Of a DNA stretch of 64,000 nucleotides, positions 1-64,000 are shown one piece after another. The stretch comes from Cyanobium sp. Morenito 9A2 (GTDB taxonomy: Bacteria; Cyanobacteriota; Cyanobacteriia; PCC-6307; Cyanobiaceae): positions 434,001 through 498,000 of the forward strand of contig NZ_JAGQBJ010000001.1 in NCBI RefSeq assembly GCF_024345575.1, given 5' to 3'. Both the position numbers and the translations under genes were made by a program. Each line of letters starts with the position of its first letter. The stretch's first letter is position 1. The notes beneath the pieces were generated by a model, which saw nothing but the letters and a program-made list of their open reading frames with translations, was not told where the DNA came from and did no database searches.

Positions 1-494
1 TGATCCAGGGCCGCTATCACCATCCCTCCACCGTGCAGCCCTCGGCCCTGGCCCGGCTGCTCTGCCGCGTGTTCCATCCCACCAGCAGCCTGGCCACCGC
101 CTGCGGCCTCCAAACCCTGATCGACCAGGTCGGGCCGGCGCGGGTGCTTCTGGCCTGGATTCTGGGCAGCCTGCTCAAGCTGGTGGGCAGCAAGGGGGGC
201 TTTTACCGACTGGCCGGAGCCCAGGCCCGCCTGATCGATGACATCACCGGCACCACGCCCCCCTACGACCAGACGATCGTGCTGGGCCCGGATCAGCCCG
301 AGCGTGCCTGCCGGGAGCTGGCGGAGGAGCTGGGGGTGCCGGTGGCCGTGGTGGATGTCAACGACCTTGGGCGGGTGAAGGTGCTGGCCGCCAGCCCAGG
401 CTGCGATCAGACCCTGTTGCAGCGGGCCCTGCGCCCTAACCCCGCCGGCAATGCCAACGAGCGCACCCCCCTGGTGCTTGTGCGGCCCGGCTGA
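1..494 (+). CDS. F420-0:gamma-glutamyl ligase-like protein, 3' part only
   Basis: The reading frame is already open at base 3, so the true start lies outside the window and only about 163 C-terminal residues are seen. GTG at 33 is inside the open frame and probably not the start. The segment with GSKGGFYRLAG and DDITGTTPPYDQ, followed by a Val/Asp-rich end, resembles the cyanobacterial proteins annotated as coenzyme F420-0:gamma-glutamyl ligase. That family adds glutamate to a lactyl-phospho deazaflavin, but the cyanobacterial members are poorly characterised. The assignment is from memory of the family, and substrate and cofactor use are not shown by the sequence. Confidence 0.55.
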   Translation, partial: IQGRYHHPSTVQPSALARLLCRVFHPTSSLATACGLQTLIDQVGPARVLLAWILGSLLKLVGSKGGFYRLAGAQARLIDDITGTTPPYDQTIVLGPDQPERACRELAEELGVPVAVVDVNDLGRVKVLAASPGCDQTLLQRALRPNPAGNANERTPLVLVRPG

Positions 495-560
495 TCTCGC
501 CATTGGTCTGAGATCGATACAGTTGGGGTCCAGCGCGAGCCACCCATCAGCGCGATCGCC

Positions 561-1607
561 GTGCGTCACGACCCCCAGGGACTGGTGATCGAACTGCTGC
601 AGGGTTGGCATCTCCCCCTGCTGCAGGATTCAGCTTTTGTGGACCTGCAACACCTGTTGCAACGGGCCCTATTGCTGCGGGCCCCGGAGCGGCTGCTCAG
701 CTGGCTGGCCCCCCGCCGACCGTTGGCCCCCCAGGTGCTGGTGGCCTCCTGGGGTCCTGATCGACTGCTGGGCCTGGTGGTGAGCCAGCGCTCCAACCGC
801 AGCGGCAGCTGCTGGGAGCTGCGTCACCTCCGCCTGGCCGAGCACGGGGGGCCGGTGGCGCCCGATCAACCCAGTCGCCTGAGCGTGGAAACGGCCTTGC
901 TGCGGGAGGCGATCCAGCGCAGCCGCGGGGCCGCCAGCTGGATCACCAGCGCCTCCAGCCTCGATGACGACCGCCTGGCCCTGCTGCGCCAGCAAGGTTT
1001 TCAGCCCCAGCGCACCGAAACCCTGTGGCGCTGGAGTCCGAAGGCAAGGGCCAGCCAACGGGTGGGGTGGCCCGCCGAGTTGCAGCTTTGCCCCTTGCAA
1101 CGGCGCAATGCCCCGCTGCTTTGGCACCTGGAACAGGCCGCCTGCCCGGCCCACCTGCGCCAGCTCCTCGATCGCCGTGTCGAAGATCTGCTTGATCACA
1201 CCTCATCACCCAGTCTGCTGCTGATCGACCCCAGCCGTGCCCAGGCGGTGGCGGCGGTGCGCCGGCTGCGCCATGAACCTGGCGATCCTCTGCCTGAACT
1301 GGAGATCACCCTTCACCCCGGCTGGGAGCACCTGCTCGGATCGGCGGTGGAGCCTCTCCTGAGCCAGGTGGCCTCAGGAATGGAAGTCGTGCGGTTGCGC
1401 AGCGATGTGCTCGACCAGCCGCGCAACGGCTGGCTGCGGGGGTTGGGGTTGCGACCGGAGGGCGAGGAGGTGTTGATGGCCCGCAGCGTCTGGCGGCGCC
1501 AGGAGCCCCAACCCTCCCACCAGGCTGCCCGTCGGCTGGAGGCGATGCTCGAGAGCTGGCAGCCCCGGCGCCGGCCGCTGCCCACCCCCGTGCTCCAGCC
1601 CCGTTGA
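561..1607 (+). CDS. GNAT-like conserved cyanobacterial protein of unknown function
   Basis: This 348-residue protein starts at GTG 561 and overlaps the start of ruvX by 4 bases, so the two are probably co-translated. The N-terminal half has an alternating strand/helix pattern (VLVASWGPDRLLGLVVSQR, then WELRHLRL) and ends near SSLDDDRLALLRQQGFQPQR, as in acetyltransferase (GNAT) folds where a distal helix precedes a final strand. The C-terminal half has the same look (LLIDPSRAQAVAAVRRL). It may be a tandem GNAT protein. No catalytic residue can be named and no substrate is implied by the context. Confidence 0.6.
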   Translation: MRHDPQGLVIELLQGWHLPLLQDSAFVDLQHLLQRALLLRAPERLLSWLAPRRPLAPQVLVASWGPDRLLGLVVSQRSNRSGSCWELRHLRLAEHGGPVAPDQPSRLSVETALLREAIQRSRGAASWITSASSLDDDRLALLRQQGFQPQRTETLWRWSPKARASQRVGWPAELQLCPLQRRNAPLLWHLEQAACPAHLRQLLDRRVEDLLDHTSSPSLLLIDPSRAQAVAAVRRLRHEPGDPLPELEITLHPGWEHLLGSAVEPLLSQVASGMEVVRLRSDVLDQPRNGWLRGLGLRPEGEEVLMARSVWRRQEPQPSHQAARRLEAMLESWQPRRRPLPTPVLQPR

Positions 1608-2080
1608 AACCCCAAGCGCGATCTGTGCTGGCCCTCGATGTGGGGCGCCGCCGGCTGGGCCTGGCCGGCTGCGATGCGCTCGGGCTCACGGTCAGCCCCC
1701 TGGCGCCGCTGCTGCGGGCCGCTTATCCGCTTGATCTGGCCAAGGTTCAGGTGGTGGTGGCCCAGCGACGGGTGCGGGCGCTGGTGGTGGGTCTCCCCCT
1801 CGATGCCCAGCAGCGACCCACCGAGCAGGCCCGCCACTGCCGTCGCTACGGCGAACGCCTTGCCCGCGACCTGGATCTGCCCCTGGCCTGGGTGAACGAG
1901 CACGCCAGCAGCTGGGCGGCCGCTGACCAGTTGCAGCTCCACGGGGACCGCAGCGGCGCCCTCGACAGTGCCGCTGCGGCGCTGTTGCTCGAGCAGTGGT
2001 TGGTGGAGGGCCCGGAGCCGCTTCCGGTCGGAGCGGCGACCATCGGTTCTGGCCACCTGGACCTCGTTGATCCATTCTGA
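1604..2080 (+). CDS. ruvX: RuvX/YqgF family putative Holliday junction resolvase
   Basis: A TTG start at 1604 gives 158 residues, normal for this family. The RNase H-like fold is supported by LALDVGRRRLG with Asp12, VVGLPLD near 61-67, Glu99 in VNEH and Asp121 in LDSAAAALLLEQWL, the acidic residues expected at the active site. Family members are implicated in Holliday junction cleavage and 16S rRNA 5' maturation. It sits in a co-directional run with a 4-base overlap to the upstream gene and about 20 bases to the next. The active-site set looks complete. Confidence 0.85.
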   Translation: MKPQARSVLALDVGRRRLGLAGCDALGLTVSPLAPLLRAAYPLDLAKVQVVVAQRRVRALVVGLPLDAQQRPTEQARHCRRYGERLARDLDLPLAWVNEHASSWAAADQLQLHGDRSGALDSAAAALLLEQWLVEGPEPLPVGAATIGSGHLDLVDPF

Positions 2081-2099
2081 GGGGGTCTGAACTCCTTCC

Positions 2100-2651
2100 A
2101 TGAGCGCCGAAGGCCCCTCCAACTCTGGATCCGGTGATGTGCCCACGGTGCTGGTGCGCGACGGTGGCCGCGAGCTGCTGTGTTTCCTTGAGCAGCTGAT
2201 TCCCCTTGACGGCCACGACTACGCCCTGCTCACCCCCGTGGACACCCCGGTCTGCCTGGTGCGTCTCGAGGACGACGAGGAGCCTGAGGTGATCGAGCTG
2301 ATTGAGGCGGCTGAGCCGATCCTCTCGGTCGCCGATGTGGTGCTTCAGGAGCACGACCTCACCTTGGTGCGCTCCGCCGTCACGCTCACAGTCAGTGGCG
2401 AGCTCGATGAGCCCGATCCCGATGACTTCGAGGATGAGGATGATGACCTCGATGACGAAACTGATGCCTACGAACTGCTGATTCAGTTCCGCGCCGACGG
2501 CCAGGAGTACGGCCTGTTCATTCCCATCGATCCCTTTTTCGTGCTCGCGCGCATCAACGATGGCGAGGCGGTTTTGGTGGAAGGGGAGGAATTCGAGCGG
2601 GTCCAGCCCCGCATCGAGGCCGAGCTCGACGAGCGGGAGAGCGACGATTGA
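2100..2651 (+). CDS. DUF3727 family protein
   Basis: This is a 183-residue acidic protein. Two similar beta-rich segments (residues about 16-95 and 122-175, each with a pattern like LLCFLEQLIPLDGHDYALL or YELLIQFRADGQEYGLFIPI) flank a stretch of almost continuous Asp/Glu near residues 101-121. This architecture matches DUF3727, a family of cyanobacteria and plastids with no established biochemical role. The stop overlaps the TTG start of the YqeG gene by 4 bases, which suggests translational coupling. Function remains unknown. Confidence 0.75.
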   Translation: MSAEGPSNSGSGDVPTVLVRDGGRELLCFLEQLIPLDGHDYALLTPVDTPVCLVRLEDDEEPEVIELIEAAEPILSVADVVLQEHDLTLVRSAVTLTVSGELDEPDPDDFEDEDDDLDDETDAYELLIQFRADGQEYGLFIPIDPFFVLARINDGEAVLVEGEEFERVQPRIEAELDERESDD

Positions 2652-3160
2652 GCCTGCCCCAGCTGCTGCAACCTGACTGGCTCGCCAGCGGCACCGTGGC
2701 GGAGCTTTCCCTGGACCGTCTGCTGGCGGTCCCCTTGGGTGCCCTCGTGCTGGATGTGGACCGCACCCTGCTGCCGGCGCGGCATGCGGAGTTGCCGGCC
2801 TCGATCGAGGCCTGGCTCCAGCGGGCCCAGCAGCACCTGAAGCTGCGGCTGTTCAGCAACAACCCCTCCAAGGCGCGCATCGGCTCTGTGGCGGACCGGC
2901 TGGGGGTGCCCTTCACCACCTCCGCCGGGAAGCCCCGCCGCAGCGCCCTGCGCCGGGTGCTGGCGGAACTGAACCTGCCCCCGCAGCAGGTGGCCCTGGT
3001 GGGCGACCGCCTGTTCACCGATGTGCTCGCCGGCAACCGCCTCGGGCTCTACACGGTGCTGGTGAAACCGGTGAATCCCTCGGGTCTGGCCTGCGAGCGC
3101 GACCGGTTGCAGAACCTCGAAATGCGCCTGGCCCGTTGGGTGGGCAGCGACCTGGGCTGA
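2648..3160 (+). CDS. YqeG family HAD IIIA-type phosphatase
   Basis: This 170-residue HAD-fold protein starts at TTG 2648, overlapping the previous stop by 4 bases. HAD motif I is VLDVDRTLLP (nucleophile Asp36, general acid Asp38). Motif II is the Ser of LRLFSNNPSKARI, and motif III/IV is VALVGDRLFTDVLAGN. Together these give a complete active site. YqeG-type enzymes are class IIIA phosphatases, and some eukaryotic relatives dephosphorylate phosphatidylglycerophosphate. That substrate is possible here but not demonstrated. The stop codon shares a base with the proB start. Confidence 0.85.
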   Translation: MSLPQLLQPDWLASGTVAELSLDRLLAVPLGALVLDVDRTLLPARHAELPASIEAWLQRAQQHLKLRLFSNNPSKARIGSVADRLGVPFTTSAGKPRRSALRRVLAELNLPPQQVALVGDRLFTDVLAGNRLGLYTVLVKPVNPSGLACERDRLQNLEMRLARWVGSDLG

Positions 3161-4281
3161 TGGCCGTGCGCCGGGTCATCAAGGTGGGGACCAGCCTGCT
3201 GCGGGGCAGCGCCGAGCGCGACACCGCCGCCGTGATCGCTGATCTGGCCGCCAGCCTCAGCCGTCAACGCGCCAATGGCCACAGCGTGGCCCTGGTCACC
3301 AGTGGCGCCGTGGGCCTGGGCTGCCGCGCCCTGGAGCTGCCCGGCCGCCCCAAGGAGGTGCAGGCGCTCCAGGCCGCCGCCGCCGTAGGCCAGGGCCGTC
3401 TCATGGGCCTCTACGACGCCGCCTTTGCCGCCCATGGCCAAACCGTGGCCCAGGTGCTGCTCACCCGCAGCGATCTCGCCTCCCGCCGCCGCTACCAGAG
3501 CGCCTGCCGCACCCTCGAGCAGCTCCTGGTCTGGGGTGTGGTGCCGATCATCAATGAGAATGACACTCTCGCTACCCACGAGTTGCGCTTCGGCGACAAC
3601 GACACCCTCTCGGCCCTGGTGGCCGTTGCGGTGAGCGCCGATGAACTGATCCTGCTCACCGACGTGGACCGGCTCTATTCGGGGGATCCCCGGCGGGATG
3701 CCAACGCCCAACCAATCGAGGAGGTGGGCTCCCTGGCGGAGCTGGAGCGCCTCAGTGGGGTGGCCTCGGGCGGTGGCCAGTGGGGCACAGGCGGCATGAC
3801 CACCAAGCTGGCGGCCGCCCGCATCGCCACCTCCAGCGGCATTCGCGTGCGTCTGGCCGATGGCCGCGATCCCGCCGTGCTCAATGCCCTGCTGGTGGGG
3901 GAGCGTCTGGGAACCGTGTTCCAGCCCAGTCCCCAGCCCCTGCCCGACCGCAAGGGCTGGCTGGCCCACGCCCTGGTGCCCAGGGGCAAGCTCTGGATTG
4001 ATGCCGGCGCCGAAAGTGCCCTGCTGGAGCGAGGAGCCTCACTCCTGGCGGTGGGCATCCGCCAGGTGGATGGTCGCTTCGAGCGCCGCGATGCCGTACG
4101 TCTGATGGCCCTCGATGGCCGTGAGCTCGGCCGCGGCCTGAGCGCCCTGAGCAGTGAGGAGCTGGCTCTGGTGATCGGCCAGAGCAGTGAGGCGCTGCAG
4201 CGCACCCTGGGCGCCGATGTGGGCGATGCGGTGGTGCACCGCGACCATCTGGTGCTCACCGCCCCGGCGGCCCTGGCCTAG
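3160..4281 (+). CDS. proB: Glutamate 5-kinase
   Basis: ProB phosphorylates glutamate to glutamyl-5-phosphate, the first step of proline synthesis. The ATG at 3160 overlaps the previous stop (TGATG) and is preferred over an in-frame GTG at 3136. The 373-residue product has the amino acid kinase motifs KVGTSLLRG, TSGAVGLG, INENDTLATHELRFGDND and LLTDVDRLYSGDPR, then GTGGMTTKL, followed from about residue 270 by a C-terminal PUA domain. This is the usual full-length layout. ProA is not in this window. Confidence 0.97.
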   Translation: MAVRRVIKVGTSLLRGSAERDTAAVIADLAASLSRQRANGHSVALVTSGAVGLGCRALELPGRPKEVQALQAAAAVGQGRLMGLYDAAFAAHGQTVAQVLLTRSDLASRRRYQSACRTLEQLLVWGVVPIINENDTLATHELRFGDNDTLSALVAVAVSADELILLTDVDRLYSGDPRRDANAQPIEEVGSLAELERLSGVASGGGQWGTGGMTTKLAAARIATSSGIRVRLADGRDPAVLNALLVGERLGTVFQPSPQPLPDRKGWLAHALVPRGKLWIDAGAESALLERGASLLAVGIRQVDGRFERRDAVRLMALDGRELGRGLSALSSEELALVIGQSSEALQRTLGADVGDAVVHRDHLVLTAPAALA

Positions 4282-4320
4282 GGCCGCCCTACCATCCGGC
4301 CGCGGCTGGCGATCGGCGGA

Positions 4321-5358
4321 ATGCGCTTCAGTGAACTGCTGGCCCGGCTCAGCCCCGGTAATGCCGCCGGGGCCCCCCATCTGGCCGGCGATCCCGAGCT
4401 TTCCGGTGCCGCAGCACTCGATCAAGCGGGCCCCTCCCAGCTCAGCTTTCTCGAGGCGGGCCACAGCCTGGCGGCCCAGCTGGCGGCCAGCGACGCCGGC
4501 GCCCTGCTGCTCCCGGGCGACCCCGCCCTGCAGGAGCAGGCCAGCGCCGCCGGCCTCGCTTGGGTGGCCCTGAAGAATCCGCGCCTGGGTTTCGCCGAGG
4601 CCCTCGACGCTCTCTACCCGCGCCAGCCCCGGCCCGCCGGTGTCCACCCCAGCGCCGTGATCGATTCCACAGCAACCCTCGGAGAGGGTGTGTCCATCGC
4701 CGCCCAGGTGGTGGTGGGCGCCGGCTCGGTGGTGGGCGCGGGCTCCACCCTCCATCCCGGTGTGGTGCTCTACGACGACGTCGAGCTGGCTGAGGGCTGT
4801 GAGATCCATGCCAATGCTGTGCTCCAGCCCGGTTCCCGCCTGTCGAAGGGCTGCGTGGTGCACTCCAACGCCGTGATCGGGTCCGAGGGCTTTGGTTTCG
4901 TGCCCACCGCCAGTGGCTGGCGCAAAATGCCCCAGACCGGTCAGGTGGTGCTTGAGGAGGGGGTTGAAGTGGGCTGCGGCAGCACGATCGATCGGCCCTC
5001 GGTGGGGGAGACCCGCATCGGCGCCGGCACCAAGATCGACAACCTCGTGCACATCGGCCACGGGGTGGTGACAGGCCAGGGCTGCGCCCTGGCGGCCCAG
5101 GTGGGCATCGCCGGCGGCGCCCGCCTCGGGAATGGCGTGATCCTGGCGGGCCAGGTGGGGCTGGCCAACAAGGCGGTGATGGGCGACCGCTCGATCGCCT
5201 CCTCCAAATCCGGCATCCACGGTGAGGTGGCCGCCGGTGAGGTGGTGAGCGGCTACCCAGCCATCCCCAATCGGCTCTGGCTGCGTTGCTCGGCGGCCTT
5301 CAACAAGCTGCCGGAGATGGCGCGCACCCTCCGCCAGTTGAGCCGCGACGTCAGCTGA
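4321..5358 (+). CDS. lpxD: UDP-3-O-acylglucosamine N-acyltransferase
   Basis: LpxD transfers a hydroxyacyl chain to UDP-3-O-acylglucosamine in lipid A synthesis. The 345-residue length fits. The N-terminal 95 residues form the uridine-binding domain. From about residue 100 the protein is a left-handed beta helix of hexapeptide repeats ([21 protein letters not shown]), with the expected insert [19 protein letters not shown] and the HIGHGV segment carrying the candidate catalytic His. It stands 39 bases after proB. A complete active site suggests real lipid A-type chemistry in this organism. Confidence 0.93.
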
Positions 5359-5440
5359 GGCCTGCAGCGCAGTCCCCCGGGTCAGCCCCCCGTCGCTGGG
5401 GTAGCTTCGCGCCACGTGCCCGCCCCCCTCTCCAGTTGCC

Positions 5441-6514
5441 ATGACCCGCTACCGACTCACCCTGCTGCCCGGAGACGGCATCGGCCCGGAGATCATGGGC
5501 GTGGCGCGGCAACTGCTTGATGCGGTGAGCATCCGCCACGGGTTCGAACTCAGCTATGTCGAGCAGCCGATCGGTGGGGCCGCCATCGATGCCACCGGCG
5601 TGCCCCTGCCGGAACGCACGTTGGATGCCTGCCGCGCCAGTGATGCGGTGCTGCTGGCGGCCATCGGCGGCTACCAGTACGACGCCCTGCCCCGCGAGCT
5701 GCGCCCCGAAACCGGCCTGCTCACCTTGCGCGCCGGCCTGGGCCTGTTCGCCAACCTGCGGCCGGTGACGATCGTGCCGGCCCTGATCGACGCCAGCACC
5801 CTGCGCCCGGAGGTGGTCGGCGGGGTGGATCTGCTGGTGGTGCGCGAGCTCACGGGCGGCGTTTACTTCGGCACCCCCAAGGGGCGCGTTGAAGCGGATG
5901 GCCACGTGCGCGCCTTCAACACCATGGCCTACTTCGATTTCGAGATCGATCGCATCGCCAGGGTGGCCTTCGATCTGGCCCTCCAGCGCCGCGGCCAGCT
6001 CTGCTCAGTCGACAAGGCCAACGTGCTCGATGTGAGCCAGCTCTGGCGCGATCGGGTCGAGGTGATCAGTGCCGAGTATCCCGGCGTGGAGCTCAGTCAT
6101 ATGTATGTCGACAACGCCGCCATGCAGTTGGTGCGCAACCCGCGGCAGTTCGATGTGCTGCTCACCAGCAATCTGTTCGGCGACATCCTCAGCGACGAGG
6201 CCGCCATGCTCACCGGTTCGATCGGCATGCTGCCTTCGGCTTCCCTGGGCTCAGGCGGGCCGGGGGTGTTTGAGCCCGTCCATGGCTCCGCCCCCGACAT
6301 TGCCGGTACCGACAAGGCCAATCCCCTGGCGATGGTGCTCTCGGCCGCCATGCTTCTGCGCATCGGCCTGCACCAGGGGGCCGCCGCCGCCGATCTGGAG
6401 CGTGCCGTTGACCGGGTGCTCGAGGCGGGCTACCGCACGGGTGATCTGGCCGCCGAAGGCACCACGTTGCTCGGTTGCCAGGCCATGGGCGAACAGCTTC
6501 TGGCGGTGCTCTAG
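5441..6514 (+). CDS. leuB: 3-isopropylmalate dehydrogenase
   Basis: LeuB oxidatively decarboxylates 3-isopropylmalate in leucine synthesis. The 357-residue protein has GDGIGPEI at the N-terminus, [15 protein letters not shown], the [10 protein letters not shown] helix, and metal/substrate segments [20 protein letters not shown] and [20 protein letters not shown], all as in the family. VRELTGG fits isopropylmalate specificity better than the related isocitrate enzymes. The ATG at 5441 follows an 82-base gap, and the next gene begins 73 bases after the stop. Confidence 0.96.
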
Positions 6515-6587
6515 GGCCGCTAGGGCCTGGCCGCGGGGGACAGGTCCGGCGATCTGCGAAACTCAATTTTCACTTATCCCTGCGCCG

Positions 6588-7478
6588 ATGTCGAAGCGTC
6601 ATCCGGTCGTGTCCGTCACCGGTTCCTCCGGCGCCGGCACCAGCACCGTCAAAAAGGCCTTCGAGCACATCTTCAAGCGCGAGGGCATCACCCCAGCGGT
6701 GGTGGAGGGCGACAGCTACCACCGCTTCGAGCGCGGTCCGATGAAGGTGGCCATGGCAGAGGCCCTGGCCAAAGGAGAGAATTTCTCCCATTTCGGCCCT
6801 GAGGCCAACCTGTTCGACAAGCTCCAGGAGCTCTTCAAGACCTACGGCGAGACCGGCGGGGGCCAGAAGCGTTACTACCTGCATTCCCTCGACGAGGCTG
6901 CCGAGCACAATGCACGCCTGGGCACCAAGCTCGAGCCCGGCCAGTTCACCCCCTGGGAATCGCTCCCTGCTGACACCGACCTTCTCTTCTATGAGGGTCT
7001 CCATGGCGGTGTGGTTGGCGAGGGTTACGACCTGGCCTCGCTGGCCGACCTGCTCGTGGGTGTGGTGCCGATCGTGAACCTGGAGTGGATCCAGAAGATC
7101 TCCCGTGACAACGCCGAGCGGGGTTACTCCGCTGAGGCCACTGTGGATACGATCCTGCGCCGGATGCCGGATTACATCAACCACATCTGCCCGCAGTTCA
7201 GCCTCACGGACATCAATTTCCAGCGCATCCCCACGGTCGACACCTCCAATCCCTTCACGATCCGAAACATCCCCACCCCGGACGAATCTTTCGTGATTGT
7301 GCATTTCCGCAAGGGCGCCCGTGAGAAATGGGGAATTGATTTCCCCTATCTGCTCAAGATGATCACGGGCTCCTTCATGTCCAGCCCCACCTCGATCGTG
7401 GTGGGCGGCGGCAAGATGGGCTTTGCCATGGAGCTGATCCTCACCCCGATTATTCATAACCTGATCAAGGATCGGTAG
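6588..7478 (+). CDS. prk: Phosphoribulokinase, class I (short, proteobacterial-like)
   Basis: PRK makes ribulose 1,5-bisphosphate for Rubisco in the Calvin cycle. The ATG at 6588 gives 296 residues beginning MSKRHPVVSVTGSSGAGTST. The frame is open far upstream, but no other start is plausible. The P-loop is GSSGAGTS, followed by EGDSYHRF, DLLFYEGLHGGV and FQRIPTVDTSNPF. These match the class I enzymes of proteobacteria rather than the usual roughly 330-residue cyanobacterial/plant class II. Only one Cys is present (HICPQF), so the redox-regulated Cys pair of class II is missing. Thioredoxin or CP12-type Cys control therefore seems unlikely. Confidence 0.92.
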   Translation: MSKRHPVVSVTGSSGAGTSTVKKAFEHIFKREGITPAVVEGDSYHRFERGPMKVAMAEALAKGENFSHFGPEANLFDKLQELFKTYGETGGGQKRYYLHSLDEAAEHNARLGTKLEPGQFTPWESLPADTDLLFYEGLHGGVVGEGYDLASLADLLVGVVPIVNLEWIQKISRDNAERGYSAEATVDTILRRMPDYINHICPQFSLTDINFQRIPTVDTSNPFTIRNIPTPDESFVIVHFRKGAREKWGIDFPYLLKMITGSFMSSPTSIVVGGGKMGFAMELILTPIIHNLIKDR

Positions 7479-7509
7479 ATCCTCGGGCGGCGCACTAACC
7501 TGCGCCCAG

Positions 7510-7836
7510 TTGGTGGAACCGGTGAAACCGAATCCGATCACCACGCCATCGTTTGAGATCCGTGGGGCCGTTGGTCTGCCGCTGCCGTCCCTGCGCTTTG
7601 ATCGCGTTGACAGTGGTCGGTTGATCTCTATGGCTCGCCGCCTTTACCTGCAGCATTTCGAGCACGGCCCTTGCGGCGGCGAGCCCCTGGGCATCGTCCT
7701 CAATCTGCAATCGGCCCAGGGCCGGGTGGTGTTCGAGCCGCCGGTGCTGCTGCCCGAGGAACAGTTTGTGGCCCTTGATTACATTCGCGGGGCTTCCACG
7801 CGCCCCCGGCACTCCCGTTCACCCGCTCGCCGCTGA
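7510..7836 (+). CDS. Conserved hypothetical protein, about 108 aa
   Basis: The start may be TTG 7510 or GTG 7513. The protein is a compact alpha/beta-looking sequence with LRFDRVDSGRLISMARRLYLQHFE and VVFEPPVLLPEEQFVALDY and ends in a basic tail. I do not recognise a domain. It lies between prk and the prepilin peptidase gene, and its stop directly abuts the ATG of the latter at 7837. It reads as a real gene from its fit in the operon and the absence of a better competing frame. Confidence 0.6.
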   Translation: MVEPVKPNPITTPSFEIRGAVGLPLPSLRFDRVDSGRLISMARRLYLQHFEHGPCGGEPLGIVLNLQSAQGRVVFEPPVLLPEEQFVALDYIRGASTRPRHSRSPARR

Positions 7837-8694
7837 ATGGAGCCACCTGCGGTCGCCGCCTTTGACGTCGCGCTGATTGCGCCGGTGGCCGCCGTGCTGG
7901 GGGCCTGCGTCGGCAGCTTCTTGAACGTGGTGGCCTGGCGCGTGCCCCGGGGGGAGTCGATCATCTCCCCCCCCAGCCATTGCCCCCACTGCGGCACCCG
8001 CCTGCGCTGGTACGACAACCTGCCCCTTCTGGGTTGGCTGCTGCTGCGGGGCCGCTGCCGCCACTGCCACGGCCCGATCGCCGTGCGCTACCCCCTTGTG
8101 GAGCTGCTCAGCGCAGGGCTGTGGGTGGCTGTGGTGCTGGCGGTTCCCTCGGCCATGGGGGCGGCCGCCCCCTGGCTGCTGCTGGCGGCCGGCTGGGTGT
8201 TCGTCAGCTGGCTGGTGCCCCTGGTGCTCATCGACCTTGACCAGCTCTGGCTACCGGAACCTCTCTGCCGCTGGGGTGTGCTCCTGGGCTGGGCGGTGAC
8301 CGCCGCCCTGGGCTTCAGCCAGGGGGAGGCGATCGGCCGCCAGCTCTTGCTCGATCACCTCATCGCCGCCGCCGTGGGTCTGCTCGCCTTTGAGGGGCTC
8401 AGCTGGCTGGCGCAGAAGGCGATGGGCCAGCCTGCCCTGGGGCTCGGTGACGCCAAGCTCACGGCCTTGCTGGGGGCCTGGTTGGGACTCACCGGCATGG
8501 GTCTGGCGGTGGCCCTTGCGGTGCTGGGCGGTGCGCTGCTGGGCAGCCTCGGGCGGCTCACGGGCCAGCTCAAACGCCACCAGCCCTTTCCTTTTGGCCC
8601 CTTTCTCGCCGCCGGCGCTGTGGCCCTCTGGTTCGGTGGCAACGGCTGGTGGCTGCGGCAGTTCGGCGAGCGCCTGGGCTTCGCCGGCGTTTAA
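7837..8694 (+). CDS. pilD: Type IV prepilin peptidase / N-methyltransferase (A24)
   Basis: This membrane aspartyl protease cleaves prepilin leader peptides and methylates the new N-terminus, and is needed for pili, competence and related systems. The 285-residue protein carries both Cys pairs of the cytoplasmic domain (Cys49/Cys52 and Cys74/Cys77), the catalytic Asp region LIDLDQLWLP (Asp133/135) and the GLGDAKL motif (Asp205). At least six hydrophobic segments follow. All hallmarks of the bifunctional form are present. No pilin genes are adjacent. Confidence 0.93.
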   Translation: MEPPAVAAFDVALIAPVAAVLGACVGSFLNVVAWRVPRGESIISPPSHCPHCGTRLRWYDNLPLLGWLLLRGRCRHCHGPIAVRYPLVELLSAGLWVAVVLAVPSAMGAAAPWLLLAAGWVFVSWLVPLVLIDLDQLWLPEPLCRWGVLLGWAVTAALGFSQGEAIGRQLLLDHLIAAAVGLLAFEGLSWLAQKAMGQPALGLGDAKLTALLGAWLGLTGMGLAVALAVLGGALLGSLGRLTGQLKRHQPFPFGPFLAAGAVALWFGGNGWWLRQFGERLGFAGV

Positions 8695-8724
8695 TGGCCT
8701 GATGATCCCCGGGGCTGCCCAACC

Positions 8725-9600
8725 GTGTCGCTGTTCGACTGGTTCGCCGATCGTCGCAAGACCATCCCCGTGGTGCGTGCCGCCCAGGAGGTCGAAGAAG
8801 GCGACGGCCTCTGGAGCAAGTGCCCCGAGTGCGGCCTGGTGGTCTACCGCAAGGATCTCATCGCCCATGCCAGCGTTTGCAGTGGTTGCGGGCACCACCA
8901 CCGCATCCACAGCGACGAGCGCATCCGCCTGATCGCTGATCCCGGCAGCTTCGAGGTGCTTGACGGCGAGCTCACCCCCACCGATCCCCTGGTCTTCAAG
9001 GACCGCCGCAGCTACGCCGATCGTCTGCGAGACAGCCAGCGCAGCACCGGTCTCAAAGACGCCGTGGTCACCGGGCTCTGCCGCCTCGATGGTCTGCACC
9101 TTGCCCTCGGGGTGATGGATTTCCGCTTCATGGGCGGCTCCATGGGCTCGGTGGTGGGCGAGCGACTCACCCGGCTGATCGAGGAGGCCACGGCCCGCCG
9201 GATCCCGGTGGTGATCGTCTGCGCCTCCGGTGGCGCCCGCATGCAGGAGGGGATGCTCAGCCTGATGCAGATGGCCAAGATCTCCGGTGCCCTGCAGCAC
9301 CATCGCCAGGCGGAACTGCTTTACATCCCCCTGCTCACCCACCCCACCACCGGGGGGGTCACGGCCAGCTTCGCCATGCTCGGTGACCTCATCTTGGCCG
9401 AACCGAAGGCCCTGATCGGCTTCGCCGGCCGGCGCGTGATCGAGCAGACCCTGCGGGAGCGCCTACCCGATGGCTTCCAGACCGCCGAGTATCTGCTGGA
9501 GCATGGCTTCGTCGATCACATCGTGCCGCGCACCCGCCTGCGCTCCACCCTGGCTGGGCTGCTGCGGCTGCATGGCTGCGCCGCCGCCGTACCGGCCTGA
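8725..9600 (+). CDS. accD: Acetyl-CoA carboxylase carboxyltransferase subunit beta
   Basis: AccD with AccA transfers CO2 from biotin to acetyl-CoA to make malonyl-CoA for fatty acid synthesis. GTG 8725 starts a 291-residue protein. The N-terminal zinc ribbon has Cys33, Cys36, Cys52 and Cys55. The carboxyltransferase domain includes [38 protein letters not shown] and [10 protein letters not shown], typical of AccD. The gene stands alone between the prepilin peptidase and an unrelated secreted protein. Confidence 0.96.
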
Positions 9601-9615
9601 CCCGGGGGGATCAAC

Positions 9616-10041
9616 ATGGTTCGCTTCCGGCCCACGACCCTGCTGGGCGCCCTGCTCGCGCTGATCCTCTCGATGGCTCTGCCCACTGGCCTGCTGGCGG
9701 GGCCGGTGGAGTGGATCTCGGTCGGCACCACGGCCGAGGGGGAGCAATGGTGGGATGCGGGCAGCCTGCGGGTGGGCCGTGGGGGCCAGCTCACGGTGCT
9801 GAGTCGTTTTCGCCCCGCAGCGGAGGGCGCCGCTGGCGAGGGTGATGGGGGGGGCCGGCCCAAGCCGGGCAGCCTCTACGTGATGGATCTGGACTGCGGC
9901 CAAGCGCTCTACCGCGACACCGCCATTGGCGGTTGGCACCAGTTCGGCGCCGAGTGGCAACCGGTCGGGGGCGATCCGTTGATTGCGGCGGTTCTGACGG
10001 CGGCCTGTGAAGCTGGTGCCCCCCTGCTGGCCGCCCGATGA
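9616..10041 (+). CDS. Small secreted protein of unknown function
   Basis: This 141-residue protein has a clear N-terminal signal peptide (MVRFRPTTLLGALLALILSM, cleavage likely after LLAG). The mature part has WISVGTTAEGEQWWDAGSLR, then LYVMDLDCGQALYRD, and a second Cys near the end, allowing one disulfide. The pattern (a Trp/Asp-rich opening, then a two-Cys end) recalls small surface-adhesin-like periplasmic proteins, but this is a weak resemblance. Its stop overlaps the next ATG by 4 bases. Confidence 0.6.
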   Translation: MVRFRPTTLLGALLALILSMALPTGLLAGPVEWISVGTTAEGEQWWDAGSLRVGRGGQLTVLSRFRPAAEGAAGEGDGGGRPKPGSLYVMDLDCGQALYRDTAIGGWHQFGAEWQPVGGDPLIAAVLTAACEAGAPLLAAR

Positions 10042-11168
10042 GTCCCCCACCTGCAGCTGCGGCCCAGGCTTCCCCTGCGGCACCGTTGAAGGTGGCGGTG
10101 GCAGGATTGGGCTTCGGTGAGAAGGTGCATCTGGTCGCCCTGCGCGATCAGCCCCGCACCGAGCCGGTGGTCCTCTGGCACCCGCGCCCCGAGCGCCTGG
10201 AGGCCGCCTGCCGCGCCGCAGAGCTGCCCGGCCACAGCGATTTCGACGCCCTGCTGGCGGATCCGGGGATCGAGGCTGTGGTGATCGCCACGCCTCCGGC
10301 GGTGCGTTTCGATCTGGCGCGGCGGGCCCTCGAGGCCGGCAAGCACCTGCTGTTGGAGAAGCCCGCCGCCCTCCATGCCGACCAGGTGGAGGACCTGCGC
10401 CGCTTGGCCCTGGCCCGGCGCCTCTGCGTGGCGGTGAATTTCGAATACCGGGCCGTGCCCGTGTTCCAGCAGCTCAAGGCTCTCCTGGAGCAGGGGGTTC
10501 TGGGGATTCCCTATCTGGTGAAGCTCGATTGGCTGATGGGCAGTCGCAGTGACACCAGCCGTCCCTGGAACTGGTATTCCCAGCGCAGCGAAGGGGGCGG
10601 CGTGATCGGCTCCCTAGGGACCCACGCCTTCGACACGTTGCATTGGCTGATCGGACCCTCCCTGGAGCTCTCAGCCAGCACCCGGGTGGCGATCCCTGAG
10701 CGCCCCTTACCCGACCGATCGGGCCGTCGGGCGCCGGTCGATGCCGAGGACATCGCCCTGGCTCACCTCAGCCTGGAGGTGGCCCCTGGTCAGGCGGTGG
10801 CGGCCCAGATGAACCTGGCGGCCGTGACCCGTCGGGGCCGGGGCTACTGGATCGAGCTCTACGGCAGCCAGGCCACCCTCGTGCTGGGCTCCGACAACCA
10901 GTCCGACTACGTGCACGGCTTCCAGCTCTGGATCTCCCGAGGCGGAGAGCCCCTCCAACCCGTGCCCCCCGATCCGGCCCTCGCCTTTGCGCGCACCTGG
11001 ATGGATGGACGCATCGCCCCGGTGCGGCGGCTCCAGGGCTGGTGGGCCGAGGCCGTGCGCGCCGATCGGCCGATGGTGCCGGGCCTGGCCGAGGCGGTCC
11101 AGAGCCAGCGCTGCTGCGATGCGACCCTGCGCTCGGCCGTCAGCGGTCTGCGGGAGCGGTTGGGCTGA
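10038..11168 (+). CDS. Gfo/Idh/MocA family oxidoreductase
   Basis: This 376-residue NAD(P)-dependent dehydrogenase starts at ATG 10038. The Rossmann start is [17 protein letters not shown], a G-x-G-x-x pattern with Gly-Phe-Gly-Glu. It is followed by [11 protein letters not shown], then [10 protein letters not shown] with the family EKP motif (Lys as catalytic candidate). The C-terminal alpha/beta substrate domain includes [19 protein letters not shown]. Substrates of this family are sugars, polyols or bilin-like molecules, and nothing here fixes which. It is co-transcribed with the small secreted protein upstream. Confidence 0.88.
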
Positions 11169-11318
11169 GGGAGAGCCGGTCCCGGCCACGGAGCGTGCTT
11201 GCAGTGACGCGCTCGTCTGGGTTTCAAGGGGCATCCCCTAGACTCCCGACTAGCCCAGCACGGTCGGCGTTCAACGCCGTTCAGGCAACTCCGGCAACCC
11301 AGACAACCAAGGCATCGG

Positions 11319-11333
11319 GTGAACGTCGTTCAC
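11319..11333. promoter_or_regulatory. 15-base inverted repeat in the fba leader
   Basis: GTGAACG-T-CGTTCAC is a perfect 7-base inverted repeat around one base, about 50 bases before the fba ATG. A shorter GGCGT/ACGCC repeat lies near 11265-11277. Two-fold symmetry at this position fits a repressor or activator site, or an mRNA hairpin. No named regulator can be assigned. Confidence 0.3.
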
Positions 11334-11383
11334 TCCGGCTGTCCTCTCCCTGTCGTCCCTTTTCCCCCTCGAGGTTTCTTCCC

Positions 11384-12457
11384 ATGGCGCTCGTTCCGCT
11401 TCGGCTGCTGCTCGACCATGCCGCAGAGAACGGCTATGGCATCCCGGCCTTCAACGTCAACAACCTGGAACAGGTGCAATCGATCATGGAGGCGGCCTCT
11501 GAGACCGACAGCCCCGTCATCCTGCAGGCCTCCCGCGGCGCCCGTCAGTACGCCGGTGAGAACTTTCTGCGCCACCTGATCCTGGCGGCGGTGGAAACGT
11601 ACCCCGACATCCCGGTGGTGATGCACCAGGACCACGGCAACAGCCCCGCCACCTGCTTCGGGGCCGCCGCCAACGGTTTCACCTCCGTGATGATGGACGG
11701 TTCCCTCGAAGCTGACGCCAAGACCCCCGCCAGCTACGAGTACAACGTGGCCGTCACCAAGGAAGTGGTGGATGTGGCCCATGCCATCGGCGTGAGCGTC
11801 GAAGGCGAACTGGGCTGCCTGGGCTCCCTGGAGACCGGCAAGGGTGAGGCCGAGGACGGCCACGGCTTCGAAGGCGCCCTCTCCCACGATCAGCTGCTCA
11901 CCGATCCGGCCGAGGCGGCCGACTTCGTCGCCAAGACCAAGGTGGACGCCCTGGCGATCGCCATCGGCACCAGCCACGGCGCCTACAAATTCACCCGCAA
12001 GCCCACCGGTGAGGTGCTCGCGATCTCCCGGATCGCGGAGATTCACAAGGCCCTCCCCAACACCCACCTGGTGATGCACGGCTCCTCCTCCGTGCCCCAG
12101 GAATGGCTGGACATGATCAACAAGTACGGCGGCGCAATCCCTGAAACCTACGGGGTGCCCGTCGAGGAGATCCAGGAAGGCATCCGCAACGGTGTGCGCA
12201 AGATCAACATCGACACTGACAACCGCCTGGCCTTCACAGCGGCTGTGCGTGAAGCCGCCTTCAAGGATCCCTCCAACTTCGACCCCCGCCACTTCAACAA
12301 GCCCGCCCGGGCCTACATGAAGCAGGTCTGCCTCGATCGCTACCAGCAGTTCTGGTGTGCCGGCAACGCCAGCAAGATCAAGCAGCAGAACATCAACTAC
12401 TACGCCGAGCTCTATGCCAAGGGTGCCCTCGATTCGAAGACCGCGGTGGCCGTCTGA
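11384..12457 (+). CDS. fba: Class II fructose-bisphosphate aldolase
   Basis: This zinc-dependent aldolase works in glycolysis/gluconeogenesis and the Calvin cycle (also sedoheptulose 1,7-bisphosphate formation in cyanobacteria). The ATG at 11384 begins [20 protein letters not shown] and gives 357 residues, the length of the long class II type. [15 protein letters not shown] and [13 protein letters not shown] contain metal-binding His residues, and [20 protein letters not shown] is characteristic. The 216-base leader is the longest in this part of the window. An intrinsic terminator lies 30 bases after the stop. Confidence 0.96.
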
Positions 12458-12486
12458 GTCCGTGACCCAGCCCAAGCTGCGTTTCA

Positions 12487-12507
12487 GGGGCCTTCGGGCC
12501 CCTTTTT
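12487..12507 (+). terminator. Intrinsic terminator of fba
   Basis: GGGGCC-TTCG-GGCCCC is a perfect 6-base stem with the very stable UUCG tetraloop, followed directly by five T residues (12503-12507). It lies between the convergent fba and UPF0182 genes. The T tract is on the + strand side, so it terminates fba. Confidence 0.9.
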
Positions 12508-12526
12508 CATGGTGCCAGTGGTCGCT

Positions 12527-15394
12527 TCAGGGCGCAGGGTTGACAGGTGTGGCCGCCTGCTGAGGGGCTGGGAATCCTCGGCCCCCAGGGGCCTTGAGCC
12601 CCACCAGCCGGGCGAGGGCGACCTCCAGACTGCGCTCCATCACGAAACGCCGGCCGTCGGTCACCACCACTCTGACCAGGGTGGGGAAATTCGTGGATTT
12701 GGAGCGGAGATAGATCGGCTCGACATAGAGCAAGCCTTCGCCCACAGGCAGCACCAGGATGTTGCCGCGGACCAGCTGGGAGCCGCCGACCCTGCCCCAG
12801 AGGCCAAACTGAAGGCTGATCTGTGGGTCCTGGGCGATCAGCGAGGTGATCTGCTCCGGGCCCAGCAGCAGGCGTTGCTGCGGGAATCGCACCAGCACCA
12901 GCTCGTCGTAATTCGGAGGATCATTGCGGGCGGCCAGCCAGCCCACCAGGTTCGAGCGCTTCAGCGGTGAGAAGGGGAGCAGCAACACGAACTCCGGCTT
13001 CACTTCCCCCGGCAGTTGCAAGGTGGCGTGATACGGCTGCACCGGAACGGTCTTGGAGTCATAGATCTCCGAAGGCACCGCCCATTCATCCTCGCGGTTG
13101 TAGAACGTCCGCACGTCGGTGACGTGATAGCGGAGCAGCCGCTCCGATTGAATCGTGAACTGACTGATCGGCACTCGGATGTGCTTCAGCAAGGGCTTGG
13201 GCATCGCCTGAAGCGGTCGGAACAGCTCAGGGAAGGCCCTCTGCCAGGTGCGAAGAATCGGATCGGAGGCATCGCTCACGTAGAGCCAGACCCGTCCGTC
13301 GTGGGCATCCACCACGGCCTTGACGGGATTGCGGAAGTAGCGAATCCCATTGGTATTGGCCTCGCTGTAGGGGTAGCTGCGGCTGGTGGTGAAGCCGTCG
13401 AGCATCCAGTACTGGTGCTGTCCGGGGCGATGGCCCGGGCTGTCCTTCAGCTCAGCGGTGACGAGATACGGTTCGCTTTCGAAACCCAGGAATGGGGCCA
13501 GGGCCCGGAGGCGCTCCTTCACCTGCCGTCTCAGCAGCAGCAGCGATCGGGGCGTGAAGGATCCGCTGAACAGCACACGGGGCTCCCCCAGGTACGCGGC
13601 GGCCTTGAAGCGATGCCAGGCATTGCCCAGTCCGACTCCCAGTTCTCCCTCGAAGTGGTTCCAGAAGTTCAGTTCCCCGTCGGGGTAATCGAACTCCTCC
13701 ACCTTGGTGGGCGCAATCGCATAGGGAGCGGGAGCCGATCCGTAATAGATGCGGGGGCGGCCCACCGGGAAAGCCCCTTCGGCACTGGCGTTACTGATGC
13801 CCAGCGCAGCGTTCCCCTGCACCCGCAGGCTCCTGCCCAGATCTTTCACAAAGAACGAGGGCAGGCCATCGGAGCCGAAGGTGTTCACCGGGGACACAGT
13901 GAAGCCGTAGCCATGGGTGAAGACCAGATGCCGGTTCAACCAGGTGCGTGACCCCGTCGGCAGGGCGCTCGGGTCGATTTCCCGGGCGGCGATCAGCACC
14001 TGCTGGGACGCTGTGACCCGGGCTGGATCGCCCAGCAGGTAGCGATCCACCGCCGCTGAGGGGAAGCTGTAGTAGAGCCGCAATTGCTGGAGCTGGCGGT
14101 TGGCGGCCAGCAGGGGCCTGCTGTCCCAGAGGCGGATGTTGGCCAGGGTGCCCGGGGCCTTGGCCAGGTCTGCGGCGGTGAGGGCCTGGCGTGGGGCCAA
14201 GGTCATCTCCCGCAGCCGCTCAAGACCGAAGGCACGGCGGGTGGCGCGGATGCTGCGGCGCAGATAGGGCGTCTCCACCAGCAGCTCCCGGGGTTCCACC
14301 CAGAGGCGCTGGACCAGCGGTGCCACCAGAAATTCGGCGACCGGCAGCAGCAGGGCCGTCCCCACCAGGGGCAACAGGATGAGCCGCCGCAGCCAGTGCC
14401 GGCGCATCGGCACCACCAGTCCGAGAGCCGTGAACAACAGCAACAGGGCCAGCAGCAGCCGCAGGGGGAGGCGCACATGCAGGTCGACGAAGCCCGCACC
14501 GGCGGCCACGCCGTTGCCCTGCACCATCAGATCGAAGGGGCTGAGCGCCGCACTGATCGCTGCCACGACGGCCAGCACGGCGACCTGGGGCTGGAGCACC
14601 GCCTTCTGCTCCAGGCTCAGTCCAACAAAGCGCAGATCACTAACGGTGCTGCCCTCGGTGAAGGTGAGCCAGAGGCAGCCCGCCAGCCCCACGGTCGCCT
14701 GGGCGAAGAGAACGCTGAGCAAGAGCCGTAGGGCTGGCAGCTGCAGCACCGTGAAGCTGAGATCAAACCCGGTGAGCGGATCCCCTTCACCAAAGGGCAC
14801 GGCCAGCAGGGCTGGAACCCAGAGGCTCCAGCCCCGGGCCAGGGCAGAGGCCGACCCCACCAGGGCCGCTCCCATGAGCAGCCGCAGGGTGGTGAGGGGC
14901 CAGAGGAGCAGTGGGATCAGCAGAGCAGCACCAAGCCCGATCACCAGCGGAGGGGAAAGATCGGCGAAGACGGGAAATCCACTGATCACATCCCCGCTGA
15001 ACGGCGCCGCAATCAACCCCCTGGCCTGGACCTCCAGGTAGGAGAGGCCTCCGACCAGCAGGATCAGCAGCACGGCCTGAACGGCCACAAGGGGGACTGG
15101 ATCGAGCCGGAGCAGGGAATCGGGTGGCAGGATTTTCGAGCCTGCCCTCTGGCGAAGATTCCAGCAGCGCTGAAGTTGCTGGAGTTGGAGTGGGATCCCG
15201 AGCCCCATGACCACCAGAAAGGCGACCAGCTGTAGGAGCCAGCGGCGCAGCACCACCGACTCGAAGCCGAATTGGCCGAACCATTCCCACTCGATGGACA
15301 GCCGCGACAGAAGGACAGCCGCGGGCGCGACGACAAGCAGTCCCAGGGCCGTGGCAACCCACGGGAACGGCCGGCGAAAGGGACGAAAAGCCAC
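12527..15394 (-). CDS. UPF0182 family integral membrane protein
   Basis: This is a 955-residue protein. The N-terminal third (to about residue 370) holds seven or so hydrophobic helices. The rest is a large soluble domain with VFTHGYGFTVSPVN, FWNHFEGELGVGLGN and WMLDGFTTSRSYPYS. Length and these segments match UPF0182 (COG1615), found in actinobacteria and cyanobacteria. Its function is not known, and the large domain is probably extracytoplasmic. It is transcribed divergently from thrC across a 110-base gap. Confidence 0.88.
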   Translation of the reverse strand: MAFRPFRRPFPWVATALGLLVVAPAAVLLSRLSIEWEWFGQFGFESVVLRRWLLQLVAFLVVMGLGIPLQLQQLQRCWNLRQRAGSKILPPDSLLRLDPVPLVAVQAVLLILLVGGLSYLEVQARGLIAAPFSGDVISGFPVFADLSPPLVIGLGAALLIPLLLWPLTTLRLLMGAALVGSASALARGWSLWVPALLAVPFGEGDPLTGFDLSFTVLQLPALRLLLSVLFAQATVGLAGCLWLTFTEGSTVSDLRFVGLSLEQKAVLQPQVAVLAVVAAISAALSPFDLMVQGNGVAAGAGFVDLHVRLPLRLLLALLLLFTALGLVVPMRRHWLRRLILLPLVGTALLLPVAEFLVAPLVQRLWVEPRELLVETPYLRRSIRATRRAFGLERLREMTLAPRQALTAADLAKAPGTLANIRLWDSRPLLAANRQLQQLRLYYSFPSAAVDRYLLGDPARVTASQQVLIAAREIDPSALPTGSRTWLNRHLVFTHGYGFTVSPVNTFGSDGLPSFFVKDLGRSLRVQGNAALGISNASAEGAFPVGRPRIYYGSAPAPYAIAPTKVEEFDYPDGELNFWNHFEGELGVGLGNAWHRFKAAAYLGEPRVLFSGSFTPRSLLLLRRQVKERLRALAPFLGFESEPYLVTAELKDSPGHRPGQHQYWMLDGFTTSRSYPYSEANTNGIRYFRNPVKAVVDAHDGRVWLYVSDASDPILRTWQRAFPELFRPLQAMPKPLLKHIRVPISQFTIQSERLLRYHVTDVRTFYNREDEWAVPSEIYDSKTVPVQPYHATLQLPGEVKPEFVLLLPFSPLKRSNLVGWLAARNDPPNYDELVLVRFPQQRLLLGPEQITSLIAQDPQISLQFGLWGRVGGSQLVRGNILVLPVGEGLLYVEPIYLRSKSTNFPTLVRVVVTDGRRFVMERSLEVALARLVGLKAPGGRGFPAPQQAATPVNPAP

Positions 15395-15504
15395 GGCGTG
15401 AGGCTAGTTCGCGTCACCCGGGGCGCAAGGGTCAACCAGGCCTCGCTAAACCCGACTAAAATGATCGGCTATTTAGGACCAGGCGAGAGAGCGCTGCTAG
15501 CTTC

Positions 15505-16812
15505 ATGGAACTCAGCCTCCGGGATGTGACCGCCACCCTCTCCCGAGCCACCTTCACGGGCCTGCGCTGCAAGGAGTGCGGCCATCCCTACGAAGCAACC
15601 GCTCGCCATGTCTGCGAAGACGTCTGCTTTGGCCCCCTGGAGGTCGTTTACGACTACGACGCGATCCGCGCCCGGGTCAGCCGCGCCTCGATCGAAGCCG
15701 GTCCCGCCTCGATCTGGCGCTACCGCGAGTTCTTGCCGATTGAGGGCGATCCCATCGATGTCGGCACCGGCTTCACGCCCTTGCTGCGCGCCAACCGCCT
15801 CGCCCGCCGTTTGGGTCTCAAAAAGCTCTACATCAAGAATGACGGCGTGAACTCGCCCACCCTCTCCTTCAAGGACCGGGTGGTCTCTGTGGCACTCACC
15901 CGCGCCCGGGAGCTGGGTTTCTCCACGGTGAGCTGCGCCTCCACCGGCAACCTGGCCAACTCCACCGCCGCCATCGCTGCCCACGCGGGTCTTGAGTGCT
16001 GCGTGTTCATCCCCTCCGATCTGGAGCTGGGCAAGGTGCTGGGCACCTTGATCTACAACCCCACCTTGATGGCGGTGAAAGGCAACTACGACCAGGTGAA
16101 CCGTCTCTGCTCCGAAGTGGCCAACACCTACGGCTGGGGTTTCGTGAACATCAACCTGCGCCCCTACTACTCCGAAGGCTCCAAAACCCTGGGCTACGAG
16201 GTGATCGAGCAACTGGGCTGGCAGCTCCCTGATCACATCGTCGCTCCGTTGGCCTCGGGCTCCCTGTTCACCAAGATCCGCAAGGGCTTCGATGAGTTCA
16301 TCAAGGTGGGCCTCGTTGACGAGAAGCCCGTGCGCTTCAGCGGTGCCCAGGCGGAGGGCTGCAGCCCCATTGCCCAGGCCTTCGCCGAGGGGCGTGATTT
16401 CATCACGCCGGTGAAGCCCAACACCATTGCCAAATCGATCGCCATCGGCAACCCCGCTGATGGCGCCTACGCCCTCGACATCGCCAGCCGCACAGGCGGC
16501 TCGATTGCCGCGGTCAGTGACGCGGAGATCGTGGCTGGGATCCAGCTCCTGGCGGAAACCGAAGGAGTGTTCACGGAAACAGCCGGCGGCACCACCATCG
16601 CCGTGCTCAAGAAGTTGGTGGAGGAGGGCAAGATCGATCCGGAGGAGACCACCGTCGCTTACATCACCGGCAACGGCCTCAAGACCACCGAGGCGATCAC
16701 CTCCGTCGTGGGTGAACCGCTCACGATTGAACCGCAACTGGGCAGTTTCAACGCCGCCTGGGAGCGTGCCCAGTCCCTGCAGCGCGCCTCCTGGGAGCAA
16801 GTCACCTCCTGA
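15505..16812 (+). CDS. thrC: Threonine synthase
   Basis: ThrC converts O-phosphohomoserine to threonine using PLP. The 435-residue protein has an N-terminal four-Cys segment (Cys22, Cys25, Cys37, Cys41) that looks like a zinc ribbon. The PLP lysine is Lys123 in SFKDRVVSVA, followed by SCASTGNLANSTAA (phosphate loop) and VAPLASGSLFTKIRKGFDEF. A MoaD/ThiS-like gene follows after 75 bases. The Cys-rich start occurs in the longer prokaryotic threonine synthases. Confidence 0.94.
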   Translation: MELSLRDVTATLSRATFTGLRCKECGHPYEATARHVCEDVCFGPLEVVYDYDAIRARVSRASIEAGPASIWRYREFLPIEGDPIDVGTGFTPLLRANRLARRLGLKKLYIKNDGVNSPTLSFKDRVVSVALTRARELGFSTVSCASTGNLANSTAAIAAHAGLECCVFIPSDLELGKVLGTLIYNPTLMAVKGNYDQVNRLCSEVANTYGWGFVNINLRPYYSEGSKTLGYEVIEQLGWQLPDHIVAPLASGSLFTKIRKGFDEFIKVGLVDEKPVRFSGAQAEGCSPIAQAFAEGRDFITPVKPNTIAKSIAIGNPADGAYALDIASRTGGSIAAVSDAEIVAGIQLLAETEGVFTETAGGTTIAVLKKLVEEGKIDPEETTVAYITGNGLKTTEAITSVVGEPLTIEPQLGSFNAAWERAQSLQRASWEQVTS

Positions 16813-16887
16813 AGGCCTTTGGGCCAGGCGCCCCAGCCTTGGCGCCCTTGAGCCGATTCCCCCCTAGATCCTTCCCAACCTTTTCCC

Positions 16888-17163
16888 ATGGCCGTTCAGG
16901 TTCTGATCCCCACTCCGCTGCAGAAATACACCGCTGACCAGGCCAATGTGGCGATCGAGGCCAGCGATGTTGACGGGCTGATTCAGGCCCTCGCGGTGAC
17001 CTTCCCCGGCATCCAGGAGCGGCTCACCGATGAGAACGGCAAGTTGCGCCGCTTTCTGAACATCTACGTCAACAGTGAAGACATTCGTTTTCTCGACAAC
17101 CAATCCACCCCCTTGAACGATGGCGACGAAGTGAGCATCGTCCCGGCGGTGGCCGGCGGCTGA
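16888..17163 (+). CDS. MoaD/ThiS-family ubiquitin-like sulfur carrier
   Basis: This 91-residue protein has a beta-grasp pattern and ends in the exposed Gly-Gly ([10 protein letters not shown]) that such proteins use for adenylation and thiocarboxylation. [20 protein letters not shown] and [16 protein letters not shown] are typical of MoaD/ThiS/CysO proteins. It follows thrC on the same strand and no molybdopterin or thiamine genes are near. It may therefore serve sulfur transfer in amino acid synthesis, as CysO does in actinobacteria. That role is inference. Confidence 0.85.
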
Positions 17164-17287
17164 AAGCTGACCCGGGTCGAACCACCGAGGCCCCCAGCCG
17201 TGTCAGGGGGTCATCGTCTCCACTGCTTCAGCCGTCCGCCCCGGCCCCAGGGCCAATAGGCTCAGGTCCTCTCAAGCGGCTGGATCA

Positions 17288-18250
17288 ATGACCCAGGCAC
17301 CCCAGGCAACTATTGCAGGGTCTGTCGCCTGCCCGGGGAGCGCCAAGGCCCTGGTGTTCGATTACCGCCAGGCCGCCAATCCGATCCGCCACGGCCTCAC
17401 CGAGCCGATGCGCGAGCACGGCTGGGGCCCATCACTCCATGCCCAGGGGCCCACGGCGGTGCTGCCCCTGGACCTCAGCGCCGAGCTGGGGTGCGGTGGC
17501 CCGGCCACCAGCCCCGCCCTGTCGGCGAACTTCATCCGTATTCTCGCCGGGGAGGCGATCGAGGCCAGCGCCAACGCCACCAGCCAACTCTTCTACGTCT
17601 GGCGTGGGGCCGGCAGTTGCCGGCGTCCAGCGGCTGTCCTCGGAGCGGAGGTCAACCAGCCCTGGAACGCGGGCGATCTGTTCGTGCTGCCCGCCGGTGG
17701 ACCTGCCCGACTGGAGGCCACTGCCGAGAGCACGATTTATTGGGTCCATGACGGTCCGCTGCTGAACTTCCTCGGGGTCGCGGCCACGGATCCGCGCTTT
17801 GAGCCCACCCACTACCCGGGTCCCTGGCTGCGGCAGGAGCTGGAGACCCTGGCCGCCGATCCCTCCAGCGCCCGCAGCAACCGCCTCAGCCTGCTGCTGG
17901 CCAACCGCGACCTGCCCGCCAGCCGCACCGTGACCCACACCCTCTGGGCCATGCTCGGCCTGGTGCCCGCCGGGGCAGTTCAACCCCCCCATCGCCACCA
18001 GTCGGTGGCCCTGGATCTGGTGATCGACTGTGACCCTGGCTGCGCGACGCTCTCGGGTTCGGAGCTCAATGGGGACGGCACGATCCGCAACCCCGTGCGT
18101 ATGGACTGGGAGCCAGGAGCCGCCTTTGTGACCCCCCCCGGCCTCTGGCACTCCCACGTGAACGAGAGCGGCAGAAGCTCGATGCTCCTGCCGATCCAGG
18201 ACGCCGGCCTGCACACCTACCTGCGCAGCCTCGACATCCGTTTCAGCTGA
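17288..18250 (+). CDS. Double-cupin protein, gentisate dioxygenase-like
   Basis: This 320-residue protein has two cupin-like halves. The first (residues about 75-155) has FYVWRGAGSC and GDLFVLPAGGPARLEA but lacks a His-x-His pair. The second (about 230-315) has PPHRHQSVALDLVID and FVTPPGLWHSHVNES, supplying His residues for a metal site. This matches bicupins of the gentisate 1,2-dioxygenase or quercetinase type, or a non-catalytic relative. Its substrate is unknown and the neighbours give no help. It is convergent with ftsH. Confidence 0.75.
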   Translation: MTQAPQATIAGSVACPGSAKALVFDYRQAANPIRHGLTEPMREHGWGPSLHAQGPTAVLPLDLSAELGCGGPATSPALSANFIRILAGEAIEASANATSQLFYVWRGAGSCRRPAAVLGAEVNQPWNAGDLFVLPAGGPARLEATAESTIYWVHDGPLLNFLGVAATDPRFEPTHYPGPWLRQELETLAADPSSARSNRLSLLLANRDLPASRTVTHTLWAMLGLVPAGAVQPPHRHQSVALDLVIDCDPGCATLSGSELNGDGTIRNPVRMDWEPGAAFVTPPGLWHSHVNESGRSSMLLPIQDAGLHTYLRSLDIRFS

Positions 18251-18280
18251 GTCCAACCGTCGCTGAACAGGGTTGGAGCC

Positions 18281-20317
<2,037 letters not shown>

Positions 20318-20348
20318 TGGGCTTGACCGCTGGCCACACCTTAGCGAT

Positions 20349-20377
20349 TTGACGAATGGCAGGGTCGCGGCGCAGGA
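20349..20377 (+). promoter_or_regulatory. Possible rpmF promoter
   Basis: TTGACG at 20349-20354 matches a sigma70 -35 box. A weak -10-like CAGGAT lies 18 bases on, ending 24 bases before the rpmF ATG. It sits in the divergent ftsH-rpmF gap. The -10 box is poor, so this is tentative. Confidence 0.3.
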
Positions 20378-20401
20378 TCATTGTTTGGCAGAGCGAGTGG
20401 G

Positions 20402-20581
20402 ATGGCTGTTCCCAAGAAGAAAACCTCCAAGGGCAAGCGCAACCAGCGCCACGCCCATTGGAAGGCCAAGGCCGGTGTGGCGGCCCAGAAGGCCCTTTCC
20501 ATTGGTAAGGCCGTGCTGAGCGGCCGCGCTCAGGGCTTCATTTACCCGATCGCTGAGGTCGAGGAGGAAAGCGAAAGCTGA
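20402..20581 (+). CDS. rpmF: 50S ribosomal protein bL32
   Basis: The ATG at 20402 gives 59 residues starting [20 protein letters not shown], the characteristic N-terminus of bL32 in the large ribosomal subunit. An in-frame TTG at 20381 is not used in the family. The C-terminal codons overlap the end of the convergent glycerate kinase gene by 40 bases. This L32 lacks the four-Cys zinc ribbon of some relatives, as is usual in cyanobacteria. Confidence 0.96.
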
Positions 20582-21555
20582 GCGAGGGCAGAGGGGGCCT
20601 CAGCCCCAGTGCCACTCCAGGGGCAGCGGCGCTGGCGATCAATCAGGGCCACACCCTCGGCCTTCCCCAGCAGCGGGTCTTGGTAGAGCGACGGCGGTAA
20701 CGAACCGAGACTGGCCCGCACCAAAGCTTCCACGTTTGCTGGCGTGAGTCCGGACCCGGGGTAACGGCGCCGTTGCTGCGCTTCGGCCTGAAGGCGCCAG
20801 CGCCGGGGGCAGGTCCAATCAACGGGTCGCAGAATCCAGAGGGTGTCAAGGTGCTCCCAGAGGGGGCCGTAGTCTCCCAGGGCCTGATTCCAGCGCGGCA
20901 GCCAGTCCACCTCCGCCTCGGAGAGACCCAGGCCGGAGGCACCCCCCTGGGCGTGAACCATGGCCGTCAACTGGTCTTGGGGGATGGGCCGGCAGCCCAG
21001 CAGCCAGCCCTCAAGGAGCACGGCATCAGCACGCTGTTCGCTCCAGCCGCAGCGGTCACCTTCCCCGCCGCGCAAGGTTTTGTCGAAGCGGGGCAGGCGC
21101 AACAGCCCGCCCTGACGCCACTGGCCCAGGGCGGTGGTGAACACGTCGCTCCCATGGCTGCCAGGGGGCACCCGACCGACGCCGAAGGGATTACCTGTCA
21201 GCACCTTTTGCCGCTCCTCCCAGGGCAGGTAGGCATCGTCGATCGAGGCGATGGCCAGATGGATCCCCGCCTGGGCGGCCAGGGCCCGCAGCACCTGAGC
21301 CAGGGTGGATTTGCCCGCCCCCACGGGACCGTTCAGCCCGATCAGCACGGGAGGGCCCTCCCCCAGGCGCCGTTCCAGGACCGTCAGCAGGGGTAGCCAT
21401 AGGTTCCACACCAGGCTGGGATGGGCGCGTTTCAGCGCCTCTTGCAGATCAAGATCTCCTGCGCGATGGGCGGTTTCCAGTCGTCGTCGCCCCAGCTTTC
21501 GCCACAGCACCTGATCCTCAACCCCGCAAGCCGCCAGCAGGGCCTCGGTGGTCAT
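20542..21555 (-). CDS. glyK: D-glycerate 3-kinase (plant/cyanobacterial type)
   Basis: This 337-residue P-loop kinase contains [20 protein letters not shown] (Walker A), [26 protein letters not shown] and [14 protein letters not shown], as in GLYK, which phosphorylates glycerate in the last step of photorespiration. It is the third gene of a leftward cluster (CbbY-like phosphatase, Ycf20, GLYK) with 4-base overlaps at both junctions, so expression is probably coupled. Its 3' end overlaps rpmF on the other strand. Confidence 0.85.
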
Positions 21556-21896
21556 GAACCGAGCTTGAAGCCCTCCAGCACCACGGCATAGACCACGCCG
21601 ATGCGCAGGTTGTCGCAGAGCACCCAGCCCAGACCTGGGTCCCCTTTGAGCCAGTGGCTGCGCAGCCTCACCACGGCCTCGATCAGCACCACCATTCCCA
21701 GCACCACCAGGGGGCGTTGGCCGATGCTCTGCAGGAAATAGCTGGTGAGGTTGCTGCCGGCGTAGTAGCCCAACAGCAGGGCCAGGATGGCCAGGCTGCG
21801 CTCTCGCCAGCGGCCCGCGAGACTGCCGAACAGCAGCCTTGCCAGACGCTCCTGAACCCGACTGAAGCGGGTGGGTTCCAGCGGAAGCCTGGTCAT
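21552..21896 (-). CDS. ycf20: Ycf20 / DUF565 family membrane protein
   Basis: The ATG at 21896, overlapping the upstream stop as ATGA, gives 114 residues starting MTRLPLEPTRFSRV. An upstream in-frame start would add 18 residues inside the neighbour and is less likely. The sequence LAILALLLGYYAGSNLTSYF and two or three hydrophobic segments match the DUF565/Ycf20 family of cyanobacteria and plastids, which is linked in plants to photoprotection. The exact role is unknown. Its place between two putative photosynthetic carbon genes is suggestive only. Confidence 0.8.
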   Translation of the reverse strand: MTRLPLEPTRFSRVQERLARLLFGSLAGRWRERSLAILALLLGYYAGSNLTSYFLQSIGQRPLVVLGMVVLIEAVVRLRSHWLKGDPGLGWVLCDNLRIGVVYAVVLEGFKLGS

Positions 21897-22681
21897 GGCA
21901 TGGACATCAGCTGCTCCAGCCAAGAGAGCGTAATGAGCCCCTGCCGGCAAGCCGGACCACGCCGCACTGCGGCGGGGCGGCCCGGATCCCCCAGACCATC
22001 CACCACCCCCGTCGCCGCAGCGAAGCGTGCGATCGGCAGCGCGGCGCTGTCGATCCCCAGGGTGATCAGGCAGCGCAGACCGGCCGCCCTTGCCGCCCCC
22101 AGGCCATTGAGCGAATCCTCGATCGCCAGCACCCCATGGCCATCCGATCCCAGCTGCGCCAGCGCCAGCCGGTAGGCCTCGGGGTCGGGCTTCTTGCCCT
22201 GCACGTCTTCGCCACAGATCCAGAAGCTCAACGCACCGGCCAGCGTGCCGAGCAGCTGTTCCGCAAGCGCCTGCACCGAGTCCCGGCCACTGGTGGTGAC
22301 GATGCCCTGGCGCAGGCCCGCCGCCGCCGCTGCCGCCATCAGCCGGCGGACCCCTGGCCGCAGCTGCAGTTCGCCGGCCTCCACAAGGGCGTGATAGTGC
22401 CCCTGCTTACGTGTCACCAGATCGTCGAGCCGTGATGGTTCGGGGGGCCGCCCTTCCCTCCGCTCCAGGTCATGGGCCAGGCGCTCACGTCCACCGCTCA
22501 CGGTCAGCAGCTGCCGGTACGTGGTTTCGTCCCATTGCCAGCTCAGGCCGGCGTCGGTCATCGCTCGGTTGAAGGCGAGCCGGTGTCCCCCCTGCTCAGT
22601 CTCCGCGAGGGTCCCGTCCACGTCCCAGAGCAGGGCGCTCAGCGCACACCCGGGGGAACACTCAGGGGATGAAACCTGCAT
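21893..22681 (-). CDS. CbbY-like HAD superfamily phosphatase
   Basis: This 262-residue HAD hydrolase of subfamily I has an alpha-helical cap. Motif I is LLWDVDGTLAETE (Asp20, Asp22). Motif II is IVTTSGRDSV, and motif III/IV lies in KKPDPEAYRLALAQLG followed by LAIEDSLNGLGAARAAGL. The order and the LAETE cap start match CbbY, which removes the Rubisco inhibitor xylulose 1,5-bisphosphate, and related beta-phosphoglucomutases. It begins the leftward cluster with ycf20 and glyK. Confidence 0.82.
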   Translation of the reverse strand: MQVSSPECSPGCALSALLWDVDGTLAETEQGGHRLAFNRAMTDAGLSWQWDETTYRQLLTVSGGRERLAHDLERREGRPPEPSRLDDLVTRKQGHYHALVEAGELQLRPGVRRLMAAAAAAGLRQGIVTTSGRDSVQALAEQLLGTLAGALSFWICGEDVQGKKPDPEAYRLALAQLGSDGHGVLAIEDSLNGLGAARAAGLRCLITLGIDSAALPIARFAAATGVVDGLGDPGRPAAVRRGPACRQGLITLSWLEQLMSMP

Positions 22682-22701
22682 GGGTGCAGGCTAGGAGGTG
22701 C

Positions 22702-24666
22702 ATGGGATCCGTACGCCACGCAGAATGCGGCAGCCCCAGCGCCCCGCCGTTGCTCTCCTCTTTGCCCGAGCAACCCTGGCACCTGCCCGCGCCCCTTCCG
22801 GCCCTGCACGCCGGTGGGACTGGAGACCCCCTTGACCCCAGCGCGTTGGAGGGACTGGGGCTCCCCGATGAGCTGCTGGCGGTGCTGCTCCGCCGCGGCT
22901 TCAGCAGCTCCGCAGCCATCGAGGTCCTGCTGGATCCAGCACCCGCACCGGATGCCTACGGCCACTTCGCTGATCTGGCCCTAGCCGTCGCCCGCCTGCA
23001 GCGGAGCTGCGCGGGAGCGGAGGCGGTGGCCATCTGCGGCGACTACGACGCCGATGGCATGACCAGCACGGCCTTACTGGTGGGGGTGCTGCAGCGGCTG
23101 GGGGCCAGGCCAGTGGCGGCGATCCCCAGCCGCCAGGACGATGGCTATGGCCTCAACGCGCCCATGGTGGAGCGCCTGGAGGCAGGCGGCGTGCGCCTGC
23201 TGGTGACCGTGGACAATGGCATCTCCGCGCGGGGGGCCCTGGACCGGGCCCAGGAGCTGGGGGTGGAGGTGATCCTCACCGACCACCACACGCTGCCGGC
23301 GGAGCACCCGCCCTACCTGGCTTTGCTCCACCCCGCCTGCACCCCCGAGGGCTCCCCCTACCGAGGGTTGGCGGGGGTGGGCCTGGCCTACGTGCTGGCC
23401 CAGGCCCTCTGCCTTCAGCTCCAGCGCCCCGATGCCTTGGCGGTGGCCCTGGATCTGTTCTGCATCGGCACCGTCGCTGACATGGCCCCCCTGCTGGGGG
23501 TCAACCGCCGCTGGCTGATGGATGGGTTGCCGCGGCTCGGGGCCAGCGGCCTCCCTGGCCTCCAGGCCCTCGCCCAGGTGGCGGGCCTGGAAGAGGGGCC
23601 CATGGAGGCCACCACCATCGGCTTCCAGTTGGCCCCGCGCATCAACGCCGTGGGCCGGCTGGGGGATCCGCGGCTGGTGGTGGAGCTGCTCACCACCGAG
23701 CAGCGGGAGCGGGCCATGGACCTGGCGCGGGAGTGCGAGGCGCTCAACCGCCAGCGCAAGGAGCTCTGTGAAGCGATCGAGGCTGAGGCGGTGGCCCTGG
23801 TGGAGGCCGATGGCCCCCAGCGCCCCGCCTTTCTGCTCCTGGCTCAGGGCCACTGGCACCACGGCGTGATCGGCATCGTGGCGGCCCGTCTGGTGGAGCG
23901 CTTCGGCCGGCCGGTGGCACTGCTCGCCAGTGAGGGCCACGGCCGCCTGCGGGCATCGGTGCGCTCGCCCAAGGGATTCGCCGTCGATCAGGCCCTGCAG
24001 GAGTGCGCCGAGCTGCTGGAGCGTTTCGGCGGCCACCCCGCCGCCGGCGGGTTCACGGTGCGGGCCGAGCGGGTGGCAGCCCTTCAAGAGCGGCTCGAGG
24101 GGCTGGCCCAGGGCTGGCTGGCCAAGCGGGGGGAGGGCCTGCCCCTGGAGCCCGAGGCGCACCTGCCCCTGGGGCGCATCGACCGGGCCTTCTGGCAGCA
24201 GATGCGGCGGCTGGAGCCCTTTGGCGTCGGTCTCGCGGCGCCCCTGTTCTGGTGCTCGCGCTGCCGGGTGCTGGAGCAACGCCTCCTGCGGGGCGGTCAC
24301 CTGCAGCTGACCCTGGAACAGGGGGAGAGCCGGCTGCGGGCGATCGCCTGGCGCTGGCAGGGCCAGGGCCCCGTACCCGAGCAGGTGGATGTGGCCTTCC
24401 GTCTGCGGCTGGACCGCTGGCAGGGTCAGGAGCGCCTGCAGTTGGAGTTGGCGGGGGTGCGCTGCAGCGGTGGGGGGGAGGTGCTGCTGCGGCGTCGGGA
24501 GCGCAGCTACTGGTGCCGCCGCCAGGGGGAGGGGCTGCTGATCCGCAATGCCGCCGGCGAGGAAGTCCAGGCGGCCATCGCTCCGACTGGGACCGCCGGA
24601 GGCGAGCACCCGTACATCCGTTCGCTGCTCCAGGAGGCCGCCGTGGCCCTGGGGCTGGTGGCCTGA
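22702..24666 (+). CDS. recJ: Single-stranded-DNA-specific exonuclease RecJ
   Basis: RecJ degrades single-stranded DNA 5' to 3' in recombination and repair. I chose ATG 22702 because AGGAGG lies just upstream (22693-22698) and it clears the divergent CbbY gene. ATG 22669 would overlap that gene, and TTG codons at 22750 or 22762 are also possible. The 654-residue protein has the DHH-family motifs AICGDYDADGMTST, TVDNGISARG and ILTDHHTLP, then APRINAVGRLGD, the DHHA1 domain ending GGHPAAGGFTV, and an OB-fold C-terminus. Confidence 0.92.
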   Translation: MGSVRHAECGSPSAPPLLSSLPEQPWHLPAPLPALHAGGTGDPLDPSALEGLGLPDELLAVLLRRGFSSSAAIEVLLDPAPAPDAYGHFADLALAVARLQRSCAGAEAVAICGDYDADGMTSTALLVGVLQRLGARPVAAIPSRQDDGYGLNAPMVERLEAGGVRLLVTVDNGISARGALDRAQELGVEVILTDHHTLPAEHPPYLALLHPACTPEGSPYRGLAGVGLAYVLAQALCLQLQRPDALAVALDLFCIGTVADMAPLLGVNRRWLMDGLPRLGASGLPGLQALAQVAGLEEGPMEATTIGFQLAPRINAVGRLGDPRLVVELLTTEQRERAMDLARECEALNRQRKELCEAIEAEAVALVEADGPQRPAFLLLAQGHWHHGVIGIVAARLVERFGRPVALLASEGHGRLRASVRSPKGFAVDQALQECAELLERFGGHPAAGGFTVRAERVAALQERLEGLAQGWLAKRGEGLPLEPEAHLPLGRIDRAFWQQMRRLEPFGVGLAAPLFWCSRCRVLEQRLLRGGHLQLTLEQGESRLRAIAWRWQGQGPVPEQVDVAFRLRLDRWQGQERLQLELAGVRCSGGGEVLLRRRERSYWCRRQGEGLLIRNAAGEEVQAAIAPTGTAGGEHPYIRSLLQEAAVALGLVA

Positions 24667-24667
24667 A

Positions 24668-26008
24668 ATGGGGAGAGAACAAGGCCGGTCCCCGCGTCTG
24701 GCTCAGCCGCCGATGCGGCCCAGTAGCGCGCTGTGGGGCCTTCTGCAGACGCTGCTGCAACTGGCGCTCCTGGGGCTGGCGGTGGGGGCAGCCTGCTGGC
24801 CCCTGAACCTGATGGACCGGCTCCAGGCCCAGTGGTTGGGCCGGCTCCCGGCCTTCAGCGGCCAGGGCTGGACCGCGCCGGGGCTGCTGCTGGCAGCCTC
24901 ACCGCTCGTCGTGCTGCCGCTCTTGCTGGGGCTGCAGGCGGACCGGTGGCACGAAGGGGCCGGCTCCGGCATCCCCCAGACCATGGCCTGCTTGGAGAAT
25001 TCCGCCGACGCCGAGGGCCTGATGGCGCCCCGGCCCACCCTGCAGCGGCTGGCGCTCTGGAGCGCCGCCACCCTGGCGCTGATGCCCCTGGGGCGGGAGG
25101 GTCCTGTGGTGCACGTGGGGGCCGCCGTGGCCCATGGGCTCAGGCGCCGCTGGCCTGGCCTGCTCAAGGACCTCCAGGTCCCTGACCTGTTGGCCATCGG
25201 TGCGGGCGCCGGTTTGGCCGGAGGCTTCAACACTCCTCTGATGGGAGTGGTGTTCATGGCCGAGGAACTCACCCACCGATTTCAGCTCACGGTGATCTTG
25301 CCTGCCCTGCTGGTCTGCTCCAGCGCTGCCGCCTTCAGCCATTTGGGGGGAGAGCCGATGTTCGGGCTCGGGCTGCTGAGCAGCCCAGCTTTTGAGTCGG
25401 ATCAACTGGCCTGGGCCCTGCCGGTGGGGGTGCTCGGGGGGCTGCTGGGAGCTGGCTTCTCGCGGCTGCTCCTCGAGACCAGCCGACTCCTGCTGCCCCA
25501 CCTGCGCCGGCGCCCCCTGCGGCTCGGTCTGCTCTTGGGGGGCCTGCTGGCGGCCTTGGCCCTGCTCAGTGGCGGCAGCAGTGGCGGCGATGGCGAAACG
25601 CTGATGAGCCAGCTGATCGAGGCTGCGGGCGAACCGTTCACGCCGCTGGGCTGGATGGGGCTGCTGCTGGCCCGGCTGGTGGGGCCGGTGTTGGCCTTGG
25701 GAGGGGGAATTCCAGGCGGTTTGATCGATCCGGCCTTCAGCCTCGGGGCGGTGTTCGGCGACGGGCTGCTGCGGCTCTTCGGAGCTGACCCCCACCTGGG
25801 ACTGGCCCTGGGCATGGCCGCGGGCCTGGCGGGGGCCACCCAGTTGCCCGTGATGACCATCGTGTTTGCGGTGCGCCTGGCGGGGGACCAACAGCTGCTG
25901 CCTGGCCTGCTGCTGGCGGCCACCCTGGGGGCCTACACCGGCCGGCTGGTGCTCGACCAACCGATTTATCACGCCCTGGCGGAGCTTCAGAGGGCGCCGC
26001 GGCGGTAG
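24668..26008 (+). CDS. ClC-family chloride channel / chloride-proton antiporter
   Basis: This integral membrane protein of about 446 residues begins one base after recJ (ATG 24668; ATG 24713 is the alternative). The ClC signature loops are present: [19 protein letters not shown] (with the gating Glu) and [20 protein letters not shown]. Many hydrophobic helices lie between them. The external Glu suggests a gated channel or exchanger. No CBS domains follow. The last 22 bases overlap the convergent psb30 gene. Confidence 0.9.
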
Positions 26009-26094
26009 AAGAGAATGAACACCACGGCGGGACCGGCGAGGGTGATCAGGGCCAGGGCGAGAAAGTTGGCGATCAGATGGAAGTCGATGCCCAT
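25987..26094 (-). CDS. psb30: Photosystem II reaction centre protein Psb30 (Ycf12)
   Basis: This is a 35-residue single-helix protein, [20 protein letters not shown] followed by [15 protein letters not shown], practically the known Psb30 sequence. It is a small peripheral subunit of photosystem II near PsbJ and PsbK. The ATG lies at 26094, and the longer upstream open frame is not part of the gene. It is convergent with and overlaps the ClC gene. Confidence 0.95.
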
Positions 26095-26235
26095 GGTTGG
26101 TCGGCTTGCGATTGGTCGGCGTTCAGATGGCGGACGGGGATCAACTCCCCGGGTGGATCGCCTGGGTACGGGCGCCACCTGCTCCAGGGCAGCCTACGGG
26201 GCGCCCAGGGCTGGGCACGGCGCCGGGAAGGCCCA

Positions 26236-26254
26236 CTGTGACGGCTTGTCACAG
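26236..26254. promoter_or_regulatory. CTGTGAC-N5-GTCACAG inverted repeat upstream of the YkgJ gene
   Basis: A perfect 7-base inverted repeat lies 18-36 bases before the YkgJ-like ATG and about 140 bases upstream of psb30 on the other strand. It contains TGTGA and TCACA half-sites as in CRP/FNR-family operators, but with a 7-base rather than 6-base spacer. AGCTCC-G-GGAGCT overlaps it on the right (26253-26265). It may be an operator for either gene or an mRNA hairpin. Confidence 0.4.
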
Positions 26255-26271
26255 CTCCGGGAGCTGCGGCC

Positions 26272-26628
26272 ATGAGTCGCCCCGAGCAATGGACCTGCAT
26301 CAGTGGTTGTGGTGCCTGTTGCCGGCTCGATCCCGACGAGCGCGGCGAGGCCCTCGCTGCGCTGGATCCCGACCAGCGCACGCTCTATCTCTCGATGGTG
26401 GGCCCCGATGGCTGGTGTCTCCATTACGACAGCGGTGGCCGCCGCTGCCGGATCTATGACGGGCGACCGACGTTCTGCCGGGTGGAGAACCTGGCTGATC
26501 TGTTCGCGGTGCCGGAGGAGGACGGCGACCGTTTCGCGATTGGCTGCTGCCGCCAGCAGATCCGCAGTGTCTACGGAGGCCGTGGCAGGGTGTATCGCAG
26601 TTTCGAGCGAGCCATCCAGGGACGCTGA
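26272..26628 (+). CDS. YkgJ-family cysteine cluster protein
   Basis: This 118-residue protein is rich in Cys: CISGCGACCRLDP near the start, CLHYDSGGRRCRIYDGRPTFC in the middle (given here at family-motif scale) and a CCR near the end. This is the YkgJ/UPF0153 pattern thought to bind zinc or an iron-sulfur cluster. Its last base is the first base of the next start codon, tying it to the GDT1 pair. Its biochemical role is not known. Confidence 0.85.
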   Translation: MSRPEQWTCISGCGACCRLDPDERGEALAALDPDQRTLYLSMVGPDGWCLHYDSGGRRCRIYDGRPTFCRVENLADLFAVPEEDGDRFAIGCCRQQIRSVYGGRGRVYRSFERAIQGR

Positions 26629-27011
26629 TGGGCGATGCCAGCCAACCCGCCACACCTGATGCCGACGCGGCATCGCTCGACCTGAAGGCCCCGTCCCAGG
26701 TGACCGCCCAGGGGGCAGGCAGCTGGGGAGCCGTCTTCCTCACCACGGCCACCACGGTGTTTCTGGCTGAGCTGGGCGACAAGACCCAGCTGGCGGCCTT
26801 GTTGCTCTCGGCCCAGTCCGGTCAACCGGTGGTGGTGTTCTTCGGGGCCGCCTTGGCCCTGATCTGTTCGTCGTTTGTGGGGGTGGTGTTGGGCCGCTGG
26901 CTGGCGGGCGTGATGCCGGCCCACCAGTTGGAGCGCCTGGCGGGCATCTTGATGGTGGCGCTGGGCCTCTGGATCGGTCGCCAGGCCGCCCTTGGTCTGA
27001 TGTCGCCCTGA
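26628..27011 (+). CDS. Half-size GDT1/TMEM165 (UPF0016) cation transporter, first subunit
   Basis: This 127-residue protein has a 30-residue soluble N-terminus and then three hydrophobic helices. The signature ELGDKTQ sits in the first helix (FLAELGDKTQLAALLL). Full UPF0016 transporters carry two such halves and move manganese or calcium against protons; the cyanobacterial type is needed for manganese homeostasis at photosystem II. Here each half is a separate gene, so this protein must pair with the one at 27051. A co-transcribed YkgJ gene precedes it. Confidence 0.87.
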   Translation: MGDASQPATPDADAASLDLKAPSQVTAQGAGSWGAVFLTTATTVFLAELGDKTQLAALLLSAQSGQPVVVFFGAALALICSSFVGVVLGRWLAGVMPAHQLERLAGILMVALGLWIGRQAALGLMSP

Positions 27012-27050
27012 CCACCACCTCCGGCTGTTTGATCCGAGCTCACCGCCGCC

Positions 27051-27368
27051 ATGACCCTCCCTCTGCTGGCCTCCACCTTTGTCACTGTGTTCCTGGCGGA
27101 ACTGGGTGACAAGACCCAATTGGCGGTGGTGTCGATCAGCGGCACCTCGAACCGCCCCGGGGCTGTGTTCGCCGGCAGCTCCGCCGCCCTGGTGCTGGCG
27201 AGTCTGCTCGGTGCGGCAGCCGGGGGCTCGCTCTCCTCGGTGATCGATCCTGAAACCCTTCAACTGGCGGCGGCCCTGGGCTTTCTGTTGATTGGTGGCC
27301 GCCTGATCTGGCGCTCCAGCCAAGGGGACCCCACGGCGACTCCAGCCGGCGATCCCACGGATCCTTAG
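27051..27368 (+). CDS. Half-size GDT1/TMEM165 (UPF0016) cation transporter, second subunit
   Basis: This 105-residue protein has three hydrophobic helices and ELGDKTQ near residues 16-22 (VFLAELGDKTQLAVV). It starts directly in the membrane helix, unlike its partner. The 39-base gap and shared strand support a two-gene unit. Together the two give the six-helix, two-motif fold of a complete manganese/proton exchanger. Which half faces which side would be set by the different N-termini. Confidence 0.87.
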   Translation: MTLPLLASTFVTVFLAELGDKTQLAVVSISGTSNRPGAVFAGSSAALVLASLLGAAAGGSLSSVIDPETLQLAAALGFLLIGGRLIWRSSQGDPTATPAGDPTDP

Positions 27369-27452
27369 AGTCAGCTGTCAAGACGCACGTCCGCCTGGGC
27401 TTCGCTGCACGCCCAGACGGCCGAGGTGCCCACTGCCTCCCCACCGCCCCCG

Positions 27453-29759
27453 ATGAAGTTCACGGTCGCCGACCTGCTCGACCAGCTCCCCGCCAGTGAG
27501 CCGTTGCCGGTCGCCAAGTTGGAGAAGGCGCTCGGGTTGAGCCTCAAGAGCGACAAGGACCAGCTGCGCATCGCCCTCGACGGCCTCAGCCGCTTGGGCC
27601 TGCTGGAGGCCGAGGGGGAAGTGGTCAGCCGCCGCGTGGATGACGGCTTGATCGAGGCGCGGCTGCGCTGCTCCAGCAAGGGCTTTTGCTTCGCCCTGCG
27701 CGATGACGGCGGCGAAGACATCTACATCCGCGACCACCAGCTCAACCACGCCTGGAATGGCGATCGGGTGCTGGTGCGCATCACCCGTGAAGGCGGTCGC
27801 CGCCGTTCCCCCGAGGGTGGCGTGCAGTGCATCCTCGAGCGCGGCACCACGGCTCTGCTGGCCCAGGTGGCGCAGCAGTACGAGCGGTTGGTGGCGGTGC
27901 CCCTCGATGACCGCCTGCTCACCACCGTTGAGCTGCCGGAGGTCGACAGTGCCCATCTCAACCCCGAGCAGGAATCGGTGGTGGAGGTGCGCATTGACCG
28001 CTACCCGGTGGGCCAGTTCGCCCCCCAGGGCCATGTGGCCCGCAGCCTGGCGATCAACGGCGGCCCCGAAGCCGACCTGGATCTGTTGATCACCAAGCAC
28101 GGCCTCGGTGACCTTCCGGCGCCCCCCCGTGCCACGCTCAAGAGCCTGCCTGAGAAGGGTCGCACCGATCTCACAGCCCTGCCCACCCTTCTGCTGGAGG
28201 GCTGGAGTGGCGGCGAGGCGCCGCTGCTTCCGGCGGTGTCCCTGGAGGACACCGGCGAAGGCTGGCGGCTGTGGGTGCACGCCCCGGCGGTGGCCGAGCG
28301 GCTCAGCTTCGCTGGCAACCTCGATCTCTGGCTCCGGGAGGCCGCCGAAGCCCTTTGCCTTGGCCCCCGCTGGCTGCCCCTGCTCACGCCTGCCCTCACC
28401 AAGGCGGCCGCCTGGACCACCGGTGAGGGTCAGGCGGCCCTCTCGGTGGCCCTGGAGCTCGATCGCCAAGGGGTCTTGCAGCACTACAGCTTCAGCCGCA
28501 GCACGGTCAGCGTCGGGGCCCGCGTCGAGGCCAGGGCGCTTCAGGCCCTGGCCGAGCGCAAGCCGAAGGCCCGCACCGTGCCCGCTGCCCTCAAGGCGCT
28601 CAAGGATCAGCTCCCCCTGCTGGAGCAGCTCATCGACGTGGCCGGGCTGCTGCGGCAGCAACGGCGACAGGCGGGCTCGATCGATCTTGATCTGCCCACC
28701 CCGCCAATCGAGAGCCTCGGGGATCTGACGATTCCACCCCCGGATGAGACCCGCGAAGGTTGGCTGGTCTCACTCGATGACACCAGCCCCTTTGCCCTGC
28801 TGCGGGAACTGCTGATCCCGGCCCACCGGGCCCTCGGCCGCCACCTGGCCGCCCTGGAGCTGCCGGCCCTCTATGCCACCAACGAGTCTCCCGATCCAGC
28901 CGATCTGAACGAGGTGGCCAAGGCCGCCCTGGCCCTGGAGATCCCCCTGGAGCTCTCCTGCGACGGCAACGCCAGTGCTTTGGAACTGGCGACGGCCTTT
29001 GCCGCCAGCGACCGCTCCCGGGTGTTGCAGCAGCAGCTCAAGGACACCCTGCGGCCAGTGCAGCTCAGCGAGGTCCCAGGCCCCAATGAACTGGCGGGCG
29101 AGGACACTGCCTTTGCCCCCTGGACCCAGCCCGGTCTCCATTACGCCGACATCTGGAACCAGCAGGTGCTGGTGCTGCTGCTCACCGAAGGCAAGGATCG
29201 CCCTTCCGTGCGCCACAAGACCAGGGTGGATCTGGCCTCGGACAGCTGCCATGGCCAGGTGGACTGGCCGCTGCTCGCCCCCAGCGCCCTGATCCCATTC
29301 CAGGAGGCTCGCAGCCATGCCCTTCTGCACCGCCTCAACACCCGCTCCCGCTTCGTCAAGGAGCTGCACGCCGATGCCCTGGCCCTGGCCCAGGCGCGCC
29401 AGGCGGAGCCCCTGGTGGGACAGACCCTGCATGGGGTGATCAGCGGCGTGCAGAGCTACGGCTTCTTCGTGGAGGTGCCTCCTTCCCAGGTGGAGGGGCT
29501 GGTGCACGTGAGCTCCCTGAAGGACGACTGGTACGAGTACCGCTCCCGTCAGAACCGTCTGGTGGGGCGCAAGAACCGGCGCACCTACATGCTCGGCGAC
29601 AGCGTCGAGGTGGTGATCCAGAAGGTCGATGTGCTGCGCCATCAGATCGATCTGGTCGTGATCCAGCCTGAAGATGTCGAAGCAGGTGCGTCCAGCGTCG
29701 TCGACGAATCCGATGGTGACGGAGCCGACTCCCTGCCGGTCACCTCCGGAGAGGATTGA
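27453..29759 (+). CDS. RNB-domain protein with degenerate active site and S1 domain
   Basis: ATG 27453 gives 768 residues (GTG 27426 would add nine). The order is an N-terminal winged-helix-like region, cold-shock-like domains, an RNB-like core (about 235-650) and a C-terminal S1 domain (HGVISGVQSYGFFVEVP). In RNase II/R the core carries an Asp cluster ending in D-D-A after DLTALD. Here DLTAL (from residue 239) is followed by PTLLLEGWSGGEAPLL, with no such Asp cluster. The later SPIRRYADL-type motif reads QPGLHYADIWNQQ. It is probably inactive as an exonuclease and RNA-binding. It may be the protein called Zam (acetazolamide resistance) in cyanobacteria; this is uncertain. Confidence 0.8.
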   Translation: MKFTVADLLDQLPASEPLPVAKLEKALGLSLKSDKDQLRIALDGLSRLGLLEAEGEVVSRRVDDGLIEARLRCSSKGFCFALRDDGGEDIYIRDHQLNHAWNGDRVLVRITREGGRRRSPEGGVQCILERGTTALLAQVAQQYERLVAVPLDDRLLTTVELPEVDSAHLNPEQESVVEVRIDRYPVGQFAPQGHVARSLAINGGPEADLDLLITKHGLGDLPAPPRATLKSLPEKGRTDLTALPTLLLEGWSGGEAPLLPAVSLEDTGEGWRLWVHAPAVAERLSFAGNLDLWLREAAEALCLGPRWLPLLTPALTKAAAWTTGEGQAALSVALELDRQGVLQHYSFSRSTVSVGARVEARALQALAERKPKARTVPAALKALKDQLPLLEQLIDVAGLLRQQRRQAGSIDLDLPTPPIESLGDLTIPPPDETREGWLVSLDDTSPFALLRELLIPAHRALGRHLAALELPALYATNESPDPADLNEVAKAALALEIPLELSCDGNASALELATAFAASDRSRVLQQQLKDTLRPVQLSEVPGPNELAGEDTAFAPWTQPGLHYADIWNQQVLVLLLTEGKDRPSVRHKTRVDLASDSCHGQVDWPLLAPSALIPFQEARSHALLHRLNTRSRFVKELHADALALAQARQAEPLVGQTLHGVISGVQSYGFFVEVPPSQVEGLVHVSSLKDDWYEYRSRQNRLVGRKNRRTYMLGDSVEVVIQKVDVLRHQIDLVVIQPEDVEAGASSVVDESDGDGADSLPVTSGED

Positions 29760-29761
29760 GC

Positions 29762-30376
29762 ATGGAGCCGGTGGTGCTGGCCGTGTCCGGCGCTTCCGCC
29801 CAGCCCCTGGCCCAGCGGGCCCTGCAGTTGCTGCTGGAGGCGGGCGAGACCGTGGAACTCGTGACCAGCCGCGGGGCGATCGGGGTCTGGCAGGCGGAGC
29901 AGGGGCTGCGGGTGCCCTCGGAGCCAGAGGCCCAGGAGCTTTTCTGGAGGAGGCGCACCGGCACCAGCTCGGGCACCCTTCACTGCCACCGCTGGAACGA
30001 TCAGGCCGCCGCCATCGCCAGCGGCAGCTTTCGCACCCGCGGCATGGTGATCCTGCCGGCGAGCATGGGCACCGTGGGGCGAATCGCTTCGGGGGTGGCC
30101 CTGGATCTGATCGAGCGGGCGGCGGATGTGCATCTCAAGGAGGGGCGGCCCCTGGTGATCGCCCCCCGCGAACTGCCCTGGAACCTGGTTCACCTGCGCA
30201 ACCTCACCACCCTGGCCGAAGCAGGGGCGCGCATCGCTCCGCCCGTTCCCGCCTGGTACCACCGGCCCACCAGCCTGGAGGAGATGGTGGATTTTCTGGT
30301 GATCCGGGTGTTCGATTGCCTCGGCTACGACCTCGGCTCCCTGCGCCGTTGGCAAGGTCCCCCCTCCACCTCCTGA
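29762..30376 (+). CDS. ubiX: UbiX-type flavin prenyltransferase
   Basis: UbiX makes prenylated FMN, the cofactor of UbiD decarboxylases. The ATG at 29762 gives 204 residues. The flavoprotein motifs are VVLAVSGASAQPLAQRALQL, VTSRGAIGVWQ, VILPASMGTVGRIASGVA and RPLVIAPRELPWNLVHLRN. It follows the RNB gene by two bases and precedes a small membrane protein. The expected UbiD partner is not in this window. Confidence 0.92.
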   Translation: MEPVVLAVSGASAQPLAQRALQLLLEAGETVELVTSRGAIGVWQAEQGLRVPSEPEAQELFWRRRTGTSSGTLHCHRWNDQAAAIASGSFRTRGMVILPASMGTVGRIASGVALDLIERAADVHLKEGRPLVIAPRELPWNLVHLRNLTTLAEAGARIAPPVPAWYHRPTSLEEMVDFLVIRVFDCLGYDLGSLRRWQGPPSTS

Positions 30377-30383
30377 ACGGCCC

Positions 30384-30953
30384 GTGCTGCGACGCCTGCT
30401 GCTGATCCCGTTGCTGGCCCCCCTGCTCGCCGTGCTGCTGGTGGCTGCGCTCAACCCCCGGCCGGCCCTGCGCCTGCGGCTGCTGGTCTGGAGCGCGCCG
30501 GCCCTGCCCCTGGGGGGCTTGATCACCCTGGCGGCGGTCGGTGGCGCCTTGCTCAGCGCCGGCGCCACGGCCCTGGCCCTGCGCTCAGGAGCTCCAATGC
30601 TGCGCCGACAGGCGCGTCAGGGGGCGGCCGCAGCGTCCTGGGACCAGGCTGCCCCACCGCGGCCGCGCCAGGCACCTGCCGAAACCGCTGCGCCCGCTGG
30701 GTGGAGTTGGCCCCGTCGTTCTCCGCAGGACCCACCCCCCACCGTGTCGGTGCCCTTTCGGGTGATCCGGAAGGGCAACGGTCAGGCTGCCGCCCCATCC
30801 GCCCCGAGCGCATCCGCCCAGGGGTCGGCGGCAGCACCCCACGCCAAAGCCACTTCCGGCGCCAGCTCCGTTTCCAGCCCTGCCCCTGGGTCCTCCGCAG
30901 GCACCCGGGATCAGGGTGAGAGTTGGGAGAGCTCCGCCCAAGACGACTGGTAA
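30384..30953 (+). CDS. Small membrane protein with low-complexity C-terminus
   Basis: This 189-residue protein has two hydrophobic segments in the first 70 residues (LLLIPLLAPLLAVLLVAALN, then a Gly/Ala-rich one). A long Pro/Ala/Ser-rich, probably disordered tail ends in QDDW. A conserved-looking stretch VSVPFRVIRKGNG lies in the tail. I do not recognise the family. It follows ubiX by seven bases and looks co-transcribed. Confidence 0.6.
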   Translation: MLRRLLLIPLLAPLLAVLLVAALNPRPALRLRLLVWSAPALPLGGLITLAAVGGALLSAGATALALRSGAPMLRRQARQGAAAASWDQAAPPRPRQAPAETAAPAGWSWPRRSPQDPPPTVSVPFRVIRKGNGQAAAPSAPSASAQGSAAAPHAKATSGASSVSSPAPGSSAGTRDQGESWESSAQDDW

Positions 30954-31001
30954 GCCGCGCCGCTTCTACAGTTCGCCCAGCCTCCACACCAGGTCTCCGC
31001 C

Positions 31002-31472
31002 GTGAGCGATACGACCAACCCTGCATCCAGCCCCGAGACGAACCCGGCCGCGCGACCCGAGCCGCAGGCGGCCCAGCCTGCCAAGGCGGCGGCGGCCAAG
31101 GTCAAGCCCCCCGCCCCGGAGGACAGGCCTTTCGCTGACTTCATCCCTGAACTGTTTCTGCCTGCTCTGCGGGAGCGCCTTGAGGCCTCCGGGGCGGCTC
31201 TGGGCGAGCTGTCCTTCGAGCAGGGGCCGATCCCCGTGGTTGCCCGGCCTGCCTGGCAAGTGAAGGGGGACTTGTCTGGGGGGCGTCGCTTCTGGTTGAG
31301 CTTTGTCGACGGCGACATCAATGGCGCCAAGACCTTCGCCCTGGCCGAGGGGGGCAGCGAGCCCACCCTGTTGGAATCGTTTCTGGTGGATGAGAAGAAG
31401 AGCACCCTGGCCCTGCTGGTGTCCCGGGTTGTGTCACGGCTCAATGGCCAGAAGTGGCTGGGCCCCAACTGA
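31002..31472 (+). CDS. DUF2996 family protein
   Basis: This is a 156-residue protein. Residues 1-45 are a Pro/Ala-rich tail, and the rest is a compact domain with [40 protein letters not shown] and [20 protein letters not shown]. This matches DUF2996, a family of cyanobacteria and plants with a proposed role in photosystem biogenesis. The neighbouring acsF gene is consistent with a thylakoid or pigment link but does not prove it. Confidence 0.78.
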
Positions 31473-31522
31473 GGGCTCCAGGACCCTTACGATGCTCGTT
31501 CAGCCTTGAGCCCTGTTCTGCG

Positions 31523-32611
31523 ATGGTCCCCCCCGCCGCCACAGCCACCTCTCCAGCCGCCACCGCTGGGGGCACCGCCACCTTCAAGGAGCCGGTCAAG
31601 GACACGATCCTGACGCCGAGGTTCTACACCACGGATTTCGAAGCCATGGCGGCCATGGACCTCAAGCCCAATCAAGTGGAGCTTGAGGCGATCTGCGAGG
31701 AGTTCCGCAAGGACTACAACCGCCACCACTTCGTCCGCAATGGCGACTTCGACGGCGCCGCCGACAAGCTCGACCCGGACACCCGCAAGGTTTTCGTTGA
31801 ATTCCTCGAGCAGAGCTGCACGTCGGAGTTTTCGGGTTTCCTGCTCTACAAGGAGCTCAGCCGCCGCATCAAGGAGAAGAATCCTCTACTGGCTGAATGC
31901 TTCGCCCACATGGCCCGTGATGAGGCCCGTCACGCGGGTTTTCTGAACAAATCGATGAGCGATTTCGGGCTGCAGCTCGATCTGGGCTTCCTGACCGCCA
32001 GCAAGGCCTACACTCACTTCAAGCCCAAGTTCATCTTCTACGCCACTTACCTCTCTGAAAAGATCGGTTACTGGCGTTACATCGCCATCTATCGCCACCT
32101 GGAGCAGCATCCTGAGAGCAAGATCTACCCGATCTTTAACTTCTTCGAGAGCTGGTGCCAGGACGAGAATCGCCACGGCGATTTCTTTGATGCCTTGATG
32201 AAGGCCCAGCCCGACACCGTGCGTGGCCTCACGTCCCGTCTCTGGTGCCGTTTCTTCCTCCTCGCGGTCTTCGCCACCATGTACGTGCGCGACGTGGCCC
32301 GCAAGGAGTTCTACGAAGCGCTCGGCCTTGACGCCCGCGACTACGACAAGTACGTGATCGCCAAAACCAACGAAACCTCCGCGCGGGTGTTCCCGGTGGT
32401 GCTCAATGTCGAGCACCCCAAGTTCTACCCGCGCCTGGAGCGGATCGTCAGCAACAATGCCGCCCTCAGCGCTGTCGACGCCGGTGAAGGCCCCGCGCCC
32501 CTGAAGGTGCTGCGGAAGCTGCCCTTCTGGGCCGCCAATGGTCTGGTGATGGCCAAGCTGTTCCTCACGGCGCCGATCCGCAGCGAACAGTTCCAGCCGG
32601 CCGTGCGCTGA
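31523..32611 (+). CDS. acsF: Mg-protoporphyrin IX monomethyl ester oxidative cyclase
   Basis: AcsF forms the fifth ring of chlorophyll aerobically, giving protochlorophyllide. The ATG at 31523 gives 362 residues. The diiron site is marked by [11 protein letters not shown] and [11 protein letters not shown], each supplying Glu and His ligands, with further acidic ligands in the [14 protein letters not shown] region. [20 protein letters not shown] is the typical start. A TACGAT at 31488-31493 could be the -10 element. No oxygen-independent bchE is seen here. Confidence 0.96.
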
Positions 32612-32643
32612 AGAGCGAACCAACCAACCCCGCGAGTCCACCC

Positions 32644-34077
32644 TTGCTGTCTTCCCCCTCCGCCGTGCTGGCGGTTGAACCCTTTGATCAGCTGTGGCAA
32701 GTGCGGCTGGAATCCCTTCTGGCCGCCGGCCGCGCTGCCGGGGCCGATCTGGTGGAGGTGTTCCTGGAACGCACCGATGCCGTCGGGGTGCTGGCGGAGC
32801 AGGACCGGATCACCAGCGTCAGCCCCGGCCTCGGCCGGGGGGCGGGGCTGCGGGTGTTCCTCGGGGAGCGCGATGGCTTCGTGAGCACCAATGACCTGAG
32901 TGACCCCGGGCTGCTTACGGCTCTCGATCAGGCCCTGGGCATGCTCGGGCTGGAGCGCTCGGCCCAGGTTCACAGTGATTTCGAAGGGCTGCCCGCCCTG
33001 CGCGATTTCGGGCGGCTCAAAGCAGATTGGCTCGGCCGTTGTCCGGCCCTCGGGGAGGCCACCGATCGATTACTGGAGGGCACCGCCCAGTTGGGACGCC
33101 ACGGACGGCACCTGCAGGTGCGACGCGGCAGCTACTCCCGCGACTGGCAGGAGGTGCTGGTGGCCGCCAGCGACGGCACCTTCGCCCGCGACATCCGCCT
33201 GCATCAGTCGGTGGGGCTGAACGTGCTCGCGGCCGATGGCGAACACCGGGCGAGCCTGGGGCGCCGCTACGGCACCTCCGGTCGCCCTGACGATCTGCGC
33301 GAGTGGGATGCCGAGGCCGCCGCCCGCGACCTCTGCGCCAGCACCGGCACCATGCTCTACGCCGATTACGTGGAGGCGGGCCAGTGGCCGGTGGTGCTGG
33401 CTAACCGCTTCGGCGGTGTGATCTTCCATGAGGCCTGCGGTCACCTGCTGGAAACCACACAGGTGGAGCGCGGCACCACCCCCTTCGCGGAACAGGTGGG
33501 TGAAGTGATCGCCCATCCCGCTGTGACCGCCATCGATGAGGGGCTCAGCGATGGCGCCTTCGGCAGCCTCTCGATGGACGACGAGGGCATGGAGCCCCAA
33601 CGCACGGTCTTGATTGAGAACGGAGTGCTGCAGCGCTTCCTCTCCGATCGGGCCGGTGAACGCCGCACGGGCCATGCCCGCACCGGCAGCGGCCGGCGCC
33701 AGAGCCACGCCTTCGCCGCGGCCAGTCGCATGCGCAACACCTACATCGCCGCAGGCCCCCACACCCCCGAGCAGTTGATGGCCTCGGTGGATCGGGGCCT
33801 CTACTGCAAAACCATGGGCGGCGGCAGCGTCGGGCCCACCGGCCAGTTCAACTTCTCCGTCGAGGAGGGCTACCTGATCGAGAACGGCCAGCTCACCAAG
33901 CCCGTGAAGGGGGCCACCTTGATCGGTGAGGCGAAAGACGTGATGCCGCGGATCTCCATGTGCGCCAACGATCTGGAGTTGGCGGCGGGCTATTGCGGCT
34001 CGGTGAGCGGCAGCATCTACGTGACCGTGGGCCAGCCCCACATCAAGGTGGATTCGATCACCGTGGGGGGGCGCTGA
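32644..34077 (+). CDS. tldD: TldD-type metalloprotease subunit
   Basis: TldD with TldE forms a zinc peptidase that trims unfolded or ribosomally made peptides and degrades CcdA-like antitoxins in E. coli. The 477-residue protein has the zinc motif HEACGH (His262, Glu263, His267) in [16 protein letters not shown] and the conserved end [21 protein letters not shown] (cut to motif scale). It is three bases before its partner gene. The catalytic Glu and both His are intact. Confidence 0.93.
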
Positions 34078-34080
34078 ACC

Positions 34081-35448
34081 ATGGCGGACCACTCCCTCGA
34101 CACCAGCCGGATCGATGCGTCGCGCCTGCGCGGGCGCCTGGAAGACCTGGCCCACGGCTTGGCCATCCCCCAATGGGATCTGGGGGCCGCCTGCAGCACC
34201 GACACCTCCGTGCAGGTCGACCGGGGGGAGGCCAAGCAGCTCAAGGGGGCCCAGCGCAGCTCCATCACGGTGCGGGTCTGGAATGGTGATGGCCTGGTGG
34301 GGATCACCAGCACCTCCGATCTGAGCGACGGAGGTCTGGCCCGGGCCCTGGCCAGCGCCAAGGAGGCCAGCGCCTTCGGCAACCCCGACGACAAGCCCGC
34401 CTTCTCACCCCTGTCCACGGCGCCCCTGGCCCCGTTGGAGCAGCCCCTCTGTCCACCCCAGGGCATCTTGACCCTGCTGGGCACGCTGAAAGAGGCCGAG
34501 CGCGAACTGCTGGGGCGCCACGCCGCCATCACGACCGTTCCCTACAACGGCCTGGCGGAGCGCAGCAGCGAACGCATCTACCTCAACAGCGCTGGAGCGA
34601 GTCGCCACCAGAAGCTCACCACGGCCAGCGTCTATCTCTATGCCCGCGCCGAGGAAACGGGCCGTAAACCGCGCAGCAGTGGCGCCGTGCGCCTGGCCTA
34701 CGGCGCCGATTCCCTCGATGTGGCCGGTTGCATCGACGAGGCGGCTGAGCGCACCATTCGCCACCTTGACTACGCCCCGATCGAGACCGGCTACTACACC
34801 TGCTGCTTCAGCCCCGAGGCCTTCCTCGATCTGATCGGCGCCTTTAGCAGCCTGTTCAATGCCCGCGCCGTGCTGGATGGGGTGAGCCTGAGCACCCGCG
34901 AGTCCCTCGGCCAGCCCCTGGCGGTGCCGTTTTTCCAGCTCCATGACAACGGCCTCCACCCCGGCAACGTTGGCGCCAGTGCCTTTGATGGCGAAGGCAC
35001 CCCCACCCGGCGCCTGGCGCTGGTGGAAAACGGCCTGCTGGCCAACTTCCTGCATTCTGAGGCCACCGCCCGGGCCTTTGGCGTGGCGCCCACCGGCCAT
35101 GCGGGTCTGGGGGCAAAGGTGTCCGTGGGTCCCGATTGGTTTGAGGTGAGTGGAACGGGAGGGCAGGCGGATCTGGATCGCCACAGTGCCGATGGGATCG
35201 TCTGGATTGATTCGCTCTCCGCCCTGCATGCCGGCGTGAAGGCCAGCCAGGGCTCCTTCTCGCTGCCGTTCGATGGCTGGCTGGTCAAGGGGGGTGAGGC
35301 CCGTTCGATCGAGGCCGCCACCGTGGCCGGCGACATCCGCTCGCTGCTCAACGGGATCATCGGTTTTGAGGGCGCAGCCAAGATCACCCCCGACGGCCTC
35401 AGTCCCTACGTCTGGGTGGAAGGGCTTTCGATCACCGGTGATTCCTGA
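34081..35448 (+). CDS. tldE: TldE/PmbA-type protease subunit
   Basis: This 455-residue partner of TldD lacks a HExxxH motif, as expected for TldE/PmbA, which supplies peptide-binding surface. It shares the family layout: an N-terminal domain with VQVDRGEAKQLKGAQRSSIT and a C-terminal domain with FDGEGTPTRRLALVENGLL and HAGVKASQGSFSLPFDGWLV. The three-base gap to tldD implies a single transcript and co-assembly. Both genes belong to the accepted cyanobacterial core. Confidence 0.92.
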   Translation: MADHSLDTSRIDASRLRGRLEDLAHGLAIPQWDLGAACSTDTSVQVDRGEAKQLKGAQRSSITVRVWNGDGLVGITSTSDLSDGGLARALASAKEASAFGNPDDKPAFSPLSTAPLAPLEQPLCPPQGILTLLGTLKEAERELLGRHAAITTVPYNGLAERSSERIYLNSAGASRHQKLTTASVYLYARAEETGRKPRSSGAVRLAYGADSLDVAGCIDEAAERTIRHLDYAPIETGYYTCCFSPEAFLDLIGAFSSLFNARAVLDGVSLSTRESLGQPLAVPFFQLHDNGLHPGNVGASAFDGEGTPTRRLALVENGLLANFLHSEATARAFGVAPTGHAGLGAKVSVGPDWFEVSGTGGQADLDRHSADGIVWIDSLSALHAGVKASQGSFSLPFDGWLVKGGEARSIEAATVAGDIRSLLNGIIGFEGAAKITPDGLSPYVWVEGLSITGDS

Positions 35449-35460
35449 GGTTTTCAGGAC

Positions 35461-36543
35461 TTGAAGGTTCTGTTCTGGGGTACCCCCGCCTATGCGGTGC
35501 CCACCCTTGAGGCTCTGGTGGCCGCCGGCCATGCGCTGGTGGGGGTGGTCAGCCAGCCGGACCGGCGCCGTGGACGGGGCAAGGAGCTGATTCCCTCACC
35601 GGTGAAGGCCCGGGCCCTGGAGCTTGGCCTGCCGGTGGTCACGCCCGGGCGCATCCGCCGGGAGCCTGCTTGCCAGCAAGCCCTGGCCGAGTTTGGGGCT
35701 GAGCTCTCGGTGGTGGTGGCCTTCGGCCAGATCCTGCCCCCCGCGGTGCTGGAGCAGCCACCCCTGGGTTGCTGGAATGGCCATGGTTCGCTGCTGCCCC
35801 GCTGGCGTGGGGCCGGTCCGATCCAGTGGAGCCTGCTGGAGGGGGATGCCGAAACCGGTGTCGGGATCATGGCGATGGAAGAGGGCCTTGACACCGGGCC
35901 CGTGCTGCTGGAACGGGCAATGCCGATCGGGCTGTTGGAGAACGCCCAGCAGTTGGGGGAGCGGCTGAGCCAGCTCACCGCGGACCTGTTCATTGCCGCC
36001 CTGCCACGGATCGAGGCGGCCGGCCCCGGCCCCCGGGCTGAACGGCTGGCGCGGCTGGGGGTGCGTCCCCAGGGGGAGGGAGGCCTCACCTACGCCCGGA
36101 TGCTGGGTAAGGATGATTTTCAGATCCATTGGAGCGCCCCAGCCCTGGCCCTCCACCGCCGGGTGATGGGGCTGTACCCCGGGGCCCACACCCGTTGGCG
36201 GGGCCTGCGCCTGAAGCTGCTGGCCACCGAGCCCCTGGTGAGGCGATTGGCGCCCCAGCTCAGTCCTGAGGTCGCCGCGCTGGCCGAGCGCTGGGGATGG
36301 CCACGGGGGGCGGCAGCGGTGGGATCTGAGTCCTGCGATGGGGACGCACCAGTCCCCGGCAGGGTGCTGGCGGTGGCCGACGGCATCGGGCTGGTGGTGG
36401 CCACGGGCGGCTGCCCGTTGCTCATCCGCAGTGCCCAGTGGGAGGGCAGGAAGGCCGCAGCGGGCCAGGCGCTTCTGCAGCAGCTGGGGGCCGTGGTGGG
36501 TGACCGGCTGGGCGATCAGCCTGGTGAGCCTGCGGCCGGCTGA
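35461..36543 (+). CDS. fmt: Methionyl-tRNA formyltransferase
   Basis: Fmt formylates initiator Met-tRNA. The start is TTG 35461, giving 360 residues, somewhat long for the family. The formyl-transfer motif is present as [18 protein letters not shown] followed by GLDTGPVL. The C-terminal tRNA-binding domain carries [20 protein letters not shown]. An insert of about 20 residues near 260-290 ([15 protein letters not shown]) explains the extra length. rlmH follows after one base. Confidence 0.94.
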
Positions 36544-36544
36544 G

Positions 36545-36985
36545 ATGGCCTTGAACCCCGGCCGGCTCCGGGTGATTGCGGTGGGGAAGGTGCGCAAACG
36601 CTGGGTGAGTGAGGGGGTGGCCCTGTACCTCAAGCGGCTCCCGGGGCTGCAGGTGCTCGAACTCAAGGATTCCAATCCCGCCACCGAGGCCCAGGCGGTG
36701 CTGGCGGCCCTGCGGCCCGCTGAGCGCCTGGTGGCGCTCAGCGAGGAGGGCGAGCACCTGGGCTCTGTGGCCCTGGCCGGGCGCCTGGAGAGCTTCGGCT
36801 CGGAGCGGCTTGCCTTCGTGATCGGCGGCGCCGATGGCCTCGATTCAGTCCTGAAGAAGCGTGCCCACTGGCTGTTGAGCCTCTCGCCGCTCACGTTTCC
36901 CCACGAACTGGCCCGCTTGCTGCTGGTGGAGCAGCTCTACCGCTCCCAGTCGATCCTTCAGGAGGGTCCGTACCACCGGGGTTGA
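36545..36985 (+). CDS. rlmH: 23S rRNA (pseudouridine1915-N3)-methyltransferase
   Basis: RlmH is a SPOUT methyltransferase acting on helix 69 of 23S rRNA. The ATG at 36545 begins [20 protein letters not shown] and gives 146 residues, the usual size. [22 protein letters not shown] (SAM loop) and [20 protein letters not shown], followed by a knot ending EGPYHR, are typical. It lies immediately after fmt, forming a translation-related pair. Confidence 0.95.
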
Positions 36986-37003
36986 TGGTGGTTGACGTTG
37001 ACC

Positions 37004-37423
37004 TCAGATCAGCAGATCGATCACCCCCTTGAGGGCCAGGGCCAACAACACCACGCTGGTGAAGAGGCCTATCACAAACCCAGGCGCCCGTTGCTCGACC
37101 GCGCGGCTATAGCCGATGGCGTAGGCGATCCGGGCCCCCACCCAGACGAAGCCCAGGGCCGCCGCGAGGCGGGGATTGTGGAACAGGGCCGCCAGCCAGA
37201 GGGAGGGAAGGAAGAAGACCAGTTGTTCCAGGGTGTTCAGCTGCACCCGCAACACCCGCTCGAACGCCTCTGGGCCATGGGTGGCCGGTGGCCTGACCCG
37301 GTGGGCCGCCCTGGCACGGCCCACCTGCAAGGTGGTCACGCCATAGGTGACTAAGGCCAGGAGGGTAGCCAAGGCTGGCCAGGCGAGGGCCATGAGCAGG
37401 GGGGATAGGTCGCTGGGCATCAA
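37004..37423 (-). CDS. MAPEG family membrane protein
   Basis: This 139-residue protein has four hydrophobic helices. The diagnostic segment [20 protein letters not shown] between helices 1 and 2 and [19 protein letters not shown] match MAPEG proteins, which include microsomal glutathione transferases and eicosanoid enzymes. The bacterial substrate is unknown. It overlaps the upstream helicase stop by 4 bases in a leftward pair. Confidence 0.85.
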
Positions 37424-38910
37424 TCCCTCCCCCGGGGGCGGCCATCGCGGGAGCCGCCATCGCGAGAGAGGGCGCCGCTGCGCGGCGAGCCCGCGCTCCG
37501 GCCTGTGCCACCCCCCCGGGGGGAGCCCTGGGACGTCCCTCGCCGGGTTCCGCCACCTCCGGATCCGCCTCCATAGCCGCCACTGGCCCCACTGCGGCGG
37601 CCACCACCCTTGCCCCGGCCGCCGCTCAGATCGAGGGGCGGCGCCTTGTGGATCGTGGGTTCAAACCCCGGCACCTCTTGGCGGGGCAGGGGCTTGCCGA
37701 TGACGCGCTCGATCGCCCGCAGCAGCTCGTGCTCCTCGGCCGCCACCAGCGAAAGGGCGTGGCCGGTCTGGCCAGCCCGGCCGGTGCGGCCAATACGGTG
37801 GACGTAATCCTCGGCGACGTTGGGCAGATCCAGGTTGACCACGTGGGGCAGCTGGTGAATGTCGATGCCCCGGGCGGCCAGATCCGTGGCCACCAGCACG
37901 CGCACCTCGCCGCTCTTGAAGCCCGCCAGCGCCCGGGTGCGAGCCCCCTGGCTCTTGTTGCCGTGGATCGCGGCGGCGTTGATCCCTTCGCTGGCCAGGC
38001 GGTCGGCCAGCCGATTGGCGCCGTGCTTGGTGCGGGAGAACACCAGCACCTGCTGCCAGTCGTTGCTGCGCACCAGATGGCTGAGCAGGTCCCCCTTGCG
38101 GGCCATGTCGCAGGGGTGCATGACCTGCTCCACTAACGGTGCCGCCTGGTTTTCCGGGGTGGCCTGGAGCTGCACGGGGTTGTGGAGCAGACCCGTGGCC
38201 AGCCGGCGGATCTCGCCAGAGAAGGTGGCCGAGAACATTAAGTTCTGGCGCTTGGGGGGCAGCAGAGCCAGGATTTTCTGGATGTCGCGGATGAAGCCCA
38301 TGTCGAGCATGCGGTCGGCTTCATCAAGCACCAGGATCTCCAGCCGATCGAAACGGATCGCGTTCTGCTGGTAGAGGTCCATCAGGCGGCCGGGGGTGGC
38401 CACCAGCACGTCGGCGCCTCGGCGCAGCCGCTGCATCTGCGGATTGATCTTGACGCCACCGAAGACCACATCAGCGCGCAGGTCGAGGTAGCGGCCGTAG
38501 GCCACCACGCTCTCGGCCACCTGGGCCGCCAGCTCACGGGTGGGGGTGAGCACCAGGGAGCGCACCTGGTTCTGGCGCGCCAGGGGACCGTGGCGCAGAC
38601 GCTCAAGCATCGGCAGAGTGAAACCGGCGGTCTTGCCGGTGCCCGTCTGGGCCGCCGCCATCACGTCGCGGCCGGCCAGCACGGCGGGAATGCACTGCAG
38701 CTGGATCGGCGAAGGGTGGCTGTAGCCCTTGGCCGCCACGGCCTCCAGCAAGGGCTTGGAGAGTCCGAGGGAGGTGAAATCACCCGTTGGGCTGACCGCA
38801 ATCTCAGGACTGGTGCCGGCTCCGGGTGGGGTCTGGGTGTCGAGGGGAACGCGCTCCTGTCCCGGAGCTGGGTTGGTCAGGAGGGAAATGGCAAACACCG
38901 CATGAACCAA
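37420..38910 (-). CDS. DEAD-box ATP-dependent RNA helicase
   Basis: This 496-residue helicase (TTG start at 38910, somewhat uncertain) has the ordered motifs Q ([13 protein letters not shown]), [28 protein letters not shown], and [10 protein letters not shown] in the second RecA domain. The final 70 residues are Gly/Arg/Ser-rich, an RNA-binding tail as in RhlE or cold-shock helicases such as CrhR. It likely unwinds RNA during ribosome assembly or cold growth. No promoter was identified. Confidence 0.94.
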
Positions 38911-38930
38911 GCCAGCCTAAGGGGGAAGGA

Positions 38931-39278
38931 TCAGCGGGGGGTGTGGTGGGCGCAGCGCTCGCAGGGACCGTCGGGCAGCACGGCACAGCGCAGCAGGGGG
39001 CTGCGGGCGTTGAAGCGGCAGTGGGGATCACCGATCACCCAGCCGCCGTTCCACCAGAGGGCATCGTCGGGCTGCCGCTGGGCTTTGACCTGCAGGGCGA
39101 TGGCGGCCAGCTCGTAGCGGCCCTGACGGAGGCGGTAGCGGTGCTGGCGTTGCAGCACCAGAAAACTGCGTTCTCCCAGTTGCAGCCAGCGGCCGGGATG
39201 GGGCACCTCCTCCAGGTCGAGAGATTCCAGCAGTTGGTTGCTGCCGGATTGCCGCAGTTCCACCTTGATGGGGCTCAT
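38931..39278 (-). CDS. DUF6464-like small Cys-rich protein
   Basis: The ATG at 39278 overlaps the upstream TerC stop and gives 115 residues. The N-terminus MSPIKVELRQSGSNQLLESL is followed by a beta-rich core (RWLQLGERSFLVLQRQHRYR). The C-terminus has Cys residues in DPHCRFNARSPLLRCAVLP and CERCAHH, enough for one metal site. It resembles the cyanobacterial DUF6464 family from memory. Function is unknown. Confidence 0.7.
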   Translation of the reverse strand: MSPIKVELRQSGSNQLLESLDLEEVPHPGRWLQLGERSFLVLQRQHRYRLRQGRYELAAIALQVKAQRQPDDALWWNGGWVIGDPHCRFNARSPLLRCAVLPDGPCERCAHHTPR

Positions 39279-40051
39279 GGCCGCTCGGGACCGGGCGTCA
39301 GGGTGGCTGGGCCCTCGGGGTTGCCCTCTTCCACCCGGAGGGAGAAGCCCCAGGCGAACAGGGCCGCCACAGAGAGCAGCAGGACCCATTCGGGCGGCAC
39401 CAGGTCTGCGTTGATCAGCCGCAGCATCAGCCTCAGCCCCACCAGGGCCACCGCCAGGTAGCCGGCTTTCTCCAGGCGCGGGAAGATCGCCAGCCAACGG
39501 ACGAACAGCCCCGCCGTGACCCGCAGGGCGACCACGCCGAAGGCACCGCCGGCCATCACCAGCCAGAGGCGATCACTGACCGCCACGGCGGCGGCCACGG
39601 AATCCAGCGAAAAGGCCAGATCGGTGACCCCCAGGGTGATCACCACGCTGCGCAGGCTCTCACCCGAGCCATGGGCCGTTTCGCCTCCTGAAGCGCCTTC
39701 GCTTTCGGAGGAATCGTCGGCCCCTTGCGACTTGGCCAGCAGCCCCGTGCCCGCCAGCCAGAACAGGTACAGGGCGGCGGCCAGCTGCAGCGGCCAGGAG
39801 TCGATCACCCACTGGGCGAGCACGATCAACACCAGCCGGAACACCAGGGCCAGCACCAGGCCGAGGTTGAGGGCTTGACCTTGGCGGAGCGGGTCCTTGA
39901 GCCGGCGCGAGATCGCGGCGAGGGCGACGGCGTTGTCGGCGGAGAGCACCACCTCAAGGGCCACCAGCAAAGGCAGCAGCAGCAGCACCTCCCCCCATTG
40001 GTCCGCCTGCTCGATCAGAGGGGATAGGGAGGTGATCGACTCCGCTTCCAT
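39275..40051 (-). CDS. TerC family integral membrane protein
   Basis: This 258-residue protein has seven or so hydrophobic helices. Two acidic motifs of TerC-type transporters are present: VLSADNAVALAAISRRL near residues 36-53 and LGVTDLAFSLDSVAAAVAVS. Between them is an Asp/Ser/Glu-rich loop. Several TerC proteins export manganese or support metal loading of secreted enzymes. It heads the leftward group and its stop overlaps the next start. Confidence 0.88.
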   Translation of the reverse strand: MEAESITSLSPLIEQADQWGEVLLLLPLLVALEVVLSADNAVALAAISRRLKDPLRQGQALNLGLVLALVFRLVLIVLAQWVIDSWPLQLAAALYLFWLAGTGLLAKSQGADDSSESEGASGGETAHGSGESLRSVVITLGVTDLAFSLDSVAAAVAVSDRLWLVMAGGAFGVVALRVTAGLFVRWLAIFPRLEKAGYLAVALVGLRLMLRLINADLVPPEWVLLLSVAALFAWGFSLRVEEGNPEGPATLTPGPERP

Positions 40052-40115
40052 CGCGTCGCTGCGGTTGCCGAAAGGGGCACTCTAGAAACAGGCTTCCCTT
40101 TGACCCGGCGCGGCC

Positions 40116-41069
40116 ATGCAGCTGCAGACCCATCTGGTGCATGCCGAAGCCGGCCGGCGGGTGGTGCTGGCGAGCGCCTGGGAGGCGGGCCAATGCCTGG
40201 GCAGCGCCCTGGGGGAGGCGACCAGCGCGGAGGAGGCGGAGGACAGGGCGATCGAGCGGCTCAGGGGGCGGATTCGGGTCCCAGGGGGACCTGGGGACCC
40301 GGGGTCAGAGCCTGAAACGCCCCCAGGCGCCGCTGTTCCCAAGCGCTCGAGCCGGCCCCCCAGCTTGCCCACCCCCCCAGGGACTTCGGTTGGTGCAGGG
40401 ACCACGACGGCCCCCGCGGGCCGGCGCTCCGGGCCAGAACCGGCGCCTGCTTCCGCCTCGCCCCTGCCGCCACGGCTCCAGAGTCCGGTGGCGACCCCGG
40501 CGTTGCCCGAGCCAGCCGATCCAGCGATCACAACTTCCGGCCCAGCGGGGGCGGGCCCTGCGGTTCCCCCTGGGGTGCTTCCCTCCCCGCCACTCCCCGC
40601 CAACGCCCTGGCCGCGGCCAGGGCCCCGGAGCCGCCCCCCGACCCCGAGGACTGGAGCGATGAGCTGGCCGGGCTGGAGTTGGAGCTGCAGCGCCTGGGC
40701 TGGGGGCGGGAGCAGGAGGCGGCCTACCTGGAGCGCGCCTTCGGACACCCCAACCGCGGCCGGCTCACCCGTTATGCCGATCTGACGGCCTACCTGGGGG
40801 TGCTGCGCCGGGCCTCAGCCGGGGCCGATCCCGCAGCCCTGCCCACCCCCCTGCGCCGCCGCGACCTGCTGGAGCAGTCGGATCTGCTGCTGGGCCAGCT
40901 CCATTGGGACGCAGCCCAGGGCCGGGCCTTCCTGGAGCGGCACTTCGCCCTCAGCAGCCGCCAGCTGCTCAGCGATGAGCAACTGCTGCACTTCAATCTG
41001 CTGCTGGAGGAAGAGGCCAGCGCCCCGGTGTCAACCTGTTCACCGCCGGCAATTCCCCCGCACCAGTGA
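40116..41069 (+). CDS. Unknown protein with proline-rich centre
   Basis: This 317-residue protein has three parts. A small N-terminal domain (MQLQTHLVHAEAGRRVVLAS, about 55 residues) is followed by a 130-residue Pro/Ala/Gly-rich linker. The C-terminal alpha-helical domain of about 120 residues begins DWSDELAGLELELQRLGWGR and ends LLEEEAS. The helical part looks like two related halves, each with a pattern of LLxQLxWDxxQGRAFLERHF. I recognise no named family. It overlaps the convergent gene at its end by about 30 bases. Confidence 0.6.
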   Translation: MQLQTHLVHAEAGRRVVLASAWEAGQCLGSALGEATSAEEAEDRAIERLRGRIRVPGGPGDPGSEPETPPGAAVPKRSSRPPSLPTPPGTSVGAGTTTAPAGRRSGPEPAPASASPLPPRLQSPVATPALPEPADPAITTSGPAGAGPAVPPGVLPSPPLPANALAAARAPEPPPDPEDWSDELAGLELELQRLGWGREQEAAYLERAFGHPNRGRLTRYADLTAYLGVLRRASAGADPAALPTPLRRRDLLEQSDLLLGQLHWDAAQGRAFLERHFALSSRQLLSDEQLLHFNLLLEEEASAPVSTCSPPAIPPHQ

Positions 41070-41864
41070 CACCCCCAGTTCCAGATTCTTCTGGTTGCTG
41101 TAGGCCTCCCGCTCCAGGAGTTGTTGGGTGGCGGAGAGCCCCGCATAGACCGGACTGCTCAGAAAGCGCTCCGTGGAGGGTTGGCTGACCACGGGCAACC
41201 CCAGGGGCTGGGGCCTCGCCCGCAGACCGCCGCTGCGGCAACTCTGGGCCACGTGGATCGACTCGTGGTTGAGAACCTTGGCGAATTCGCGGCTGCCCTT
41301 GGCGGGCACGTCGGGGCGGATACGCACGATGCCGGCCCGGGGCTCCCATTCCCCCGCGGCCCCGGCCTTGCGGGGCGGTCCGAGCACCACCAGCACCCCC
41401 CGGGAGCGCAGCTCGCCCAGAAGCGCCGTGATCGCCGCCCGTTCGCGCTCGAAACGGGGCGGGAAGCGGATCAGCAGCTTGATCTGCTCGATGCTGAGCG
41501 GGGGGTCGTCCTGGCGGCGCTTGTAGGTGTAACGGGTGCCGCCATTGGGCAGGAGCTGGGCCCTGGGGCGCCAGCCTTCATCGGCTTGATCCAGGGCGGC
41601 CATCAAGCTGCTGTCATCGGCGGGTTTGAGGGGGCGATCGCTGGGCCTGGGCTGGGCGTTGAAGGCCTGGGTGCTGGAGAAGGCTGTGATCGCTGCCGCC
41701 CCCAGGGCGGCGAACAGCGCCAGCGCCGCCAGGGCCCTGAGCGGATGGGCGCGCTTGAGCGGCTCGAGCGGCAGGCCGCAGCGAGCGCAGATCCGCAGCC
41801 CGTGGCTGTTGCGGGCGGTGTGCCTGGGTTGGGAGCGGCAGGCGGGGCAGCGGTAGGAGGTCAT
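41040..41864 (-). CDS. Membrane-anchored HExxH protein with zinc ribbon
   Basis: This 274-residue protein starts with two Cys pairs (CPACRS and ICARCGLPLEP), a zinc ribbon, then one hydrophobic helix (residues about 44-66). The outer domain contains LNHESIHVAQSC, a gluzincin-type HExxH, and a possible third ligand Glu in LEREAYSNQ. This suggests a membrane-tethered metallopeptidase. The gene at 53361 has the same HExxHxxQxC pattern. The stop of the upstream methyltransferase overlaps its start by 4 bases. Substrate is unknown. Confidence 0.65.
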   Translation of the reverse strand: MTSYRCPACRSQPRHTARNSHGLRICARCGLPLEPLKRAHPLRALAALALFAALGAAAITAFSSTQAFNAQPRPSDRPLKPADDSSLMAALDQADEGWRPRAQLLPNGGTRYTYKRRQDDPPLSIEQIKLLIRFPPRFERERAAITALLGELRSRGVLVVLGPPRKAGAAGEWEPRAGIVRIRPDVPAKGSREFAKVLNHESIHVAQSCRSGGLRARPQPLGLPVVSQPSTERFLSSPVYAGLSATQQLLEREAYSNQKNLELGVSLVRGNCRR

Positions 41865-42607
41865 GGCCGCGCTCCCTCGGCTGAAACGCCATGGGCTGTT
41901 GAGCCGGGGCGCCGCAGCAGCAGCCCCGGGGTCTCGCCCTCAAATCCCTGGTCGTAACTGGGATGAAACAGGCGGCCGCTCCAGGGGGCGGGCAGCTCCG
42001 CCAGCAGGGCTTCGACGTAAGGGTGCAGCCGCGCCGGCCGGCTCACGGTGTGGACGGGGTAGAGGCGGACCTCGCCGCGGCTCACCCGCCTCAGTTCGGC
42101 CAGGGCGCGCCGGTGCCAGGCGAGATCGAAGGGGGAATTGGCGTAGAGGCCGCCGTCCTGGAGGGGGGAGTAGCCGAAGAGCAGATGGGCCGAGAGCACC
42201 AGATCGAAGCTGCCATCGGAGAACGGCAGCTCAGGGAGGGAGGCGGCCAGGTAGGACTCGGGGTGGGCGCGCCGGTCGGAGAGAAAGGAGGCCAGGGCCC
42301 CGCGCTTGCCCCGGTGGTAGAGATCCAGATCGAAGTCAGGGCGTAGGTGATCCGCCCCGCTGGCCCGCTCGTTGTGGAGGCCGATGTCGGCGAGGGCCTG
42401 GCGCTCCAACTCTTCCGGGGGCAGGCCGTAGAGCGGATCGACGGCGATCACCTCCACCCCGTGGCGCCGGGCGAGGGCGGTGAAGGCGCCGGGGCCGCCG
42501 GGACAATCCAGCAGCCGCCTCCCCTTCAGGGCCTCCCACTCCAGGTCGAAGAACTGCAGCGCCTCCTCACCTGTGCGGCCGAAGAACACCACCTTGGCCA
42601 GATCCAT
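41861..42607 (-). CDS. Class I SAM-dependent methyltransferase
   Basis: The ATG at 42607 starts [20 protein letters not shown], giving 248 residues (ATG 42646 is an alternative). The Rossmann motif is [20 protein letters not shown], followed by VIAVDPLYG (acidic residue binding SAM ribose) and [20 protein letters not shown]. The frame is open for a further 2 kb but that is antisense to mfd. The substrate cannot be told. The gene is divergent from mfd with an 84-base gap. Confidence 0.85.
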
Positions 42608-42691
42608 GGCGCCCGCCCGCTGGTTTTGATTCTGACGGTCTCCCATCGCCAGCGAGTTGCGAAGATCGTTTCCCGATCGCCCCTTGGCCCG

Positions 42692-45600
42692 ATGCCCCTC
42701 ACCGCCCTGGTGCGCCAGCTGGAGCAGGTGCCCCTCACCGGTGAGCTGCAGGCCCGCATCGGGCGGCCCGAGCGTCTGAGTCTGCGGGGCGCCGGCCGGG
42801 CCGCCCGGGCGTTGATCAGCTCGGCCCTGGCCCGCCAGCGGCGTGCGCCGCTGCTGGTGGTGGTGCCCACCCTGGAGGAGGCGGGCCGCTGGACGGCGTT
42901 GCTGGAGCTGATGGGCTGGCCCACGGCCCAGCTCTATCCCACCAGTGAGGGCTCGCCCTACGAGCCCTTCGATCCCACCAGTGAGATCACCTGGGGGCAG
43001 CTGCAGGTGCTGGCGGAGCTGGTGGGTCCGAGCCCCTGGAAAGGGGCGATCGTCGCCACCGAACGCGCCCTGCAACCCCATCTGCCGCCACCGGAGGCGC
43101 TCGCGTCCCAGTGCCTGACCCTGGCCAAGGGGGCCACGGTTGACCTGGAAGAGCTGGGGGAGACCCTGGCGCGGCTGGGCTACGAGCGGGTGCCCACGAT
43201 CGAGCAGGAGGGCACCTGGAGCCGTCGCGGCGACATCGTCGACTTGTTTCCGGTCAGCGCCGAGCTGCCGGTGCGGCTGGAATTCTTTGGCGAGGAACTC
43301 GAGAAGCTGCGGGAGTTCGATCCCGCCAGCCAGCGCTCCCTGGATCCGATCGAGGTGGTTCGGCTGACCCCCACGGGCTACGGCCCCCTGGTGGCGGACG
43401 ACCTTCGCGAGGCGATGCCCGAGGGGCTCGAGGCGCTGCTCAGCCCCGAAGCCCTTGAGCAGTTGCTGGAGGGGGGCACCCCCGAGGGGATGCGCCGACT
43501 GATGGGCCTGGCCTGGGGGCAGCCCGCCTCGCTGCTCGATTACTTGCCCGAAGCCACGCTGATTGCGATTGATGAGCGGCGCCAGTGCCTGGCCCACGGC
43601 CAGCAATGGTTCGATCACGCCGCTGCCCACCACGGGGAGGTCCCTGAGCTGCCGCCGTTGCATCGGCCGCCGGCTGAGGCCCTGGGCGCCGCCGGCACCT
43701 TTGCGGGCTTTGATCTCTCGGAGCTGGCCGAAACCGATGGCCACGGCAATGCCTTTGATCTGGCCAGCCGGCCGGTGCCCACCCACCCCAACCAGTTCGG
43801 CCGCCTGGCGGCGCTGGTGAAGGGCTACCAAAGCGAGAAGGCGCGGGTGTGGCTGCTCTCGGCCCAGCCCTCCCGCGCCGTGGCCCTGCTGGAGGAGCAC
43901 GACTGCATCGCCCGCTTCGTGCCCAATGCCGCCGACTGGCCGGCGATCGATCGGCTGGTGGAGCAGGGCACCCCCGTGGCCCTCAAGCTCAAAGGCACTG
44001 CCGAGCTGGAGGGCCTTCAGCTGCCGGCCTGGAAGCTGGTGCTGCTCAGCGACCGGGAGTTCTTCGGCCAGCACGCCCTGGCGGCCAGTGGCTACGTGCG
44101 CCGGCGGCGCAAGGCGGCCAGCCGCACGGTGGACCCGCTCAAGATGGTGCCGGGCGATTTCGTGGTGCACCGCAACCACGGCATCGGCCGCTTCCTGAAG
44201 CTGGAAAAACTCGCCATCAGCGGAGAGTCGCGTGACTACCTGGTGGTGCAGTACGCCGATGGCACCCTGCGGGTGGCCGCCGACCAGCTGGGCAGCCTGG
44301 GGCGCTACCGCGCCAGCACCGACGCCCCGCCGGAGCTCAACCGCATGGGCGGGGTGGCCTGGGCCAAGGCCAAGGAGCGCGCCCTCAAGGCCGTGCGCAA
44401 GGTGGCCCTCGATCTGGTCAAGCTCTACGCCGAGCGCCACCAGGCGCCAGGCTTCGCCTTCCCCCCCGATGGCCCCTGGCAGAGCGAACTGGAGGATTCC
44501 TTCCCCTACGAGCCCACCCCCGATCAGCTCAAGGCGATCGTCGAGGTGAAGCGCGACATGGAGGCCGCCCAACCGATGGACCGGCTGGTGTGCGGCGATG
44601 TGGGCTTCGGCAAGACCGAGGTGGCGATCCGCTCGATCTTCAAGGCCGTCACCGCCGGCAAGCAGTGTGCCCTGCTCGCCCCCACCACCGTTCTGGCCCA
44701 GCAGCACTGGCGCACCCTTTCAGAGCGCTTCGCCCCCTACCCGCTCAAAGTGGCGCTGCTCAACCGCTTCCGCACCGCCGCCGAGCGCAGGACGATCCTC
44801 GAGGGCCTCTCGGCCGGCACGATCGATGTGGTGGTGGGCACCCATCAGTTGCTTTCCAAGGGCACCAACTTCCAGCAGCTGGGGTTGCTGGTGGTGGATG
44901 AGGAGCAGCGCTTCGGGGTGAACCAGAAGGAAAAGATCAAGGCACTCCGAAAGGACGTGGACGTGCTCACGCTCAGCGCCACACCGATCCCTCGCACCCT
45001 TTACATGAGCCTCTCGGGGGTGCGCGAGATGAGCCTGATCACCACGCCGCCACCCCTGCGGCGGCCGATCAAGACCCACCTGGCCGCCCTCGATGGCGAG
45101 GCGGTGCGCAGCGCCATCCGCCAGGAGCTCGACCGCGGCGGCCAGGTGTTCTATGTGGTGCCGCGGGTGGAGGGGATCGAGGAGGTGGCGGGCGGCTTGC
45201 GCGAGATGCTGCCGGGACTGAAGTTGCTGGTGGCCCACGGCCAGATGGCCGAAGGGGAGCTGGAGAGCGCGATGGTGGCCTTCAACGCCGGTGAAGCCGA
45301 TGTGATGCTCTGCACCACGATCATCGAGAGCGGCCTGGATATTCCCCGGGTGAACACGATCCTGGTGGAGGACGCCCACAAGTTCGGCCTGGCCCAGCTT
45401 TATCAACTGCGCGGCCGGGTGGGCCGCAGCGGCATCCAGGCCCATGCCTGGCTGTTCTATCCCGGTGAGGCCTCGCTTTCAGAAGCGGCGCGCCAGCGGT
45501 TGCGGGCGATCCAGGAATTCGCCCAACTGGGCTCCGGCTACCAGCTGGCCATGCGCGACATGGAGATCCGCGGCGTGGGCAACTTGCTCGGGGTGGAGCA

Positions 45601-46228
45601 GAGCGGCCAGATGGAGGTGATCGGCTTCGATCTCTACATGGAGATGCTGCAGGAATCGCTCGCCGAGATCCAGGGCCAGGACATCCCTGTGGTGGAGGAC
45701 ACCCAGATCGATCTGCCGATCACCGCTTTCATCCCCGCAGACTGGATCAGCGAAGGCGACGAGAAGATGGCCGCCTACCGCTCGGCGGCCGGTTGCAGCA
45801 GCAGGGGCGAACTGCTGGAACTGGCGGCCGCCTGGATCGACCGCTATGGCGCCCTGCCGTCCCCGGTGCAGGCGCTGCTGCAGCTGATGGAGCTCAAGCT
45901 GCTGGCCAGGCGCTGCGGCTTCTCGCGCCTCAGGGCCGAACAACCCAACCTGGTGCTCGAAACCCCGATGGAGGAGCCCGCCTTCCGGCTGCTGCGCCAG
46001 GGTCTGCCCACCCATCTCCATGGGCGTTTGGTGTACCAGGGCGGCTCCGGCAGCACCGCCAAGGTGCTGGCCCGGGGGCTGAGCGTGCTGAGCGCCGAGA
46101 GGCAGCTCGACACCCTGATGGAGTGGCTGCAGGCGATGGCGGAGCAGATCCCGGGCAGCGACGGGCTGAGCGAGGCCCAGCGGGGGGAGCAGGTGGCGGC
46201 GAAGAACGCGGCGGTGCTGGCGGTTTGA
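42692..46228 (+). CDS. mfd: Transcription-repair coupling factor
   Basis: Mfd removes stalled RNA polymerase and recruits UvrA. ATG 42692 gives 1178 residues, the normal size. The N-terminal UvrB-homology module (to about 350) contains [18 protein letters not shown]. It is followed by the RNA polymerase-interacting CarD-like domain ([20 protein letters not shown]), Walker [37 protein letters not shown] and [13 protein letters not shown], and a C-terminal regulatory domain. The final 23 codons are echoed at 47567-47635 in the decayed region. Confidence 0.97.
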
Positions 46229-46281
46229 GGAGGAAGTGGGGGCGATGCCCGTGCTCCACGAAACCCGTGTAGCTTGAGGCC

Positions 46282-46512
46282 ATGGCCAATCTCACCATCG
46301 CTCTCGATGCTGCGCTGCTACAGCGAGCTCGCGAAGCCGCCTTGAGGGAGAAGACCTCTGTGAATGCCCTGGTGCGAGATTTCCTGACCCGCTATGTGGA
46401 TGCCCGCAGTCAGCGCCTGGAGGCGTTGGCCAGTTTTGAAGCGGTCGCCGCCAGCAGCCAAGGCTTCAGCCACCAACCCTGGAGCCGAGAATCCCTCTAC
46501 GAACGCACCTGA
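46282..46512 (+). CDS. vapB: Ribbon-helix-helix antitoxin, VapB-like
   Basis: This 76-residue protein has an N-terminal strand and two helices (MANLTIALDAALLQRAREAA then KTSVNALVRDFLTRYVD) of a ribbon-helix-helix DNA-binding fold. The C-terminal part (SFEAVAASSQGFSHQPWSRE) is the likely toxin-binding tail. Its stop overlaps the vapC start, the classic antitoxin-first arrangement. It likely binds its own promoter, in the 53-base gap after mfd. Confidence 0.85.
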   Translation: MANLTIALDAALLQRAREAALREKTSVNALVRDFLTRYVDARSQRLEALASFEAVAASSQGFSHQPWSRESLYERT

Positions 46513-46952
46513 TGCGGGTGTTCGTGGATACCAACCTTTGGGTGTACCGCCTGGACCGGCGCGAGCCTGTCAAGGGTGAGCGCATCCGCCGCTGGCTCGC
46601 CGATCTGGCCGAGGACAACGACATCATCATCAGTACCCAGGTCCTGATCGAGTTGCGTGCGGTGGCGACCCGCAAACTTCGGCCTGCACTGGGCGACGCA
46701 AAGATCACGGCCCTGCTTGCCGCCATGGCTGGCTTTGAGGTGGTCAGCACGGAGCTGAATCTGGTTCTCGATGCCCATCAGTTGGCGGTGCGGCATCAGC
46801 TCAGTTGGTTTGATGCCCTGATCGCCGAGGCTACCCTCCGCAGCGGCTGCGCCGTGCTGTTCAGCGAAGACTTCACGCACGGCGTGACCATCGGTGCGCT
46901 GCAGGTGATCAACCCATTGCTTGATGGATGGCCGCCAGGCTGTGGCGCTTGA
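46512..46952 (+). CDS. vapC: PIN-domain toxin, VapC-like RNase
   Basis: This 146-residue PIN-domain ribonuclease starts RVFVDTNLWVYRLDRRE with the first active-site Asp. IISTQVLIELRAVATRKL supplies Glu, and LSWFDALIAEATLRSGCAVLFSEDF supplies the Asp pair and Glu. All four acidic positions are intact, so the toxin is probably active against RNA. It is one of two toxin-antitoxin loci at this site. The other is decayed. Confidence 0.88.
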   Translation: MRVFVDTNLWVYRLDRREPVKGERIRRWLADLAEDNDIIISTQVLIELRAVATRKLRPALGDAKITALLAAMAGFEVVSTELNLVLDAHQLAVRHQLSWFDALIAEATLRSGCAVLFSEDFTHGVTIGALQVINPLLDGWPPGCGA

Positions 46953-47181
46953 TCTCAGCGACCGTGAGGATGTAGAGGGGCGCCAACTCAAGCGGTGCGT
47001 GACCCTCCGTTCCTTGTGTCAGGGCCGAATTCAGAAGAAGACGATCAGTGATTGGCCTTAGTGGCAGACCTCTCCCCGCTGCCTGACCCTCACCGCCAGC
47101 ATCAGCAGATGGGCCGTTTGATCTGACCCTTCACTCGGTCGTCGCCAACCCGGCAACGCTTGAGGCCAGCGAGGTTGGCGC

Positions 47182-47473
47182 TTAATCCTTTGCGGCCTTG
47201 CGATCGAGCTTGCGGAGCTGCTGCGTGGCCCCAGGGATGAACTCACCCGTCCAGGACAAGGTCGTTCATGGGTTGATCTGGATGGATGGCAGGCTGGCCA
47301 GTTCGGCGCTGGAAGTCCAAGGCAGGGGCACCGAGGCAGACAGCTTCCAGGTCATCGAAGCCTTGCTCAATCGGTTCTCGCAGATCAAAGGCTTTGGTCC
47401 GGCCCGTCTCCAGGGCCAAACAACGCTCAAGTCGTCCTTCCCAGGCGGGATCCGGGCGAACGGAGGTGGCCAT
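47182..47473 (-). pseudogene. Frameshifted ORF of unknown family
   Basis: Read leftward from ATG 47473, the protein contains RLERCLALETGRTKAFDLRE and PALDFQRRTGQPAIHPDQPM, then a stop right after LVLDG at 47243. One base out of frame it continues plausibly as GEFIPGATQQLRKLDRKAAK to a stop at 47182. The total of 292 bases is one more than a multiple of three, consistent with a one-base insertion. I do not recognise the family. Confidence 0.45.
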
Positions 47474-47551
47474 GGATTCATCTGAACCGTTGCCTTCCCT
47501 CCAGCTGGCTTGGCTACCCGAGCACCAGGAACGATCACACCCCGCTCATCC

Positions 47552-47635
47552 GAGCATCCGGCGGCCGAGGGCCTGAGCGACGCCCAGCGGGCGGAGCAGG
47601 CCGTGGCCCGGAAGGCGGGGGGCTGGTGGTCTTGA
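47552..47635 (+). pseudogene. Duplicated 3' tail of mfd
   Basis: This stretch reads EHPAAEGLSDAQRAEQAVAR in frame to a TGA. The mfd end reads [20 protein letters not shown] and also ends in TGA. From GAG 47567 the first 33 bases match mfd 46160-46192 at 29 positions, and the stop is at the same distance, 69 bases. The remainder has drifted. It is only the tail, with no helicase sequence around it. Confidence 0.55.
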
Positions 47636-47639
47636 AGAG

Positions 47640-48019
47640 GAGTTGCTTGGTGAGCGGTATGGCCTCCAACCACGGCTCCTGCAGGGTCAGATCCAGGGCC
47701 GTGGCGATCCGTTCCAGCGCCATCGCCAACTGCTCTGGCGTGAGGCGCCCGAGCGGCCCATCGAGGTTGGTCCCGTCCACGGTGGTGGGATGCCAGGTCA
47801 TCGCATAGACGTGGTGCTGCAGCCCATTCGCTGGGCTGGGTTCCAACGCCACGGCCAGCAGCTGGCCCTCCAGGCGGGGATCACGGCTCAGTGGCACCAC
47901 ACCCGGCGCGTGCTGGCGCCATGGGCAGCCTCCGGCGAGATCACCAGCACCGGACGGACCTTCCTGTCGCCAAAGCTGCGGTGGCGGGGCCAGCGCTAGA
48001 GGCTCCCTCGTTCAGGCAT
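47640..48019 (-). pseudogene. Broken MazF/PemK-like toxin
   Basis: Leftward from ATG 48019 the frame reads MPERGSL, then TAG at 47998-47996, then RWPRHRSFGDRKVRPVLVIS, typical of MazF-type RNases (RPVLV-S core). A second stop lies at 47890. One frame over, the protein continues VVPLSRDPRLEGQLLAVALE and further to GPLGRLTPEQLAMALERIAT, the conserved end of this family. One nonsense and one frameshift mutation make it non-functional. It starts inside the antitoxin's last codons. Confidence 0.65.
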
Positions 48020-48253
48020 GGAGCCGCTCCAGCGCCTCGGTGCCCATCGCCTCCCCATCCGCGGTGGCTTCCTCCAGGTCACCCCCCTGGAGCTGGCTCA
48101 GATCGGCACCGGCCTGCTGGAGTTCCGCCAGGTGCCGAGGCCGCAGCCATGGACGGATCGCCTCGCTCACCGCCGCCGAGCGGTTGGTGCTGTGGGCATC
48201 GAGATCGGCCAGCAGGGCTCCTCCAGGGACAGGCTGATCGAGCCGGTGGCCAT
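48012..48253 (-). pseudogene. Broken ribbon-helix-helix antitoxin of the MazEF-like pair
   Basis: The ATG at 48253 reads MATGSISLSLEE, then, after the loss of one base near 48218, ALLADLDAHSTNRSAAVSEA and [16 protein letters not shown], ending ALERLHA with TGA at 48012. The strand-helix-helix start is a ribbon-helix-helix DNA-binding fold. The 242-base length is one short of a multiple of three. Its stop overlaps the toxin ATG, as in working toxin-antitoxin operons. Confidence 0.65.
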
Positions 48254-48333
48254 GGCCGTTGCCAGAATGGCTGCTAGTGATTCTCGGAGCCTTCAGGGCA
48301 GGACGGGCGCGCCGCTTCGATCGGGTGGGGAGT

Positions 48334-48486
48334 TCAGGCCCAGGGTTCGATCAACGCCGATCCGATCGGTGGACCCTCGCTGCTGGTGCGCGGGGCCAGG
48401 CCATCCAGCGCAAGGGAGCGGCCCAGCCCCGGCGGCATCAGCGCAGCGAAGACGTTGGTGACAAGCAGAAGCAACCGGGCCGCTCA
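48334..48486 (-). pseudogene. Coding-like C-terminal fragment
   Basis: A leftward frame of 49 residues after an in-frame stop reads LLLVTNVFAALMPPGLGRSL and then GPPIGSALIEPWA to TGA. The sequence immediately upstream also reads as protein in another frame (DLALSSSGNAQGIELDLPRH). It looks like the end of a decayed gene, but I cannot name the family and no start is evident. Confidence 0.3.
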
Positions 48487-48810
48487 AGTGACGGGGGAAC
48501 GCCATGGCGGGGCAGATCCAGCTCGATTCCCTGGGCATTGCCCGAGCTGCTGAGGGCGAGATCAGCCCGGCGCATCGGTTCGCCAGGGTGACAGGGAAGG
48601 CGGTGGCCGCAGGCGATGACCGGACCGCCTCAAGGAAGGGGAGAGCGAGTCGTTGGGTTCCGCACTTACGCCGTACCCCTTGGGCTCTTGGTAGTCGCCG
48701 CTACACGTGAATCTGAAAATACAGGGATGAAGCTGAAAGTTGCGTGAAAGCGTTAGCCAGAAGCCCCTACTCCTTCCCTATGGTCAGCTATTGCCAGCGC
48801 TCGCCCCTCC

Positions 48811-51800
48811 ATGGCCGTTTCTCTCACCAGCCTTGAAGTGCTCCTTCAAGACTGGAGAACCCAGCTCACGGCCTGGTCGATCGACGGCAGCCTGCGCAGC
48901 GCGGCCCGCACCGCCCTGCGGCTCCCCGATGGAGCCGATCCCGCGGCGCTCACCGGGCTGATCGCGGCCTGGGCCGCGGGCGATTTCGCCGGTCTCCCGC
49001 CGATTGAGGTGCTCGATGGCTCGGTGCTGCCCGGGGCGGCGGGGGCCTATGCGCTCAGCACGGGCACGATTTATCTCAATGGGGCTTGGCTGGCATCGGC
49101 GAGTGAGCAGCAGGTGATTGCCGTGCTCACGGAGGAGCTGGGGCATCATCTGGATGGGTTGTTGAATGCCAGTGATACGCCGGGGGATGAGGGGGAGTTG
49201 TTTGCAGCATTGATCGTTGAGAAAGAAGATTCTTCTATCGCGTGTATTCGAACCATTTCAGATAACGATCACGCATTATTGCAACTTATTGACGGCAGAA
49301 TAGTAGAGATCGAGCAATCAGTGCCATCCGACTTTGGAGTCAATCTAAACACGCCAAATTATACTAGCAACAGATTTTCAGGCACCACCGCACAGTATGG
49401 TTTCCAATGCACAACATATGCTTATGGCAGAGCGCTAGAAAAAGGTCTATACAGTGCAAATTTTAGCATATTCAACGCCCTCAATAACACCTATCCTGCT
49501 CATGGGGGTCTCTGGGATGATATCACAGGTGTGCAGAGCAAGACCCCCGTTGCAAATTCATTTATTGTATGGGACCCATTTACTGGCGGGACAAATGCAG
49601 AAGGGCATGTTGGCTTTGTTGAGCAGGTATTGGCTGATGGAACCTTGGTGGTAACTGAAGCGAACTACCCATCAGGAAGCACTTGGAGATCAATAAACAT
49701 ATCTCCTGGGACTTCTCGTTACACATCTGCAAAGTTTATTCGACTTGATGGTGGATCAGCGACTCCACCGTTGACCACACCAGAAGGCACTGACGATCGC
49801 TTAAAGCTGCCCATCTTCGATCCAGCGTACTATCTCGCAGCCAACGCCGATGTCAGAAATGCTTATGGGTCATCTAATATTGAAGGTGCTAAATCACATT
49901 GGCTTCAGTTCGGCATAGCAGAAGGCCGGCAAGGCTCATTAGTGTTCAATCCAAAGTATTACCTTCAGCAATTTCAAGATGTTGCCAATGCCTATGGCGC
50001 CACCAACTACGCCGGTGCCATCAGCCATTGGCTGGAGTGGGGCCTGAACTTTGGCCGCAGGGGTTCGGTTGAATTTGACCCTATTTATTACATGGCAGCT
50101 CACCCGGATGTGGAGCAAGCCTATGGGGTGATGAACTTCAGTGGTGCCATCAGTCACTACTACCAGTGGGGCAAGCCCGGTGGCTGGTATGGATCCGAAT
50201 GGATCACGGATTCAACAGCCTTTCAGCTTGGGTATTACCTGGCCAATAACGCAGATGTCAAGGCCGTTACCAACAATGCCAATCAGGAGGTGGAAGCCAC
50301 CCGGCACTGGTATTTCAACGGCATCAATGAAGGTCGCCGGGGTTCTCCAGAATTCGATCCAAAGTTTTATCTCGCCAAGTATGAAGATGTGCGAGCAGCC
50401 TATGGAGACAACAACTATCGCGGCGCCCTAGACAACTATCTGTTGTTTGGTAAAGCTGGTGGCCGAATCGGAGCGGACGATACGCCCCGCACCCTCTCCA
50501 TCAACGATGTTGGTATCATTGAAGGAAGTTCAGGTTCCCAATTCCTCGTCTTTACAGTATCTCTCAATATTGTTTTCGGTGACCCAGTTGCCGTGAGCTA
50601 CAGCACGGCCAATGGAACCGCCACAGATGGCAGTGACTACAGAGCAATCAGTGGCAGCCTGAGTTTCGCTCCGGGAGAAACATCAAAATCGATCAGTATT
50701 GAGATCTTTGGTGACAACACCTTCGAGAGCGATGAAACATTCACAGTGAATTTAAGTGGGTCCTCCAATGCCTCCATCGTCAAAGGGCAGGGTGTTGGCA
50801 CGATCGGTAACGACGATCCGCAGATTGTGAACGAGGGCAAAGCCACCTTCTCCCTTGCGGGCACCCCAACGGTTGGTCAGATCCTTACAGCGTCCAAAAC
50901 TTCAGACGACCCAGATGGGAATGGCAGTTTTAGCTACCTCTGGCAATCCAGTGCCGACGGGAATTCATGGGTCAACATCGGCAGCAATTCTCCCACGCAG
51001 CTCCTTGGTTTTGCCGAAGCTGGCAAACAAGTTCGAGTCAATATCTCTTACATCGATGGCGATGGTTTTGCCGAAGTAGTGTCCGCGCCTCCCCTTCTCG
51101 TCGGACGTGGGGCTGTTCTGGCCGCGATCGCGGGAATCACCGACAACACAGGCTTGATTCAAGGAGCGATCGCCCCCGCAGGTCGCACAGACGATCGCAC
51201 CCCCACGATCACCGGCACCTTTTCAGCGCCGCTTGTGGCGGGTGAATCCGTTCGGATCTTTAACGGAACCAGCCTCCTGGGGAATGCAGTGGTCAACAAC
51301 ACCACTGGAACCTGGAGCTACACCCCCACCCTGCCCATCACACCCGGCACCAGTTATTCGATCACCGCCCGTGTGGCCGATGCCGCCGGCAACCCCGGCC
51401 CCGCGTCAACGGCGCGCCGCTTCACGCTCGATGCCACCGCGCCGCTCACCACCGCAGCGATCACCAGCGTCAGCGATAACGCTGGGCTCCTCCAGGGCAC
51501 CGTCGCCCCGAGTGGTCGCACGGATGATCTGGCCCCCACGATCACCGGAACTGTCTCCGTCGCCCTGGTGAGTGGCGAAACCCTGCGGATCTTCAATGGC
51601 GCCGTCCTGCTGGGGAATGCCACCGTCAACAACTCCGCCAAGACCTGGAGTTACACCCCCACGCTGCCGGCCACTACCGGCACCAGTTATTCGATCACCG
51701 CCCGTGTGGCCGATGCCGCCGGCAATCTTGGCGTGGCCTCAACGGCGCGCAGGTTCACGCTCGATACCACCGCGCCGCTCACCACCGCAGCGATCACCAG

Positions 51801-52904
51801 CGTCAGCGATAACGCTGGGCTCCTTCAGGGCACCGTTGCCCCAGGTGGTCGCACGGATGATCTGACCCCCACGATCACCGGAACTGTCTCCGTCGCCCTG
51901 GTGAGTGGCGAAACCCTGCGCCTCTTCCATGGCAGCACCCTGTTGGGCAACGCCACCGTCAACAACTCGGCCAAGACCTGGAGTTACACCCCACCCTGCC
52001 CATCACACCCGGCACCAGTTATTCGATCACCGCGCGCGTCGCCGATGCCGCGGGCAATCTTGGCCCCGCTTCTGCCGCACGCAGCTTCACGCTCGATACC
52101 ACCGCGCCCTCGATTGTTTCGTCTTCGCCCTTCGATGGGGCCATCGGTATCGAGTCAGCCGCCAACATTCGCCTCACCTTCTCAGAAGACATCCAGCGCG
52201 GAACGGGCACCATTCAGTTGCGTGTCGGATCGGCCGCTGGACCGATCACCGAAAGTTTTGATGCCGCCACGAGCACTCGGATCAGCCTGAGCGGCTCGGC
52301 CGTCACGGTCAATCCCACCAGCAACCTGGCGCCCAACACCCGCTACTTCCTCACTTTCCCAGCAGGTTCCCTGGTCGACACCGCCGGCAATCCGTTCGCC
52401 GGCACCAGCACCTATGACTTCCGCACCATCAATGCCGTTTCTGGGAGCTCCACCAACGACATCCTCTCCTTCACCAGCACCGTCGATCGCCTCACTGGCC
52501 TGGCCGGCGGTGACACCTTCCGGCTCACCTCCCTGAGCCATGCCCTGCTCCCCACCGCAGCGGGCACAGCGATCGATCGGATCAGCGATCTGGTCACCGG
52601 CCTCGACGGCATTGACGCCCCGGTCGCCCGCGCCCTGGCCGCGGCGGTGAACCCCGTGGCTCTGGGGTCGGTGGCTGAGCTCAGCCCAGCGGCAATCGCG
52701 GCGCTGCTGACGACCACCAGCTTCACCGCCCTCACCACCACCTCCAGCGGCGGCGCCGCCACCTTCTCTTTCGCCGATCCAGTGGCCGGCACCCGCACCT
52801 TCCTGGCGATCAACGATGGCGTTGCCGGCTTCTTCGCCGCCACCGATTCCATCCTCGAGATCACTGGGTTCAGCGGCAGCCTGTCGGCGTTGCAGGTGTT
52901 CTGA
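48811..52904 (+). CDS. Large secreted/surface protein: CHAP, 43-47-aa repeats, Calx-beta, Ig-like repeats, bluetail end; one frameshift
   Basis: If one C is restored near 51989-51992, the gene encodes about 1364 residues. Residues 1-130 are a domain with TEELGHHLDGLLN, common at the start of cyanobacterial giant surface proteins. A CHAP amidohydrolase domain follows with candidate catalytic Cys200 (FQCTTYAYG), His266 (EGHVGFVE) and Glu283. Then come five 43-47-residue repeats (FDPxYYL...DVxxAYG...HW...GRxGS, residues 336-557), a Calx-beta domain (560-670), three 111-residue Ig-like repeats (from 770), a Big_5-like domain (PFDGAIGIESAANIRLTFSE), and a C-terminus like bluetail surface proteins (TRTFLAINDGVAGFFAATDS). 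There is no N-terminal signal peptide. As written, the frame ends at 52290. Base composition is mosaic. Confidence 0.75.
51117..52107 (+). repeat. Three 333-base coding repeats (Ig-like units)
   Basis: Units begin near 51117, 51448 and 51781. Units 2 and 3 are nearly identical over long stretches (for example the DNA around 51451 and 51784, exactly 333 bases apart), while unit 1 is more divergent. Each encodes a 111-residue Ig-like domain with TITGTVSVALVSGETLR. Such identity favours slippage, gene conversion or unequal recombination within the gene. The frameshift lies in unit 3. Confidence 0.85.
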
Positions 52905-52980
52905 GCCGTCATCCAACGCTGACCGGCTGCAGGGGCTGAACACAAGCGCCCTGCCAGCACAGGCATCGATGGCCTCTGGT

Positions 52981-53007
52981 CGCCAGCCGGTCCCAGGTCG
53001 GCTGGCG
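52981..53007. terminator. Strong hairpin after the large surface-protein gene
   Basis: CGCCAGCCG and CGGCTGGCG form a perfect 9-base stem around a 9-base loop, 77 bases after the stop. No T tract follows, so it may act as an mRNA end stabiliser or a Rho-free terminator of the weak-tract type found in cyanobacteria. Confidence 0.4.
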
Positions 53008-53049
53008 CGACGGAGCCCACCCTCCCTCACAGAAAGCGCAATATGCCGT

Positions 53050-53055
53050 TACAAT
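53050..53055 (+). promoter_or_regulatory. Possible -10 promoter element for the 58-aa ORF
   Basis: TACAAT is a near-consensus sigma70 -10 hexamer, 29 bases before the ATG at 53084 in a locally AT-richer stretch. No good -35 box is visible at 16-18 bases. Confidence 0.35.
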
Positions 53056-53083
53056 CGGGCAACAACCGTTCACAACAATTCCC

Positions 53084-53260
53084 ATGGGTGAGTTGCTGCA
53101 GAGTACCGATGGCGCCTTCAGCAGCCTCAGCCTCGTTTCCGCCCTGGCAAGTATGGCGGCCCTTGCCTTGTTTGCCCTCTTCCAGAGCGCCAGTGAAAAC
53201 GATGACGACGATTCCACCCCCGGCGGCGGCCTGATGCAGCCAGTGGGCAGCGCCGCCTGA
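53084..53260 (+). CDS. 58-aa single-helix membrane protein, unknown
   Basis: ATG 53084 starts MGELLQSTDGAFSSLSLVSA, runs through a hydrophobic helix (LASMAALALFALFQS) and ends with an acidic patch (ENDDDDS) and a Gly-rich tail. It has its own likely -10 element and sits alone between the surface-protein gene and the HExxH gene. The helix plus acidic tail is a coherent small protein design, but I recognise no family. It may be specific to picocyanobacteria. Confidence 0.55.
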   Translation: MGELLQSTDGAFSSLSLVSALASMAALALFALFQSASENDDDDSTPGGGLMQPVGSAA

Positions 53261-53360
53261 GCTCCGTTGGCCGGACACATCCGGTCGGATCTTCCCGGCC
53301 ACCCTCGCTTCTGAAGGTCACTTGGTGGCCACAAGCTGGTGGAACGCTCCAGCCCCGCCC

Positions 53361-53915
53361 ATGGAACGCCCGCCGGCCTTGCCGGGCCGCTGCTGCAGGA
53401 GACGATCCTTGGAGCTGTTGCTCGCTCTGGTTCTTTCACTGCTGGCTCCGATCACGGCCGCAGCCGCCTCAGACAACCACTGGTGGGCCATTGATCGCCT
53501 CCGCCAGCAGCTTTCTGCCCACGGGGTGCAGGTGGTGCAGCGCAATTGCGGCCAGCAGGGCTTGCAGGGGCTATACCACCGGCCCAGCGACACCATCGTG
53601 ATCTGCAGGGTGCACGACGCTCCGTTGGCGGTGTGGAACACCCTGGCCCATGAAGCCACCCATCGCATGCAGGTCTGCCTGGGCGGGCCGATCACGGACC
53701 CGCGGCACCGCCCGTTGATGCTTACGGCCCTGGCCCGGACCTCGCCAGAGGAATGGCGCTCCCTCCAGAGCTACCCGGCCACGGAGCGCCTCAGTGAGCT
53801 GGAAGCGCGCTACACAGCCCAGCTGCCCCCCGAGCAGGTGCTCCAGCTGTTTGAGCTCTATTGCGGTCGGCGCCCCTCCCAAGGCCTCGCTCATTTCACC
53901 CCTCCCCTGCCATGA
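53361..53915 (+). CDS. Secreted HExxH protein, possible metallopeptidase
   Basis: ATG 53361 gives 184 residues (TTG 53322 adds 13). A basic n-region followed by LELLLALVLSLLAPITAAAA is a signal peptide. The mature protein has WNTLAHEATHRMQVCLGG, an HExxH helix, then Glu-rich SELEARYTAQLPPEQV (possible third ligand) and a late Cys (LYCGRRPS), which could pair with an earlier one. The HExxHxxQxC pattern matches the protein at 41040. The next gene starts at its stop (ATGA). Confidence 0.65.
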   Translation: MERPPALPGRCCRRRSLELLLALVLSLLAPITAAAASDNHWWAIDRLRQQLSAHGVQVVQRNCGQQGLQGLYHRPSDTIVICRVHDAPLAVWNTLAHEATHRMQVCLGGPITDPRHRPLMLTALARTSPEEWRSLQSYPATERLSELEARYTAQLPPEQVLQLFELYCGRRPSQGLAHFTPPLP

Positions 53916-54442
53916 ACAGCACAATTCTTTCTCTGCTGCTGAGCGCCTTGGGCCCATTCAGTGGCTTCGGGGGTGGTCTGCTTCCGGGCCTTGGACTCGG
54001 GATGGGGTCAGGATTCGGGGCCGGTTCGGGTGGCGTCCTCCAGCCGTGGCCGGGCGCCTACGGCGCTGGTTCAGGCCGGGGAGGGGAACCGCTGCAGGCC
54101 TTGCCCGTGCAGACCCTGGCGCTGGTGCGCTGCCTGCACCAGGAGGGGATGATCGGCGCGGAACAGGCCCAGCAGTTGATCGAGCGGCAGGGCTGGCGGC
54201 GCGGCTGGCCAGTCGACTGGGCGAACAGCATCGGTCCCGGCCAGGTGGATCAGATGCTCATCGCTGCCGGGGGCTGCCGCCCTCTGATGGCGGCGCTCCA
54301 GCGCAACGGCAGTCGCGTCGTCACCCAACCGGGCGCCGCGCCCTCCTGGGACGGCAATCCCGGCCATGACCCAGGTCTCAACCCCAGCCAGGGGGGCAGC
54401 CTGAGTGAAAACGAGGGATTCGGCCTGGCGCCATACCGCTGA
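53912..54442 (+). CDS. Unknown Gly-rich protein, about 176 aa
   Basis: The ATG at 53912 overlaps the previous stop. A hydrophobic start (MNSTILSLLLSALGPF) may be a signal or anchor. A Gly-rich stretch follows, then a helical part (QALPVQTLALVRCLHQEGMI and EQAQQLIERQGWRRGW). The end is Gly/Asn/Pro-rich. The two-helix unit recalls small periplasmic helical repeats but is not diagnostic. Coupling with the HExxH gene suggests a shared role, unproven. Confidence 0.55.
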   Translation: MNSTILSLLLSALGPFSGFGGGLLPGLGLGMGSGFGAGSGGVLQPWPGAYGAGSGRGGEPLQALPVQTLALVRCLHQEGMIGAEQAQQLIERQGWRRGWPVDWANSIGPGQVDQMLIAAGGCRPLMAALQRNGSRVVTQPGAAPSWDGNPGHDPGLNPSQGGSLSENEGFGLAPYR

Positions 54443-54481
54443 GCGGAAGCAAGGGGCTCGGCTGGCGAAGCGACCCGCGAC

Positions 54482-55816
54482 CTACTTGATGCCCAGGGCC
54501 TCGGGCAGGTTGGCGCTGGTGGGGTTGTAGATCTTCCTGGCGTTGCCACCGGCCGCAAGCACCTGCTTGAGCAGGGTGGTTTCCGCCGCCCGGTACTGGC
54601 TGTCCTTGCGCGTGCCGATGTCCTCGAGCTTGAGCTTCTGGGCGTCGGCTTCGCTGAGCTTGGCGGACACATCCGGAGCGATGCCGTGGTGGTGGATGTC
54701 GCGGCCGCTGGGGGTGAGGTACTTGGCGATCGTGACCGTCATGCCGGAGCCATCGGAGAGGCCGCGCACCGATTGAACCAGCCCCTTGCCGAAGGTCTTC
54801 TGACCCACCAGCACCGCCCGCTTGTTGTCCTGAAGGGCGCCGGAGAGGATCTCACTGGCGCTGGCGGAGCCCTCGTTCACCAGGATCACCAGGGGGCGCT
54901 TGGTGAGGGCGCGGCCATTGGCGCGCTTGATGTCCTGGATGCCGTCGCGGGTCTTGGTGGAGACGATGATCCCCTCATCAATCCACTGCCGAGCGATGGC
55001 GATGCTGGCCATCAGCAGCCCACCGGGATTGCTGCGCAGGTCGAGCACGTACCCCGACACCCCTTTGCTCTCCAGGTCCTTGACCGCCGCGGCCATGTCC
55101 TTGGCGGCGTTGGCGTTGAATTGTTTGAGGCGGATGTAGCCCACCTTGCTGCCATCGGGGGCCGTGTTGATCTGGTGCTCGACGGCGTGCAATTCGATGC
55201 GCTCGCGCATCAGCGGTGTGTCGATCAGCTGCCCCTTGCGCCGCAGCTGGATCGTCACCTTGGTGCCGGCCTGGCCGCGGATCAGCTTGACCGCGTCCTC
55301 GGTGCTCATGCCCTTGGTGCTCTTTCCGTCGATCGAAACGATCACGTCCTTGGGCTGCACACCAGCCCGGGACGCCGGGGAGCCGTCGATGGGCGAGACC
55401 ACCACCAATTCCTTGGTTTCCTTGTCAAGACTCAGTTGGATGCCCACCCCGGAGAGTTCTCCGGAGGTGTCGATCTGCATCTCCTTGAACTCGCGCGGAT
55501 CAAGGAAACGCGTATAGGGATCGTCGAGGGTCTGGAGCATCCCCCGGATCGCCTCGTAGCTGTCTTTGGTGTTGCCGTAGCTCTTGGCCAGCAGATCACG
55601 TCGCAACTTGCGCCATTGTTCCGGGGTGTATTTCCCCGTGGTGTCCAGGTAATCGCGGAAGACGATTTGCCACGCCTGGTCCATCACCTCCTTGGGGCTG
55701 TCATTGATGAGGCTGGCCAGGCTGGGGGGGACGAAGCTGCGGCCTCCGACCAGGGCGGTGGCGGCGAAGGCGCCCACTCCGGCCAGCACGAAAAGGGTGG
55801 TGCGACCTTTGGCCAT
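54482..55816 (-). CDS. ctp: Carboxyl-terminal processing protease (S41)
   Basis: This is a periplasmic or lumenal serine protease with a PDZ domain. In cyanobacteria one member (CtpA) matures the D1 protein of photosystem II and others have broader roles. ATG 55816 starts MAKGRTTLFVLAGVGAFAAT, an uncleaved or cleaved signal anchor, giving 444 residues (TTG 55852 would add 12). PDZ: SGVGIQLSLDKETKELVVVS and GVQPKDVIVSIDGKST. Catalytic Ser: LVNEGSASASEILSGAL. Lys: GQKTFGKGLVQSV. Which paralogue this is cannot be told. Confidence 0.92.
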   Translation of the reverse strand: MAKGRTTLFVLAGVGAFAATALVGGRSFVPPSLASLINDSPKEVMDQAWQIVFRDYLDTTGKYTPEQWRKLRRDLLAKSYGNTKDSYEAIRGMLQTLDDPYTRFLDPREFKEMQIDTSGELSGVGIQLSLDKETKELVVVSPIDGSPASRAGVQPKDVIVSIDGKSTKGMSTEDAVKLIRGQAGTKVTIQLRRKGQLIDTPLMRERIELHAVEHQINTAPDGSKVGYIRLKQFNANAAKDMAAAVKDLESKGVSGYVLDLRSNPGGLLMASIAIARQWIDEGIIVSTKTRDGIQDIKRANGRALTKRPLVILVNEGSASASEILSGALQDNKRAVLVGQKTFGKGLVQSVRGLSDGSGMTVTIAKYLTPSGRDIHHHGIAPDVSAKLSEADAQKLKLEDIGTRKDSQYRAAETTLLKQVLAAGGNARKIYNPTSANLPEALGIK

Positions 55817-55969
55817 CGTGCGCCGGCTCCTGAGCCTTTGAGATGAACTCAAGCTAGTCCCCGTCCCGGGGGCTGTCGTGGTCGTAGAGCCGAATCCTGT
55901 GCGGAGTCCCCGACTGAATGTGTCCGCTGAAACGTCTCGGTCGTGACCGGGAGGCGCAGGCCCTCGAGC

Positions 55970-57241
55970 TCAGGGATCGACCCAGCGGCCGTCCTCCTTG
56001 ATCAGAGCGATGAGCGCCTCGACACCCTCAGCCTCCGGCACCCGGCGGATCTCGTCACGGCCACGGTAGAGGGAGATGGTGCCAGGGGTTTTGCCCACGT
56101 AGCCGTAGTCCGCATCGGCCATTTCACCAGGTCCGTTGACGATGCAGCCCATCACGGCGATGTCGAGGCCGGTGAGGTGGGCCGTGGCGTTGCGCACCAC
56201 GTGCAGCACCTCCTCGAGGTTGAACAGGGTGCGGCCGCAGCTGGGGCAGGCCACGTACTCCACCATCGTTTTCCTGAGGCCCAGGGCCTGCAGGATCGAA
56301 TAACAGACCGGGATCTCCTTCTCGGGCGCCTCGGTGAGCGAGACGCGGATCGTGTCCCCCAGGCCCTCGGCCAGCAGGGTGGCGATGCCGGCGGTGCTCT
56401 TGATGCGGCCGTAGTCGCCGTCACCCGCTTCTGTCACACCCAGGTGCAGGGGGTAACGGAAGCCTTCGCTGTCCATGCGGTCGGCCATCATCCGGTAGGC
56501 GGCCAGCATCACCGGCGCCCGCGAGGCCTTCATCGAGACCACGATGTTGTGGAAGTCGAGGCGATCGCAGATCTGGATGAACTCCATGGCGCTCTCCACC
56601 ATCCCCAGGGGGGTGTCGCCGTAGGTGAACAGCATGCGCTCGGCCAGGGAGCCGTGGTTGACGCCGATGCGCAGGGCCTTGTCCTGCTCCTTGAGCAGGC
56701 TCACCAGCGGTTCGAGCGTGGACTGGATGCGTTCACCGATCGTCGCCACTTCCTCAGGCGTGAACTCGGTGCGGTTGGGGTCGGGCTTGTCGAACACATA
56801 CAGGCCCGGGTTGATCCGCACCTTGTCGACGTGCTGGGCCACCTCCAGGGCGATCTTCAGGCCGTTGTGGTGCACATCGGCCACCAGGGGCACGGGGCGG
56901 TAGCTGTCTTCGAGGCGCTGGCGGATCTCCCCCACCGCCCGGGCATGGCCCAGGCTCGGCACCGTGAGCCGCACGATCTCGCAGCCGGCTTCGTGCAGGC
57001 GGCGGATGCCGGCGGTGGCGCCGGCGATGTCGAGGGTGTCTTCGTTGATCATTGACTGCACCACCACCGGGTGCTCGCTGCCCACCCACACATCACCCAC
57101 CCGCACACTGCGGGTCTTGCGGCGGGTGATCACCGTGGCGTAACGGGGGTCATTGGCCCAATCACGGGGGCGGCCATCTGGGCTGCCGCCAGGGGTGCCG
57201 CCTGGGTAGGAGGTGTCGGGACGGGCCAGGGTGCCGGTCAT
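55970..57241 (-). CDS. ispG: 4-hydroxy-3-methylbut-2-enyl-diphosphate synthase
   Basis: IspG performs a reductive step of the MEP isoprenoid pathway using a 4Fe-4S cluster, supplied with electrons by ferredoxin in cyanobacteria. ATG 57241 gives 423 residues (GTG 57277 is an alternative). Typical segments are [57 protein letters not shown], cluster Cys in [17 protein letters not shown], and [20 protein letters not shown]. All are present and in order. Confidence 0.96.
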
Positions 57242-57286
57242 CGCGCGGGGCCGGGGAGCTGGGACCAAGCCTGTCACAAGCGGGGT

Positions 57287-57901
57287 TCAACCGCCTGAAT
57301 CCAGCGGTGGGGCGAGGTCATCCAGGCGCTTCAGTCGGGCGTGCACCGCCCGCAGGTCGGCGGCGGTGAGCGCCCGGGGGGAGCCCGGTTCGATCGAGCC
57401 GAAGCGCAGCAGGTAACTGGGGTGCAGCAGGGGCATCACCCAGCGCGATCCCCAGGGGCGCCACTGGCCCCGCAGGCGGGTGATGCCGCCTTTGATCCCC
57501 AGCACCCCGTCGAGGGCACTCGCCCCCAGCAGCAGCACCAGGGCAGGGTCCACCAGCTCCACCTGCCGGTCCAGCCAGGGCCGGCAGGCCGCCAGCTCCG
57601 CCGCCGTGGGCTTTCGGTTGCCCGGCGGACGGCACTTGACCACGTTGCAGATGTAGGTGTCCTGGGCACTGTCGAGGCCGGCGGCCACCAACAGAGCCTC
57701 AAGAAGCTGGCCGGAGCGGCCCACGAAGGGCAGGCCGCTGGCGTCCTCCTGGGCGCCGGGGGCTTCGCCGATCAGCATCAGTCGGGCGGAGGGATTGCCC
57801 CGGCTGAGCACCACCTGCTGGCGCCCTTCGGCCAGGGGACAGCGACGGCAGCCGGCGCAGTCGGTGCGCAGGGCCTTCTCGGGGTTGTGAGCGAGGGCCA
57901 T
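57287..57901 (-). CDS. Uracil-DNA glycosylase, family 4 type
   Basis: ATG 57901 gives 204 residues; a longer upstream frame runs into the neighbour and is unlikely. The Cys pattern CAGCRRCPL near the start, a possible later Cys in CNVVKCRPPGNRKPT, and LIGEAPGAQEDASGLPFVGR are the family 4 UDG motifs, which coordinate an iron-sulfur cluster. LLHPSYLLR replaces the classical HPSP motif. Family 4 enzymes remove uracil from DNA, including after heat deamination. It is divergent from aspC. Confidence 0.9.
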   Translation of the reverse strand: MALAHNPEKALRTDCAGCRRCPLAEGRQQVVLSRGNPSARLMLIGEAPGAQEDASGLPFVGRSGQLLEALLVAAGLDSAQDTYICNVVKCRPPGNRKPTAAELAACRPWLDRQVELVDPALVLLLGASALDGVLGIKGGITRLRGQWRPWGSRWVMPLLHPSYLLRFGSIEPGSPRALTAADLRAVHARLKRLDDLAPPLDSGG

Positions 57902-58021
57902 CCATCCCTGCCGGGGAGTGCATGGTGCCGTAGCGAAAAGCCCGACCTGCACCGATGGGGGGCAGGGTATGGGGCAGGATGTCTTTTTCCCAGGCGCTCC
58001 TGCGGTGGAGTGCTGTTTGCG

Positions 58022-59200
58022 ATGCGGCGCCCGTTGCGGCTCTCTGCACGGGCTGAAGCTCTGCAGCCCTCCCTGACCCTGGCAATCGCCGCCCGCGCCA
58101 AGCAACTGCGCGCCGACGGCCAGAACATCTGCAGCCTGAGCGCTGGAGAGCCCGACTTCGACACCCCGGCATTCATTCGTCAGGCGGCCACGGCGGCCCT
58201 GGAAGCCGGTCACACGCGCTACGGCCCGGCGGCCGGTGAGCCGGACCTGCGCGAGGCCATCGCCGCCAAGCTCACGGGCGAAAACGGTGTGCCCACCGAG
58301 GCCGCCCAGGTGCTCGTCACCAACGGCGGCAAGCAGGCGCTCTACAACCTGTTTCAGGTGCTGCTCGGCCCGGGCGATGAGCTGCTGCTGCCCTCACCCT
58401 TCTGGCTCAGCTACCCGGAGATGGCCCAGCTGGCGGGTGCCTCGGTGCGGCGGCTGCCCAGTGCCGCCGCCGAGGGGTTCTGCCTCGACGCCGCCCAACT
58501 GGAGGCGGCGATCACCCCCGCGAGCAAGCTGCTGGTGCTCAACAGCCCCGGCAACCCCACCGGTGCCGTGCTCAGCCGCAGCGAGCTCGAGGCGATCGCC
58601 GCGGTGTTGCGCCGCCATCCCCAGGTGGCGGTGGTCTGCGATGAGATCTACGAATTCCTGCTGACCCCTGGCCAGCAGCACCACAGCTTCGGGGCGGTGG
58701 CGCCGGACTTGCTCGATCGGGTGTTCATCGTCAACGGTTTCGCCAAGGGCTGGGCCATGACGGGGTGGCGGATCGGTTACCTGGCAGGTCCCCAGGCGGT
58801 GGTGGCCGCCGCCAGCGCGTTGCAGAGCCAGAGCACCAGCAACGTCTGCAGCTTTGCCCAGTACGGCGCCCTGGCGGCGGTCAGCGGCCCCCGGGATTGC
58901 GTCTGGGCCATGGCCGAGCAGTTCAACCAGCGCCGCGCCCTGCTCACAGCCGGCCTGCAGTCGATGGCCGGGCTGACCCTCACCCCCCCCTCGGGCGCCT
59001 TCTACGCCTTCCCGGATGTGAGCTCCTACGGGCTCGATTCCATGGCCTTCAGCAATCGTTTGCTGGAGCAGGAGGGTCTGGCGGTGGTGCCAGGGGTGGT
59101 CTTTGGCGACGACCGTTGCATCCGCCTCTCCTGCGCCGCTTCCCCTGCCACGATCAGCGATGGCCTCGAGCGGCTCGAGCGTTTTCTGGCCAGCCTCTGA
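58022..59200 (+). CDS. Class I aspartate/prephenate-type aminotransferase
   Basis: The ATG at 58022 gives 392 residues. The PLP lysine lies in NGFAKGWAMTGWRIGYLAGP. The fold start SLSAGEPDFDTPAFIRQAAT, SPGNPTGAVLSRSEL, VCDEIYEFLL and VVPGVVFGDDRCIRLSCAAS are typical of the aspartate aminotransferase subgroup Ib used by cyanobacteria for aspartate and often prephenate. No substrate-defining context exists. The symbol aspC is commonly used but not assigned here. Confidence 0.92.
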   Translation: MRRPLRLSARAEALQPSLTLAIAARAKQLRADGQNICSLSAGEPDFDTPAFIRQAATAALEAGHTRYGPAAGEPDLREAIAAKLTGENGVPTEAAQVLVTNGGKQALYNLFQVLLGPGDELLLPSPFWLSYPEMAQLAGASVRRLPSAAAEGFCLDAAQLEAAITPASKLLVLNSPGNPTGAVLSRSELEAIAAVLRRHPQVAVVCDEIYEFLLTPGQQHHSFGAVAPDLLDRVFIVNGFAKGWAMTGWRIGYLAGPQAVVAAASALQSQSTSNVCSFAQYGALAAVSGPRDCVWAMAEQFNQRRALLTAGLQSMAGLTLTPPSGAFYAFPDVSSYGLDSMAFSNRLLEQEGLAVVPGVVFGDDRCIRLSCAASPATISDGLERLERFLASL

Positions 59201-59230
59201 CCTCACCCCCCCCCCTTCACCCCAGCCCCG

Positions 59231-60190
59231 ATGCGCATTCGACAACCCCGGGCCCTGGCCTGCGCCAGCTTGAGCCTGGTGTTCACGGCGGCGGCCGCGA
59301 CAACCGTTTGCGGCGGCCTGATCAGCCGGGCCCAGGCCCAGGTCAAGGCTGTCAATCCCACCCCCGCCACCAACCGGGTTCTGCGCATCGGTGCCATCCC
59401 TGACCAGAAGCCGGAGAAGCTGAATCGGCTCTATGGGCTTTTGTCCAATGAGCTAAGTCGCCAGTTGGGTTTCAAGGTCAGATACGTGCCCGTGACCGAC
59501 TACGCCGCCGCCGTGACAGCGTTTCGCACGGGCGATCTGGACCTGGTCTGGTTCGGTGGCCTCACCGGCGTGCAGGCCCGCCTCCAGAAGCCCGGCGCCC
59601 GGGTGCTGGCCCAGCGGGACATCGACGTGCAGTTCCACAGCGTCTTCATCGCCAACGCCCGCAGCGGCCTCAAGCCGGTGCTCAATGTGAAGGGTCTCAG
59701 CCAATTGAAGGGCAAGCGCTTCACCTTCGGCTCCGAGAGCTCCACCTCCGGCCGGCTGATGCCCCAGGTGTTTCTGGCGAAGGCGGGTGTGAAGCTCACG
59801 GATTTCAGCGGCGGCGCCCCGGGCTTCAGCGGCAGCCATGACGCCACCATCGCCCTGGTGCAGAGCGGCGCCTACGACGCCGGCGCCGTCAATGAACAGG
59901 TCTGGAAGAGCAGCCTGCATGACCGCAAGGTCGATCGCAGCAAGGTGATCGCGATCTGGCGCACGCCCGGCTATCCCGACTACCACTGGATTGCCCAGGG
60001 TGATCTGGACACGCGTTTCGGGAAGGGGACCACCGATCGGATCACGGCGGCCCTGGTGTCCCTGCGGCGCACCAACCCCAGCCAGGCCCCGATCCTGGAG
60101 CTGTTCGGCGCCCAGCAGTTCGTGCCGGCCAAGGCCGATCAGTACGCCACGATCGAGAAGGTGGGCCGGGAGATCGGCAAGATCCGCTGA
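59231..60190 (+). CDS. Phosphonate/phosphite-type ABC transporter substrate-binding protein
   Basis: This 319-residue secreted protein has a signal peptide with an Ala/Thr-rich c-region. The mature part has VLRIGAIPDQKPEKLNRLYG, LVWFGGLTGVQARLQ, TFGSESSTSGRLMPQVFL and HDATIALVQSGAYDAGAVNE, the PhnD/PtxB fold pattern (family 12 binding proteins). It heads a three-gene ABC import set. Ligand could be phosphonates, phosphite or phosphate. No C-P lyase or ptxD oxidase gene lies in the window. Confidence 0.92.
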   Translation: MRIRQPRALACASLSLVFTAAAATTVCGGLISRAQAQVKAVNPTPATNRVLRIGAIPDQKPEKLNRLYGLLSNELSRQLGFKVRYVPVTDYAAAVTAFRTGDLDLVWFGGLTGVQARLQKPGARVLAQRDIDVQFHSVFIANARSGLKPVLNVKGLSQLKGKRFTFGSESSTSGRLMPQVFLAKAGVKLTDFSGGAPGFSGSHDATIALVQSGAYDAGAVNEQVWKSSLHDRKVDRSKVIAIWRTPGYPDYHWIAQGDLDTRFGKGTTDRITAALVSLRRTNPSQAPILELFGAQQFVPAKADQYATIEKVGREIGKIR

Positions 60191-60203
60191 GCCCCCCCCT
60201 GCG

Positions 60204-60950
60204 ATGAACCTGTCCCCTGTTCTGGAACTCACGGGGATCCAGGTGCCCGGCCGGCAGCAGCCCCGCCTCTGTGATGTTTCCCTGCGCCTCGAGGCCGGCG
60301 AGCGGGTCGCCCTGCTCGGAGCCAGCGGTGCCGGCAAGAGCACGCTGCTGGCGGTGGCCAATGGTCTCCTGGTGCCTGAGTTCGGCCGGGTGCTCTGGGA
60401 GGGCCAACCCCGCTCGCGCTCCCGTCGCCTGAGCCGGCGCCAGCAGGCGCGCATCGGCACCCTCTGGCAGGACCTGCGTCTAATCGAGGAGCTCAGCGTT
60501 CAGCAGAACCTCAACGCCGCCCGGCTGGCGGTGTGGGGCTGGCCCCGGGCCCTGCTCAATCTGCTGGTGCCGGTCGAGACGGCCGCCTGTGCCGCCGCCC
60601 TGGAGCGGGTTGAACTGGAGCCGGCGCTGCTGGGCCAGCCGGTGACGGCCCTCTCCGGCGGTCAGCGCCAGCGGGTGGCCCTGGCCCGGCTGCTCCGTCA
60701 GGAGCCGTTGCTGCTGCTGGCCGATGAACCCCTGGCCAGCCTTGACCCACGGCTGGCCACGGAGTTGCTGGAGTTGCTCCTGCGCCAGGCGGAGGCCCCC
60801 CGGGCCCTGCTGCTCAGCCTGCACCGCCCCGACCTGCTGGCCGGTTTCGACCGGGTGATCGGCCTGCGCCAGGGCCGCCTGCTCTTCGATGGTCCCGTCG
60901 CTGATCTCCAGGCCGACACCCTCGCCCAGCTCTACGCCGAGGGGCCGTGA
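60204..60950 (+). CDS. ABC transporter ATPase, PhnC-like
   Basis: ATG 60204 gives 248 residues. Walker A is GASGAGKST. QDLRLIEELSVQQNLNAA is the Q-loop region, LSGGQRQRVALARLL the signature, LLLADEPLASLDP Walker B, and LSLHRPDLLAGFDRVIGLRQ holds the switch His. VLWEGQPRSRSRRLSRRQQA is characteristic of PhnC. Its stop overlaps the permease start by 4 bases, making a coupled operon with the binding protein. Confidence 0.92.
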   Translation: MNLSPVLELTGIQVPGRQQPRLCDVSLRLEAGERVALLGASGAGKSTLLAVANGLLVPEFGRVLWEGQPRSRSRRLSRRQQARIGTLWQDLRLIEELSVQQNLNAARLAVWGWPRALLNLLVPVETAACAAALERVELEPALLGQPVTALSGGQRQRVALARLLRQEPLLLLADEPLASLDPRLATELLELLLRQAEAPRALLLSLHRPDLLAGFDRVIGLRQGRLLFDGPVADLQADTLAQLYAEGP

Positions 60951-62506
60951 TCAGCCCCCTGCGGCCGGCCCCGCCGCTGCTGCTGTTGCTGCCGGCCATG
61001 GCCCTGGTGCCCGTGCTGGTGGCTCTGCCCTTCCTGGTGCACGGGGGCGGTTGGGACCTGATCGCTCAGTTCCTCCTGGCGGCGTTGCATCCCTCCCTGG
61101 ATCCGTTGGTGCTGGGATCGGCCCTCTCGGGTCTGGGGGTCACCGTGGCGATCGCCCTGCTGGGTTGGGCCTTGAGCCTCGCCCTCGGGCTGGGGGCGGG
61201 CCTGCTCAGCTCCCGCACGCTCTGGGCCACCGCCTGGGGCCTCCGTTGGCCGGCGGAACTGATCCGCCGGCTGCTGGCGCTCCCCCGCTCGATCCATGAA
61301 CTGCTCTGGGGTCTGCTGCTGCTGCAGCTGCTGGGGCTGCAGCCCGCCGTGGCGGTGCTGGCGATCGCCCTGCCCTTCGGCGCCCTGGTGGCGCGGGTGG
61401 TGGCCGACCAGCTCGATGCCCTGCCCGGTGCGCGCCTGGAGGCCCTGCGCGCGGCCGGGGCGCCAGCGGGTCCGGCCCTGCTCACGGCCCTGGGGCCCGC
61501 TCTGCTGCCGGGGGTGATCAGCTACGGGGGCTACCGGCTGGAATGCGCCCTACGCAGCGCCACCCTTCTGGGGGTGTTTGGTCTGGGGGGCCTGGGCACC
61601 GATCTACGCCTGACCCTGCAGTCGCTCCAGTTCAACGAGCTCTGGAGCGGTCTTTGGCTCCTGCTCGCGACCATGCTGGTGCTGGAGGGTCTGGTGCGCC
61701 TGCTGCGCCGCCGTTGGTGCCTCCCCAACCGCTTCGGCGCCGGAGCTTCGGGGGTGGGTCGGCGCGGCCGTGAGATCGCCTTTCTCATCCTGCTGCTGTT
61801 GCCCTTGCTGCTGCTGCAGGCCCGGGCCATCGGGGTCGATCCCATGGTTCTGCTGCACTGGAATCCCCTGCCGAATTGGGGCACCAGCCTGCGGCCGGCG
61901 GAGGTGCTGGCCCTGCCCTGGGCGAGCCTGGTGGGCCAGACCCTGGGGCTCACCCTGCTGGCCGCGGCCCTGGCGGTGGGCCTGGCGCCGCTGCTGCTGC
62001 TGCTGGTGGCCCCCTGGCCCTGGGGACGGGTGCTGCTGCAGCTGGTCTGGGCCCTGGGGCGTCTGTGGCCGCCACCACTCACGGCCCTTTTGTTGCTGTT
62101 TGCGCTCAAACCCGGTCTGGTGACGGCCGCCCTGGCCCTGGGCTTCCACAATCTCGGCATCCTGGGACGATTGCTGCTGGAGGCGGCCGAGGCGGCCCCG
62201 GAGGGCGCCGAACAGGCGCTCGCGGTGGCCGGCACCGGCCCCAGGCTGGCCTTGCTCCATGGCCGTTACAGCGCCCTGGCCCGCTCCTACCTGGCCTATG
62301 GCGCCTACCGCAGTGATGTGATCCTGCGCGAGACAGTGGTGGTCGGGCTGGTGGGAGCCGCCGGGCTGGGCACCGCCCTGTTGGAGGCCCTCAGTTCGTT
62401 CGCCTGGGACCAGTTGCTCGCCCTGATGGCGGTCTATGCCCTGCTCACCCTGGTGGGGGAAGATCTCAGCGACCGCGCCCGGAGGCGTCTGCTTCGATGT
62501 CCTTGA
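60947..62506 (+). CDS. ABC transporter permease, two PhnE-like domains fused
   Basis: GTG 60947 gives 519 residues, about twice a normal PhnE. The first half has an EAA-like loop ARLEALRAAGAPAGPALLTA and SATLLGVFGLGGLGTDL. The second half has AEQALAVAGTGPRLALLHGR and YRSDVILRETVVVGLVGAAG. Each is a complete permease domain with its own EAA loop, so one polypeptide can form the whole pore. Fused permeases of this type occur in marine picocyanobacterial phn loci. It is the last gene of the importer. Confidence 0.9.
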   Translation: MISPLRPAPPLLLLLPAMALVPVLVALPFLVHGGGWDLIAQFLLAALHPSLDPLVLGSALSGLGVTVAIALLGWALSLALGLGAGLLSSRTLWATAWGLRWPAELIRRLLALPRSIHELLWGLLLLQLLGLQPAVAVLAIALPFGALVARVVADQLDALPGARLEALRAAGAPAGPALLTALGPALLPGVISYGGYRLECALRSATLLGVFGLGGLGTDLRLTLQSLQFNELWSGLWLLLATMLVLEGLVRLLRRRWCLPNRFGAGASGVGRRGREIAFLILLLLPLLLLQARAIGVDPMVLLHWNPLPNWGTSLRPAEVLALPWASLVGQTLGLTLLAAALAVGLAPLLLLLVAPWPWGRVLLQLVWALGRLWPPPLTALLLLFALKPGLVTAALALGFHNLGILGRLLLEAAEAAPEGAEQALAVAGTGPRLALLHGRYSALARSYLAYGAYRSDVILRETVVVGLVGAAGLGTALLEALSSFAWDQLLALMAVYALLTLVGEDLSDRARRRLLRCP

Positions 62507-63174
62507 GCCCCATTCCCCGCAAGCTGGTGGTGCTGGGGGACAGCGGCGTCTACGGCTGGGGGGACCCTGAGGAGGGGGGCTGGTGCGAACGGCTGAGGCG
62601 CCACTGGATGGGTCTGCCGGCAGGGCCCGTGCTCTACAACCTGGGGGTGCGCGGCGATGGCCTCGAGCGCCTGGCGGCGAGGCTGGGGGAGGTGGGAAGA
62701 CGCGGCGAGCTCAGGCGCCAGACCCCCCAGGGGGTGCTGCTCTCGATCGGTCTCAATGACACCGCCCGGGTCGGCCGCGCCGATGGTCGCCACCAACTGG
62801 CCCCCGACGCCTTCCTCTTCGGGATGCAGCAATTGCTTCGGGAGGCGACCGCTGGGGCACCGGTGCTGGTGCTCGGTCTCACCCCGGTGGATGGGGCGGT
62901 GATGCCCTTCGCCGACTGCCTCTGGTACGACCTGGAGACCGTGCGCCACTACGAGGGCCTGCTGGAGGAGGCCTGCCTGGAAGCGGACGTGCCCTTCCTG
63001 CCCCTGCTGGAGAGCTTCACAGGCGAGCGTCAGTGGCTGCAATGGCTCTGCAGCGATGGGGTGCACCTCAACGGCGAGGGCCATCGCCGCGTCTATGAGC
63101 GTGTGAAGGCCTGGCCCGCCCTGCTGCGCTGGGCCGATCTCGAACCCCTGCACCTGCGCACGCCGGCGGTCTGA
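62497..63174 (+). CDS. SGNH/GDSL-family hydrolase
   Basis: This 225-residue protein starts 10 bases before the permease stop. Block I is VVLGDSGVYGWGDPEEGGWC with the catalytic Ser, block III is LSIGLNDTAR (Asn), and block V is DGVHLNGEGHRRVYER with the Asp/His pair. The catalytic set is complete. Such enzymes are esterases, lipases or deacylases. The overlap with the phosphonate-type importer invites a role on organic phosphorus or a phospholipid, but this is inference only. Confidence 0.88.
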   Translation: MSLSPIPRKLVVLGDSGVYGWGDPEEGGWCERLRRHWMGLPAGPVLYNLGVRGDGLERLAARLGEVGRRGELRRQTPQGVLLSIGLNDTARVGRADGRHQLAPDAFLFGMQQLLREATAGAPVLVLGLTPVDGAVMPFADCLWYDLETVRHYEGLLEEACLEADVPFLPLLESFTGERQWLQWLCSDGVHLNGEGHRRVYERVKAWPALLRWADLEPLHLRTPAV

Positions 63175-63331
63175 GGGGTTTCCGTCGCTGGTGGCTGGCC
63201 GGCACCGTTGGGGCCATTGGCGCTGCCAAGGGTTGGGCGTGCAGCTCGGGCGGGCGTGTGAATCGATCCAGCCCACCCACCGCTCGATCTCCCTTGAACG
63301 CCTTGCGCCGCCCCGGGGAGTGGAGCGCTGG

Positions 63332-64000
63332 ATGCCTGGCCTGGCGGTGCTGCGCAGCTACCGCGGCCCTTGGTTGCTCAGGGATGGGCTGGCTGGGCTG
63401 GTGCTGGCCGCGATCCTGCTGACGGCGGGCATGGGTTACGCCCAGGCGGCCGGGCTGCCAGCCATCAACGGCCTCTACGCCACCATCCCCGCGCTGGTGG
63501 CGTACGCCCTGTTCGGACCGAGCCGCATTCTGGTGCTGGGCCCCGATTCCGCTCTGGCGGCGCTGATCGCCGCCACGGTGTTGCCCCTGGCAGCGGGTGA
63601 TCCGGCCCATGCCGTGGCCTTGGCTGGAATGCTCGCCTTGCTCTGCGGTGGGCTTTGTCTGATCGCCGGCCTGGCGCGGGTCGGTTTCATCACCGAGCTG
63701 ATCTCCAAGCCGATCCGCTACGGCTACCTCAATGGCCTTGCCCTCACGGTGCTGGTGGGCCAACTCCCCCAGCTGCTGGGGTTTGCGGTCGGGGGCCACA
63801 GCCTGCTGACGGAACTCGTGGGGCTTGGTCGCGGGGGCCTGGAGAAACAGGTGAACACGCCAGCGGCGGCCATCGGGCTGGGCTCCCTGGTGCTGATCCT
63901 GGCGCTCAAGCGCTGGCGGCCGGCGGTTCCGGGGGCGTTGGTGGCTGTGGTGCTGGCCGAGGTGGTCCTGGCCCTTCTCCCTCTGGATGTGGGCCGGGGT
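63332..64000 (+). CDS. SulP-family inorganic anion transporter, 5' part
   Basis: The gene runs off the right edge. ATG 63332 starts MPGLAVLRSYRGPWLLRDGL; an in-frame GTG at 63239 would add 31 residues. Characteristic SulP segments are MGYAQAAGLPAINGLYATIP, ALFGPSRILVLGPDSALAAL and LISKPIRYGYLNGLALTVLV. These fit the sulfate/bicarbonate exchanger family (SLC26-like) more than BicA-type starts. The STAS domain, if any, is outside the window. Confidence 0.88.
   Translation, partial: MPGLAVLRSYRGPWLLRDGLAGLVLAAILLTAGMGYAQAAGLPAINGLYATIPALVAYALFGPSRILVLGPDSALAALIAATVLPLAAGDPAHAVALAGMLALLCGGLCLIAGLARVGFITELISKPIRYGYLNGLALTVLVGQLPQLLGFAVGGHSLLTELVGLGRGGLEKQVNTPAAAIGLGSLVLILALKRWRPAVPGALVAVVLAEVVLALLPLDVGRG

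Follow-up and report, generated by a model that had tools for sequence, protein, structure and literature searches.

Zam, an RNase R-like protein with a degenerate active site, is encoded beside ubiX in Cyanobium sp. Morenito 9A2

The locus described here raises the question of what a protein with the architecture of RNase R does once the acidic residues of its active site are gone, and whether it is still maintained. The gene lies in a window, by which is meant the whole 64,000-nucleotide stretch analysed, from Cyanobium sp. Morenito 9A2 (contig NZ_JAGQBJ010000001.1, positions 434,001 to 498,000), whose genome of 3.10 Mb in 26 contigs is 99.79% complete and carries two RNB genes. The explanation favoured, with a probability of about three in four, is that the gene is zam and that its product is an RNase R-like and most likely dead RNB protein, in which the first cold-shock domain (CSD1) and the S1 domain would serve redox-dependent RNA regulation and the RNB domain would act as a scaffold.

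The zam reading frame is uninterrupted from an ATG at 27453 to a TGA at 29757-29759 and encodes 768 amino acids (27453-29756). The features of the gene discussed below are listed here by position in the window.

27453..29759, plus strand: zam coding sequence with stop codon, 768 amino acids, from the reading frame, Pfam domains and placement in the Zam clade
27453..27650, plus strand: N-terminal helical region, approximately residues 1-66, with predicted helices at 5-10, 20-26 and 32-47
27660..27827, plus strand: CSD1 (OB_RNB), residues 70-125, Pfam PF08206, 69.3 bits
27669..27689, plus strand: CSSKGFC, containing C73 and C79, by alignment the redox cysteines of PCC 7002 Zam (function from PMC9145284)
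27828..27830, plus strand: C126, an additional cysteine that is invariant in the window's family
28161..29186, plus strand: RNB domain, residues 237-578, Pfam PF00773, 138.7 bits, fold kept in the predicted model
28197..28232, plus strand: former Asp loop, residues 249-260, from alignment to E. coli RNase II
28356..28358, plus strand: C302 at the position of Tyr253 in RNase II, Cys in 44 of 48 same-family Zams
28560..28604, plus strand: basic segment, residues 370-384 (K370, R374, K381, K384), conserved in the family
29127..29153, plus strand: QPGLHYADI in place of the SPIRxY motif, with L562 for R500, from alignment
29412..29654, plus strand: S1 RNA-binding domain, residues 654-734, Pfam PF00575, 44.0 bits

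The domain order is OB_RNB(CSD1)-CSD2-RNB-S1, all four domains scoring above their Pfam cut-offs (CSD2 with 44.1 bits), and the RNB core and S1 domain are thereby kept, as the original prediction had held. The protein aligns to RNase R chain 8cdu_C from residue 14 on, and by position its N-terminal region probably corresponds to an RNase R-like winged helix with a presumed boundary.

The roles assigned below to the catalytic residues of RNase II are in part general knowledge and in part drawn from cited papers. In an alignment to RNase II and RNase R of E. coli, the catalytic loop of RNase II reads TALPTLLLEGWSGGEAPLLPAVSL in the window protein, such that E249, P257, L259 and P260 replace D201, D207, D209 and D210 of E. 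coli RNase II. The tetrad is therefore E-P-L-P and retains a single acid, the Glu at the D201 position. The losses extend beyond the loop: Tyr253 and R500 are gone as well, SPIRKYGD of RNase II corresponds to QPGLHYAD, and the equivalent of E542 is a His. The original prediction that the Asp cluster is missing and that QPGLHYADI stands where SPIRxYAD is expected was thus borne out by alignment. Acids conserved in more than 70% of 48 family proteins were also sought by sequence across residues 233-309; those found (D239, E265, E282, D291 and E299) all lie outside the loop, and within the former Asp loop no acidic residue is conserved among the 48. Since the nearest conserved acids lie outside the loop, the tetrad is not recovered elsewhere at the sequence level.

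Chance or artefact was considered as a source of the pattern and ruled out, as there is no frameshift, the pattern is common to the family, and zam is intact in a second genome of the same genus at 86% identity. Chance is likewise excluded by the wider comparison, in which none of 203 Zams but 17 of 18 canonical RNB proteins have all four acids. The alignment strongly supports a loss of exonuclease chemistry in the window protein. Of the proposal that it is a pseudo-exonuclease that binds RNA, the first half is thus strongly supported by sequence, whereas RNA binding is not supported: according to PMC9145284, purified PCC 7002 Zam showed neither nuclease activity nor RNA binding, in a preparation where the protein aggregated.

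The window protein is Zam, which is known across cyanobacteria. The suggestion that it might be the cyanobacterial Zam is upheld by its architecture, its CSSKGFC cysteine pair, its placement in a clade, the adjacent ubiX gene and the fact that the genome has another RNB gene, which is canonical. A tree was built from 74 of 200 Zam rows (each less than 68% identical to the others) and eight outgroup rows; the window protein falls inside the 74-row Zam clade (SH-aLRT 99), apart from the canonical RNB proteins. The outgroup rows do not lie on one side of a branch, and because the long branches of E. coli RNase II and RNase R meet, the tree leaves the affinity to RNase R or to RNase II unsettled. 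The check for a second RNB gene found one, which by its residues has a canonical site (D-E-D-D, with the Tyr and Arg kept):

Contig C2 of the same genome (G000), RNB match 104041-104904: canonical RNB gene L001, from alignment

With one D-E-D-D gene and zam, the genome retains a canonical RNase and a second, degenerate one. Two small genes that resemble rpmG and rpsR precede the canonical gene. The Glu that L001 has at the D207 position also occurs in 7 of the 17 other canonical RNB proteins aligned.

Like the window protein, the published Zam (sll1910 of Synechocystis PCC 6803 and A1543 of Synechococcus PCC 7002; PMC9145284) has this architecture, degenerate acids and the cysteine pair, is accompanied in the genome by another, canonical Rnb and occurs across cyanobacteria. 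That 2022 paper reports that Zams across cyanobacteria lack the acids and form their own clade, and that two CSD1 cysteines are redox-active and required; C73 and C79 of the window protein sit in the L12 loop of CSD1, as in Zam. Deletion of zam gives phenotypes in both PCC 7002 and PCC 6803, and in PCC 7002 loss of Zam lowers phycocyanin synthesis and alters the PSI:PSII ratio (PMC9145284). Unlike the published Zam, the window protein belongs to a divergent family subgroup on a stem of 1.4 changes per column, in which P257, C126 and C302 are fixed; a description of such a subgroup was not found in the available part of the Zam paper or in open-licence literature.

An AlphaFold2 model of Zam, made with 39 relatives (pLDDT 82.0, pTM 0.80), has an RNase R-like fold. 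Compared with solved bacterial RNase II/R chains, the predicted model gives Z values of 29.9-37.6, its best solved fold matches being RNase R chains (7dcy, Z 37.2 over 615 residues); the value for E. coli RNase R (5xgu_A) is 35.0 over 600 residues. The RNB fold is predicted to be kept in the window protein, although a fold by itself is no proof of function. RNase R (TIGR02063; E. coli 5xgu and 8cdu) has the same domain order, gives the top NCBIfam match and ranks with the best matches by fold, yet the window protein scores 193.6 bits against the curated cut-off of 597.85 for TIGR02063 and keeps a single acid of the four. In its way of working, the nearest parallel is Ssd1, a yeast pseudonuclease of the Dis3L2 branch, for which the model gives Z 31.3 over 610 residues (7am1_A). 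Like Zam, Ssd1 has kept the fold while losing the acids, and its cold-shock domains are well conserved (PMC8934651, PMC8097288); the four acid positions are occupied by Ser, Val, Glu and Phe, the RNA channel is blocked by insertions in CSD1 and S1, and the RNA site has moved to the outer surface (PMC8934651). Active-site losses among its relatives are graded and repeated (PMC8097288). Ssd1 and Zam differ in having separate origins.

The state of the site was followed across 203 distinct Zam proteins (200 plus three more), from which the contig-edge fragment L223 was excluded; L135 is a duplicate of L007. Zam was found in 76 of 76 genomes of the same, photosynthetic class, while seven genomes from other branches of the phylum gave only canonical-type RNB matches or weak pieces. 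Three acids remain at the tetrad positions in 29 Zams, two in 58, one in 73 and none in 43. In all 29 three-acid proteins it is the D207 position that is lost (Val in 14, Ala in 14, Thr in one) with the other three acidic, and these proteins have Tyr or Phe at 253, Arg at 500 and Glu at 542. At the far end of the series, L238 and L240 (genomes G193 and G085) have the Asp loop deleted outright. The TIGR02063 score drops along with the acids, from 582.2 bits in L004 (three) to 456.8 in L015 (two) and the 193.6 bits of the window protein (one). Single tetrad letters in divergent rows such as L070, L105 and L178 hinge on gap placement because the length of the loop varies.

Both equivalents of C73 and C79 are present in 199 of the 203 Zams. 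The first is missing in L048, L058 and L240 and the second in L211 and L240, the latter being also short (a 699-residue open frame). Replacing C73 by Ser in PCC 7002 has the effect of a deletion, yet natural losses of C73 and C79 occur; as the pair is incomplete in four Zams, it cannot be the basis of a universal switch.

Within the window's family, presumably the picocyanobacteria (the Synechococcus/Cyanobium/Prochlorococcus group), a Zam match is present in 50 of 61 genomes and in all 34 with a completeness of 90% or more and contamination no higher than 5%. A full Zam was obtained from 48 of the 50, G245 yielding a fragment and G241 the S1 part only. The tree includes 37 family rows, all on the 1.4-change stem. 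The position of D207 is Pro in 48 of 48 family Zams, that of D209 is Leu in 41 and that of D210 is Pro in 41. C126 is found in all 48 and in none of the 155 other Zams, and at 31 columns a residue shared by 90% or more of the family differs from the majority in other Zams. Read from these columns, the dead site of the family is refixed rather than random.

Mean pairwise identity among the 48 family Zams is 0.78 for CSD1, 0.68 for S1 and 0.40 for RNB. Estimates of dN/dS were obtained by a simple pairwise count (custom script) for four Zam pairs and for three genome pairs in which Zam and Rnb could be set side by side. Among the four Zam pairs the ratio is 0.02-0.06 for CSD1, 0.08-0.14 for S1 and 0.20-0.37 for RNB, and CSD1 and S1 are the most strongly constrained domains of Zam. 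In the three genome pairs, where protein identity is 0.62-0.66 for Zam and Rnb alike, the RNB ratio is 0.33-0.35 for Zam against 0.20-0.29 for the active Rnb, which indicates that the RNB domain of Zam is maintained, somewhat less tightly than that of Rnb. The domain is thus under purifying selection that is not far from that on its active paralogue.

One alternative is that the RNB pocket of the family has gained a new, non-nuclease role, as a second thiol redox site or as a clamp for a ligand or RNA, formed in either case by W251, P257, C302, W307, C126 and the basic segment K370-K384. The long family stem, the 31 family-specific columns, the fixation of C126 and P257 with C302 nearly so, and an RNB ratio near that of active Rnb all speak for it; the refixation could also reflect no more than repacking of the core once the acids were lost, and as a replacement for the scaffold explanation the pocket is considered unlikely.

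A second alternative is that Zam retains weak or unconventional exoribonuclease activity, the loss of acids merely slowing it. The 29 Zams with three acids and the accompanying Tyr or Phe, Arg and Glu lend themselves to this view, and so does work on Anabaena. The study of RNA degradation by Anabaena Alr1240 is reportedly that of Zhou in 2020. A review states that Alr1240 degrades unstructured RNA and enhances cleavage by RNase E (PMC10989914), and the protein is assigned to Zam in PMC9145284. Gene order agrees with the assignment: alr1240-alr1241-alr1242 are listed as one transcription unit (PMC10287535), and zam, ubiX and a third gene follow one another in three of three genomes of a family (f7) that is presumably the Nostoc group, where rnb comes after rpmG-rpsR-like genes in the two of them for which the rnb region was examined. 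Zams of the three genomes have one or two acids. If Alr1240 is Zam, then either Zam has residual activity or the preparation contained a co-purified nuclease. Against retained activity stand the joint loss of acids, Tyr253 and Arg500 in the window protein, the two Zams that have no loop at all, and the lack of activity reported for PCC 7002 Zam in PMC9145284, and this alternative is regarded as improbable.

That zam is a decaying, functionless relic, as the lower conservation of RNB relative to CSD1 and S1 might suggest, is very improbable and was rejected on dN/dS from the pairs described above, the ratio being below 1 in every domain of the four Zam pairs, and in view of the presence of zam in all 34 of the better family genomes and the deletion phenotypes in PCC 7002 and PCC 6803 (PMC9145284).

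The neighbouring genes in the window are as follows.

26628-27008 and 27051-27365: two adjacent genes upstream of zam, with one GDT1 domain each
29762..30376, plus strand: ubiX, flavin prenyltransferase, TIGR00421, 160.5 bits against a cut-off of 108.9
30384-30953: gene without a Pfam match, between ubiX and acsF
31002-31472: DUF2996 gene, between ubiX and acsF

Adjacent to zam, as the original prediction had it, ubiX directly follows it; its ATG lies 2 nt past the zam stop, and its reading frame is open also from a TTG at 29756. On the same strand the order is zam, ubiX, the two further genes and acsF, a chlorophyll-synthesis gene. The pairing is widespread: of the 118 testable loci (those with at least 700 bases downstream), 104 have ubiX downstream of zam in the same orientation, with 44 of 47 in the family and 60 of 71 among the named loci. 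A scan for promoters and terminators gave nothing above shuffled sequences. Co-transcription of zam and ubiX is likely, and a link of the pair to quinone chemistry is possible. The GDT1 genes are halves of a cation/proton antiporter, and their order, including a CxxCxxCC gene, is kept at locus L235, as are the gene without a Pfam match and the DUF2996 gene.

Under the favoured explanation Zam, the descendant of an RNA-cutting enzyme, probably survives as a redox-sensitive RNA regulator. CSD1 and S1 would be its working surfaces, contacting RNA, RNase E or both under the control of the thiol/disulfide state of C73-C79, and the RNB domain would be a non-catalytic scaffold, an arrangement by which Zam would tune RNA turnover to the photosynthetic redox state. 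The RNase E step rests on the Anabaena Alr1240 work. Within this family, the site that was once active has been rebuilt from its own set of conserved residues, new cysteines included. A more specific proposal is that in picocyanobacterial Zam the site was rebuilt along one long branch into a conserved module (W251, P257, C302, W307, C126 and the basic segment), under selection near that on the active paralogue, and that this module forms a second redox-sensing or RNA- or partner-binding site coupling RNA turnover to photosynthesis; this is tentative, a minority possibility.

The finding is for the most part ordinary, since its core claim, a degenerate site, has already appeared in print for Zams. 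The graded series of losses, the refixed site, the C73/C79 losses in four Zams and the pairing with ubiX were not found in the open-licence papers searched. Beside the ordinary identity of the gene, the rebuilt former active site of these tiny cyanobacteria is a smaller new point. Published accounts also disagree, in that Zam is called a non-nuclease and RNase activity is reported for an Anabaena protein identified as its orthologue. With Zams that range from three acids down to a deleted loop, the point at which cutting ceased becomes directly testable, and the zam-ubiX pairing, which ties an RNA regulator to a flavin prenyltransferase gene, offers a lead on redox input.

Follow-up and report, generated by a model that had tools for sequence, protein, structure and literature searches.

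Two groups of described proteins are among the closest to the protein considered here. The RTX/type I-secreted exoproteins of cyanobacteria (PMC3034196) share with it the lack of a signal peptide, the presence of Calx-beta and an inferred C-terminal export region, and CHAP hydrolases, such as the tail lysins of staphylococcal phages and SAOUHSC_02979 (PDB 5t1q), have the same conserved Cys, His and Glu. The gene for this protein lies in the 3.10-Mb genome (26 contigs) of Cyanobium sp. Morenito 9A2, within a 64,000-nucleotide stretch of DNA analysed as a whole and hereafter called the window. It consists of two frame pieces, whose features are collected in Table 1. With confidence slightly better than even, we read its product as a modular extracellular peptidoglycan hydrolase, exported by a type I system and composed of an exchangeable catalytic head and an EExxH zincin-fold header (the N-module).

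Table 1. Features of the gene in window coordinates, with scores from the Pfam and NCBIfam scans of the two frame pieces.
Feature	Position	Strand	Evidence
Whole gene	48811-52904	+	two frame pieces
N-terminal EExxH zincin-like module (N-module), residues 1-171	48811..49323	+	AlphaFold2, Foldseek/VIA, genome counts
TEELGHHLD motif of the N-module	49129-49155	+	
GDEG of the N-module	residues 125-128	+	
CHAP domain (Cys200, His266, Glu283), residues 192-285	49384..49665	+	PF05257, 45.1 bits (gathering 26); alignment with solved CHAP domains
Five FDPxYYLxxxxDVxxAYG...EGRRGS repeats	49789..50481	+	repeat positions; identity to L124/L238
Calx-beta domain, residues 579-652	50545..50766	+	PF03160, 64.3 bits (gathering 27)
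Three tandem Big_13-like Ig repeats	51178..51993	+	PF19077, 45.8 bits (gathering 27), first frame piece
Big_5 Ig-like domain	52095..52427	+	PF13205, 81.6 bits (gathering 23.6), second frame piece
Segment resembling the serralysin C-terminus (NDxLxF...DTFRL...DxIxDL..GxDxID)	52431..52730	+	NF035945, weak: 21.1 bits, E 1.5e-4, far below cut-off
Bluetail C-terminal domain, residues 253-298 of the 302-residue C-terminal piece	52752..52889	+	NF041519, 50.0 bits (cut-off 21)

Pfam and NCBIfam profile scans were run on both frame pieces, and the CHAP, Calx-beta, Big_5 and bluetail domains that an initial annotation had read from motifs all scored above the curated cut-offs. Its three Ig-like repeats were likewise recovered, as three tandem Big_13-like units, the third being cut by the frame break, with its end scoring 16.9 bits in the second frame. 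The five FDPxYYL-type repeats that it had counted are also present, starting near residues 333, 377, 420, 463 and 513, between CHAP and Calx-beta; their length, given there as 43–47 residues, was found to range from 43 to 50, unit 4 being the longest at about 50. No Pfam or NCBIfam model matches these repeats.

The reading frame is lost once, near position 51,990; the first open frame extends as far as 52290, and Big_5 and bluetail lie in the second, which reaches 52904. The break is spanned with one gap by four related stretches, one from an upstream repeat within the gene itself and three from other genomes, and a relative in Cyanobium sp. Cruz-8D1 (L124) is intact, with a single open frame of 1548 codons. 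Because of this break, the copy in the window may not make the tail. Whether or not any of the functional readings discussed below holds, the break could be real rather than a sequencing error and the window copy a decaying pseudogene. The frame is lost relative to all relatives, a copy in another genome (G611) has several stops and a paralogue in the same genome has an in-frame stop; nevertheless, the lesion is single and lies in a repeat-rich, C-rich stretch, all else is open, and the protein is highly similar to its relatives on either side of the break, so that we regard decay as possible but the less probable case.

The catalytic residues of the CHAP domain were located exactly at the positions claimed for them, and in alignments with CHAP domains of solved structure Cys200, His266 and Glu283 match the corresponding Cys, His and Glu residues. 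From its sequence, we infer that the domain is a candidate peptidoglycan hydrolase. CHAP relatives of the window gene are rare, being present in three of 197 genomes, its own included. A recent phage origin of the domain was also considered and found no support, the best phage matches, tail lysins of staphylococcal phages, being about 31–35% identical.

CHAP and M23 domains have unrelated folds, and both cleave peptidoglycan peptides. In the Cruz-8D1 relative, a Peptidase_M23 domain (102.9–104 bits), with its HxxxD and HxH motifs retained, is situated between the N-module and the repeats, where the window protein has CHAP. Both proteins carry the N-module, repeats, Calx-beta, Ig, Big_5 and bluetail in the same order, and they are 50% identical in the N-module, 57% over residues 327–1061 and 72% over the last 302 residues; unlike the window protein, the relative (1548 residues) has M23 for CHAP, an extra cadherin-like/Calx-beta stretch and an intact frame. 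From about residue 327–330 onwards, the window protein shares its body with L124 and L238, at a protein identity of 57–87%, and DNA similarity of the body starts at gene position 978 (window 49788). In the G611 copy, the repeat region is 87% identical to that of the window gene, and upstream of it are an N-module remnant and an M23-like remnant, interrupted by several stops. A genome of a different family within the class (G171) encodes an N-module with CHAP (52.3 bits) immediately after it, succeeded by DUF4214, PA14, PPC and a lipase domain. Since two unrelated wall-hydrolase folds occupy one slot, the CHAP/M23 swap, known from a single intact relative with M23 and from a decayed copy, argues for peptidoglycan as the putative substrate and is the best evidence for it. 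Such an exchange would illustrate the re-arming of an exported wall hydrolase in cyanobacteria, and the CHAP and M23 proteins form a pair suited to a direct test of the target. The two heads also bear on the proposal of a structural or adhesive surface protein whose CHAP is inactive or merely binds peptidoglycan. Most of the protein is stalk-like, and many N-module proteins carry non-enzymatic repeats (RTX, Calx-beta, RCC1), as this proposal would have it; we consider it improbable, given that CHAP keeps its catalytic Cys, His and Glu and that the substitute M23 likewise keeps its motifs.

The bluetail domain is the only copy in the genome. In other genomes, bluetail-type tails related to it stand behind GH9 cellulase and reprolysin-like peptidase heads, a variety that would be expected if the tail serves export or attachment. 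The model of the tail (pLDDT 50, pTM 0.37) was too poor for a fold search, and a search of the literature found nothing on the bluetail domain. The lack of a signal peptide, noted in the initial annotation, was borne out by a hydropathy heuristic applied to 116 members of the N-module family: no hydrophobic stretch precedes the N-module in 110 of them, and the remaining six look like translated upstream non-coding DNA. The type I-like route proposed there could be matched with HlyB-, HlyD- and TolC-like genes in the genome, none of them adjacent to the window gene. Type I exporters are often, though not always, encoded beside their substrates. Contig C26 encodes a HlyB-type transporter (721 bits, just under the cut-off of 725.55), a HlyD-like adaptor and a PpiC-related protein; contig C13 encodes LssB-like ABC proteins and HlyD (323 bits); and three TolC-like OEP proteins are present in the genome, the substrate gene itself being on contig C1. 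Within the family, a full-length HlyB match was found in all 22 tested genomes with the N-module vs 12 of 18 without it (Fisher p 0.005), an association confounded by genome reduction in small genomes and by relatedness. An N-module gene whose product has an additional N-terminal domain (G019; L252, 11116–15633, minus strand) lies about 3.4 kb from hlyB-hlyD. Taken together, the window protein is probably exported by a type I system. Remodelling of the producer's own wall, e.g. in cell separation, is a role that CHAP and M23 domains have in many bacteria, but it is very hard to reconcile with a protein that has no signal peptide for the periplasm, a long stalk and a surface-type tail, and whose gene is missing from a genome of the same genus (G001).

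In that genome and in two others (G031, G046), mfd is closely followed by a small membrane-protein ORF and then by ctpA. In the window, 6.8 kb separate mfd from this ORF (53084) and 1.2 kb separate the ORF from ctpA. Other genes lie between mfd and ctpA in G019, and in G059 an operon of the hlyD-hlyB-PpiC type, a type I exporter, is situated on the ctpA side of the interval. Because the mfd-ctpA interval varies between genomes, the window gene is taken to be accessory cargo.

Several further features were observed in this interval (window 46233–54480), an insertion hotspot that is nearly empty in G001, G031 and G046. A PIN-domain protein (46512–46952, plus strand; PF01850, 60.6 bits) is a possible toxin of a toxin-antitoxin pair. 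The small membrane-type protein (53084–53260, plus strand; 58 residues) is conserved in relatives, where it too lies between mfd and ctpA, and a protein with an AHEATH motif (HExxH) and weak family matches (53322–53915, plus strand) lies in the 1.2-kb stretch, absent from G001. Positions 47555–47640 resemble the 3' end of mfd (46150–46235), perhaps as the echo of an insertion event.

An accessory gene within an insertion hotspot, a single body bearing either of two unrelated wall-hydrolase folds and the nearest phage CHAP matches being tail lysins would all suit an inter-bacterial weapon, that is, a displayed or released bacteriolysin whose CHAP or M23 head kills competitors, and a protein exported in one step would not attack the wall of its producer. 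We nonetheless hold this reading to be unlikely: inspection of the neighbouring genes revealed no obvious immunity gene beside the window gene, the same N-module and tail families bear cellulases, lipases and proteases, and Gram-negative neighbours have an outer membrane. General extracellular hydrolysis fits at least as well, because N-modules and bluetail-type tails also accompany those other enzymes. Consequently, of the secreted cell-wall hydrolase with an inter-bacterial or wall-remodelling effector role that had originally been suggested, the secreted, surface-type hydrolase is supported, in agreement with the CHAP residues, the bluetail, the missing signal peptide, the HlyB/HlyD and TolC-like genes and the M23 of the relative; the effector role is possible but less likely, no immunity-like gene having been recognised on inspection of the neighbourhood.

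The N-module had been recorded as a TEELGHHLD domain with no signal peptide, which was correct, but its zincin-like identity and its presence across cyanobacteria had been missed. It has four copies in its own genome; a single-sequence search matched 22 of 119 relatives, and a profile search matched 126 of the 390 genomes surveyed in the class, a single genome giving as many as nine matches. Members are also present in Candidatus Accumulibacter. The proteins that it heads vary in length between fewer than 500 and several thousand residues and contain RTX, Calx-beta, RCC1, PPC, M10, S8, lipase-type and other domains, the survey of downstream domains giving at least 25 families. The N-module of the window protein falls below every Pfam cut-off (best M48, 17.1 bits vs 20.3) and is unnamed by any NCBIfam model. 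Across 27 members, zincins are the commonest weak Pfam matches (M48 in 10, SprT in 5 and M43 in 4). The best PDB sequence matches of the profile, Ste24p (E 0.03) and HtpX (E 0.11), are not significant, and their alignments put EExGH (EELGH) on HExGH. An AlphaFold2 model of the N-module (pLDDT 87.4, pTM 0.83) gave selecase (prob 0.99), SPRTN, jannalysin, ZMPSTE24, BlaR1 and deuterolysin as top Foldseek matches, with moderate E-values (best 8e-3, none below 0.001). VIA-align of the model reached Z values of up to 6.8, in a range (under 8) that may reflect a common arrangement, and most of the top matches were zincins. Since fold, motif position and weak profile matches agree, the N-module is predicted to be a zincin fold, minigluzincin-like.

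The first residue of the motif, where zincins have a key metal-binding His, is Glu (EExxH for HExxH) in 113 of 116 aligned members. As the 11-row collection scan used EE-containing patterns, residue statistics were drawn from an unbiased subset of members not selected by the EE pattern (n = 50), in which Glu is first in 48 and His in one. A GDEG motif is conserved after EExxH, with E127, a candidate for the third Glu ligand of zincins, at the start of the next helix (127–136) in the predicted model. We also observed an N-module with the canonical HELGH, followed by RCC1-like repeats, in a 375-aa minus-strand ORF (L118), and a paralogue in the same genome (L034; G000:C1:515194–515658) whose N-module has an in-frame stop at its start. 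A LapA-type retention module with a LapG site was rejected because the di-alanine is not conserved in relatives: the window N-module has GAAG, but its relatives have GAYG, GALG or GARG.

A literature search found no description of the EELGH motif, and the N-module is apparently a widespread, undescribed metalloprotease-like fold. A more speculative proposal, to which we give little weight, is that it represents a new metallopeptidase-like family whose Glu-Glu-x-x-His site would bind metal and act during or after type I export; if so, the N-module might free its own protein by cleavage or anchor it at the surface. Establishing if the N-module acts as an enzyme, a pseudo-enzyme or a part for export or anchoring would shed light on the way in which exported proteins of cyanobacteria are displayed.

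According to the reading that we favour, a type I-exported peptidoglycan hydrolase, the protein, which lacks a signal peptide, would most likely leave the cell in a single step through a HlyB/HlyD/TolC-type system whose genes lie elsewhere in the genome, with the export information located at the C-terminus, in the stretch from Big_5 to bluetail. On the outside, a stalk made up of the FDPxYYL repeats, Calx-beta and the Ig-like domains would hold or display CHAP, which would cut the peptidoglycan of other cells or debris. CHAP would be one of several exchangeable heads, M23 occupying the same slot in a relative, and the N-module would serve as a common header of many exported cyanobacterial proteins.

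Compared with the CHAP hydrolases mentioned above, the window protein is cyanobacterial and has no signal peptide, a zincin-like header and a Calx-beta/Ig/bluetail stalk. The predicted fold of that header is shared with minigluzincins and related zincins (selecase, jannalysin and abylysin; HtpX/Ste24 of M48; SPRTN), from which the N-module differs in its EExxH, its conserved GDEG and its being embedded in large exported proteins. Like the RTX/type I exoproteins, other N-module proteins contain RTX repeats; unlike those exoproteins, the window protein has no match to the RTX nonapeptide repeats (GGxGxDxUx, PF00353) in either frame piece, terminates in a bluetail and has no adjacent exporter. 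Finally, polymorphic toxins combine a conserved body with an exchangeable toxic domain; here, few cases of exchange are known, the exchanged domain is N-proximal, and CHAP and M23, which replace one another on the conserved body, would be no more than candidate toxic domains.
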